Assembly (NCBI GenBank): GCA_003224755.1
Contig: QHZR01000018.1
Span: 1 to 39,066 of the forward strand
Length of the DNA stretch: 39,066 nucleotides
DNA from: Acidobacteriota bacterium
GTDB taxonomy: Bacteria; Acidobacteriota; Terriglobia; Terriglobales; Acidobacteriaceae
Direction: 5' to 3'
How positions within the stretch are numbered: the stretch's first letter is position 1; each line of letters begins with the position of its first letter. Positions 1 through 39,066 of this stretch are shown one piece after another. The notes below the pieces were generated by a model. That model saw nothing but the letters and a program-made list of their open reading frames with translations, was not told the origin of the DNA and did not search any database. The translations under genes were made by a program, and so were the position numbers.

Positions 1-125
1 CTCCGCATTTCCTGCCCGCCGTTTATTTTTAGCGTAAATCTAAAATCAATGTGAGCGGCCAGAACCTATCGACACGTGTATCTGTGTGCTTTGCGACCCA
101 GCCTCTCTAGAAAGAAACAATCGAA

Positions 126-1334
126 ATGACCACATTCACCGAACTGCCCCTCTCTGCGGCTTTGCAGCAGAAGCTGGCGGCAGCTCAATTCGAAACCCTG
201 ACCCCAATCCAGGCCGGCGCGATTACTCCTGCGCTTCAAGGCGAGGACGTAATCGGCACCGCCCAGACTGGCACCGGAAAGACGCTAGCGTTTCTGATCC
301 CAATGATCGAGATGCTGCAGCGCGAAACATCACGCGAGGCTCTGCGCCAGACCCGCGCTCTGATTTTGTTGCCGACACGCGAACTTGCGATGCAGGTCCA
401 TGAGCAATACCAGCAACTCTGCGGCAAGGGAACGCCGAAAGCGGCGCTGGTAATCGGCGGCGTATCCGAGAAGTCGCAGATCCAGGGACTGCGTACCGGC
501 GCGGGATTGATAATTGCCACTCCCGGACGACTGCAAGACCTTCTCAGCCGCCGGCTGGCGGATCTTCGGCATGTCAAAATGCTGGTGCTCGACGAAGCTG
601 ACCGCATGTTGGACATGGGATTCCTGCCCGCCATCGAACGAATTGTGGAAGTCCTGCCAATGCGCCGGCAGACTCTGTGCTTCTCCGCAACGTTGGAGCA
701 GTCAGTCGCCAGCCTGGTGCATGATTACATGTGCGAACCGGTGCGCGTGGCATTAGGTTCCGTCCTCAAGCCGGCAGAAAGTGTGCAATTAAAAGCTTAT
801 GAAGTGCGTCCCGGCGAGAAGCTGGATGTGCTGCGAGATTTGCTCTATGCGGAAAAGGGACAGACGCTTGTATTCACGCGAACCAAACGCGGAGCCCAGA
901 GACTGGCTCAGCAATTGGTGCGAGATGGATTCACCGCCACAATGATTCACGGCGACCGCACCCAAGCCCAGCGTAATGGCGCGTTGAACGGATTCCAGGA
1001 AGGATGCTTTCAGGTGCTGGTGGCGACTGACATCGCTTCGCGGGGTTTGCACGTCGATGATGTGGCGCACGTGATCAACTACGATTTGCCGAAGATGGCG
1101 GAAGACTTTATCCATCGCGTCGGACGCACCGGACGCGCCGGATTGCAGGGTCGAGCAACAACGCTTGTGGCGGGTGCGGAAGTGCTTGAGCTCAAGACCA
1201 TAGAGCGCAAGTTGCAATTACGCATTGAGCGTCTGCAGTTAGATGGGTCAGTTTCCGTGCGTCCGAAGCCGGTGATTCAAAATACCCTGGCTTCGCGCAC
1301 ATTGACCGCACTGCCCGGCGAAGTCTTCGTTTAG
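126..1334 (+). CDS. DEAD-box ATP-dependent RNA helicase, RhlE-like
   Basis: This is a 402-residue superfamily 2 RNA helicase that unwinds RNA duplexes using ATP, probably in ribosome assembly or RNA decay. Visible motifs in order are the Q-motif region (FETLTPIQAGAI), Walker A AQTGTGKT near residue 46, PTRELA, TPGR, the DEAD box in DEADRMLDMGF, motif III as SATLE, the second RecA domain with ATDIASRGLH, and HRVGRTGRAG. It resembles the short RhlE group: after the helicase core there is only a tail of about 50 residues, without the basic or glycine-rich extension of CsdA/DeaD. The ATG at 126 has no strong Shine-Dalgarno sequence (AGAAACAATCGAA precedes it). The 5' leader starts at or beyond the window edge. 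The assignment to the DEAD-box family is secure; the exact paralogue is not. Confidence 0.95.
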   Translation: MTTFTELPLSAALQQKLAAAQFETLTPIQAGAITPALQGEDVIGTAQTGTGKTLAFLIPMIEMLQRETSREALRQTRALILLPTRELAMQVHEQYQQLCGKGTPKAALVIGGVSEKSQIQGLRTGAGLIIATPGRLQDLLSRRLADLRHVKMLVLDEADRMLDMGFLPAIERIVEVLPMRRQTLCFSATLEQSVASLVHDYMCEPVRVALGSVLKPAESVQLKAYEVRPGEKLDVLRDLLYAEKGQTLVFTRTKRGAQRLAQQLVRDGFTATMIHGDRTQAQRNGALNGFQEGCFQVLVATDIASRGLHVDDVAHVINYDLPKMAEDFIHRVGRTGRAGLQGRATTLVAGAEVLELKTIERKLQLRIERLQLDGSVSVRPKPVIQNTLASRTLTALPGEVFV

Positions 1335-1426
1335 ATCTCGGGTAGAGGGCGAGAAGGGCACGACGAAGTTCGGGTAACCAAAATCTTGTGTGATGAGTTT
1401 CTCCTCTCACTTGCTGCGCGAGACAC

Positions 1427-1825
1427 CTATGGACGCGCTGCGGCGCTGACCTGAGCTGACTCCTGCTTCCTTGCTCTCAGTAAAAAGAAGAGAAAGAATG
1501 CGCCGAGGACTACGTGGATCACCACTCCCGGCGCCGCGATCTTGCCGGCTCCCAGCGAGAGAATGCGGAAGACTACAGCAAGTGACAGAACCTGCACGAA
1601 CAAGTTCCCTAGCAGCACGGCAGTTAACCCGCGTCCCTGCGCCTGGCGCGCGCACCAGTTAATGACTCCCAGGCCGAATAAATTTGCCCCGAGCGTTTGC
1701 GCAATGGTGGCCAGCATGGGCGTGAACTCGACGCCCATGGGTGCGTAAAACTTGGCTGGAGCCAGTAGCTGGCCCAGCCCGAATATCCACGCCAAGATCG
1801 CGGCGATCGCAAGAAATATCTTCAC
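1427..1825 (-). CDS. small four-helix membrane protein of unknown function
   Basis: This is a 132-residue integral membrane protein. It begins at a GTG with a good Shine-Dalgarno AAGGAG seven bases upstream, on the minus strand. Four hydrophobic segments are visible, at roughly residues 1-22, 37-58, 68-92 and 96-116, followed by a short basic tail (RARKQ). The arrangement recalls small DUF4345/DoxX-like membrane proteins, but I do not recognise a diagnostic motif and assign no function. It stands alone: the upstream neighbour is about 300 bases away on the other strand, and it converges with the helicase gene on its left with a gap of about 90 bases. Confidence 0.75.
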   Translation of the reverse strand: MKIFLAIAAILAWIFGLGQLLAPAKFYAPMGVEFTPMLATIAQTLGANLFGLGVINWCARQAQGRGLTAVLLGNLFVQVLSLAVVFRILSLGAGKIAAPGVVIHVVLGAFFLFFLLRARKQESAQVSAAARP

Positions 1826-2022
1826 GGCTTTTCTCCTTTCACTCTGACGGAAATGAATACTAATCGGGGCGTTCTGCTATGCCAAGATGGAGACCAGAAT
1901 TTTACAAATCTGGATTCAGGATCCAAACATGACCGGTGGACCACTCAAGCCGGATTTTGGGTTGAGTGGGGATGAGGCGGCTTGGCCCCTCCGGACATTG
2001 GGGCTGGTCCGTCCCGCCTTCT

Positions 2023-2054
2023 ATGCAAACTAGTTGACATGCAAACTATTTCAC
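2023..2054 (+). repeat. two tandem 16-bp direct repeats, possible operator
   Basis: ATGCAAACTAGTTGAC at 2023-2038 is followed immediately by ATGCAAACTATTTCAC at 2039-2054, matching at 14 of 16 positions. The second copy ends just before a TTGACA hexamer (2056-2061). Head-to-tail copies abutting a -35 element are a common form of regulator binding site, but no regulator can be named. Confidence 0.5.
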
Positions 2055-2055
2055 A

Positions 2056-2084
2056 TTGACAGCTGTCATAAGCAGGCATACGCT
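2056..2084 (+). promoter_or_regulatory. putative sigma70-type promoter for the gene at 2144
   Basis: A perfect TTGACA at 2056-2061 is followed after 17 bases by TACGCT at 2079-2084, which matches three of six positions of TATAAT. It lies 60 bases upstream of the start at 2144 and directly beside the 16-bp direct repeats. A second TTGACA occurs inside the first repeat copy (2034-2039). The spacing is ideal but the -10 match is weak. Confidence 0.4.
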
Positions 2085-2143
2085 GCCCGCCAGCTTTACG
2101 CTCTGACGCGGATTTTCAGCCCACTTCAAAAGGAAAATTGATC

Positions 2144-2569
2144 ATGTCGAAAAAGCTAGCGAGCGTCTCACTATTCTGTTTGGTGCTATGTCTCACTGTG
2201 TTTGCTGGAGCACAAAATTCGTCTGAGCAGGTCATCTTCGCCAACACAGACAATCCCAACTCTGGCAGCAGTGCAACCGGAACTTTCGTGTACACGTCGG
2301 CGAATCCGGAGGACAAATTTCTTGGATTCTGGATCTGGTTATTTTTACGGCCTGGGACTGACGAAACATGTCACTGGAGCCATATCTGAGCCCTCCGAGC
2401 ACGCTTATGTGATGTCGTGAGTTCTTCAGACGGGAGTGTCGCCTGCAGCCTCACGAATGTACCGCCAATCAAATCTGGATTGAAAAACACAGTGAATGCT
2501 TCTTGTTCCTCGCCGGCCGGAGTTGGAGTGTCGCCCAATTCCGTGGTCCATGCTACTGGGCCATCGTAA
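2144..2569 (+). pseudogene. decayed secreted-protein gene with two compensating frameshifts
   Basis: An ATG at 2144, preceded by AAAAGGA, opens a frame with a clear signal peptide (MSKKLASVSLFCLVLC, cleavage near VFAGAQ) and a mature start containing GTFVYTSANPEDKF. Near 2318-2330 the plausible continuation jumps to the +1 frame (SGSGYFYGLGL, then HVTGAISEPSEHAYVM). Near 2416 it returns to the first frame (SSDGSVACSLTNVPPIKSG and on to GVSPNSVVHATGPS), ending at TAA 2567-2569. Read through both shifts, it looks like one secreted protein of about 140 residues. In the starting frame alone it stops at 2389. I do not recognise the family. Sequencing error is the alternative, but the neighbouring conserved genes are intact. 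Confidence 0.6.
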
Positions 2570-2833
2570 GGTATGTAAGAGACCGCAACGAACCGCTGCC
2601 TCCCCGTCCTGTGTCGCGGTTTGCGAGACAGGACGAGGATTCTGACTTTGATTGAACTGAAAATCAAAATCCCCACACTCCGGCAAAGAGCGCGGGAAGG
2701 ATGGACGCCCATTGACTCTGTCATCCTGAGCATTTGACCCGCTTTGGGCGGGTTGGCCCACCCTTTCGCCAGATTTTGGTGAAGGGTGGGACTCTGCCGA
2801 TTCCGTCCACAATTCTCTGAATCACCACGACTC

Positions 2834-2869
2834 ACGTAGGGGCGGAGCCTGTCCTGAGCGGAGCCGAAG
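2834..2869 (+). repeat. dispersed intergenic repeat containing CCTGTCCTGAGC
   Basis: The stretch reads CGTAGGGGCGGAGC and then CTGTCCTGAGCGGAGCC. The same pieces recur on the minus strand at 18955-19012 (GTAGGGGCGGAGC then CTGTCCTGAGC) and in degenerate form at 13037-13070 (GCCTGCCCTGAGCGGC). It is noncoding filler common in genomes of this type; no function is visible. Confidence 0.55.
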
Positions 2870-2985
2870 GATGCCCTCACCCGCCCGGCGGAGCTGCGCT
2901 CCGCAAAGACGTGGGCGAGCAAGGCTCGCCTGCCCGGAAAACCTCCGGCGCAGAAACCCCACCGGACGCCCGGGTGAGGGCACCC
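2869..2985. repeat. GC-rich palindromic intergenic element, copy 1
   Basis: GCCCTCACCCG near 2872 pairs perfectly with CGGGTGAGGGC near 2971. Inside lies a second hairpin around GGGCGAGCAAGGCTCGCC. Copy 2 at 3770-3850 shares the TGCCCTC, CGCCCGGCG and GGGCGAGCAA(G/A)GCTCGCC blocks. The two copies follow the two decayed genes at 2144 and 3105. The rest of 2570-3104 also holds only repeat-like filler and no gene. Confidence 0.6.
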
Positions 2986-3104
2986 GGGCCTACGCAATCT
3001 CTGCGTCCTGCGCGGCGCTCATCTTACGAGTACATTTTCACGCACTCCTAATGATCTAGATTCTGAGTCATTATCCTAAAACGTATACCCAACAGGAGGT
3101 CAAC

Positions 3105-3746
3105 ATGGGGACTCGGATTGGCTTCGTCGCGAGATTGTTGATGCTAGCGCTCGCGGTCAGCTGGGCGACGTTCCAGTCGCGAGGTCAAAGTGGAATGACG
3201 AGTAAATCGCTTGGCGACTCGACGGGAACTCGCGCAAAACAAGACGATTTGCCTCCATGCAACAGCGAGTCCCACTGCCGTATCGGCGATTACTGCTTCA
3301 GCGCTGGTGTCTTCACAGCGACGATCCTGCAAATGAGCGATGGGCGTCAGGAAACTATCGCAGGATTCGGCTGAACCTCAGATTTCAGAACCTGACCAAT
3401 CACGAACTGAGACTCGCTTAGCATGCCGGAACAAGTATTCTCACCGACGACTTCGGGAACACCTACTCGTGTTGCAAAGCAGGCGGCGGCCCTGACACGA
3501 GTGCGAAAGGGATCGGAACAAATCAGGACGGAGAGGCAGATGCGCAGTTCAAGATTGTGGCTCACGAGTCGGACGTTGCCACCTTCGAGGTCTGGGGTAT
3601 ACGGAACGGGAAGGAAGAACCTTGCGGCTTTTCACTACGATCTTACCGTCGATGAGATGGATTACAGTAATCCAAGATTGATCGTTAGACAGCGGGCTCT
3701 CCTCTTTCGAGACTTCAACGCGAAGACGAAATTCGATTCGGAATAA
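3105..3746 (+). pseudogene. decayed secreted-protein gene with two frameshifts and a stop codon
   Basis: A strong AGGAGG eight bases upstream leads into ATG 3105 and a signal peptide (VARLLMLALAVSWATF). The first frame ends at TGA 3372-3374. Coding character moves to the +2 frame from about 3347: RIRLNLRFQNLTNHELRLA, an in-frame TAG near 3420, then TSILTDDFGNTYSC, SAKGIGTNQDGEADAQF and VAHESDVATFEVWGI. It then returns to the first frame near 3635 for YDLTVDEMDYSNPRLIVRQR and the natural stop at 3744-3746. Joined, this is a secreted protein of about 210 residues. The middle resembles a domain I associate with acidobacterial secreted hypotheticals; that is recollection, not a search result. At least three lesions make it nonfunctional unless the sequence is wrong. 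Confidence 0.65.
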
Positions 3747-3769
3747 ACTACTTAGGTTTGTGAGCCGGC

Positions 3770-3850
3770 ACCGGCGGGTGCCCTCGCGCGCCCGGCGAAG
3801 CGAAATGTTCGGGCGAGCAAAGCTCGCCCGCCGGGTTGGGGCACCCGCGG
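3770..3850. repeat. GC-rich palindromic intergenic element, copy 2
   Basis: GGGTGCC at the left end pairs with GGCACCC at the right end. Inside, CGGGCGAGC pairs with GCTCGCCCG around a short AAA-type loop. It shares its left arm and inner hairpin with copy 1 at 2869-2985. It lies between the second decayed gene and the convergent outer-membrane protein gene, and could also act as a hairpin between convergent transcripts. Confidence 0.6.
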
Positions 3851-3956
3851 TTTCCTCCCGTGCCGATCGCTATCCGCAGCTGCTAAACCTGATTCGTCCA
3901 CTTCCGCCTCCGTTGCCTCCACCTATCGCACCGCACCCGAGCCCTGAGCAGGGAAG

Positions 3957-4739
3957 TCAGTTGTGGTGCCAATCGAAGCGGCGGCCGACGATACATTTCA
4001 CGATCAGGTGATCGGTCGCGCTGGTGACGCCAACGCCCACGCCGAAGTTGAATTCCCACTGCGGACCGAAGTCTATGTCAATCGAAGGGAAGAATTGCTG
4101 TTGCTGCTCGCGGAGGGGATCAAATCCGGTGAGTGGGCCGTACGCGGCGTAGTATTCGAGTCCACCCGCGATGCGCTTGGTGAAATCAAAACTAAACTTC
4201 GCGTTGGGCGAGAACTCGACGCCATGGCTTACTGATGGCCCGTGCCATGAACGATCGAGCGTGGGATTGAAACTCAGATACAAGCGGCCGAGTTTGCGGT
4301 CCACAATAGGCCGGATTTCCCACGTCCAGGTATCCGCTGAGAACGCCGCTCGCTGATATCCAATTTCGTTCGACAGGCTCACGCCTACGGGCCAATTCCA
4401 TCTCTCCGAAACGCGGAAGCGCGGGCGCATGTGATCGCCAACCCATTGCCAGCTGCCGTCCGGCTGAATGCTGGTGAAAACGTAGAAGCCAGTCTCGAAC
4501 CAATCCGTGAAACCCTGGGTGATTTCGAGTGTCTCGTGCTCGGCATGATTGGTGGGAAGCACGCCATCAACAATGGTCTTGCTTCCATCCACGGTGAAGT
4601 TGGAGTGCAGCTCAATCATGGTGTGGCCGGGCGCGATCGTGTCATAGCCATAGACCTGAATTTCGTAGTTGTCCTGGGCGGAAGCAGGAACCGATGCCGC
4701 CGATAATGTGAGAAAAGACAGCGTGAGGAAGAATCTCAT
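3957..4739 (-). CDS. predicted outer-membrane beta-barrel protein
   Basis: This 260-residue protein has a signal peptide (MRFFLTLSFLTLSAASVPASA, cleaved before QDN) and no internal hydrophobic helices. The mature part shows alternating polar and aromatic stretches such as NYEIQVYGYDTI, FETGFYVFTSI, GRLYLSFNPTL and WEFNFGVGVGV, typical of amphipathic transmembrane strands. It ends in a short basic tail after the last strand. The pattern resembles transporter-type or phenol-pathway-like small barrels of Gram-negative bacteria. No substrate can be inferred. The start at 4739 has no obvious ribosome-binding site. It is divergent from the exbD gene across about 110 bases. Confidence 0.75.
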   Translation of the reverse strand: MRFFLTLSFLTLSAASVPASAQDNYEIQVYGYDTIAPGHTMIELHSNFTVDGSKTIVDGVLPTNHAEHETLEITQGFTDWFETGFYVFTSIQPDGSWQWVGDHMRPRFRVSERWNWPVGVSLSNEIGYQRAAFSADTWTWEIRPIVDRKLGRLYLSFNPTLDRSWHGPSVSHGVEFSPNAKFSFDFTKRIAGGLEYYAAYGPLTGFDPLREQQQQFFPSIDIDFGPQWEFNFGVGVGVTSATDHLIVKCIVGRRFDWHHN

Positions 4740-4853
4740 CGAACGTCAATCATCGCAGAACATTGGGATACCCTCCAGCGGCGGAGCTGTGGAACTTCTT
4801 CTGAATACTGAGTGTCCAATTGTTTAGACACGCGCGTCCATAAGGAGACAACA

Positions 4854-5294
4854 GTGGTTTTCTCCACAGCAAGCCGTGGTCCGCTTAAAGCGGAAATGAA
4901 CGTAACACCGATGATTGACATTCTTCTGGTGCTCATCATCGTGTTCATGGTGGTTGTGGTTTCAGCGTTTCAGTCAAAAGGGCTGGAGGCGCAGATTCCG
5001 CAGCCGGCGACTAAGGCGGACAACGCTACACTCGCTCGCACGATTGTTATCCAGCTAGCATCGGCGGGGGAAGACAAGCGACCTGCGCTCAAAATCAACG
5101 ACGAGACTCTCGCCTGGGACCAGCTGGCCGATCGCTTAGTCAATATTTTTGCGCAGCGCGCTGAACGCGTGGCATTCGTGAAAAGCGATGACGACGTGGA
5201 TTTTCGGTACGTTGCTGAAGCTATTTCAATCGCGAAGAATTCAGGCGTAGAGCGAGTCGGGCTATTGAGCAAGACAGATGCGGAGTCGCAGTAA
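4854..5294 (+). CDS. exbD: ExbD/TolR-family biopolymer transport protein
   Basis: This is a subunit of an inner-membrane energy-transducing complex (ExbB-ExbD or TolQ-TolR) that uses the proton gradient to drive TonB-type transport or envelope work. I chose the GTG at 4854 because AAGGAG lies six bases upstream; an ATG further upstream at 4812 lacks this. The resulting 146-residue protein has a short cytoplasmic N-terminus, then the family hallmark NVTPMIDILLVLIIVFMVV, whose Asp lies at the start of the single transmembrane helix and carries protons. A periplasmic domain follows, ending with VAEAISIAKNSGVERVGLL, as in ExbD. No exbB, tonB or tolQ gene is next to it, so its partner must be elsewhere. 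Confidence 0.9.
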   Translation: MVFSTASRGPLKAEMNVTPMIDILLVLIIVFMVVVVSAFQSKGLEAQIPQPATKADNATLARTIVIQLASAGEDKRPALKINDETLAWDQLADRLVNIFAQRAERVAFVKSDDDVDFRYVAEAISIAKNSGVERVGLLSKTDAESQ

Positions 5295-5305
5295 CTTGCT
5301 GCCGG

Positions 5306-6844
5306 CTATCTCGCCCTTACCTTGATCCAGATCGGCGCGCCTACAAATCCAAACGCGTGGCGGATCTGGTTCTCCAGGAATCGTTGATACGAAAAATGCA
5401 GCTTTACTTTACGGTCGGTGAAGAGCACGAACGTTGGCGGCGCAACTGCCGCCTGGGTCAGATAGAGAATCTTTACTCGCTGGCGGACCGGCACCGAAGC
5501 GCGGTCGAAGTCAACGTGCTTCAGGAAGCGGTTCATTTCGCCGGTCGTGATTCGCTTCCGGCGCTCTTGTGCGACCTTTTCAAGCATCGGGAAGATCTTT
5601 TCTGTGCCTTTACCGCTGGCTGCTGAAATGAACAGCACTGGGGCGTAGCTTAGAAATTTAAGTGCATAGCGGAGACGATGTTCGTAAGCGTCGCGATCCC
5701 CGACTTTCTTCGAATCCTGCAAACGTGCGGCACGGGTCCGCGGCTTTTCGTCATTATTTAGCTGACCAGCGGCGCCAACCACCAAATCCCATTTGTTAAC
5801 GACAATAACCACCGAGCGTCCGCTCTCGTGCGCATAACCCGCTATCGCCGCATCCAGCGCGCTCACGCCCTCGGTTGCATCAATCACCAGCAGCGCGATG
5901 TCGGCGGCTTCCAGGTGCTTGCGCGCCATCACAACCGAAAGCTTCTCCGCCATTAAGTGAGTCTTACCCTTGCGGCGGATTCCGGCAGTATCAATGAAGC
6001 GAAACTCTTTGCCGTCGCGCCGGACGATTTCATCCACAGCGTCGCGTGTGGTTCCCGGAACCGGTGAGACGATGGACCGCTCGCTTCCGGTGAGCCGGTT
6101 CAGCAATGTGGATTTGCCTACGTTAGGGTGGCCGATGATAGCGACACGGACTTCGGCTGTTGGCTGTTGGCTGTTGGCGATTGGCAACTCGTCCGAGGAG
6201 CCGTCGGTCCCTTCCGTCCGCTCTAGTTGCTCAGAGGAGGCTCGTTGCTCGTCGGCGGCCGCCTGCTCCAACCTTCGCGTCGAGCGAGATGAACGCGGCT
6301 TCCGCTGTTCAAATGCCTCAGGGGCATCATTGGTTATGACTTGCGCGGGCAGCGCCGCGATCACGGCATCCAGCAAGTCGTCCAGGGCGCGGCCGTGTTC
6401 GGCGGAAACCGGGAACAAGTTCTGGATTCCGAGGTTGCGAAAATCTTCTGATAGGCCCTCTTGTCTGTCAGAGTCAACTTTGTTCACCGCCAGATACAAC
6501 GGCTTGCCGGTCTTCTGCAGTAGTCGCGCCAACTCAAGATCGGGCGCAGCCAGTTCGGTGCGAGCATCCACGACCATAATCACGGCGCTGGCTTCGTCCA
6601 GTGCGACTCTTGCCTGACGGAAAATCTCGGATGGAATAAAGTCCTTGTCTTCGGGAAGAATTCCGCCGGTATCTACCACGCGAAAATCGTGTCCGAGCCA
6701 GTGGGCGTTGCCGTAGAGGCGGTCGCGCGTGATGCCGGGTTCGTCGCCGACGATGGCGCGTCGCGAGCCTACCAGCCGATTGAACAGCGTTGACTTGCCG
6801 ACGTTCGGACGTCCGACGATTGCGATGAGGGGTGACTTTTCCAT
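5306..6844 (-). CDS. der: ribosome-assembly GTPase Der (EngA) with an extended linker
   Basis: Der is an essential GTPase with two tandem G domains and a KH-like C-terminal domain; it acts in maturation of the 50S subunit. G1 motifs are GRPNVGKS (11-18) and GHPNVGKS (238-245). G3 is DTGG and DTAG, and G4 is NKVD and NKWD. The C-terminal KH-like region ends with the conserved NQIRHAFGFVGAPIWIKVR. At 512 residues it is longer than the usual 430-490. The extra length is a low-complexity acidic and serine-rich linker at about residues 168-231, of which residues 219-230 are encoded by a 7-bp tandem repeat. The gene is divergent from dinG; its start is about 80 bases from the dinG start. Confidence 0.97.
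   Translation of the reverse strand: MEKSPLIAIVGRPNVGKSTLFNRLVGSRRAIVGDEPGITRDRLYGNAHWLGHDFRVVDTGGILPEDKDFIPSEIFRQARVALDEASAVIMVVDARTELAAPDLELARLLQKTGKPLYLAVNKVDSDRQEGLSEDFRNLGIQNLFPVSAEHGRALDDLLDAVIAALPAQVITNDAPEAFEQRKPRSSRSTRRLEQAAADEQRASSEQLERTEGTDGSSDELPIANSQQPTAEVRVAIIGHPNVGKSTLLNRLTGSERSIVSPVPGTTRDAVDEIVRRDGKEFRFIDTAGIRRKGKTHLMAEKLSVVMARKHLEAADIALLVIDATEGVSALDAAIAGYAHESGRSVVIVVNKWDLVVGAAGQLNNDEKPRTRAARLQDSKKVGDRDAYEHRLRYALKFLSYAPVLFISAASGKGTEKIFPMLEKVAQERRKRITTGEMNRFLKHVDFDRASVPVRQRVKILYLTQAAVAPPTFVLFTDRKVKLHFSYQRFLENQIRHAFGFVGAPIWIKVRAR
6155..6189. repeat. 7-bp tandem repeat array inside der
   Basis: Three exact GGCTGTT units (6155-6175) are followed by GGCGATT and GGCAACT. On the coding strand the array specifies residues 219-230 of Der (ELPIANSQQPTA) in the linker between the G domains. 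The same heptamer class forms an intergenic array just after frr (25989-26030). Confidence 0.75.
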
Positions 6845-6883
6845 GCCGAGCTAATCGACTAAGTTGTCGAGCGCTGCTCGACC

Positions 6884-6904
6884 GGACGGGCGAGGCGCCC
6901 GTCC
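6884..6904. repeat. GC-rich palindrome between der and dinG
   Basis: GGACGGGCG (6884-6892) and CGCCCGTCC (6896-6904) form a perfect 9-bp inverted repeat around AGG, followed by CCACA. Related sequence occurs inside moeA (15258-15277) and, in less symmetrical form, inside gatB (27068-27096). It sits between two divergent starts, so a terminator role is unlikely. Confidence 0.6.
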
Positions 6905-6922
6905 CCACATGGTCTCTGCCAT

Positions 6923-8953
6923 ATGTCCGGTGCCGAGCCCAGCTTCGACAGCTATTATAGAGACTCTGTGCCTGCCGGTTCTCAGCCCGCAACTTCCGCC
7001 GCTCCCTCGCTGCACCAGTTTTTTGCTCCCGGCGGACTGCTTTCCCGCACGCATCCTGCGTATGAATTCCGCCGGGGTCAGCTGCAGATGGCGCAGGCAG
7101 TAGAAGAAGCCATCGAACAACGCCGCCATCTCATCGTCGAAGCTGGAACCGGAACAGGAAAGACACTCGCTTACCTCATGCCGGTGATCCGCTCGGGCAA
7201 GCACGTGATCATTTCTACAGGGACCAAGAACCTGCAAGAGCAGCTTTTCCAAAAAGACATTCCATTTCTCGAGAAGGCCCTCTTTCCCGACGGTGATCGC
7301 AAGCTCAGCGTCTGCTGCATGAAGGGACGCAACAATTATCTCTGCCGCAAGAAGCTATACGACCTCACCGGACAGCCGGTGCTGAGCGGGCTTGAGGAAA
7401 TTGAGCATTATCGCGCGATCGCTGCCTGGGAGCAGACGACACAAAGTGGCGACCGGGCAGAACTGGCGTCACTGCCGGAAATGAGCGCCCTCTGGCACAA
7501 GCTGGACGCGCGAGCCGATACCTGTCTCGGTCAGAAATGTAGTTCTTGGGATAAGTGCTTCATCACTGAGATGCGCCGCCGTGCTGCGGAAAGCGACATC
7601 ATTATCGTCAATCATCATTTGTTCTTTGCCGACCTTGGCATCAAGCAGCAAGCGGAAGGCGCGCCGGATGCGGGAATTCTTCCTGACGCGGGAATCGTGA
7701 TATTTGATGAGGCCCACGAACTGGAAGATGTTGCCGGCAGCTATTTCGGGATTTCTGTAAGCGCGGCGCGTCTGGAGGAACTGTGCCGAGACGTGGAAGC
7801 TTCGTTGCAGCGAAACCGGATGTACACAGCTTCGCTTTCGGGTGCAATCAAGAGCCTGCGTGAGCGCTCCGGATTTTACTTCTCGTTGCTCCCAGAAGGT
7901 GAGGGGCGGTTCGCTTTCGAGAGCCGCCGCGAATTTCTCGAAGAAAACGGCGACGAGTTCCTGGGCTTGAGGCAATCGCTAGCGCGTCTCGGCGCCGAAA
8001 TCGAGAACTTGCCGTCCAAGCCCGAGGAAGTTTATGCATTTGCTCGCCGGGCGCAGGAATTGCATGTGCAGTTGGGATTTGTGATGGAGTCGGAAGACAA
8101 GAACACCGTCTTCTGGATTGAGCGCCGTCGCGGCGGGCGCGAAAAGATGAACGTCTCCTTACAAGCCACACCGATTGATGTCGGCTCAATTCTGCGCGAG
8201 TGCCTGTGGTCGAAACTTGAAAGCTCGGTGCTGACTTCCGCAACTCTAGCTGTGGAGGGCGGCTTTGAATACATCCGCGGAAGGTTGGGGGTGGAGCACG
8301 CTCGCGAACAAGTGTTGCCGTCGCATTTCGATTATCCGAACCAGGCGTTGTTCTACGTGCCTCCTGATTTGCCCGACCCACGTACGCCGCAGTTTGGCGC
8401 ACAAGCTGCCGAGCGCATCCGGCAATTACTTGATATCACGCGCGGACGTGCGTTTGTGCTGTTCACCAGCTACGCGCAAATGCGCGACATCTATCAGCGC
8501 CTGCTTGGCGTGGTCGAATTTCCCATGCTGCTGCAGGGCGACGCTCCAAAGAACGCCTTGCTCGAAGAATTTCGCCTGACCCCGAATTGCGTGTTGTTCG
8601 CGACTTCTTCTTTCTGGCAGGGAGTGGATGTGCAAGGCGAGCAACTAAGCTGCGTGATCATTGACCGGCTGCCATTTGCGGTTCCGTCCGATCCCGTTGT
8701 GGCAGCGCGGGTGAAGGCAATAGATGCTGATGGAGGCAACGCCTTTTTTCAATATCAGGTCCCCGTCGCTGTGATCACGTTGAAGCAGGGCTTCGGACGG
8801 CTGATTCGGTCCCTGCATGATCGCGGGCTGCTGGCGCTGCTCGATAACCGGATTTTGAAAAAGCAATATGGGCGGGTGTTTGTGGACAGCTTGCCGAATT
8901 ACCGGAGGACGACGGATCTCCGAATTGTGGAGCAGTGGTTCCTTCGGCAATAG
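6923..8953 (+). CDS. dinG: DinG/YoaA-type ATP-dependent DNA helicase with Fe-S cluster
   Basis: This 676-residue superfamily 2 helicase of the XPD/DinG branch unwinds DNA 5' to 3' in repair and at R-loops or stalled forks. Walker A is EAGTGTGKTLAYLMP. Cysteines that would hold a 4Fe-4S cluster appear in NNYLC and TCLGQKCSSWDKC. The DEAH box is in IVIFDEAHELEDVAG. The second motor domain includes SSVLTSATL, FVLFTSY, ATSSFWQGVDVQGEQL and the arginine-finger stretch KQGFGRLIRS. Length and order fit the YoaA/DinG group; there is no exonuclease domain as in Firmicute DinG. The ATG at 6923 directly follows a palindrome and has no strong ribosome-binding site. Confidence 0.93.
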   Translation: MSGAEPSFDSYYRDSVPAGSQPATSAAPSLHQFFAPGGLLSRTHPAYEFRRGQLQMAQAVEEAIEQRRHLIVEAGTGTGKTLAYLMPVIRSGKHVIISTGTKNLQEQLFQKDIPFLEKALFPDGDRKLSVCCMKGRNNYLCRKKLYDLTGQPVLSGLEEIEHYRAIAAWEQTTQSGDRAELASLPEMSALWHKLDARADTCLGQKCSSWDKCFITEMRRRAAESDIIIVNHHLFFADLGIKQQAEGAPDAGILPDAGIVIFDEAHELEDVAGSYFGISVSAARLEELCRDVEASLQRNRMYTASLSGAIKSLRERSGFYFSLLPEGEGRFAFESRREFLEENGDEFLGLRQSLARLGAEIENLPSKPEEVYAFARRAQELHVQLGFVMESEDKNTVFWIERRRGGREKMNVSLQATPIDVGSILRECLWSKLESSVLTSATLAVEGGFEYIRGRLGVEHAREQVLPSHFDYPNQALFYVPPDLPDPRTPQFGAQAAERIRQLLDITRGRAFVLFTSYAQMRDIYQRLLGVVEFPMLLQGDAPKNALLEEFRLTPNCVLFATSSFWQGVDVQGEQLSCVIIDRLPFAVPSDPVVAARVKAIDADGGNAFFQYQVPVAVITLKQGFGRLIRSLHDRGLLALLDNRILKKQYGRVFVDSLPNYRRTTDLRIVEQWFLRQ

Positions 8954-8973
8954 GAAAAATTGAAAAAAGGCGG

Positions 8974-9369
8974 TTACTTCAGCAGCTTCATGCCCATCAT
9001 GTTTGCAGCATCATGATCAAAGGTTAACGTGTATTCGCATCTGGCGTCCCGTCCGTGCCGTTCGATCAGGTAATCAGCGAAATCGGCGTCGCCTCGAGAA
9101 TGCGCACTCAATGCCGTCCAGACCAAGTCACTACGTTCAACAACGACCCCTCGGGTGCGCAAAAGGGTTTCGATCACACGCTGGAGCTGCTGACGAGTGA
9201 CATCGTAAAAACTACGCAATACCCATGCTGTTTCGATCAGAGCAACCACAGAGATGAAGCCTGGTTTTTCTGAGTTGAAGGATTCAAATAACCTTGTCGC
9301 AATTGGAGTCTGGATGGCATCATCCTGAGCGATGTAACGGATGAGCACATTGGTATCGAGCCCGATCAT
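8974..9369 (-). CDS. vapC: VapC-family PIN-domain toxin
   Basis: This 131-residue PIN-domain ribonuclease is the toxin of a type II toxin-antitoxin pair; VapC enzymes cleave tRNA or rRNA. The expected acidic residues are visible: Asp in MIGLDTNVLIRY, Glu in SVVALIETAWVLRSFYDV, and Asp pairs in SRGDADFADYLI and LTFDHDAA. Its ATG overlaps the stop of the antitoxin gene upstream (ATGA), so the two are translationally coupled. All catalytic positions appear present, so the toxin is probably active. It converges with dinG, with a gap of only 20 bases. Confidence 0.92.
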   Translation of the reverse strand: MIGLDTNVLIRYIAQDDAIQTPIATRLFESFNSEKPGFISVVALIETAWVLRSFYDVTRQQLQRVIETLLRTRGVVVERSDLVWTALSAHSRGDADFADYLIERHGRDARCEYTLTFDHDAANMMGMKLLK

Positions 9370-9614
9370 CTTTTCTCAGAGTGTAATTTGCGTATCGCAA
9401 TTACCCCATTCATCTCTTCAATTGAAACTGGCTTTTTGGGCTTGGGAATGAGGCCCTTAAGCTCCTGCACCGAGCAGGTGGCGGGCATAATAATGAATTG
9501 CCCTTTTTCCACTTCAACGAAGTCGATCCGATCGCCAAAGGTGACGCCCAGTTTGGCTCGAACCTCTGCTGGAATGGTGATTTGGCCTTTAGAAGTCAAG
9601 GTAGCGCTTGGCAT
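9366..9614 (-). CDS. vapB: VapB antitoxin, AbrB/SpoVT family
   Basis: This 82-residue antitoxin has the swapped-hairpin AbrB fold at its N-terminus (TLTSKGQITIPAEVRAKLGV, then GDRIDFVEV). Its C-terminal half (KGLIPKPKKPVSIEEM) would wrap the PIN toxin encoded next. It overlaps vapC by four bases. VapB proteins repress their own operon by binding upstream; an inverted repeat at 9645-9661 is a candidate site. There is a second, broken antitoxin-like gene of the same fold at about 33.9-34.1 kb, so this pair is not the only such locus in the genome. Confidence 0.9.
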   Translation of the reverse strand: MPSATLTSKGQITIPAEVRAKLGVTFGDRIDFVEVEKGQFIIMPATCSVQELKGLIPKPKKPVSIEEMNGVIAIRKLHSEKR

Positions 9615-9644
9615 GAAATGTAGATCTTACTGCAATGACGGATT

Positions 9645-9661
9645 CCTTACAACCGGTAAGG
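9645..9661. promoter_or_regulatory. candidate VapB operator
   Basis: CCTTAC (9645-9650) and GTAAGG (9656-9661) form a perfect 6-bp inverted repeat around ACCG-type spacer bases, 31 bases upstream of the vapB start on the minus strand. Position and symmetry fit autoregulation by an AbrB-fold antitoxin; the sequence alone does not prove it. Confidence 0.3.
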
Positions 9662-9765
9662 CAAATCACGGTAGAGCCGAGCAGTGTGGCAGCACGGCCC
9701 GAAAACCCAAGCCATGCCCCGGCTGTAGAATGGCAATGAAACAGTTAGAAATTCTTAGGAGTTCG

Positions 9766-10143
9766 ATGTTCGAAGTCACTGTTGAAGATTCGTTTGCTGC
9801 CGGACACTACTTGCGCAATTACAAGGGCAAGTGTGAGAACCCGCACGGGCATAACTATAAGGTCAGGGTGACGCTCGCCGGCAACGACCTCGATAAGGCC
9901 GGGTTGCTGCTGGATTTCAAGGACCTACGCGAAGTGATGAAGCACGTGATTGACCGGCTCGATCACCAGATGATCAACGACATTGCTCCTTTCACGGAGT
10001 TGAATCCGTCGGCCGAGAACCTGGCGAAGTATTTTTACGATGAGGCGAATGGGCGTCTGCGTCAGGCGACGAACGGGCGCGTGCACGTGAAAGATGTGAC
10101 TGTGTTTGAGACGGATTCGACAACGGCAAAATACAGCGAGTGA
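9766..10143 (+). CDS. queD: 6-carboxy-tetrahydropterin synthase QueD
   Basis: QueD converts 7,8-dihydroneopterin triphosphate to 6-carboxy-5,6,7,8-tetrahydropterin, the first dedicated step towards queuosine. I chose ATG 9766, with TTAGGAG six bases upstream; in-frame ATGs at 9730 and 9736 lack such a site. The 125-residue protein shows the zinc histidines (SFAAGHYL and NPHGHNY) and the catalytic cysteine in KGKCENPHGH. Later parts, LLDFKDLREVMK, LDHQMIND, NPSAENLAKY and VFETDSTTAKY, match the family throughout. It is the first gene of queD-queE-queC, each separated by under 90 bases. Confidence 0.95.
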   Translation: MFEVTVEDSFAAGHYLRNYKGKCENPHGHNYKVRVTLAGNDLDKAGLLLDFKDLREVMKHVIDRLDHQMINDIAPFTELNPSAENLAKYFYDEANGRLRQATNGRVHVKDVTVFETDSTTAKYSE

Positions 10144-10162
10144 GGTCTATCGGGCGATCTGA

Positions 10163-10233
10163 TCATCGGGTCATTGGGTGATCTCACCGTCCGCGCGATC
10201 ATCGATAGCCCCGATCACCAGATGATCCGATGA
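10163..10233 (+). repeat. inverted repeat of octamer units overlapping the queE start
   Basis: Arms at 10163-10183 and 10213-10233 match at 18 of 21 positions as an inverted repeat with a loop of 29 bases. The left arm is built of units like ATCATCGGG and TCATTGGG. The right arm ends in GATCCGATGA, so it includes the possible queE ATG at 10230. No Shine-Dalgarno sequence is visible before that ATG. Confidence 0.65.
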
Positions 10234-10922
10234 AGACAATGCAAATCACGGAAATCTACAAATCGCTCCAAGGCGAGTCCACTTATGCTGGAATGCCGTG
10301 CGTCTTTGTGCGGCTGACAGGCTGCAATCTTCGCTGCATTTGGTGCGATACGGAATACAGCTTCTATGGCGGCAAAAAGATGACTCCAGAGCAGGTCTTT
10401 GATGAAGTCGAACATCTGAGCCCGAGCCCGGGATTGGTCGAGATCACCGGCGGAGAGCCTATGCTGCAGGAGCGCGAACTGGTCCCTCTGATGCAGCGCC
10501 TTGTTGATTCCGGATATAAGGTATTGCTCGAAACCAGCGGCGAGCGGCACCTTGAGCACGTGCCTGAAGCGGTGGTGAAAATTGTGGATGTGAAGTGTCC
10601 GGACTCGGGCGAGGGCGATACCTTCTGTCTCGAGAATCTTGAAACGTTGCAGCGGCACGACGAAATCAAGTTCGTGATCAGCGGGCGCAGCGATTACGAG
10701 TTTGCCCGCGACTTCGCCGCGCGGCATGATCTTGCGCGCCGGGTGAATGCAGTGCTGTTCTCGCCAGCATTCCGCAAGGACGCATCGGGCGCTCGCGATT
10801 CATCCAACTGCCTGGTTGATCCACAGGAACTGGCTGAGTGGATGTTGGAAGACAACGTTCCGGCCCGGCTCGGGTTACAAATTCATAAGCTGATCTGGGA
10901 TCCGGCGATGAAGGGCGTTTAG
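10230..10922 (+). CDS. queE: 7-carboxy-7-deazaguanine synthase QueE (radical SAM)
   Basis: QueE is the radical S-adenosylmethionine enzyme that contracts the QueD product to 7-carboxy-7-deazaguanine. The iron-sulphur motif is CNLRCIWC, with cysteines at 32, 36 and 39 of the 230-residue form. Also visible are SLQGES near the start, the SAM-binding EITGGEPMLQ, VDVKCPDSGEG, and the C-terminal region WMLEDNVPARLGLQIHKLIW. The start could be ATG 10230 or ATG 10239; the latter (MQITEIYKSLQGES) aligns better with the usual QueE beginning. Neither has a clear ribosome-binding site, and the first lies in the arm of an inverted repeat. Confidence 0.94.
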   Translation: MKTMQITEIYKSLQGESTYAGMPCVFVRLTGCNLRCIWCDTEYSFYGGKKMTPEQVFDEVEHLSPSPGLVEITGGEPMLQERELVPLMQRLVDSGYKVLLETSGERHLEHVPEAVVKIVDVKCPDSGEGDTFCLENLETLQRHDEIKFVISGRSDYEFARDFAARHDLARRVNAVLFSPAFRKDASGARDSSNCLVDPQELAEWMLEDNVPARLGLQIHKLIWDPAMKGV

Positions 10923-10932
10923 GAATTGAGCC

Positions 10933-11007
10933 ATTGAATCATCGGGGATTGAATCATTGACACCTTCCCCAGAGCGATTCAATGATTCAATCGCTCAATG
11001 ATTCAAT
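10933..11007 (+). repeat. octamer repeats with alternative hairpins over the queC start
   Basis: ATTGAATC units occur at 10933-10940 and 10948-10955, and the inverse GATTCAAT at 10976-10983, 10984-10991 and 11000-11007, with CGCTCAAT between. The 13-base arm ATTGAATCATTGA (10948-10960) pairs perfectly with TCAATGATTCAAT at 10979-10991, and equally perfectly with a second copy at 10995-11007. The second copy contains the queC ATG (10998-11000). The two pairings share the 5' arm, so they are mutually exclusive. Confidence 0.75.
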
Positions 11008-11690
11008 CTCACAAAACTCGTGCCATTGTCCTGCTCAGCGGAGGCATGGATTCGTGTGTCTGTGCCACGCTGGCTGCGCGGGATTGCGAACCCGCAGCGT
11101 TGCATATCAGCTACAGCCAGCGCACAGAATCACGTGAGCGGGATTCGTTCCAGCTAATTTGCGACCAGCTTGGCATTCAGGAGCGGCTGATCGTCCGCAA
11201 CGAAGCCTTAAAATTGATTGGCGGTTCGGCCCTGACCGACGAGAGAATTCAAGTGCCTGACTCGCACAGCCTCGGCCGCGACATCCCAGTCACTTACGTG
11301 CCATTTCGCAACGCACACTTCCTGGCCGTAGCCGTGAGTTGGGCAGAAGTGCTTGGCGCATCTAAGATATATATCGGTGCGGTCGAGCAAGATAGTTCGG
11401 GATATCCCGATTGCCGGCCGGCGTACTATGAGGCTTTCAACAAGGTGATTGACGCCGGAACGAAGTCGGGCGGGATCGAGATTGTGACGCCGCTGATTGC
11501 CATGCGTAAATCTGAGATTGTCCGCTTGGGGCTTGATCTCGGCGCTCCGTTCGACTTAACGTGGTCTTGTTACAGCCGCGAAGATCGCGCGTGTGGATTG
11601 TGTGACAGTTGCGTGCTGCGCCTGCGGGCGTTTCGAGAGGCGGGGTCCACCGATCCGCTTCCCTATATTCCAGCGCCGCAGTTGGTATAA
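10998..11690 (+). CDS. queC: 7-cyano-7-deazaguanine synthase QueC
   Basis: QueC uses ATP and ammonia to convert 7-carboxy-7-deazaguanine to preQ0, the shared precursor of queuosine. The PP-loop ATPase motif is LLSGGMDS (residues 12-19). Near the C-terminus a zinc site is visible in WSCYSREDRACGLCDSC. The chain of 230 residues has the normal family length. The first codons (ATG ATT CAA T) are made of the intergenic octamer repeat, and no Shine-Dalgarno sequence precedes the ATG. With queD and queE it completes preQ0 synthesis. Downstream queuosine genes (queF, tgt, queA) are not in this window. Confidence 0.95.
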   Translation: MIQSHKTRAIVLLSGGMDSCVCATLAARDCEPAALHISYSQRTESRERDSFQLICDQLGIQERLIVRNEALKLIGGSALTDERIQVPDSHSLGRDIPVTYVPFRNAHFLAVAVSWAEVLGASKIYIGAVEQDSSGYPDCRPAYYEAFNKVIDAGTKSGGIEIVTPLIAMRKSEIVRLGLDLGAPFDLTWSCYSREDRACGLCDSCVLRLRAFREAGSTDPLPYIPAPQLV

Positions 11691-11755
11691 GTTTCAGTGC
11701 CCATTAAGAGGACCGCCTTGCCCTGTGTTGCGGGCGGACTGGCCAGGAGGCTTGA

Positions 11756-12982
11756 ATGAAGCGCAATCTAGTTTTCACTACTCTATTTGCAATTTTCTGT
11801 GTACTCGTAACCGTTCCGGCGGTCGCGCAGACTGCCACCGTGAAGGGCGTCTGTAAAGATGCTCAGGGAAATCCCATCACCGACGCTCAGGTGGTGTGGC
11901 ATAACAACGATAATGGCCGCACGTTCAATCTGAAGACCAACAAGAAAGGCGAATATTTTTCGCTGGGCATTGAAAGTGGCAAGTACACCGTCACCATAAG
12001 TAAAGATGGAAAGGAACTGGACAAGGTCAACAATTATCCAGTCACCGCCGACGAAATCACGCTCGATTTCGATCTCAAAAAGTCTCAGGAGCAGGCGGTC
12101 CAAGAAACAGCCAAGAGCAAAGGCATGACTCCGGAGCAAGTCAAGCAGATGCAGGAGGCGCAGGCGAACGCCCAGAAGTACAACACCAATATCAAAGCGG
12201 CTAACGATAAACTCAAGGCCGCGTCTGGCCAGCTTGAGGCCGCTACGAACGCACTGAAATCCGGAGACACGGCTACCGCCAACACGAATTACGACGGGGC
12301 CATCGCTACCCTGAACGAGACGGCGCAATTGGTGCCGAACGAGGACTTGGTTTGGTTCAGACTAGGCACTGCCTACCTGGATTCGGTTAAGGCGCAAACC
12401 GATACGGCAGAAAAGACGAAGCGCTCGACGGAGGCTTTCACAAACATTCAAAAAGCCATCGACCTGAGGAAGACCGCGATGAACAACGCCGCCGCCCAGA
12501 AGACGGGACAAGGCAGCAAGCCCCCTGATGTGTCGGACCAAGGTCGTCTCGCCGCTTACTACGACAACCTTGGTTCTGCGGCATCTAAAAGTGGCAAACC
12601 CGCCGAGGCCGCCGATGCCTACAAGCAGGCCCTTGCTCTAGATCCCGCACATGCTGGTCATTATTACGTCAATCTGGGAATCGCTTTGATGAATTCCGGG
12701 GGCGATCCCAACGTACGAAAACAGTCGCTGGATGCGTTCGAGAAGGCGATTGCCGCTGACCCGAACAATGCCGATGCCTACTATTTCAAAGGACAAAGCC
12801 TGATCGCCAGCGCCACTATGGACAGTAGCGGCAAGATGGTTGCTCCAGAAGGGACCGCTGAAGCGCTCAACAAATACCTTGAACTGCAACCCAACGGTAT
12901 CCATGCGCAGGATGCGAAAGGTATGCTTACGGCCTTGGGCTCTAAAATCGAGACCAGCTATGGTACTAAGAAGAAGAAATAG
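11756..12982 (+). CDS. secreted protein with carboxypeptidase-regulatory-like domain and TPR repeats
   Basis: This 408-residue protein begins with a signal peptide (cleavage after PAVA, residue 24), preceded by AGGAGG at a good distance. Residues 27-103 look like a carboxypeptidase-regulatory-like beta-sandwich: GVCKDAQGNPITDAQVVWHN, then GEYFSLGIESGKYTVTI. A Gln/Ala-rich helical stretch follows (110-165), then tetratricopeptide repeats to the end, including DLVWFRLGTAYLDS, AAYYDNLGSAASKSGKPAEA, HYYVNLGIALMNSGG and ADAYYFKGQSLI. It ends in KKKK. Such proteins are frequent in acidobacterial envelopes and probably act as periplasmic or surface scaffolds. A hairpin with a T-rich tail follows. 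Confidence 0.85.
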   Translation: MKRNLVFTTLFAIFCVLVTVPAVAQTATVKGVCKDAQGNPITDAQVVWHNNDNGRTFNLKTNKKGEYFSLGIESGKYTVTISKDGKELDKVNNYPVTADEITLDFDLKKSQEQAVQETAKSKGMTPEQVKQMQEAQANAQKYNTNIKAANDKLKAASGQLEAATNALKSGDTATANTNYDGAIATLNETAQLVPNEDLVWFRLGTAYLDSVKAQTDTAEKTKRSTEAFTNIQKAIDLRKTAMNNAAAQKTGQGSKPPDVSDQGRLAAYYDNLGSAASKSGKPAEAADAYKQALALDPAHAGHYYVNLGIALMNSGGDPNVRKQSLDAFEKAIAADPNNADAYYFKGQSLIASATMDSSGKMVAPEGTAEALNKYLELQPNGIHAQDAKGMLTALGSKIETSYGTKKKK

Positions 12983-13005
12983 GCTTTCACTTGCGCGGAT
13001 TCCAA

Positions 13006-13033
13006 GAGGCGGCTTCGGCGGCCTCATTTCATT
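13006..13033 (+). terminator. putative intrinsic terminator after the TPR gene
   Basis: GAGGC (13006-13010) pairs with GCCTC (13021-13025), with inner GC pairs closing a TTCG loop, followed by ATTTCATTTGT. It begins 24 bases after the stop codon. The T-run is interrupted, so strength is uncertain. Confidence 0.45.
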
Positions 13034-13085
13034 TGTGCCGAAGCCTGCCCTGAGCGGCCAAGCGAAGCGCGGGAGTCGAATGGGT
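13034..13085 (+). repeat. degenerate copy of the CCTGTCCTGAGC repeat
   Basis: GCCGAAGCCTGCCCTGAGCGG followed by CAAGCGAAGCG matches the core of the repeat at 2834-2869. The rest of the spacer up to 13204 has no recognisable element. Confidence 0.4.
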
Positions 13086-13204
13086 TACGAAGGTCTATGA
13101 ACCAGGCGTTCTTTATGGATCATGCCATGCGATTTCGCTAAAGTTGAGCTGAGGTGTGAAGGCACGGCACAAGCTGCGTCCTCGCAGATTAATCGACACC
13201 CGAA

Positions 13205-14320
13205 ATGGCTGCTCCAGGCACCGCTTTACATCAAGTCTCGCTCGATCCAATTTCGGCGGACGCTGCAACTGACGATCTGCTCACGGCGATCCTGCGGGCC
13301 AATCCGCGAGTAAGCGATCTGATCTTTTCTCCGGGACGAAAGTTTCAGGTGCAGGTGAGCGGCGAATTCATTCCTCTCGAAACCAGTAGCACATCTTCCC
13401 TGACTGCAGACGATACTCGTCGCATCGCCTCCGATTTAATTGGAAATAACAAGGCGGCAATCAGCATGTTGCGCGAGCAGGGTTATTGCGACATTTCCTA
13501 CGCTCTGCCGGGAGTGGCGCGTTTCAGAGTCAATGTCTTTATCCAACGGGGCAGTTGCGCCGTAGTGATGCGGGTCATCCCAACTTCGATTCCCGACTTC
13601 AAGAGTCTAGGCCTGCCTGAGACGCTGCGCGAAATTGGAAGCTTGCGCGACGGGTTGGTCCTGGTCACTGGGCCGCGAGGGTCGGGCAAATCCTCAACCC
13701 TGGCGGCCATCCTTAACCATATCAATGAGACCGAAACTTGCCACATCATTACGATTGAGGACCCGATCGAGTTTCTCCACAACCACAAACGGGCCACAGT
13801 CCATCAGCGCGAGCTTCACAGCGACACACCTAGCGTTTTGCAAGCTATGCGAGCAGCGCTGCGGCAGGCGCCGAATGTGATCGCGGTCGGAGAGCTGAAA
13901 GACCGGGAGACGATGGAACTCGCGCTGGAGGCCGCGGAAACTGGGCATCTGGTACTTTCGACTTTGAACACGTTGAATGCGCAGCAGACGGTGGAGCGCT
14001 TCGTGGCAGCATTTCCCGCTGCGGAACAGGCAGGCGCCCGTGAGCGCCTTGCACGCATGTTGCGCTACGTGATTTCGCAGCGGCTGGTTCCCCGGTCTGA
14101 AAGCAGCCATCGCATTGCAGTTTTCGAAATACTGAAATCCGGGTCAAAGGTGCTTGATCGCTTGCTCGAAGGAGCAAGCAGTTCTGGCAAAAAGTCCGCA
14201 GGTCTCGACGAGGAAATCGAAAAGCTGGTGCGGGCCGGAATGGTTACACCAGAAATTGCGCTGGCCCATGCGATTGATCCGCGCGAGCTGGCGAAAAAAC
14301 TGGCTGCGGCCGAGAAGTAG
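13205..14320 (+). CDS. PilT-like type IV pilus ATPase paralogue
   Basis: This 371-residue hexameric secretion/pilus-retraction type ATPase has a PAS-like N-terminal domain (about 20-125) and a RecA core. Walker A is GPRGSGKSS (156-164), where PilT usually has GPTGSGKS. The Asp box is IITIEDPIEFLH (181-192). Walker B is VIAVGELKD (225-233; VGEMRD in PilT). The His box reads GHLVLSTLNT, with Asn255 where PilT and PilU have His. The C-terminal AIRNLIRE motif typical of PilT is not recognisable; EEIEKLVRAGMVTPEIAL is at that place. It lies 45 bases upstream of moeA with no other pilus gene nearby. It is a divergent family member and may not be a working retraction motor. Confidence 0.85.
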   Translation: MAAPGTALHQVSLDPISADAATDDLLTAILRANPRVSDLIFSPGRKFQVQVSGEFIPLETSSTSSLTADDTRRIASDLIGNNKAAISMLREQGYCDISYALPGVARFRVNVFIQRGSCAVVMRVIPTSIPDFKSLGLPETLREIGSLRDGLVLVTGPRGSGKSSTLAAILNHINETETCHIITIEDPIEFLHNHKRATVHQRELHSDTPSVLQAMRAALRQAPNVIAVGELKDRETMELALEAAETGHLVLSTLNTLNAQQTVERFVAAFPAAEQAGARERLARMLRYVISQRLVPRSESSHRIAVFEILKSGSKVLDRLLEGASSSGKKSAGLDEEIEKLVRAGMVTPEIALAHAIDPRELAKKLAAAEK

Positions 14321-14365
14321 TTTCCTCGGTTGGCTTTTCTCTTTCTTCCCACCTATGATTTCTCC

Positions 14366-15634
14366 ATGGTGGTGTCCGCCCAGCAGTCGAGTGTCCTTAG
14401 CTTTGAACAAGCGCGGCATCTGGTGGAGGACCATGCCTTGCAACTGCGCCCGCGTGGGCGCGAGTTGTTAGGTCTGCTCGATGCGGCAGGCCGAATCCTT
14501 GCCGAACCGATACATGCCGACCGGGACTTCCCTCCATTTCGCCGCGCGGCGCGCGATGGATTTGCTGTGCGGTCCGCCGACGTTCAGAATCTTCCTGCCA
14601 CGCTCGAGGTGGTCGGAGAAATCAGGGCTGGCTCAGCGCACATTCCTGAACTGTCGCCCGGACAGGTCGTCAGCATCATGACCGGGGCTGCCGCTCCAGA
14701 CGGCGCAGATGCCATTGTGATGGTGGAATATACGTCGCGGACCGGCAACTGTGTTCAAATCACGAAGGCTGTTTCTGCGGGAGAAAATATTGTCCCAGCC
14801 GGATCGGAGGCAAGGAGCAGAGACAAACTGCTCGAAGCCGGAACCAGCCTCGGCTATGCAGAAATCGCGGTTGCGGCTTCGGTGGGCCGTTCCCGCCTGC
14901 TGGTCCATTCCAAGCCACGAGTTGCCGTGCTCTCTACCGGCGACGAAGTGGTTGATGTGGACGTGCCGCCCGGACCAAACCAGATCCGCAACTCCAACAG
15001 CTATTCTTTGGCAACTCAGATCCAGGCAGCAGGCGGAGACCCGGTCATACTGCCCATTGCTCCCGACGAACCTGCGCGCTTGCGCGAATTGCTGGCGGAG
15101 GGACTCGATGCGGACTTGCTGCTGATCGCGGGCGGCGTTTCCATGGGGAAGTACGATCTAGTCGAGCAAACCCTCGCCGAGTTGGAAGCGGAGTTCTTCT
15201 TCACCGGAGCGTCGATTCAGCCAGGGAAACCGATTGTCTTCGGGCGCGTGCCGCTTTCGCGGGCGGGGGCGCCCGCGCCACACGCTCCAGCTAGGCAGAA
15301 GTACTTCTTTGGCCTACCCGGCAACCCCATTTCCACGATGGTGACATTCGAGCTCTTTGCCCGGCCTCTGATCGAAGCCCTGGCAGGCACAATGCCACGC
15401 AAGCTGGCCTTTGTCTATTCGAAATTGAAGAGTGCGATCAAGACGAAGACCGGTCTAAAGAGATTCTTGCCTGCGATCATCTCGGGCGAATTCGAGCAGT
15501 CCGATGTGGAGCTAGTCCGATGGCAAGGTTCGGGCGACGTTTCCGCCGCCGCGCGCGCCAACTGTTTTGTGGTCGTGCCGCCCGATCGCGAACGGATCGA
15601 AGCGGGAGAGTGGGTTCCCGTGCTGCTAAGATGA
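14366..15634 (+). CDS. moeA: molybdopterin molybdotransferase MoeA
   Basis: MoeA inserts molybdate into adenylylated molybdopterin, the last step of molybdenum-cofactor synthesis. I start it at ATG 14366 (MVVSAQQSSVLSFEQA), giving 422 residues; an ATG-less extension upstream adds an unconvincing hydrophobic leader. Domains follow the family: DRDFPPFRRAARDGFAVRS, SIMTGAAAPDGADAIVMVE, then the MoaB-like domain VAVLSTGDEVVD, QIRNSNSYSL, GGVSMGKYD and FGLPGNPIST. Between VFGRV and KYFFGLPGN there is an insertion of about 15 residues (near 296-311), encoded by a perfect GC palindrome not expected in this family. It is followed by moaC after 61 bases. Confidence 0.95.
   Translation: MVVSAQQSSVLSFEQARHLVEDHALQLRPRGRELLGLLDAAGRILAEPIHADRDFPPFRRAARDGFAVRSADVQNLPATLEVVGEIRAGSAHIPELSPGQVVSIMTGAAAPDGADAIVMVEYTSRTGNCVQITKAVSAGENIVPAGSEARSRDKLLEAGTSLGYAEIAVAASVGRSRLLVHSKPRVAVLSTGDEVVDVDVPPGPNQIRNSNSYSLATQIQAAGGDPVILPIAPDEPARLRELLAEGLDADLLLIAGGVSMGKYDLVEQTLAELEAEFFFTGASIQPGKPIVFGRVPLSRAGAPAPHAPARQKYFFGLPGNPISTMVTFELFARPLIEALAGTMPRKLAFVYSKLKSAIKTKTGLKRFLPAIISGEFEQSDVELVRWQGSGDVSAAARANCFVVVPPDRERIEAGEWVPVLLR
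15258..15277. repeat. GC palindrome inside moeA
   Basis: CGCGGGCG (15258-15265) and CGCCCGCG (15270-15277) are a perfect 8-bp inverted repeat around GGGG, followed by CCACAC. It is translated in frame as part of the insertion SRAGAPAPHAPA. Its core and its trailing CCACA match the palindrome between der and dinG (6884-6909). Confidence 0.65.
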
Positions 15635-15641
15635 AAACGCG

Positions 15642-15662
15642 GCTCTTGGCCCTTGGCACTCG
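15642..15662 (+). repeat. short degenerate heptamer run before moaC
   Basis: CTCTTGG, CCCTTGG and CACTCGC stand head to tail between moeA and moaC. The match between units is loose, so this may be a worn member of the heptamer class seen at 6155, 16292 and 25989. Confidence 0.3.
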
Positions 15663-15695
15663 CTACACTCTTGAAGCCGAATTCCTGAGGGCTTG

Positions 15696-16178
15696 ATGGC
15701 AAAGCGATTGAGTACAAAACTCTCCCATTACGACAACTCGGGCCGCGCTCGCATGGTGGACATTTCCGCGAAGCCTGCAAACGCACGCGAGGCGCAGGCG
15801 AGCGCATTTGTGGCGATGGCACCGGCAGTGCTCAATGCACTCGCTACGAATCCGAAAGGGGACCCTTTTGAGGTTGCGCGTCTTGCTGGAATTATGGCAG
15901 CTAAGAAGACTGCCGATTTGATTCCCCTTTGCCATCCCGTACCGCTTTCGCACGTTGATGTTGAACTAAGGCAATGCGAGAATGGAATTGCGATCTCCTC
16001 CCACGCAAAGACCACGGCTGAAACTGGCGTTGAGATGGAAGCCCTGGTTGCAGCGAGCGTTGCCGCGCTTACTGTGTATGACATGTGCAAGGCGCTCGAT
16101 AAAGGAATTGAGATTCGCGAGATTGTGCTGGAGCGGAAATCTGGTGGGAAAAGCGGCGACTATATTCGTAAGAAGTAG
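15696..16178 (+). CDS. moaC: cyclic pyranopterin monophosphate synthase MoaC
   Basis: MoaC acts with MoaA to build cyclic pyranopterin monophosphate from GTP, the first stage of molybdenum-cofactor synthesis. The ATG at 15696 follows GAGGGC; a TTG one codon earlier is also possible. The protein of 160 residues shows LSHYDNSGRARMVDIS at the start, the signature LCHPVPLSHVDVEL, and TGVEMEALVAASVAALTVYD near the catalytic face, followed by KALDKGIEI and a C-terminal KSGGKSGDY. All match the family well. MoaA is not in this window. It lies between moeA and the receiver-PATAN gene. Confidence 0.95.
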   Translation: MAKRLSTKLSHYDNSGRARMVDISAKPANAREAQASAFVAMAPAVLNALATNPKGDPFEVARLAGIMAAKKTADLIPLCHPVPLSHVDVELRQCENGIAISSHAKTTAETGVEMEALVAASVAALTVYDMCKALDKGIEIREIVLERKSGGKSGDYIRKK

Positions 16179-16291
16179 TTCGTTAGGGGTGGTTTCGCCC
16201 GGGGTTCTGTCGCCAGTGAGATTTAGGTTGTGAGAGAAACTGCAGATTTCCCATTGCTAAAACGATTTGGAATGACGACGGCTTGTGGTTG

Positions 16292-16326
16292 GGCTGAATG
16301 CTGAGTGCTGAGTGCTGATTGCTAAC
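16292..16326 (+). repeat. 7-bp tandem array abutting the response-regulator start codon
   Basis: The units are GGCTGAA, TGCTGAG, TGCTGAG, TGCTGAT and TGCTAAC, and the next three bases are the ATG at 16327. There is no Shine-Dalgarno sequence in the array. A change in unit number would alter the whole leader but not the reading frame. Confidence 0.7.
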
Positions 16327-17097
16327 ATGCAGAGCAATGTCAAAGTGCTGTTGGTAGAGGATAATCCGATGGTGCTGGCGATGTTGCGCGACGCGCTTTC
16401 ACCATTGGCCAAAGTCACGACCGCGGCCGACGGCGCCGACGCCCTGCTTAAGGCGGTTGACGAGGCTCCCGACGTGCTCGTCAGCGACTATCGCATGCCG
16501 GGGATGGATGGCCGTCAGCTGGTGGAGAAGCTCAAGAGCCGTTCGAGCACCTCCGGCGTCGCCGTGATCCTCTTAGCGACAAAATCCGATATCGCCGACA
16601 AACTTTCTCTGCAGGACCATACCGCAGACGACTTTGTCGAGAAGCCGTTTTTCCTGAAAGACGCGCTGCAGCGCATCAAACGTGTGATTGACAAGGTTGC
16701 GCTGGAAAAAATGTCGAAATCATCCGCATCGGATGGCGTGGTGCGGGGCAGTCTGGCACAGATGAATGTGATTGACCTGGTCCAGTCGCTTGAGATGGGC
16801 CGCAAGAGCTGCTTGCTGACGCTGACCAATGATGGCGACAAATGCGAAATGTATTTCAGCGAGGGCCAGGTACAGCATGCGGCTTACGGTCCGCTCACTG
16901 GCGATGAGGCGGTGTTCAAGGTACTGCGGTGGGCCGGAGGGAATTTCCAAATCAACTTCGAAGGCAAGACCAAACAGCAGTCCACCACTCTGAACACGCA
17001 AGGCCTGCTAATGGAGGGCCTGCGCCTACTCGATGAATCGCGCCGGGATAGCGGCGGCCAGAGCGAGGAGGAAGAGGATGTCCTCCTCGATTCCTGA
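16327..17097 (+). CDS. response regulator with receiver and PATAN (DUF4388) domains
   Basis: This is a 256-residue signalling protein. The receiver domain (about 5-122) has the acidic pair in LLVEDN (E11, D12), phosphoacceptor Asp54 in VLVSDYRMPGMDG, Thr85 and Lys106 in VEKPF, so it should be phosphorylatable. Residues 139-235 are a PATAN/DUF4388 domain (GSLAQMNVIDLVQSLEMGRK, MYFSEGQVQHAAYG, VLRWAGGNFQI). Such domains occur in gliding, pilus and development signalling. A C-terminal tail of consecutive Glu and Asp residues follows, and its codons include a GAGGAGGAAGAGG purine run that can serve as ribosome-binding site for mogA. It overlaps mogA by 20 bases. No histidine kinase is adjacent. 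Confidence 0.92.
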   Translation: MQSNVKVLLVEDNPMVLAMLRDALSPLAKVTTAADGADALLKAVDEAPDVLVSDYRMPGMDGRQLVEKLKSRSSTSGVAVILLATKSDIADKLSLQDHTADDFVEKPFFLKDALQRIKRVIDKVALEKMSKSSASDGVVRGSLAQMNVIDLVQSLEMGRKSCLLTLTNDGDKCEMYFSEGQVQHAAYGPLTGDEAVFKVLRWAGGNFQINFEGKTKQQSTTLNTQGLLMEGLRLLDESRRDSGGQSEEEEDVLLDS

Positions 17098-17581
17098 GAC
17101 CTTTCGCGCTGCAGTCCTTACTGTCAGCGACTCGTGCGCGCGCGGCGAACGCAACGATCTTTCCGGTCCGGCAGTTGCCAGCTCGCTGCAGGAGCATCAT
17201 TTCTCGATCGTGGAAACGCGAGTCGTGGCCGACGACCACGCCGCGATCCAAAAGGCCATAGTCGAACTGGCGCGGAGAGCGCGCCTGGTTGTAACAACCG
17301 GCGGAACCGGAATTTCGGCTCGCGACGTTACGCCCGAGGCTACGCGTAGCGTTTGCGGCAGAATGCTGGACGGAGTTTCCGAACGCATGCGGCGCGAAGG
17401 CGAAAAGAAAACTCTATTTGCTGTTCTGAGCCGCGGACTGTGTGGCGTGTGCGGAACATCTGTCGTTCTGAATCTGCCAGGTAGTCCTGCTGGCGCGGTC
17501 GAATCTCTTCAGGCGGTCATTGATGTGTTGCCGCACGCGATCCAATTGCTCGCGGGAAGAACCGAGCACATGACCAACTGA
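17078..17581 (+). CDS. mogA: molybdopterin adenylyltransferase MogA/MoaB
   Basis: This enzyme adenylylates molybdopterin, producing the substrate of MoeA. The start at ATG 17078 is supported by the GAGGAGGAAGAGG run just upstream and by FRAAVLTVSDSCARGERND matching the usual N-terminus. Key segments are LVVTTGGTGISARDVTPEAT, with the GGTG pterin-binding loop and the following Asp, then LSRGLCGVCGTSVVLNLPGSPAGAVE. It has 167 residues, typical for MoaB/MogA. It overlaps the response-regulator gene by 20 bases, which implies co-transcription and probable translational coupling. MogA and MoaB cannot be told apart with certainty from sequence alone. Confidence 0.93.
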   Translation: MSSSIPETFRAAVLTVSDSCARGERNDLSGPAVASSLQEHHFSIVETRVVADDHAAIQKAIVELARRARLVVTTGGTGISARDVTPEATRSVCGRMLDGVSERMRREGEKKTLFAVLSRGLCGVCGTSVVLNLPGSPAGAVESLQAVIDVLPHAIQLLAGRTEHMTN

Positions 17582-17583
17582 TG

Positions 17584-17698
17584 AATTGAATCATTGAGCG
17601 ATTGAATCATTGAAACACTTTGATACGGTAATCGCGGAGACAATCTACGGCGCGGGACGTTTAATCGACCGATGATTCAATGACTCAACGATTCAATT
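17584..17698 (+). repeat. large inverted repeat of octamer units after mogA
   Basis: Arms at 17584-17610 and 17672-17698 match at 24 of 27 positions as an inverted repeat, with a loop of 61 bases. The left arm is made of ATTGAATC, ATTGAGCG, ATTGAATC and the right arm of GATTCAAT, GACTCAAC, GATTCAAT. It begins three bases after the mogA stop codon. It shares its unit with the queE-queC element at 10933-11007. Confidence 0.75.
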
Positions 17699-17729
17699 TC
17701 CTCTCCGTCATCCGTGATGAAATAGACCC

Positions 17730-18353
17730 TTGTCCACAATCAAACACATCCTGGCTCGCTACACCGCCTTTCTATGGCACATTCTGCAGCCCCTCGGGAT
17801 TTGGGGCGTGTTCGCCGTCGCGGCACTCGACGGGGCCGCGTTCGGCCTTCCCATGGATGTCGTGGTTGGGGGCTATGTCGCGCAGAATCATGCCCGTTGG
17901 CTGCTCTATGTCTTCATGGCCGCCGGCGGATCGGCCCTCGGCAGCCTGGTGGTGTATGGGATTGGTTATGCAGGAGGCGAAGAGTTGCTGCGGAAGAGGC
18001 TCTCGGCAGCGCGCTTCGAAAAGATGCACAATGCCTTCGATAAGCATCCGTTTTGGAGCTTGATGTTTCCCGCAATGCTTCCGCCACCTACTCCGTTTAA
18101 GGTTTTTGCGCTTGCCGCGGCGGTGGCGGAGATGAGCATCGGCCATTTTCTGCTGGCGATCTTCCTCGGCCGGACTGTGCGGTTTCTGATTCTCGGAATT
18201 CTGGTGCTGAAGTTCGGCCCGGGCGTAGTCCACACTCTGCGAATATTTTTTACTGAACACTTCTATTGGGTGCTGATTGCGATAGCCTTTGCGCTGATTG
18301 CGTGGCTCGCAATCAGGAGAGCCAACCGGCGGCATTCAACTCAGGAAGCCTGA
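17730..18353 (+). CDS. VTT/DedA-like (YqaA-type) membrane protein
   Basis: This 207-residue multi-spanning membrane protein belongs to the SNARE-associated/VTT-like group, some of which move lipids between leaflets. Signs are FAVAALDGAAFGLPMDVVVGGY in the first re-entrant region, a GSALGSLVVYGIGYAGGEELL segment, FDKHPFWSLMFPAMLPPPTPFKVFALAAAVAEM in the second, and two further helices near the C-terminus. The start must be TTG 17730, as no in-frame ATG or GTG lies before the first core helix; no ribosome-binding site is visible. The gene follows the large inverted repeat after mogA and may be part of that transcript. It converges with the next gene. Confidence 0.85.
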   Translation: MSTIKHILARYTAFLWHILQPLGIWGVFAVAALDGAAFGLPMDVVVGGYVAQNHARWLLYVFMAAGGSALGSLVVYGIGYAGGEELLRKRLSAARFEKMHNAFDKHPFWSLMFPAMLPPPTPFKVFALAAAVAEMSIGHFLLAIFLGRTVRFLILGILVLKFGPGVVHTLRIFFTEHFYWVLIAIAFALIAWLAIRRANRRHSTQEA

Positions 18354-18372
18354 CCGAGGGGGCTTTCTTTTC
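18344..18372 (+). terminator. intrinsic terminator overlapping the stop codon
   Basis: GGAAGCC (18344-18350) pairs with GGCTTTC (18361-18367) with one G-T wobble, a 10-base loop and a TTTT tail. It lies at the convergence of the VTT-like gene and the minus-strand gene at 18381, so it would end the plus-strand transcript. Confidence 0.5.
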
Positions 18373-18380
18373 CAATAGCG

Positions 18381-18905
18381 TTAAGCCGCAGCGGTTCCGC
18401 TGCTCGCGGAGCGTGCGGAAAGCTTGCTCACAACCACCGGCACGGCAAACATCGTAACCGTAAACACCAGGTCTCCAGCGAGGCTACGATGGAAAAAGGG
18501 TAGTGCCGCGGCGTAGGAAGCCATCAAGCCTGCAACATTCTTCGGATACATGTTCCAGCAGGCCCAGACGGCAAAGTTGCTCGCTAAGAAGAAAGAAACC
18601 GAACTGGCAAGAGCTGAAGCAACGACCCACATAGGTTTGGCATTATCACGGAGGCGTGTGCCCAGCCAGATTATGGCCGCGTACCATGCCCAGGTCACGA
18701 AGTGGTCCCATGAAAATGCGAAATGATAGACGAACTTGGTAAGCACCACGTCCGAGGCGGCTAGCATTGCAAATGGGAACCACAACTGGCGGCGTGATCC
18801 GTATGCACCGAAAAACAGCAAGGAACCGGTTACCGGTGTGACTCCGACCGGCACAGCTACAAAACGCGCAATAACCGCAAGGACCACGAACAAGTAAGCC
18901 AGCAT
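18381..18905 (-). CDS. DUF6580-like membrane protein, putative transporter component
   Basis: This 174-residue membrane protein has about five hydrophobic helices. Segments FVAVPVGVTPVTGSLLFFGAY, PFAMLAASDVVLTKF, SVSFFLASNFAVWACWNMYP and ASYAAALPFFHRSLAGDLVFTVTMF have the look of the DUF6580 family, which resembles the S components of ECF vitamin transporters. The family name is from memory of its pattern; no substrate is suggested. ECF A or T components are not nearby. The start at 18905 is an ATG. The upstream 100 bases hold a GC-rich inverted repeat rather than a recognisable riboswitch. Confidence 0.6.
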   Translation of the reverse strand: MLAYLFVVLAVIARFVAVPVGVTPVTGSLLFFGAYGSRRQLWFPFAMLAASDVVLTKFVYHFAFSWDHFVTWAWYAAIIWLGTRLRDNAKPMWVVASALASSVSFFLASNFAVWACWNMYPKNVAGLMASYAAALPFFHRSLAGDLVFTVTMFAVPVVVSKLSARSASSGTAAA

Positions 18906-18954
18906 GAAGCACCTCGGTAGCTTGATTTTGGCGGTTGCGCGGGCGGAACGTCAA

Positions 18955-19012
18955 GTGGCAGGGGCGGCGATCTTTCGAACTGCTCAGGACAGAGCTCCGC
19001 CCCTACAGCACT
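18955..19012 (-). repeat. intergenic inverted repeat, minus-strand copy of the CTGTCCTGAGC element
   Basis: AGGGGCGG near the left end pairs with CCGCCCCT near the right end. Read on the minus strand it gives GTAGGGGCGGAGC and CTGTCCTGAGC, the same blocks as 2834-2869. It separates the OmpA-domain gene from the DUF6580-like gene and could terminate the former. Confidence 0.55.
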
Positions 19013-20645
19013 ATTGTTGAAGCGGCGTGGTCGCCTTGGCCGAGGCGCCGATAGCATCTCCGGAGATGACCATCTCGACGCGCCGGTTCTGCTGACGCCC
19101 TTCCGGTGAGTCATTCGAAGCCACCGGCTCAGTCTTGCCGAAGCCGCGCGCCTCGATTGCATCCGTAGAAATACCCTGCTGGACCAGGTAATCACGCACC
19201 GTGCCAGCGCGTTTTTCTGAAAGTTGCTGGTTGTAGTCGTCAGTTCCGACGCTGTCCGTGTGGCCTTCCACCTGAAGATGCAAGCTCGGGTATGCGAGCA
19301 CAATGCCGGAAATTTTTGCCAGGCGCTCGCGGGCGCCGGGCAACAGTTCAAAGCTACCCGTCTTGAACAACACGTCGGACATGCTTGCAATCAAGCCGCG
19401 CGCCGAGTCATGTGTGGCAAGAATCGAGTTGAGCTGCTGCAACAGCCGTGATCGGAGCTCTTGCTTTTCTTTTTCCGCCTGCTGCCGCAGTTGTTCGGAT
19501 TGTGCCGCAGCCTGCTGCGCTTTTGCGGTTTGTTCCGCCAACGCGTGCTGCTGCGCCAGAGCTTCGGCTTTCGCCTTCTCTGCTTCTTGCTTTTGCCGTC
19601 CGGCTTCCTCGGCCGCCTGAGCTGCTTGCTGCGCCGCTTGCTCGGCTTCCGCCTTCATGCGTTCGGCCTCGGCTTTCGCGGCTTGGGCTTGCTTGGTCGC
19701 TTCTTCGGCCTCGGCGCGGCGCTTGGATTCGGATTCTGCGTCCGCACGCGCCTGGGCCTCGCGGTCTTCGGCAGCCTTCTTCTCAGCAGCGGCTTTCGCC
19801 TGCGCCTCGTCTTCTGCGCGCTGCTTCACGGCCATGACCCGGGCTTCCTCGGCGGTCTGAGCAGTCTCCCGCGCGGCAGACTCGACTGCAATCTTGCCCT
19901 GTTTCTGGCGATACGCGTCTTCCGCCTGCTTCAGTTGCCCATCTGCTTTTGCCAGTATCGAATTCGCATATTTGTCGCCGGCGGCGATGTGCGCAATACG
20001 CAAAGCGTTCCGCGCCTCGAACAACTCGAGCGGTGTTGTACGATCAATCCCAAAAATTGCGTTCTGGATATGCTCATTGCTGGCCGAGTAGGTGCCGCGT
20101 CCCACCAATTCATATTTGGCGCTGATTTCTTCACCTTGCGCCACATTCGCGGGAACAACACTCTCCATCACCACCATATTTCCCGGCTGGCTGACGGCGG
20201 AATATGGTTCGGCGGTTACAATCAGCCCGAATGTTTGCAGGTCGGTGATGGCTCTCAAATGCGCATTGCTGTGGTCAAGCGCCAGTTCACCCAGATTGAC
20301 GGCGCGGCCCTCGGGGGAAACTGCCCATAACACGTAGGTCAGATACTCAAGACCGAACTTCGTTGCGTCTTCCACGCTTTGAAACTTGGCATCGATCGCA
20401 ACGTTGGCCTTTTTTGCTTCTATCTTGGCTTCGCCGCTCGAACCTGGCAGAAGTTCTGAGGCCTGGAACGCCGTCTTCAATGAGCCACCGGCACGGTAAT
20501 GCACTGCCTTGGTGGTACGCGAAACCGGCGACGCGGCAGATGAAGCTGCTCCGGTCGTACTGCCAGCCTGGCTTTGTGCAGAGAGTAACGATGCGCAGCA
20601 GATAAGCGCGGTAAGACTGAGAAATCTTTTCAAGTGTGTCCCCAA
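19011..20645 (-). CDS. OmpA-family protein with long alanine/glutamate coiled coil
   Basis: This 544-residue envelope protein has a signal peptide (FLSLTALICCASLLSA), a folded N-terminal region (about 45-200), and a helical region with ARNALRIAHIAAGDKYAN resembling DUF4398. A very long Ala/Glu/Lys/Gln coiled coil follows (about 225-400). The OmpA-like peptidoglycan-binding domain comes last (about 425-525): LFKTGSFELLPGARERL, LQVEGHTDSVGTDDYNQQLS and EGRQQNRRVEMVI, with the Asp and Arg that hold diaminopimelate. It would tie the outer membrane or periplasm to the cell wall. The start is a TTG, either 20645 or 20633; the second has GGGGA upstream. The repetitive coiled-coil codons produce long open frames on the opposite strand that are not genes. 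Confidence 0.88.
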   Translation of the reverse strand: MGTHLKRFLSLTALICCASLLSAQSQAGSTTGAASSAASPVSRTTKAVHYRAGGSLKTAFQASELLPGSSGEAKIEAKKANVAIDAKFQSVEDATKFGLEYLTYVLWAVSPEGRAVNLGELALDHSNAHLRAITDLQTFGLIVTAEPYSAVSQPGNMVVMESVVPANVAQGEEISAKYELVGRGTYSASNEHIQNAIFGIDRTTPLELFEARNALRIAHIAAGDKYANSILAKADGQLKQAEDAYRQKQGKIAVESAARETAQTAEEARVMAVKQRAEDEAQAKAAAEKKAAEDREAQARADAESESKRRAEAEEATKQAQAAKAEAERMKAEAEQAAQQAAQAAEEAGRQKQEAEKAKAEALAQQHALAEQTAKAQQAAAQSEQLRQQAEKEKQELRSRLLQQLNSILATHDSARGLIASMSDVLFKTGSFELLPGARERLAKISGIVLAYPSLHLQVEGHTDSVGTDDYNQQLSEKRAGTVRDYLVQQGISTDAIEARGFGKTEPVASNDSPEGRQQNRRVEMVISGDAIGASAKATTPLQQ

Positions 20646-20795
20646 TCTGGAAAGAGTTTGAAGGGATTCTATCCCTAATTGCGGTCCGCGAGGAGATAAC
20701 CTGAAGGAATGGAAAGTGTTGCTACTTTGGTTATGGGCTCAGCGCGGGACCGCCAGATTCTATTCGGAATGCGTCTGGCTTGGGCAGCTCAGCAC

Positions 20796-21953
20796 TCAGG
20801 GCAAGGTTATAGCCGCCATTGCTGTCGGTGGATAGATCCCATTCGGCGTTGCCGAAGTTGTGTCTGGCGACAACGCACCCGTTGTCGGATCGACTTGCCA
20901 CACCGCTATCTCTCGGCTTGGAAAGGTTACTGAAAGGAACAAAAACTTACCGTTTGGTTCTGCTGCAAGCGCCACAGGCCCCACCGTAGTGTAAGGAGAT
21001 CCACTGATCGGCGATAAAGCGCCTGTCGCCGCATTCACAGAGAACGCCGAAACACTGCCCAAGGTCGCAGCATAGAGAAATTTTCCGGACGGATGAAGGA
21101 TTAATTGTTCGGGAAGTAGCGGTGTCGAGAAAGGGGAGTTTGCAACTGGAGCAATGGCTCCGCTAGAAGTATTGACACTGAGCGCCGCAACCGAGGAGGA
21201 GTTCCAAAGCGCGGTATACAAGTATTGTCCCGTGATGCTAAGCGCCATCCCCCAGGGCTCGCTGTTCGACTGAAAGCTGAAGGGCGATCCGGCAACCGGA
21301 GTCAGTCCTCCAGTGGTGGAGTCAATCGAGAAGACCGAGATCTCACTCCCGTTTGGATCTGAGTGATCGGCCGCGTACAGAAACTTGCTCGATGGATCCA
21401 CTATCAAATCGATCGGTTGGTTGGGGTCCTGAATTACAGTTGCGGAAGACAAAGTCAGAGTTCCGGTAGAGCTATTTCTCAGAAATGTGACAATGTCTCC
21501 ATTCGGGTCAGCCACGTAAAACATGAACTTGCCGGCAGCGTCAATGGCCAGCGGCCCGCCATTCCCGAAGAATGGTGCGCTATACGGAGATCCTACGACG
21601 GAGTTAGATTCCCGCTCGCTGGATGAATCGAATAGGCATAGAGCATCCCGGTATTGAAGTCAGAGCTGTAAAGAGAGGTCCTACTCGAATCAACAACAAT
21701 TTTTACAGCATTTCCGGGTCCGCCCACTGGACTCAGAGCGGTCAAAGCGCCGGAACTCGTGTTCAAGCTCATCGGGACGATCGTCCCCCCCGGCCCGCCG
21801 CCGTTGGGCGTTACAAAGGCCGCGTAGAGTACCTCGGCACCTTTGCGTGGCCCTCCGATTACCGAAGAAGCACCTCCTCCGCAGCTGACCATTCCCGCGA
21901 ACGAGAGGACACACGCCAATGAAACTGATTTGCGGATCGAGGCAGGGATACAT
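20796..21953 (-). pseudogene. frameshifted beta-propeller lipoprotein (lactonase-like)
   Basis: Two minus-strand pieces belong together. The upstream piece has a lipoprotein signal (SLACVLSFAGMVSCGGG) and blades such as LYAAFVTPNG and GNAVKIVVDSSRTSLYSSDF, and stops near 21593. The downstream piece, in another frame, continues NSVVGSPYSAPFF, then GKFMFYVADPNGDIVTF and five more blades of the SxDxxTGxLTPVxGSPF type, ending at 20796. The join at about 21600 needs one base. The only well-placed start, ATG 21953 with GGAGA five bases upstream, is out of frame with the signal peptide, so a second lesion lies in the first codons. The family is 6-phosphogluconolactonase-like seven-bladed propellers, common as surface proteins in this group. 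Confidence 0.7.
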
Positions 21954-22098
21954 AACGTTCTCCAACGAAGCGAGCCTTGCTGAGCTTGCAGGATGGGAAT
22001 CGTAGCAAACTCGGCTTCGCAGAGGCAACTGTGTTGCCAAATTGGTTAATGGAGTGCTTTTGGGGCTCTCCGCTTTCGCCGGTCGAAAAGGAATAGAA

Positions 22099-23805
22099 CT
22101 ACTTCGCCGCCGCGGCTTTCGCGTTGATCCGCTCAAACGCTTCTTCCGCCCGGCGCAGCGCCTCATCTACGTTGGCGCAAAAGTTTTCCCTTCCCACAAC
22201 TTCTTCGAATTCTGCCTGATGCATTAGTTCAGCCGGCTGTTCCCGCGCTCCGCACAAAATAAGTGTCCGGCCTGAGGCATGCAGCTGCTTTGCGATTTCC
22301 TCAAGTGCGTAAATTCCTGTTGCATCAATCGCAGTCATATTGCGCAAGCGCATGATTACGACAGGCGGCAGTTCGTGCATCTTTTCTGTGATGGCAGAGA
22401 TCTTGTCGGTGGCGCCGAACAGGAATGGTCCATGGATCCTGAAAATCGTCGCGTAGTAGGGAATGTCCTTGTCCTGCAGAATGTGGATGCGACCGTCTTC
22501 GATATACTCGTCGGTGACTTGCGAAACTGTGGTTGTGTTCGCGACACGCGTGATGAAGAGTAGTGCAGCGAGAATCATTCCGGCTTCGACTGCGACCGTG
22601 AGATCTGCAAACACCGTGAGGCCAAACGTCACCAACCAAACGCTAATATCCGTCTTGGTCAGCTTGAGCAGTTGCGGAATTTCGCGCCACTCACCCATAT
22701 TGTAGGCGACAATCATCAAAATCCCGGCCAGCGCAGCCATTGGGATATAACTGGCCAGAGGCGCCGCGAACAGCAACACACACAAGAGCGTCAAGGCGTG
22801 GATTATTCCTGCAATCGGCGATTGCGCTCCGGAGCGAATGTTCGTTGCCGTGCGGGCAATGGCTCCTGTTGCAGGAAGTCCTCCGAACATCGGCGAAATG
22901 ATGTTGGCGATGCCTTGGCCCATCAGCTCTACGTTGGGATTATGCCGGTCATTGCTCATGCGGTCGGAGACTACCGCCGACATCAACGATTCGATTGCAC
23001 CGAGCATTGCCACGGTGAAAGCAGGGCCAAGCAGTCCGGTCACAAGCCTCGCATGCCAATGTGGGATTACCAGGTGCGGCAAACCGCTGGGGATTCCGCC
23101 CACAAAACGCGTGCCGATTGTTTCCACCGGGAGCTTCAGGAGATTTGCCGCGACCGTGGCGCCGAGCATGGCGACAATCGGTCCAGGAATACGATTAGAG
23201 AAAGCGCGGCACAGCAGCATCACGGCAACTGTGCATACGGCCAGCAACGTCGCGCGAGCGGACCAGGTCGGAGATGAAGCCGCCAAAGCCTTCATCCGCA
23301 ACCAGAATTCACCAGGCACCTTTGCAAGCTGCAGGCCGAAGAAATCTTTGATCTGAGTGCTGGCGATCAGCACGGCAATTCCGTTGGTGAACCCGACCAC
23401 CACCGGGCGTGGAATGAACTTTACCGCAGAACCCATGCTGGTTGCGCCGAGTACGACCAGCAGCACCCCGGCCATCATCGTGCACATGAACAGGCCATCA
23501 ATGCCGTGCGCGGCGACGATACCGGAGACGACAACCACGAAAGCGCCCGTAGGCCCGCCAATCTGAGTTTTGGATCCGCCGAAAGCGGAAATCAGAAATC
23601 CCGTCACCATTGCACAGTAGATTCCTGCTTGCGGAGTTAGGCCGGAAGCAATCGCGAACGCCATTGCTAACGGCAGTGCCACCAGTCCTACCGTGATTCC
23701 CGCAATCACATCCTTAGAAAATTTGGTGAGGTTGTAATCGCGAAGGCAGAGAACAGACTTCGGCAGCCAGCGATCGTCAAGAGGAAGAGAAAGATCAAGC
23801 CCCAT
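22099..23805 (-). CDS. SulP/SLC26-family anion permease with STAS domain
   Basis: This 568-residue inner-membrane transporter moves sulphate, bicarbonate or another small anion. The N-terminal part carries the SulP signature (GLTPQAGIYCAMVTGFLISA) and about 12 hydrophobic segments, including KTQIGGPTGAFVVVVSGIV and GLPATGAIARTATNIRSGA. The C-terminal STAS domain (about 440-550) includes FRIHGPFLFGATDKI and VIMRLRNMTAIDATGIYALE. The gene ends in a charged tail. Substrate cannot be read from sequence; there is no carbonic anhydrase or sulphate-assimilation gene alongside. The plus-strand neighbour upstream is a broken LacI-like gene about 300 bases away. Confidence 0.93.
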   Translation of the reverse strand: MGLDLSLPLDDRWLPKSVLCLRDYNLTKFSKDVIAGITVGLVALPLAMAFAIASGLTPQAGIYCAMVTGFLISAFGGSKTQIGGPTGAFVVVVSGIVAAHGIDGLFMCTMMAGVLLVVLGATSMGSAVKFIPRPVVVGFTNGIAVLIASTQIKDFFGLQLAKVPGEFWLRMKALAASSPTWSARATLLAVCTVAVMLLCRAFSNRIPGPIVAMLGATVAANLLKLPVETIGTRFVGGIPSGLPHLVIPHWHARLVTGLLGPAFTVAMLGAIESLMSAVVSDRMSNDRHNPNVELMGQGIANIISPMFGGLPATGAIARTATNIRSGAQSPIAGIIHALTLLCVLLFAAPLASYIPMAALAGILMIVAYNMGEWREIPQLLKLTKTDISVWLVTFGLTVFADLTVAVEAGMILAALLFITRVANTTTVSQVTDEYIEDGRIHILQDKDIPYYATIFRIHGPFLFGATDKISAITEKMHELPPVVIMRLRNMTAIDATGIYALEEIAKQLHASGRTLILCGAREQPAELMHQAEFEEVVGRENFCANVDEALRRAEEAFERINAKAAAAK

Positions 23806-24103
23806 ACTTCTCTAAATTATGACAGGTACACCACCCAATTTCCGTGTTACGGAAGGCGCGGGCACGGGTCGGAAACGCGCTTAAGTCAAAAATGCCTTCG
23901 ATAGATTTTTTCAATTGGACATTACGCAGACCATTTGTCACATTGAATACATAATCGCTGCCTTGTAGCAGGCCCCATTGATTATGCCCTTCCGCCTCGT
24001 CGCATCCGCTTTCCGGCCTTGTTGTCCCGAATCGAGCTAACTGGCACAAAATTCGGTTCCCAAATCATCGCTACACCGCGTAAAACGCGTGGAGATATTC
24101 GCA
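23806..24103. other. divergent spacer with no recognised element
   Basis: These 300 bases lie between the sulP start and the LacI-like remnant. I see no convincing open frame, repeat array or strong promoter in it. It is AT-richer than its surroundings around 23900-23960. Confidence 0.4.
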
Positions 24104-24481
24104 ATGGACAACAAACAAGAGGAAAGAGTCACTCTGAAAACGGTCGCAACCTATTTAGGACTAACGCCCGGTACGATTTCTGCCGTGCTGAATAATACGA
24201 ACGCCTCCCGGCGAATTCCGCAGGCGACGAAAGACCGCATCTTTGCCGCTGCCCGCGAGATGAACTATAAGGCCAACCCGCTGGCACGTGCCTTGCGCAC
24301 AGGAAAGGCCCTGCCTGTAAAAGCCGATTCGTATGATTCCGGACTGACCCGCGGCGCACTGGTCATCATGGATGCCGATCACTTCGTGCTGGCCATGAAT
24401 GCCATCCAGCAGGTAGGGTTACGCGTTCCCGATGATGTTTCGGTCGTGGAATTCGACAATATTCCGGCAGCGGTCATGTAA
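24104..24481 (+). pseudogene. LacI-family regulator with most of its ligand domain deleted
   Basis: The open frame encodes 125 residues. The first 60 are a normal LacI-type DNA-binding head: VTLKTVATYLGLTPGTISAVLN (helix-turn-helix), RRIPQATKDRIFAAAREMNY, then the hinge region NPLARALRTG. After about 25 residues without family resemblance, the chain jumps to ADHFVLAMNAIQQVGLRVPDDVSVVEFDNIPAA, which belongs near residue 280 of a normal 340-residue regulator, and then stops. About 200 residues of effector domain and the last 40-50 are missing, without a frameshift inside the remaining frame. It probably cannot sense a ligand; a DNA-binding fragment could still be made. Confidence 0.75.
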
Positions 24482-24492
24482 GCTCAACGATG

Positions 24493-24548
24493 TCTGCGGT
24501 TAAGGGACTGTTTCGTCGGAATCGAATTCAAGAGATCTTAACCGCAGA
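24493..24548. repeat. 12-bp perfect inverted repeat after the LacI remnant
   Basis: TCTGCGGTTAAG (24493-24504) pairs perfectly with CTTAACCGCAGA (24537-24548), with a loop of 32 bases; GTTCGCAGAGAG follows. It begins 12 bases after the truncated gene's stop and could mark the edge of the deletion or act as a hairpin terminator without T-run. Confidence 0.55.
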
Positions 24549-24633
24549 GTTCGCAGAGAGAATCATTTGGTGGCGAATTCGTCCGATTTGCGCGTCAATC
24601 CACTGACCCGGTTCATGTTAGATAATCTTTGGC

Positions 24634-25293
24634 ATGGTCTCTGCCGAGCGCTTCTCGGACACCTCGTCCGATCCTCCTGTCCACGGGTTTCTTCATCGGC
24701 CTGAATCTCCTTGCGGTGATGGCTTGGTCCTTACCCACGGAGCAGGCGGTAATGCTCAGTCCGCCCTGCTACAGGCGATGTCCGAGGCCTTTGCCGAATC
24801 GGGGTTCATCGTGCTCCGCTGTGATTTGCCGTTTCGACAACTCCGGCATTTTGGTCCGCCGCGGCCCGGCGAAGCGGTCCGCGATCGTCAAGGCCTGAAG
24901 TCCGCTGTCGCAGCGATCAGGAAGCTTGCCCAAGTCCGGATGCTTGTTGGCGGACAGAGCTATGGCGGACGCCAGGCGAGCATGTTGGTTGCGGAGGAGA
25001 AGCTCACGGATGGTCTGGTGCTGTTGTCCTATCCGCTGCATCCGCCGGGGCATCCGGAAAAGCTAAGAATCGAGCATCTGCCCAAACTTCAGGTTCCCAC
25101 GTTGTTCGTCCATGGAACGCGCGATCCCTTTGGGGCAATCGAGGAGATTGAGTCGGCGAGGAAGCTGATCCCGGCGAAGACATTCTTGCTGCCCGTTGAA
25201 GGTGCGGGGCACGACCTTGGATTTAAGGGAAAGGCGAAACGCGAAGATTTACCGGAATTGGTGTCGGAGAAATTTCAGGAATTCTTCGGTTGA
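24634..25293 (+). CDS. alpha/beta hydrolase, KANL3/Tex30-like
   Basis: This 219-residue cytoplasmic alpha/beta hydrolase shows LVLTHGAGGNAQSALLQAM (oxyanion-loop region), the nucleophile elbow GGQSYGG with the catalytic Ser, VPTLFVHGTRDPFG with the acid, and VEGAGHDLGF with the histidine. The arrangement and the LTHGAGG opening resemble the small dienelactone-hydrolase or KANL3/Tex30-like group, whose substrates are mostly unknown. The ATG at 24634 has no strong Shine-Dalgarno sequence. It is followed at about 100 bases by frr, but nothing suggests a shared function. Confidence 0.85.
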   Translation: MVSAERFSDTSSDPPVHGFLHRPESPCGDGLVLTHGAGGNAQSALLQAMSEAFAESGFIVLRCDLPFRQLRHFGPPRPGEAVRDRQGLKSAVAAIRKLAQVRMLVGGQSYGGRQASMLVAEEKLTDGLVLLSYPLHPPGHPEKLRIEHLPKLQVPTLFVHGTRDPFGAIEEIESARKLIPAKTFLLPVEGAGHDLGFKGKAKREDLPELVSEKFQEFFG

Positions 25294-25390
25294 GTGGATC
25301 AAGACTAACACTCGCTTTATCGGATCGCACGTTCCGAACTCTTGCTACAGTTTATAATTCAGCGTTTCATTCTTACTTCGAGGAGCGAAC

Positions 25391-25981
25391 ATGGCCCAGC
25401 CCACGATGGCTGCTGTTCCCGGACTCAAAGCAACCTATGTTCAGCTGAAAACCCGCATGGACAAAGCCGTGGACGACTTTCGCAAGGCGCTGGTCGCAAC
25501 CCGCACCGGCCGCGCTTCGGTGAATATGCTCGATGGTGTGAGCGTGGAGGCTTACGGCTCCCAGATGGCGCTAAACCAAGTCGCCACGGTTCATTCGCCA
25601 GAACCGCAGTTGATTACCGTGCAGCCGTACGATCCCACGCAGCTGTCGGCGATCGAAAAAGCGATCCGGAGTGCCGAGCTGGGATTGAATCCCATGAACG
25701 ATGGCAAGATCATCCGGGTTCCGGTGCCGCCGCTGACAGAAGAGCGCCGCAAAGAAATGGTGAAACACCTGCACAAAGTTTTGGAAGATCATCGTACGGC
25801 TGTGCGCAACATTCGGCGTGATGGGAATGATGCCATCAAAAAGGCGCTAAAAGACAAGAAGATCACCGAAGACGAAGAGAAGCGTGCCAGCGGAGAAATC
25901 CAAAAGCTTACCGACGATGAAATTAAGAAGATGGAAGACATGTGCAAAGCCAAAGAGAAGGAAGTGATGGAAATCAAGTAG
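25391..25981 (+). CDS. frr: ribosome recycling factor
   Basis: This factor splits post-termination ribosomes together with EF-G. The 196 residues include the conserved blocks DKAVDDFRKALVATRTGRAS, VEAYGSQMALNQVATV, ITVQPYDPTQLSAIEKAI, LNPMNDGKIIRVPVPPLTEE, RRKEMVKHLHKVLEDHRTAVRNIRRD and the C-terminal KITEDEEKRASGEIQKLTDD. It is about 10 residues longer than the usual 185 because of an N-terminal stretch (MAQPTMAAVPG); the ATG at 25391 follows GAGGAGCGAAC. The usual neighbours pyrH and tsf are not here. A 7-bp tandem array follows the stop codon. Confidence 0.96.
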   Translation: MAQPTMAAVPGLKATYVQLKTRMDKAVDDFRKALVATRTGRASVNMLDGVSVEAYGSQMALNQVATVHSPEPQLITVQPYDPTQLSAIEKAIRSAELGLNPMNDGKIIRVPVPPLTEERRKEMVKHLHKVLEDHRTAVRNIRRDGNDAIKKALKDKKITEDEEKRASGEIQKLTDDEIKKMEDMCKAKEKEVMEIK

Positions 25982-25988
25982 CGTCGTC

Positions 25989-26030
25989 GGTCGCTGGCTG
26001 CTGGCTGCTGGCTGCTGGCTGTTGGTCGTT
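25989..26030 (+). repeat. 7-bp tandem repeat array after frr
   Basis: There are six head-to-tail units: GGTCGCT, GGCTGCT three times, GGCTGTT and GGTCGTT. It begins eight bases after the frr stop. The GGCTGTT unit is identical to that of the array inside der. Confidence 0.75.
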
Positions 26031-26152
26031 GTTCTGGTGGCGGACCATGCTGCTTTGGAATTAGTCTTTACCGCAATTCTCTCGTGACAAGCATCGCCGG
26101 TTTCGCGAAAGGCCCACGACGCGCGACCAACGACATATCTAAGGAGAATCCC

Positions 26153-26626
26153 ATTACTCGCGCCGACATACCCGGATTTACCGTTATCGGAATCGAGGCC
26201 CGCACCACGAACACGAAAGAAGCGACCGCCGATGGGATTGTCCCGAAGCAATGGCAAAAATTCTTTCACGAAGGAATTCTCGCGAAAATTCCCAGCCGGA
26301 CTGGATCTAACATTTACGCTCTGTACACCGATTATGACAGCGACCGCAATGGCGAGTACAACTTCACAATCGGCGCGCTGGTCAAAAATGGCACTGCAGC
26401 GCCAACTGGCATGGTTGCCAAGCAGATTGCAGGCGGGCAATTCGCAGTAATTTCCAGCGATAAAGGTCCGCTGCGCAAAGTAGTTCCTGCGGCGTGGCAA
26501 GCGGCTTGGAAAATGGAAGACGCTGGCAAGTTAAGGCGTGCCTACCAAACGGACTTCGAAATTTACGACAAACGCAGTCAGGATCCGCAGAACGCGCGAG
26601 TGGACATTTACGTAGGGCTGAAATAG
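26153..26626 (+). CDS. GyrI-like effector-binding domain protein with possible ATT start
   Basis: This is a single-domain protein of the GyrI-like/AraC effector-binding type. Such domains bind small hydrophobic molecules and some hydrolyse or sequester toxins. Segments are PGFTVIGIEARTTN, KQWQKFFHEGILAKIPSR, IYALYTDYDSDRNGEYNFTIGA, GGQFAVISSDKGPL and a C-terminal YQTDFEIYD. A perfect AAGGAG at 26141-26146 lies six bases before ATT 26153, exactly where the domain begins (ITRADIPGF). The only standard start is GTG 26084, 23 codons upstream with no Shine-Dalgarno sequence. I therefore favour the rare ATT start, giving 157 residues. It lies between frr and gatB on the same strand. Confidence 0.75.
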   Translation: MTRADIPGFTVIGIEARTTNTKEATADGIVPKQWQKFFHEGILAKIPSRTGSNIYALYTDYDSDRNGEYNFTIGALVKNGTAAPTGMVAKQIAGGQFAVISSDKGPLRKVVPAAWQAAWKMEDAGKLRRAYQTDFEIYDKRSQDPQNARVDIYVGLK

Positions 26627-26639
26627 TTGATATATGCAG

Positions 26640-26662
26640 GCGAGAGACGCCAGTCTCCCGCT
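26640..26662. repeat. imperfect hairpin before gatB
   Basis: GCGAGAGAC pairs with GTCTCCCGC across a GCCA loop with one mismatch. It lies just after the GyrI-like gene and upstream of gatB. It has no T-run, so it is more likely a repeat than a terminator. Confidence 0.35.
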
Positions 26663-26697
26663 GACAGGATCAATCGCTGCTCTATAATCTGGTGAAT

Positions 26698-28200
26698 ATG
26701 GCGACGTCGGTGGAGAGTTCCGTGTCTGCGAGGGAGAAGTACGAGCCAGTGATTGGACTAGAAGTTCACGTCCAGCTCCTGACCGCGACCAAGATTTTTT
26801 GCTCGTGCTCGACCCATTTCGGCGATCCCCCGAATATGAACGTCTGCCCGGTGTGCCTGGGGCTTCCGGGGGCGTTACCGGTGCTAAATCGCAAGGCGGT
26901 TGAGTTTGCCACGCTGGCGGCAATGGCGCTGAGTTGCGAGATCCGTGAGACTTCGATCTTTGCGCGGAAGAATTACTTTTATCCGGACCTGCCCAAGGGG
27001 TATCAGATTTCACAGTACGACAAGCCGCTGGCGGAGCATGGATTTATTGAGATTGATGTCAGCGGGGGACGGACAGGGACGCCCGCCGCCCCACAATTCA
27101 AAAGAATTGGAATTACCCGCGTTCACCTCGAGGAAGATGCGGGCAAGAGTCTGCATGAGGGATTTGCCGGCGCTACTGATACGACCGCAATTGATCTCAA
27201 CCGCAGCGGCGTGCCGCTGATTGAGATCGTCAGCGAGCCAGACATCGCCTCGCCCGAAGAAGCCTACGAATATCTCACACGCTTGAAAGAGATCATTCTT
27301 TACACCGGCGTGAGTGACTGCAACATGGAGGAAGGCTCGCTGCGCTGCGATGCCAATGTCAGTGTGCGCCCGCGCGGGGAGAAGAAATTCGGCACGAAGA
27401 CAGAAGTCAAAAACGTAAATTCGTTCCGCTTTATCCGTGAAGCGCTCGAATATGAGATTGATCGCCAGATCGACGTTATCGAATCCGGTGGGAAAATCAC
27501 CCAGGAGACGCGCCTTTACAACTCCGTGGAAGGTAAGACCTATGGCATGCGCTCGAAAGAGCAGGCGCACGATTACCGCTATTTCCCGGAGCCTGATTTA
27601 CTGCCGCTAGTCGTGGATGAAAAATGGCGCGCAGAAATTCGTCTCACCATGCCGGAGCTTCCGGAAGGGCGCCGCAAACGCATGATGGCGGATTATGGAA
27701 TTACTGCCCAGGATGCGCACGTGCTCACGTTGACAAAGTCGCTTGCCGAGCAGTTCGAATCGGCTGCAAAAGTCGCGAAGAATCCCAAGCGCGTGGCGAA
27801 CCTGGTTCAGAGCGAGTTGATGGGCAGGCTGAAGGCTCGTGGACTTGAAATTGAACAGTCGCCGATTTCAATGAAGGGCTTAGCGGAAGCGGCTGATCTC
27901 GTCGACAGTGGCGCGATCTCGGGAAAGATGCTCAAGGATCTTTTCGACCTTTGCTTCGAGCGCGGTAAAGATTTTTCTGAGGTCTACGAGGAGCAAGGCC
28001 GTCCTGCGCAATCCCGCGATACGTCGGCGATCGAAAAAATTCTGGATCAAGTGATCGCAGCAAACCCCAAGCAGGTCGAGCAGTACCGCGCCGGCAAGAA
28101 AACGGTAGCGGCATTCTTTGTCGGGCAGGTCATGAAGCTCTCCAAAGGACAGGCCAATCCGCAGCTGGTGAATGAGCTGGTTGCGAAGAAGCTGGCATAA
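26698..28200 (+). CDS. gatB: Asp-tRNA(Asn)/Glu-tRNA(Gln) amidotransferase subunit B
   Basis: GatB is the tRNA-binding kinase-like subunit of GatCAB, which converts Glu-tRNA(Gln) or Asp-tRNA(Asn) to the amide forms. Starting at ATG 26698 (a GTG two codons earlier is possible) it has 500 residues. Family blocks are VIGLEVHVQLLTATKIFC, CSTHFGDPPNMNVCPVCLGLPG, DLPKGYQISQYDKPLAEHG, RIGITRVHLEEDAGKS, GVSDCNMEEGSLRCDANVSV and the C-terminal GQVMKLSKGQANPQLVNEL. Between EIDV and KRIGITR there are about 9 extra residues (GRTGTPAAP) compared with the Bacillus protein, coded by GC-rich repeat-like DNA. GatA and gatC are not adjacent, which is common outside Firmicutes. Confidence 0.96.
   Translation: MATSVESSVSAREKYEPVIGLEVHVQLLTATKIFCSCSTHFGDPPNMNVCPVCLGLPGALPVLNRKAVEFATLAAMALSCEIRETSIFARKNYFYPDLPKGYQISQYDKPLAEHGFIEIDVSGGRTGTPAAPQFKRIGITRVHLEEDAGKSLHEGFAGATDTTAIDLNRSGVPLIEIVSEPDIASPEEAYEYLTRLKEIILYTGVSDCNMEEGSLRCDANVSVRPRGEKKFGTKTEVKNVNSFRFIREALEYEIDRQIDVIESGGKITQETRLYNSVEGKTYGMRSKEQAHDYRYFPEPDLLPLVVDEKWRAEIRLTMPELPEGRRKRMMADYGITAQDAHVLTLTKSLAEQFESAAKVAKNPKRVANLVQSELMGRLKARGLEIEQSPISMKGLAEAADLVDSGAISGKMLKDLFDLCFERGKDFSEVYEEQGRPAQSRDTSAIEKILDQVIAANPKQVEQYRAGKKTVAAFFVGQVMKLSKGQANPQLVNELVAKKLA
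27068..27096. repeat. GC repeat sequence inside gatB
   Basis: The stretch begins GGACGGACAGGGACGCCCG and ends with GCCCCACA. It resembles the palindrome between der and dinG, which reads GGACGGGCGAGGCGCCCG followed by TCCCCACA. It encodes GRTGTPAAP in frame, an insertion relative to Bacillus GatB. Confidence 0.5.
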
Positions 28201-28424
28201 CCCTTAATTACACCTGGTGTCATCCCGAACTCGACCGCAGCGGCGGGCAGGAGAGGGATCTTGGGCTTGGTCCGTTACGATGCAGTTGACGGGATGAAAT
28301 CAAACCCAGCCTCTTAGTGGTCCTTGCTGACAACACTGCTCCCGCCCGACCGTCGTAAGGTCCCTCTTCCGTCCGCTCTCAGCGAACGGATTCGGGATGA
28401 GAATGATTTAGGTTGGATCGGAGG
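28201..28424. repeat. intergenic repeat with distant inverted arms
   Basis: TCATCCCGAA (28220-28229) pairs perfectly with TTCGGGATGA (28391-28400). Inside, GAGAGGGA near 28251 has a near-inverse TCCCTCTT near 28361. The whole 224-base space between gatB and the convergent gene holds nothing else recognisable. Similar TCATCC-type sequence occurs at 2720 in the other repeat-rich spacer. Confidence 0.45.
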
Positions 28425-29162
28425 TTATCCCCGCCTTCTGTAATACACGGCAAATTCAAATCCGGGATTCGGCGGGAACAGCTCTGTGATTTTACGAAGG
28501 CGTTCGGCTAGAGCGTTCGGCGCAAGCAGAGGATAGTCGCGCTCGCGCAGGTCCTGATAGTCCACATCAAGAAACAACGACAAAAGATAGATGGAAATCG
28601 CGTCAGAAAACGCCGCCGCAAAATATTCGTTCTTGTGCTTCTCGGCGTCAGCGCCCGGAGCGCTGGAGAGTTTGCGCGACTCCCATGCATCGAGCGAAGT
28701 CTCGCCACGAATACCTGCTTCAGCCTGCTTCCACACCAGATCGGCAAATTCGTGCGAAACCCCGGCACGCTCCACAAACGCATGACCCACATTGATGTAG
28801 AACTCGAAGGCGATGGAAAACTTATCGTCCATCAGACGCGTGGAGATAAAGACGCACTGTGAGCCGCCAAGCTCAAGATTGCGATGGCATACGGCACTGT
28901 CACTGAGCGCGATGTCGTAACGGTCGGCGATCACGGTCTGATCGCCCTGATTCACTGTAAGCGGCACAAAATAGTAAGCCTTACGATCGAGAGCTCCGGC
29001 AATGGAACCGGGGACCGCGGAAACCATTCGCTCCACATCCACGGTGGTAAGGTTCATCTCTCCGGAAACCGCGTAGCAGATTCCGTTGGGCGCTTGTGAA
29101 ACCGGTGTTTCACGCACAACTTCCGCCGGTGGACGCGTGATTGCTTGGGCTGCCTGCGACAT
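28425..29162 (-). CDS. conserved protein of unknown function
   Basis: I do not recognise this protein of 245 residues. It has no signal peptide and no long hydrophobic helix, so it is probably cytoplasmic. Visible features are a Pro/Ala-rich N-terminus, a mixed alpha/beta body with CYAVSGEMNLTTVDVERMV, KAYYFVPLTVNQGDQTVIADRYD and SIAFEFYINVGHAFVERAGV, a helical part EKHKNEYFAAAFSDAISIY, and a C-terminal stretch LLAPNALAERLRKITELFPP. Composition and codon use look like a true gene. The start is ATG 29162, or GTG one codon earlier, with no clear ribosome-binding site. It is divergent from the small membrane protein gene at 29233. Confidence 0.7.
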   Translation of the reverse strand: MSQAAQAITRPPAEVVRETPVSQAPNGICYAVSGEMNLTTVDVERMVSAVPGSIAGALDRKAYYFVPLTVNQGDQTVIADRYDIALSDSAVCHRNLELGGSQCVFISTRLMDDKFSIAFEFYINVGHAFVERAGVSHEFADLVWKQAEAGIRGETSLDAWESRKLSSAPGADAEKHKNEYFAAAFSDAISIYLLSLFLDVDYQDLRERDYPLLAPNALAERLRKITELFPPNPGFEFAVYYRRRG

Positions 29163-29232
29163 CACCGCTTATTCTAGCGCAGGACGCGAGAGCGCATGCG
29201 CTGAAACCCATTGCTGGTGTAGTTTAGAAGCA

Positions 29233-29535
29233 ATGCCTTCATTACTGGCCCCATCGCAGCGCCCGCGCTGGTTTCTAATTCCGGTTCGTGTGCTGCTGGT
29301 GACTTTTATCGTTACGCTGCTGTCGTTTGCGGTTAGTTTGTTGCTCGGGATCGGTGGTGTATTGCTGGCATCATGGCTCAAAGGCGCTCATCCCAATATG
29401 ACGCTTGCGTACCGTTATGTGGCGCTTCCGGTAGCGGCAATGGTGGCTGCGATTGTGCTGGTTTCGGCCAGCTTTATGGAAGCGCGGCACTATCGTCAAG
29501 CGAAAACGCTCGACGGCATCGAGCGGGCGGGCTGA
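29233..29535 (+). CDS. small two-helix membrane protein of unknown function
   Basis: This protein of 100 residues starts at ATG 29233 (MPSLLAPSQRPRWFLIPVRV). Two transmembrane helices are visible: LLVTFIVTLLSFAVSLLLGI followed by GGVLLASWL, and YVALPVAAMVAAIVLVSASF. The ends are basic, and the C-terminus reads EARHYRQAKTLDGIERAG. I cannot name the family. It lies 40 bases upstream of the class I amidotransferase-like gene on the same strand, so they may be co-transcribed. Confidence 0.7.
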   Translation: MPSLLAPSQRPRWFLIPVRVLLVTFIVTLLSFAVSLLLGIGGVLLASWLKGAHPNMTLAYRYVALPVAAMVAAIVLVSASFMEARHYRQAKTLDGIERAG

Positions 29536-29577
29536 TCTGAGGCCTTATGATGAATTTACTTCAGTGAATTTGCGTCG

Positions 29578-30315
29578 ATGAAACCGCGCATCGCCATTCC
29601 ACTTCCGCACAGCGGCGACCTAGAGTACGCCGAACGGGCAATTCCTCAATATGAGCGCGCGGTCGAACTTTCTGGAGGCGAGCCGGTGCGCATTCCGCTC
29701 AACCACACTCCCGCGGAAGTCATGAAGCTGATTGAGCGCTGCGATGCTGTGCTTCTGCCGGGCAGCAAAGCAGATGTGGATCCGGCGAAGTTCGGTGCAA
29801 AGAAACATCCGAAAACGGAGTCTGCCGATCCCAAGCGCGACACTGTCGACGAATTGCTCCTGCAGGATGCCTACAACATGCGCAAGCCGGTGCTGGGCAT
29901 CTGCTACGGTCTGCAGATTCTAAACGTCTATCGATCAGGAACCCTTATGCAGCATATTGAGTCGGCGGTCAATCACGAGGCCGGGCGCACAGTGTCCGTA
30001 GCGCATAAAGTAGAGATTGATTCGGGGTCGAAGCTGGCTGAAATCGTAGGTTCTGGAATGGTTCCCACCAACTCCAGCCATCACCAGTCCGCAGAACTCG
30101 TCGGCGATAGACTGAGAGTCGTCGCACGATGCCCGGAGGATGGGATCATCGAGGGGTTGGAAGGTACGTCGCCAGATCACTTCGTGCTGGCAGTGCAGTG
30201 GCATCCAGAACGATCATTTGACGAGGACAAGCGGTCGCAAGCGATTTTTAGCGCACTTGTAGAGGCCGCCAGAGAGAGGCATGGGGAATTGGAGGGCGAG
30301 TTCGAGACTGCCTAA
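29578..30315 (+). CDS. gamma-glutamyl-gamma-aminobutyrate hydrolase-like (PuuD family)
   Basis: This 245-residue class I glutamine-amidotransferase-fold hydrolase belongs to the peptidase C26 group, which includes PuuD and cleaves gamma-glutamyl bonds. The nucleophile Cys lies in VLGICYGLQILNVY and the His and Glu in LAVQWHPERSF. The N-terminal part has IPLPHSGDLEY and LLPGSKADVDPAKFG. PuuD proteins normally have GG in the LLPGG turn; here it is GS, and the expected GG after the Cys elbow is RSG. The usual role is polyamine breakdown, but there are no putrescine genes nearby. The ATG at 29578 follows the small membrane-protein gene. Confidence 0.88.
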   Translation: MKPRIAIPLPHSGDLEYAERAIPQYERAVELSGGEPVRIPLNHTPAEVMKLIERCDAVLLPGSKADVDPAKFGAKKHPKTESADPKRDTVDELLLQDAYNMRKPVLGICYGLQILNVYRSGTLMQHIESAVNHEAGRTVSVAHKVEIDSGSKLAEIVGSGMVPTNSSHHQSAELVGDRLRVVARCPEDGIIEGLEGTSPDHFVLAVQWHPERSFDEDKRSQAIFSALVEAARERHGELEGEFETA

Positions 30316-30467
30316 GAACCATGTTTTCCGCTACCCAGGTGTGCAAAACTTCCGGAGGATATTAAAGTCTTGTAACTTCAGTACTTAGGCTAAATCGTTG
30401 TAGCAGTTACCTGCAAGTTGCTTTGGAATATAAACTTGCGTCTCTCTACAACTTTTGTGCTATTTGA

Positions 30468-30487
30468 CCGAGCAGTCGGTTTTCAAA
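30468..30487 (+). terminator. weak terminator-like hairpin
   Basis: ACCGA pairs with TCGGT around GCAG, followed by TTTC. It stands in the space between two convergent genes, about 155 bases after the hydrolase stop. The stem is only five pairs. Confidence 0.25.
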
Positions 30488-30554
30488 AAATCGGCATCGC
30501 GCCTGCGGCATTCCACAACCTTTCCACAGGGCGATACTGGCAGCCAGAACCCAT

Positions 30555-31925
30555 TTACTCGTCCATCCCACCTGCACCACCGGCCAAGGACTCGAATCGA
30601 GTCGAACTCTTTAGAAATGCCAGTTTCACCGTCCCCGTAGGTCCGTTGCGCTGCTTGCGGATGATCAACTCGGCGATGCCTTCGAGATCAGGATTATCAG
30701 GCTTATAGACCTCTTCGCGAAAAATGAACGCCACAACATCAGCATCTTGCTCGATAGATCCGGATTCGCGGAGATCGGCAAGTTGCGGTCGGTGATCGCC
30801 TGATCCTCGGCTCTCAGGCGCACGGCTGAGCTGGGAGAGGGCAACGACAGGAACCTGCAATTCCTTGGCCAGCGCTTTCAATCCTCGGGAAATCGCCGAT
30901 ACTTCCTGAGTGCGGTTCTCATACCGCTTGCCACCACCAGACATAAGCTGCAAGTAATCGACAAGAATCAGATCAAGCGCGCCTTTCGACTGCTGCAGGC
31001 GCCTTGCTTTTGCCCTCATTTCGCTCACTGTAATGCCGGGTGTGTCGTCGACGAAAATAGGAGCCTGGCTCAGGTTTTCAAGCGCCTGCCCGATCTTGCG
31101 CATGTCATCTTGCCATAGAGAGCCTGTGCGGAACTTGTGCGCATCCACCCGGGCGACGGAGCACAGCATTCTTTGCAGCAATGCTTCCTTCGACATTTCA
31201 AGCGAGAACACCGCTACGGTCTTAGCGTCTGTGATCGAAGCGTTTTCCGCAATATTCATAGCGAATGAAGTCTTACCCATCGACGGACGACCCGCGATTA
31301 TAATCAGGTCCGACTTTTGAAACCCGCTGGTCTTTTCATCAAGATCAGGATAATGGGTCTCAAGACCAGTGATGCGACGACCGCGCTGCAACAGGGCGTC
31401 CACCGATCCGAACGATTCGCGGACGATCTCCGAGACTCCCATGAAGCCGCGTCCAATGCGCTTTTCCGAAAGCTGAAAAATCTGCGCTTCGGTATCGTTC
31501 AGGATTTCTTCCGCAGAATCACCCTGCTCGGACGCGCGGGCGATAGCGGCGGTGGCGGTGTGAATAAGCCCGCGCAGCAAAGACTTGTCGCGGACAATCC
31601 TGATGTAATGCTCAATGCTTGGCCGATCAGGGACGCCGTCGAGCAGCCCGGTAACGTAAGCCGCGCCGCCGATAGTTGCGAGTTCGCCGTTTCTGCCCAG
31701 TTCCTCCGCCAGCGTGATCAAATCAATGGAGCGCGAGGAATCGGCAAGATCCACCATGCGCGAGTAAATACGCCGGTGTGAATCAAGCAGAAAGTCCTCG
31801 GGCTTGAGGTGCTCGGCAGCCTGGTTGTAGGAAAGATTGTCGAGAAGAATCGCGCCGAGGATCGAGCGCTCAGCTTCTATGTTTGCCGGAAGCGCTTGCG
31901 CGGAAATGTAATCAGTCGTGGCCAC
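30555..31925 (-). CDS. dnaB: replicative DNA helicase DnaB
   Basis: This is the hexameric helicase that opens the replication fork. The 456-residue protein starts with GTG 31925 (MATTDYISAQALPANIEAER). The N-terminal helical domain (SILGAILLDNLSYNQAAEHL) precedes the RecA core with Walker A GRPSMGKTSFAMNIAEN, FSLEMSKEALLQRM, LDLILVDYLQLMSGGGK (Walker B) and LSQLSRAPESR. The C-terminal part includes LADLRESGSIEQDADVVAF and IRKQRNGPTGTVKLAFL. No intein is present, although DnaB is a frequent intein host. The usual companion rplI is not adjacent. Confidence 0.97.
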   Translation of the reverse strand: MATTDYISAQALPANIEAERSILGAILLDNLSYNQAAEHLKPEDFLLDSHRRIYSRMVDLADSSRSIDLITLAEELGRNGELATIGGAAYVTGLLDGVPDRPSIEHYIRIVRDKSLLRGLIHTATAAIARASEQGDSAEEILNDTEAQIFQLSEKRIGRGFMGVSEIVRESFGSVDALLQRGRRITGLETHYPDLDEKTSGFQKSDLIIIAGRPSMGKTSFAMNIAENASITDAKTVAVFSLEMSKEALLQRMLCSVARVDAHKFRTGSLWQDDMRKIGQALENLSQAPIFVDDTPGITVSEMRAKARRLQQSKGALDLILVDYLQLMSGGGKRYENRTQEVSAISRGLKALAKELQVPVVALSQLSRAPESRGSGDHRPQLADLRESGSIEQDADVVAFIFREEVYKPDNPDLEGIAELIIRKQRNGPTGTVKLAFLKSSTRFESLAGGAGGMDE

Positions 31926-32121
31926 TTAAATTGTTTTGGTTTCTTCTGCGGGAAATTTCAACCAAAGCGAAGCTGATAGTATGCGCAGAGACGTTGTGGA
32001 TGGCGTGTAGATGTATTGGAAAACGATTCCCAAATTATTTTTTCCCGGATGGACGATTGCAGACATAAATGTGTGGCGAGTCTTCAGGAAAAAGTATATG
32101 GCGAATAGGAGGCGAACATCA

Positions 32122-32190
32122 ATGCCGAAGGTGCGCACGTTTGTCGTGGCGACGTTGTTTGCAACGTCTCCGGCGCCGCGTAAGACGTAG
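32122..32190 (+). CDS. 22-codon open frame with strong ribosome-binding site
   Basis: AGGAGG ends nine bases before ATG 32122, which opens a frame reading MPKVRTFVVATLFATSPAP and ending RKT before TAG. The beginning resembles a signal peptide start (basic residues, then VVATLFATS). It may be the stump of a secreted-protein gene cut by the palindromic repeats into which it runs, or a leader peptide. The ribosome-binding site is the main evidence. Confidence 0.3.
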   Translation: MPKVRTFVVATLFATSPAPRKT

Positions 32191-32202
32191 CAAGCTACGT
32201 CT
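32151..32202. repeat. two adjacent related palindromes
   Basis: GACGTTG (32151-32157) pairs with CAACGTC (32162-32168) around four bases. AGACGTAGC (32183-32191) pairs with GCTACGTCT (32194-32202) around AA. The two share the GACGT/ACGTC ends and stand 14 bases apart, like paired REP sequences. Confidence 0.65.
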
Positions 32203-32258
32203 CGACCATAGGCGTAATTTGGAAATGGCTGAACCTTGAGAGTTAGCAGTTAAAAAAG

Positions 32259-32293
32259 AAATGCGGTCCGGGCCAGCCACCCAGACCGCATTT
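32259..32293 (-). terminator. strong intrinsic terminator on the minus strand
   Basis: AAATGCGGTC (32259-32268) pairs perfectly with GACCGCATTT (32284-32293), with a 15-base loop that can itself pair through GGCC. On the minus strand the stem is followed by CTTTTTTAA. It would end a transcript coming from between 32294 and 32976, where I recognise no protein gene. Confidence 0.7.
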
Positions 32294-32660
32294 GCTATGC
32301 GTGAATCTCACCGCTGCCTTGCCGCGCTCTCGCGCCAGCCCCATTCCAGCGATGCTTGGCAAACGCCAGTCTGGTCCCGACACTCAGCCGCGGCGGCGCA
32401 TCCGCGCCCGAAAACGCGTTTGCATCCGATCACGTGATTGGTCGCAGTCCCGCCATGCGAGACCGTTTCTGAGGAGGCCGCAACGCCCGGGTGCCCACAA
32501 CGCTTTCACGTTTCTGGGGACCTCGGCAGATCGTCCCTAAGAATTGCCTCGGTAGATCCGTCTGACTTGCCGTGCGCGAACCTTTCGGCCCGCTCACCAA
32601 GTTTTCAGATCCGCCTTGGCAAACTCCTCGGAAAAACTGCCGCAGAACCAACCTTGCGCG
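32294..32660 (-). ncRNA. possible structured noncoding RNA upstream of the terminator
   Basis: The strong minus-strand terminator implies a minus-strand transcript here. Small GC hairpins are visible, for example GGCGC/GCGCC at 32395-32408 and GCGC-GAGA-GCGC near 32327, and GAGGAG/CTCCTC elements about 150 bases apart (32624-32631 and 32469-32476). I could not match the stretch to tmRNA, RNase P RNA, SRP RNA or 6S RNA by their conserved segments. Extent and identity are uncertain. Confidence 0.25.
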
Positions 32661-32976
32661 ATCACTGGCAGCGTGACGTTCACGCCTGCAGTGAAAACAC
32701 TTTCGCGCATCTAGAAAACATTCACAATCGGAAATCGCTTTGCTGCTGTGCGAAAGCTGTGGACGGCGAAACTTGCTTGTGGAAGATGGCGGAAAAAGCG
32801 GATGAAATTTCAGTGCCAGTGGGAGCGGGAAACAGGACAGCCTTGGATATTGCTGATTCCGCATTGGATATATGCATCGACAGCGATGTTCTCGGCGAAT
32901 AAAATCACTTGTGTAGCGATTCGATGCTGCACGCAGGCTCTATCCGCCGAGTTGCGGAGGGGCACTGGAGGACATC

Positions 32977-33891
32977 GTGAGTCTCACTCCGATTGGCGTT
33001 CCACGACACAAAATTACCGTCGCATCTCTTAAAGAAAAGAAACTTCAACACGAGCCCATCAGTTGCCTGACCGCGTACGACTACTCGAGTGCGCGGCTGG
33101 TGGATGAAGCTGATATTGACATCGTCCTGGTCGGCGATTCTCTGGCCATGACTATGCTGGGCCACGAAAATACGCTGTCGCTCACGGTAGATGAAATGCT
33201 TCATCACGTGAAGGCAGCTCGCCGTGGGACGAGCAAGGCACTGCTCATCGCTGATATGCCTTATGGATCATTCCACGTGAGCTCTGAGGATGCGGTACGC
33301 AATGCAACGCGCTTCGTAAAAGAAGGTGGCGCGGAGATGGTGAAGGTCGAGGGCGGCGACAAACGCGCGGACCTGATTCGGCGAATAATTGATGCCGAAA
33401 TACCTGTCGCAGGACACATCGGCCTTACGCCGCAGTCGGTAAACCGCATGGGCGGCTTTAAGGTGCAAGGCAAGTCTCTGTCGGATATTGAGCAACTCAT
33501 GCGTGATGCTACAGCGCTCGACCGCGCAGGCGTGGCCTGCATTTTTCTGGAAGGAATCCCACGCGAGGTCGCTGAAATGGTCACCAACGAGGTTGCCGCG
33601 CCGACGATTGGAATCGGCGCCGGTCCCGGCTGCGACGGTCAAGTGCTGGTCTTTCATGACATTCTGAATCTAACTTTTGGCGCGCCGGCTAAGTTCGTCC
33701 GCCGCTATGGAGACGCTGCGGCCGAGATCACGCATGCGGTGCAGGCGTACCGGGCGGATGTGACATCCCGAAAGTATCCGGCTGATGGTGAGTCGTATCA
33801 CTTGTCAGCTGAGACAAAGCGGGCTTTGGAACTGCTGCTGGAGCGGAAACGCGCGATGCGTGGACGAAGGCAGATTACAGCGGTGGAGTGA
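32977..33891 (+). CDS. panB: 3-methyl-2-oxobutanoate hydroxymethyltransferase
   Basis: PanB makes ketopantoate from ketoisovalerate and methylenetetrahydrofolate, the first step to pantothenate and coenzyme A. The start is GTG 32977, with GGAGG five bases upstream. The 304-residue chain has ISCLTAYDYSSARLVDEADI, VLVGDSLAMTMLGHENTLSL (Mg-binding Asp), LLIADMPYGSFHVS, MVKVEGGD, VAGHIGLTPQSVNRMGGFKV and IGIGAGPGCDGQVLVFHDIL. A C-terminal extension of about 30 basic residues (LLLERKRAMRGRRQ) goes beyond the minimal fold. PanC is not adjacent. Confidence 0.96.
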   Translation: MSLTPIGVPRHKITVASLKEKKLQHEPISCLTAYDYSSARLVDEADIDIVLVGDSLAMTMLGHENTLSLTVDEMLHHVKAARRGTSKALLIADMPYGSFHVSSEDAVRNATRFVKEGGAEMVKVEGGDKRADLIRRIIDAEIPVAGHIGLTPQSVNRMGGFKVQGKSLSDIEQLMRDATALDRAGVACIFLEGIPREVAEMVTNEVAAPTIGIGAGPGCDGQVLVFHDILNLTFGAPAKFVRRYGDAAAEITHAVQAYRADVTSRKYPADGESYHLSAETKRALELLLERKRAMRGRRQITAVE

Positions 33892-33902
33892 AAACGACTA
33901 AG

Positions 33903-34111
33903 TCATTCCAGCTCTTTTCGCGCGTTGACACGGCGCTCCGCAATGAGTTCCTCTACTAGTGATGTGCCTGGCTTAATGTTATTTGGAACACGAGATGATC
34001 ACCCGGATGAAGTCCCAGGGCCTTCCTAACCTTGGCAGCAATTACCACGCGTCCATCGTCACCCAGCCGCGCACGACCTTCGGTGTAATCACAAAGTTTC
34101 CCCTCAGACGA
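33903..34111 (-). pseudogene. remnant of an AbrB/MazE-family antitoxin
   Basis: One minus-strand frame reads ARLGDDGRVVIAAKVRKALG, then LHPGDHLVFQIT, the AbrB/SpoVT fold (normal form GRVVIPAKVRKALGL). It stops at 33956. The next frame continues IKPGTSLVEELIAERRVNAR and KELE to TGA 33903-33905, like the toxin-binding tail of such antitoxins. A single-base shift near 33980 separates the two. The 5' end has no usable in-frame start either: a TGA at 34112-34114 closes the frame. No PIN toxin gene lies beside it. It is a dead antitoxin of the same fold as VapB at 9366. Confidence 0.6.
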
Positions 34112-34135
34112 TCATCGGCAAAACGTTTCTGATGT

Positions 34136-35275
34136 TCAGTGCTTCAGTCCCAGCGCCTCCACCGTCACTTCATCAGGCGTGTTCGGACCCTCTCTTGGCC
34201 CGTTAACGACACCAAAGCCTTTGCCGCCGTCACGGCCGCCAAAGTCCCACATGTTCCATCCGATGCCGTAGCCTTCTAAGATTGTGCGAACATCGTGTAG
34301 CCATCGGGCGCGGTCCTGCGGATCGGAAGCCCTGCGGAATACGCCAAATTCGTTGCAGGTTAGCGGAACATTCCAATGCTTGGCCCACTCGGCTGCTTGG
34401 CCAATTTCAATGGCGATGCGGTTTGCGTCCCAATGATCGAGGCCGTACCGAAGAACTTGCAGACGGTTATACGCGTCGGGTTCACTCGCGGCGACCTTTT
34501 GCGCCGTTCCCAAATTCGCCGGATACGCCAGCTTGCTCTCGAAGTGCCAATAGTTCGCGCCCCAAGTTGCGCCCTGATGAGTGAACGTGTGGGGATCATA
34601 AAAATGGAAGTTGTAAATGACGTTAGGATCGGGCAGAGGTGTAAGCACCAGCAGGTCCTCGACGTCTGACCAGTTTGCCCCGGCGGCGATGATTGTGTGC
34701 TGTGGCGCACCCTCACGTATTGCAGCCGCAAGTTTCGCCTGCACGCCCACCCAGCGATAGCGGTCGCGGAACTCCGGTTCGTTTAAAACTTCGAAATAGA
34801 CCATTTCCGGGTCGCAGGTGGAATAATGCTGTGCAATCGCCCGCCAGTAATCTGAGAACTGCTCGACCGAGTCATCGTGCTGCACCAGCCGCGCCTTAAA
34901 CTCGCTCTCGGGATGCATGTCAATGATTACAGCGAGGCCGTGATCGAGAATCATTTTGATGGCTGCATCGAGATATCCAAGATAGTCAGGCGGCAGATGG
35001 TCGGCCATGTTGTGCCGCATCATGGGCTCGGGATTCACGCTGAGGCGGATGTGATCAAAGCCCATGGATTTGACCAAGGCAACGTCGTCCGCCGTGACCC
35101 AGGTTTCGAGATGCTCTCTGGTGTAGCCCTTGGGATCGTAGACCTGCGCAAACCACTCACTGAAGTTGATGCCATGGCGAAGGTGTGCGGCGCGGCGCTG
35201 GGCAAGAGAAGAGTTGGACTGAGCAATAGAGGCGATCGAGAAGAGCAGGGCGAATAAGAGAATAAATTTGCGCAT
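34136..35275 (-). CDS. secreted glycoside hydrolase family 5 (cellulase-type)
   Basis: This is an exported beta-glycanase, probably acting on cellulose, mannan or a related polysaccharide. I start it at ATG 35275 (MRKFILLFALLFSIASIAQS), a proper signal peptide; a longer open frame upstream runs through repeat DNA and is not credible. The 379 residues have the GH5 pattern: GINFSEWFAQ, VKSMGFDHIRLSVNP, LDHGLAVIIDMHPESEF, the acid/base Glu in VYFEVLNEPEF, YNFHFYDPHTFTHQGA, and the nucleophile Glu in VPLTCNEFGVFRR. The ending IGWNMWDFGG is typical too. It follows the iorB-type gene by about 70 bases on the same strand. Confidence 0.9.
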   Translation of the reverse strand: MRKFILLFALLFSIASIAQSNSSLAQRRAAHLRHGINFSEWFAQVYDPKGYTREHLETWVTADDVALVKSMGFDHIRLSVNPEPMMRHNMADHLPPDYLGYLDAAIKMILDHGLAVIIDMHPESEFKARLVQHDDSVEQFSDYWRAIAQHYSTCDPEMVYFEVLNEPEFRDRYRWVGVQAKLAAAIREGAPQHTIIAAGANWSDVEDLLVLTPLPDPNVIYNFHFYDPHTFTHQGATWGANYWHFESKLAYPANLGTAQKVAASEPDAYNRLQVLRYGLDHWDANRIAIEIGQAAEWAKHWNVPLTCNEFGVFRRASDPQDRARWLHDVRTILEGYGIGWNMWDFGGRDGGKGFGVVNGPREGPNTPDEVTVEALGLKH

Positions 35276-35282
35276 TGTCTTG

Positions 35283-35350
35283 GGTTTCGAGTGTCGAGTT
35301 TCAACTTTCGAGTAGTTTGCCGCGAAACTGGAAACACGAAACTTGAAACT
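35283..35350. repeat. inverted repeat of heptamer units between iorB-type gene and GH5
   Basis: Arms at 35283-35310 and 35323-35350 match at 22 of 28 positions as an inverted repeat with a 12-base loop. On the minus strand the first arm is AGTTTCA, AGTTTCG, TGTTTCC, AGTTTCG and the second is CGAAAGT-type and CTCGAAA-type units. The element fills the junction exactly, from the stop codon of one gene to eight bases before the start of the next. Confidence 0.65.
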
Positions 35351-37466
35351 AGGTTTGAATCGGCAGCGCCCTGATCCGCTTCTTCGTCGCCGCATAGATC
35401 GCGCTGCACAACGCTGGCGCAAGCGGCGGCACTGGAGGCTCGCCCGCGCCCGATGGCGGTTCAGTGCTGGACACAAAGTGAGCTTCAATTATCGGCGCTT
35501 CACTCATGCGAATCGGCTCGTAATCGTTAAAGTTGCTCTGCATGACCCGGCCATTCTCAATCGTGATCTGCGCGCGCAGTGCATTCGTCAAGCCGTAAAT
35601 GACTGCGCTATGGATCTGTTGATCGAGGATGTTAGGATTCACGACCTGTCCGCAATCGATTGCCGCAAGTACGCGGTGCACTCGCGGTCCGTCCTTCTCG
35701 ATGGAAATTTCGACAACCTCGGCGGCGTAGGAACTGAAGCATCCGAAGCAGGCAATGCCGCGATGGCGCCCGGGCGGAAGCGGCTTCTTCCACTCGGCTT
35801 TGTCGGCCGCAAGCTGCAGAACCCGGCGCAAACGCGAAGTATGCCACGTTGCGTCGAAATATTTGACGTCGGAGTCTTCCGTCAGCAGATGCAAACGATA
35901 TTCGAGCGGATCTTTTCCGGCAGATGCCGCTAATTCATCTATGAAGCTTTCACTGGCAAATGCCATTTGCAGCGCATATACAGAACGCATCCAGCCGAGC
36001 GGCACCGGCGTTTCCGTGATTACGTATTCAAGCGCAACGTTCGGGACGGGATAAATGAATGAGCACTCGTCCGGAAAGTCGGCATCCACGCCTTGCACCG
36101 ACTGCGAGCCTTTTTGTCCATTGATGGAAGGGCCGATGATGCGATGGGTGAACGCAATCGGCCAGCCATTGGCGTCCAAAGTTGCGCTGAGTTTATGCAG
36201 GCTTACTGGACGATACGTCGAGCAGCGCATGTCATCTTCACGCGTCCAAGTGATCTTCACGGGCGCATTGATCGCTTTCGACAGCAGCGCGGCCTCGACG
36301 GCATAGTCGTGCTCGAGTCGCCGCCCAAAGCCTCCTCCGATCAGCGTGACATTGACCTTCACCTGGTCGGGTTTTAATCCGATGAGCGGAGCAATTGTGT
36401 CGCGACAATCTTGCGGAACCTGCGTGGGCGCCCAGATTTCACATTCTGTGCCGCGAAAATGTGCAGTGGAGTTACCGGGCTCCATGGGGGCGTGTGCCAT
36501 GAACGGCAGCTCGTAGATGGCTTCGATCTTCCGACCGTCGGCCTTTGAAACGTCACCCACTGAAAAGAACTTCACCGCTTTCGATTCATCGGCATTGTGA
36601 AGCGAGTCAGAAATGGACTTCGAGTTCAGGTCTTTGTGGGGGCCTTCGTCCCAGGTGACTTTCAGCGCGCGCCGCGCTTTGATCGCGTTCCAGGTGCTGT
36701 CGGCAACCACCGCGATTGCCGAATCGCTGATCTTGTCAACAAAGGTGACGCCCGGCATTTGCTTGGCCGCAGCAGCGTCGAAATCGGCGACTTTGCCGCC
36801 AATGACCTCGCAGCGCGCGAGCGCTGCGTATTTCATCCCGGGTACGCGGAAGTCAATTCCGTACACTGCTGAGCCGTTCACTTTCGACGGCGTGTCGAGG
36901 CGCGGCGTAGATTTCCCTACAATCTTGTAGCCGCCAGTTTTAAGCTGAGCACGATCCGGAATCGGGAGTTTGCCTGCGGCGGTTGCCAACTCGCCATAGC
37001 TGAGCTTGCGCCCAGACGCGGCATGAATTACAAAACTGCTGTTAGCCTTGCAGTTTTCGCGAGGGACATTCCATTTTTGGGCGGCTGCACTGATCAGCAT
37101 CTCGCGCGCCTGGGCACCGGCCTTGCGCATCGGGTCCCAAGTGGTGCGAACGCTGGCGCTGCCGCCGGTAGTCTGATCTCCGAAGAGCGTGCTGGCGCCG
37201 GCTTGCTCGATGGCGATCTGCTTCCAGTCGGCTTCGAGCTCTTCGGCGAGAATCATGGGCAGCGAGGTTCGCACCCCCTGGCCCATCTCCGAGCGGGCGA
37301 CCACTATCGTGATTTTGCCTTCAGGAGTGATCGTCAGATATGCGTTGGGAGAAAATGCGCCTTCTGCCTCCGCCTGTCCGCGCGAGGGCAGATAAATGCC
37401 GATGACCAGTCCCGCTCCCGCCGCCGTGGAGGTTTTGAGAAACCCCCGCCTGGAAAGCGCCGTCAC
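35349..37466 (-). CDS. iorB: molybdopterin-binding subunit, isoquinoline 1-oxidoreductase type
   Basis: This is the large subunit of a xanthine-oxidase-family molybdoenzyme that hydroxylates N-heterocycles or oxidises aldehydes. The start is GTG 37466, overlapping the small-subunit stop as GTGA. The 705-residue protein opens with a twin-arginine signal ([16 protein letters not shown]), so the complex is exported folded. Molybdopterin-site segments are [54 protein letters not shown] and the active-site Glu in [14 protein letters not shown]. It needs the cofactor made by the moeA, moaC and mogA products encoded 18-23 kb away. The true substrate cannot be read from sequence. Confidence 0.92.
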
Positions 37467-37924
37467 TTCGCACCTCCAGCGGCTCGGTGAATTGCCTTCC
37501 TGATTCGATCGTAAGTTCCGCAGCGGCAGATGTTCGCCGCCATGAATTCCGTGATCTGCGCGTCGGTGGGATGCGGCGTCTTTGCCAGCAGTGCGGATGC
37601 CGCCATGATCTGTCCGCTCTGGCAATATCCGCATTGCGGAACGTCCTCCGCAATCCAGGCCTTCTGCAATGCGTGAAGGCCATTCGCGCCGAGACCTTCG
37701 ATTGTTGTGATGTTCTTTCCTGCGGCTTGCGAAACAGGCATGGTACACGAGCGAGTCAGCGCACCGTTTACATGGACACTGCATGCGCCGCAGTATCCCG
37801 CGCCGCAGCCGAACTTGGTGCCGGTGAGTTCTAGGCTGTCGCGGAGGACCCAAAGCAGGGGGGTGTCAGCTTCAACGTCCACGTTCTTCGAGGTGCCATT
37901 GACGCGCAGGCTGAAATTGGCCAT
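37463..37924 (-). CDS. iorA: 2Fe-2S subunit, isoquinoline 1-oxidoreductase type
   Basis: This is the small electron-transfer subunit of the same molybdoenzyme. With the start at ATG 37924 it has 153 residues; an ATG at 37942 would add six. The N-terminal plant-type 2Fe-2S site uses Cys40, 45, 48 and 60 ([16 protein letters not shown]). The C-terminal four-helix site uses Cys98, 101, 133 and 135 (QCGYCQSGQ and ICRCGTY). It has no signal of its own and would be exported bound to the Tat-tagged large subunit. A membrane cytochrome c partner, usual for this family, is not adjacent. Confidence 0.93.
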
Positions 37925-38008
37925 GGGGAAAACCAAGAACATCCTAGATCAATTTGCATCGGAGGGAAAATAGCGGCAATAACCAGGTGACCATTCGCAA
38001 CCGCCGAT

Positions 38009-38623
38009 ATGTGCAAATCTGTGCTGCGGGTCAGTGATGGTACTGTGCTCGGCACCTTTGCCGCGGGACAAAGGCCAAATGGCGTGGCCTTTGACGGTAC
38101 CAATATCTGGGTCACAAATTTGCCGTCCAGTGTGAGCAAGCTGCGGGCCAGTGATGGCGCCATGCTCGGCACCTTCAGCGTGGGCCTATATCCAACCCAT
38201 ATTGCCTTTGACGGGCGCAATCTTTGGGTGACCAATACCAGCGTTAACACTGTGACAAAACTCCGGGCTAGTGACGGCGCTGTACTTGGAACTTTTACAG
38301 TGGGAGCAAACCCCAGAGGAATCGCTTTCGACGGGGAAAATGTCTGGATCGCGAGCTCCGGCAATAACACAGTGACTGAGCTGAGAGGGGCTGATGGCGC
38401 AATCCTTGGCACTTTCACCGTGGGACTGACTCCTTCAGGCGTGGTTTTTGACGGTGCAAAAATCTGGGTCGTGAATTTCGGGAGCAGCGACGTCATCAAA
38501 CTATCCAGAAAGGGCGTTCAGCTTGGAGTGTTCAACGTAGGATCTGGCCCTGAAGAGTGCGCCTTCGATGGAACCAGTATTTGGGTAGCGAACACGAACG
38601 CCGGCACGCTCTCTAAGCTGTAG
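38009..38623 (+). CDS. truncated beta-propeller repeat protein
   Basis: The protein of 204 residues consists of about five near-identical repeats of 40-42 residues, each with the pattern LRASDGAVLGTFTVG, NPRGIAFDG, and NVWVTNxxxNTVTK. These are YVTN/NHL-like propeller blades. There is no signal peptide and no room for a full ring of six to eight blades. The ATG at 38009 has no ribosome-binding site, and the frame is closed upstream by TGA at 37988. It is most likely the C-terminal part of a larger extracellular propeller whose 5' end was lost. It is divergent from the iorA-type gene, 85 bases away. Confidence 0.65.
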   Translation: MCKSVLRVSDGTVLGTFAAGQRPNGVAFDGTNIWVTNLPSSVSKLRASDGAMLGTFSVGLYPTHIAFDGRNLWVTNTSVNTVTKLRASDGAVLGTFTVGANPRGIAFDGENVWIASSGNNTVTELRGADGAILGTFTVGLTPSGVVFDGAKIWVVNFGSSDVIKLSRKGVQLGVFNVGSGPEECAFDGTSIWVANTNAGTLSKL

Positions 38624-38765
38624 GAAGGCCGGCAAGATGGTGGAACGGACGGCTGTGGCGCATTTTCAGCAGAACAACAGCACCAGATACGAAGTCAGCA
38701 GCTAGTACGACCTCAAACGGTTCCTTTTAGGAGACCATCTCTGAGAGGATTGGAGACTGTTCTTG

Positions 38766-39066
38766 CTACTTCAATTCTTGCAACTTTCCCGCTGCCAATT
38801 GCGCCGCAGGTCCGGTCGGCGATTCCTTTTGGATTTGCTCGTACAGCTTCTTGGCATCGGCGGTCATGCCCGCGGCCTGATAAGTTTCGGCTAATGCCAT
38901 TTCGGCAGACGCTTTGCTGACGGTGCGGGTGGGCTTGTCAGTCAGTTGCTTGTAGAGATCTGTCGCGTCTTTGGTGCGATTCGAATTGCGATAGACCGAC
39001 GCCAGCGCCAGCTTTGCCAGCGAAGAAAGGTCTTCGTTGTGATATGCGGCAACAGTTTTCAATTCG
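38766..39066 (-). CDS. C-terminal end of a TPR-type protein, cut by the window edge
   Basis: The last 100 residues of a minus-strand gene are visible; it continues beyond base 39066. The segments SSLAKLALASVYRNSNRTKDATDLY, SKASAEMALAETYQAAGMTADAKKLYEQI and PAAQLAAGKLQEL are tetratricopeptide-like helices, resembling the YfgM/YbgF kind of periplasmic TPR protein. The Leu codon (TTG) at 39062 should not be taken as the start, because the frame is open to the edge. Confidence 0.75.
   Translation of the reverse strand, partial: ELKTVAAYHNEDLSSLAKLALASVYRNSNRTKDATDLYKQLTDKPTRTVSKASAEMALAETYQAAGMTADAKKLYEQIQKESPTGPAAQLAAGKLQELK

Follow-up and report, generated by a model that had tools for sequence, protein, structure and literature searches.

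GTGG-tagged REP elements in frame in one loop of MoeA in Terriglobales-type Acidobacteria

Introduction

Rickettsia palindromic elements were reportedly described by Ogata et al. Closer to the locus studied here are the GTAG-tagged REPs of Di Nocera et al. (2013; PMC3733652), which, in the accessible portion of that paper, share with it a short palindrome, a GTRG end tag, many copies and inverted doublets, as well as in-frame copies in enzymes (uvrA, uvrD, tRNA synthetases and recBCD). The same portion describes in-frame REPs inside genes in several phyla, GTAG-20 of Opitutus terrae, in which the tag is mutated to GTGG in most copies, and different REPs at about the same site in recB of two Xanthomonas species (PMC3733652). 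RAYT transposases are considered to mobilise REPs (accessible parts of PMC3733652 and PMC8266576), and REP numbers have been tabulated for Granulicella aggregans and others (accessible part of PMC12306157). Here, we analyse a palindrome inside moeA of an acidobacterial contig. We refer to the whole 39,066-nucleotide stretch of DNA that was analysed as the window.

Results

The element in moeA

The features of the window on which the analysis draws are:

14366..15634, plus strand: moeA (molybdopterin molybdenumtransferase), an intact 422-residue frame with MoeA_N, MoCF_biosynth and MoeA_C domains (Pfam; same gene as locus L191)
15254..15295, plus strand: segment coding about 14 residues extra relative to E. 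coli MoeA, about residues 297-310, the exact ends depending on the alignment
15254..15285, minus strand: GTGG-tagged REP element, full model match 1-32, 46.8 bits
15258..15277, no strand assigned: REP stem of a perfect 8 bp with a 4-base loop, read directly
15278..15283, minus strand: GTGTGG tag (CCACAC on the plus strand), read directly
6880..6912, minus strand: REP of a sister subfamily (TGTGGGGACGGGCGCCTCGCCCGTCC), from the covariance model and the sister pattern

The original prediction had placed a perfect 8-bp inverted repeat within moeA between 15250 and 15300, and it is present exactly, followed by CCACAC. The plus strand reads CGCGGGCG (15258-15265), GGGG (15266-15269), CGCCCGCG (15270-15277) and CCACAC (15278-15283), and the minus strand GTGTGG-CGCGGGCG-CCCC-CGCCCGCG-AA. 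The element is a single copy rather than a doublet, contains no stop in any of the six frames and is read through in the moeA frame as VFGRVP-LSRAGAPAPHAPARQ-KYFFGLPGN. Pfam domains, PDB sequence matches and fold matches all agree on the identity of MoeA; the nearest named MoeA is that of Candidatus Acidiferrum typicum, followed by those of other Acidobacteria/Terriglobia MAGs, which suggests a Terriglobales-type acidobacterium as the host. The assembly that holds the window comprises 628 contigs.

The blocks flanking the segment had been described as almost adjacent in E. coli, with about 15 residues extra in the window, and a phmmer comparison with E. coli MoeA chains bore this out with a 14-residue gap between FGKLS and NSWFCGLPGN. 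An AlphaFold2 model of the window MoeA (mean pLDDT 91.9), which matches solved MoeA and gephyrin E folds, places the insert between two predicted strands (residues 291-296 and 311-317), with an average pLDDT of 64 over residues 301-310. The insert is predicted to form a hairpin loop between these two strands.

The repeat family

A stem pattern, GGGCGNNNNCGCCC, occurred at 92 places in the window's genome as compared with 17 for its reversed control. Several other places found with this stem-only pattern read the same as the moeA element, with the same CCACA side, and it was in such copies that the GTGG tag was first noticed. The strict pattern TGTGGNGCGGRCRNNCNNGYCCGC, which matches the moeA site at 15259-15282 on the minus strand, gave 42 copies in the window's genome and none with the reversed control; the same DNA, proposed to lie elsewhere in this genome, was thus found when sought. 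The strict pattern was present in 21 of the 61 genomes searched, all 21 belonging to one family (f1), and in 0 of 24 genomes outside that family.

A covariance model, built from 36 aligned non-moeA copies with the moeA copies left out, scored the moeA site at 46.8 bits (E 2.1e-6). A chance palindrome is ruled out by the reversed controls and this E-value. Three of the eight stem pairs covary within the 36 copies, among them the pair at the stem base (C-G, G-C, A-U), which the search pattern had left free; TGTGG beside the stem is common to all 36, the search pattern having fixed that tag. Stem covariation was also seen within 33 moeA copies alone, a set from which the long copies and that of L058, which aligned oddly, were left out. 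The hairpin itself is of unremarkable stability for such GC-rich DNA (z -1.1 and -1.3 for the two strands), and the evidence therefore lies in the repeat family rather than in the fold. Rfam gave no match within 14300-15700. The moeA segment is confirmed as a GTGG-tagged REP, of the class with a stem of 6-9 bp, a tag at one end and many copies; its CCCC-loop variant accounts for only three of the 42 REP copies in the window's genome.

The palindrome at 6884, to which the moeA element had been likened, is a related REP, but it belongs to a sister subfamily and is not the same element: the covariance model gave it 20.5 bits (E 0.051), and the sister pattern TGTGGGGACGGGCG..CGCCCGTCC found nine copies including 6884, with none in the control. 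The window holds other repeats as well, namely another palindromic repeat, of GGGCGAGCAAGGCTCGCC type, at 2913-2937 and 3811-3835, a similar motif adjoining a REP in locus L005; AT-rich ATTGAATCATTGA-type repeats in direct and inverted copies at 10925-11010 and 17577-17700; and four imperfect 97-nt repeats at 38023-38476, spaced 117-120 bp.

Occupancy of the MoeA loop in relatives

The covariance model was searched over 130 moeA loci at a lenient cut-off (E up to 1). The loop was first recognised in 112 loci, representing 92 distinct genes, and 18 more short-loop loci brought the distinct genes to 110. In the 92 genes, 36 of 45 REP matches fell in the loop, two elsewhere in the open frame and seven outside; the loop made up 7,731 bases (7.7 kb) of the 446 kb covered, with 319 kb outside. 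By our own arithmetic, matches are about two hundred times denser in the loop than elsewhere, a concentration that does not stand for 36 independent events, because the matches share ancestry. A cut-off of E 0.01 left 33 matches, 27 of them in the loop, in 24 genes, and six outside. The 18 short-loop loci yielded one weak match (L140, E 1), away from a recognised loop.

A REP lies in the loop of 29 of the 110 distinct MoeA genes, in sense in 16, in antisense in six and in both orientations in seven; the alignment of relatives that had been suggested thus finds the insertion in only some of them. The loop is occupied by a single element in either orientation or by an inverted doublet, with differing stem variants. 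We did not find the loop filled with unrelated DNA throughout the phylum, the situation expected of an ordinary loop; what does hold on that side is that loop length varies from 16 to 64 residues across relatives, and that several long loops contain no recognised REP. The REP-coded peptides vary (RAGAPAPH, CGADTLVRE, doublets), and 35 of 81 MoeA without a REP have a short 16-residue loop.

In a MoeA tree built without the loop, all 29 REP-bearing MoeA fall within one well supported 56-row clade, several members of which have a bare 16-residue loop. Presence and absence require at least nine changes on this tree, starred branches forcing six; for four states (orientation, single or doublet) the minimum is 16; since losses are counted too, these changes do not equal numbers of insertions. 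The loop of the window's sister (L017) is shorter and holds no recognised REP, and the next relative (L071) carries a REP in the opposite orientation to the window's. By eye, all sense copies share one reading phase and many begin directly after CG, an arrangement that would also fit one ancient insertion. We found no filled/empty moeA pair of very close strains; the nearest relatives share only 75-77% protein identity, and no single insertion event was therefore caught.

The window element is identical at 25 of 25 positions to those of L071, L043 and L024, while third codon positions of these genes agree at 0.43, 0.46 and 0.39, respectively. Averaged over 378 pairs of REP-bearing genes, the best REP identity is 0.80, as compared with gene-wide and third-position identities of 0.66 and 0.43, an excess that arises partly by construction, since matches were picked by REP likeness. 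Full identity despite about 40% third-position agreement indicates that these REPs were refreshed or selected as DNA. The window and L071 elements, both of the CCCC-loop variant, lie in opposite orientations, each directly after the same CCG codon. We tentatively raise the possibility, doubtful as it is, that the MoeA loop acts as a docking site where a coding REP already in residence is swapped for another or inverted on the spot; if so, the DNA of REPs would be rewritten within a housekeeping gene without loss of the frame.

The moeA loop of one relative (G079) holds a second palindrome, CACGGCTTNAGCCGTG, itself repeated, with five matches in that genome, 39 in G191, 15 in G034 and three in the window's genome, and none in the control. 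The GTGG REP is therefore not the sole repeat in the MoeA loop. By eye, some further MoeA loops look repeat-derived too, and in those of L068 and L095 another repeat (TTCGAC..CTCAGGGCAGG or its reverse) seems to interrupt the REP hairpin, as in a nested insertion that still keeps the frame.

Copies in other genes

We examined 72 REP copies, comprising 42 of 42 from one relative (G034) and 30 of 42 from the window's genome. When each copy was judged by the longest open frame of at least 150 residues covering it, 36 of the 72 lay inside by 30 codons or more and 36 did not. Pfam was run on 30 of the 36 frames, those of L158, L175 and L180 not being among them. Over the two genomes, 19 of the 72 copies lie within a domain, or are flanked on both sides by domains of the same open frame. 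Ten of the frames run through Pfam gave no family match (seven) or a match only away from the REP (three), and their copies are therefore not counted as genic. Gene names, assigned from the domains by our own reading, are leucyl-tRNA synthetase, PurL, MoeA, PcrA/UvrD, ThiE, ribonucleotide reductase, an acyltransferase (weak match), LpxI and a UvrD-like helicase for the nine genic copies among the 30 of the window's genome, and the MetH activation domain, a SIS/CBS protein, MnmE, ValS, hydantoinase B, a metallo-beta-lactamase fold protein, RNase R, TrmFO/GidA, MoeA and PcrA for the ten among the 42 of G034. For MnmE and TrmFO, one of two matched stretches was available and we infer the bracketing of the REP; the G034 MoeA was counted on separate evidence.

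The C-terminal linker of pcrA is a second shared REP site, with REP matches in six of 29 loci in which the frame was found (five by script, L266 by eye). In L258-L266, which are pcrA/uvrD homologues, the site lies before RPGQKV. Second matches in the linker occur in G000 (weak, E 0.5) and G002, and a weaker REP at PcrA residue 538 is common to G002 (E 0.02) and G016 (E 0.3).

Doublets and candidate movers

Inverted REP doublets occur in seven moeA genes and in some genomes. Five of nine doublets fetched from one genome (G191) are 49-50 bp apart, and six of the seven in moeA are spaced 48. In the G191 doublets L244-L248, this nearly constant spacing of 49-50 bp goes together with seemingly unrelated spacer sequences. 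A spacer shared by moeA and genomic doublets was considered and rejected, as the moeA-spacer pattern gave one match each in two of five genomes and hence no family.

Matches to Y1_Tnp numbered five in the window's genome, and 30 of 85 from 12 relatives were examined with their flanks; among these 35 loci, no Y1 transposase gene was flanked by an exact moeA-type REP within the fetched flanks. A broken gene of the window's genome (L049), interrupted by an internal TAG, has inverted GTGG-tagged hairpins with a different stem on its two sides, one locus of G029 (L236) is followed by a GTGG-tagged inverted pair, and L219 has a sister-type hairpin about 1 kb away. The hairpins at L049 and L236 therefore point to a GTGG-RAYT link in the REP-bearing bacterial family. 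Either a Y1/RAYT-type transposase or conversion between copies may have moved the REPs, and we treat the two as equal candidates. Two other Y1 transposase genes (L046, L047) are flanked by inverted CCCAGCGC hairpins, perhaps, going by description alone, of the terminal-repeat type reported for Acidobacteria in the accessible portion of PMC3733652.

Discussion

We take the moeA segment, with a probability of about 80%, to be a mobile-type GTGG-tagged REP lying in frame in a permissive hairpin loop, a long-lived tolerated site. REPs of its family would spread around the genome, and copies of frame-keeping length that land in loops or linkers of conserved enzymes could survive as short extra peptides, since the moeA copy is free of stops in all six frames. 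Within the family, the MoeA loop would have been occupied, lost, re-occupied or swapped, MoeA apparently tolerating rather than needing its REP.

A single ancient insertion made before the 56-gene clade diversified, handed down vertically with the hairpin under DNA or mRNA selection and with compensatory stem changes, would explain why 29 of 29 REP-bearing MoeA sit in that well supported clade, why sense copies share a phase and often a junction (by eye) and why stem pairs covary within moeA. It sits poorly with the at least 16 changes needed for orientation and single or doublet state, the bare 16-residue loop in several clade members, the identical 25-mers in genes near saturation at third positions and the 19 of 72 copies in quite different genes, and we consider it unlikely. 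Differences among the peptides (RAGAPAPH, CGADTLVRE, doublets) and the short 16-residue form of 35 of 81 non-REP loops make it highly improbable that the peptide was domesticated, that is, that the loop serves MoeA and is kept by protein selection, even though the genes seen preserve the frame and the insert is predicted to be a hairpin loop. Lastly, an ordinary length-variable, GC-rich loop might resemble a REP by chance, and loop lengths of 16 to 64 residues, several long loops without a recognised REP and the usual stability of the hairpin would be in keeping with this; the model E-value, the 0 control matches and the concentration of matches in the loop contradict it, leaving it next to no credence.

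If the reading as a mobile-type REP is correct, conserved enzymes encoded by many genes of a major soil group gain peptides from a mobile hairpin. The recurrence of such elements in a single loop across many genera, either way round, would then provide natural replicates for studying how they move and under which conditions an added peptide does no harm, is lost or acquires a use. The reading would also call for caution, as some acidobacterial protein loop insertions may be REP-coded rather than functional.

The Rickettsia elements share with the present ones palindromic repeats in frame inside metabolic genes, but at about 150 bp they are set apart, by description, from GTGG hairpins of about 27-32 nt (accessible part of PMC10969869). 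The original prediction had cited them as a precedent and knew of none described for this DNA; in-frame palindromes are indeed known, but the element is a GTGG-tagged REP, and in-frame REPs are on record in several phyla in the accessible text of PMC3733652. REPINs (Bertels and Rainey 2011, PMC3116915) likewise form inverted doublets with a less conserved spacer; according to the accessible part of that report they differ in being extragenic in distribution and RAYT-linked, whereas the window copy is single and no RAYT tied to the REP was found among the loci examined. In the same phylum, the class 3 Y1 elements of Solibacter usitatus, with about 600 hairpins, also combine high-copy hairpins with Y1 transposases (accessible part of PMC6006769). 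For Acidobacteria, the accessible portion of PMC3733652 reports tyrosine transposases with terminal inverted repeats and does not mention intragenic REPs, and in the open-licence literature we found no description of in-frame, protein-coding REPs in this phylum. In-frame REPs as such, and hairpin repeats in Acidobacteria, are already in print. In the GTAG-tagged REPs, as far as the accessible portion of PMC3733652 goes, the stem differs from that of the moeA-type REP; here, unlike there, one loop is repeatedly occupied across genera and in both orientations. Our analysis adds to these systems a frequently protein-coding REP family of Terriglobales-type genomes, and a single MoeA loop that such elements have repeatedly occupied in either orientation.
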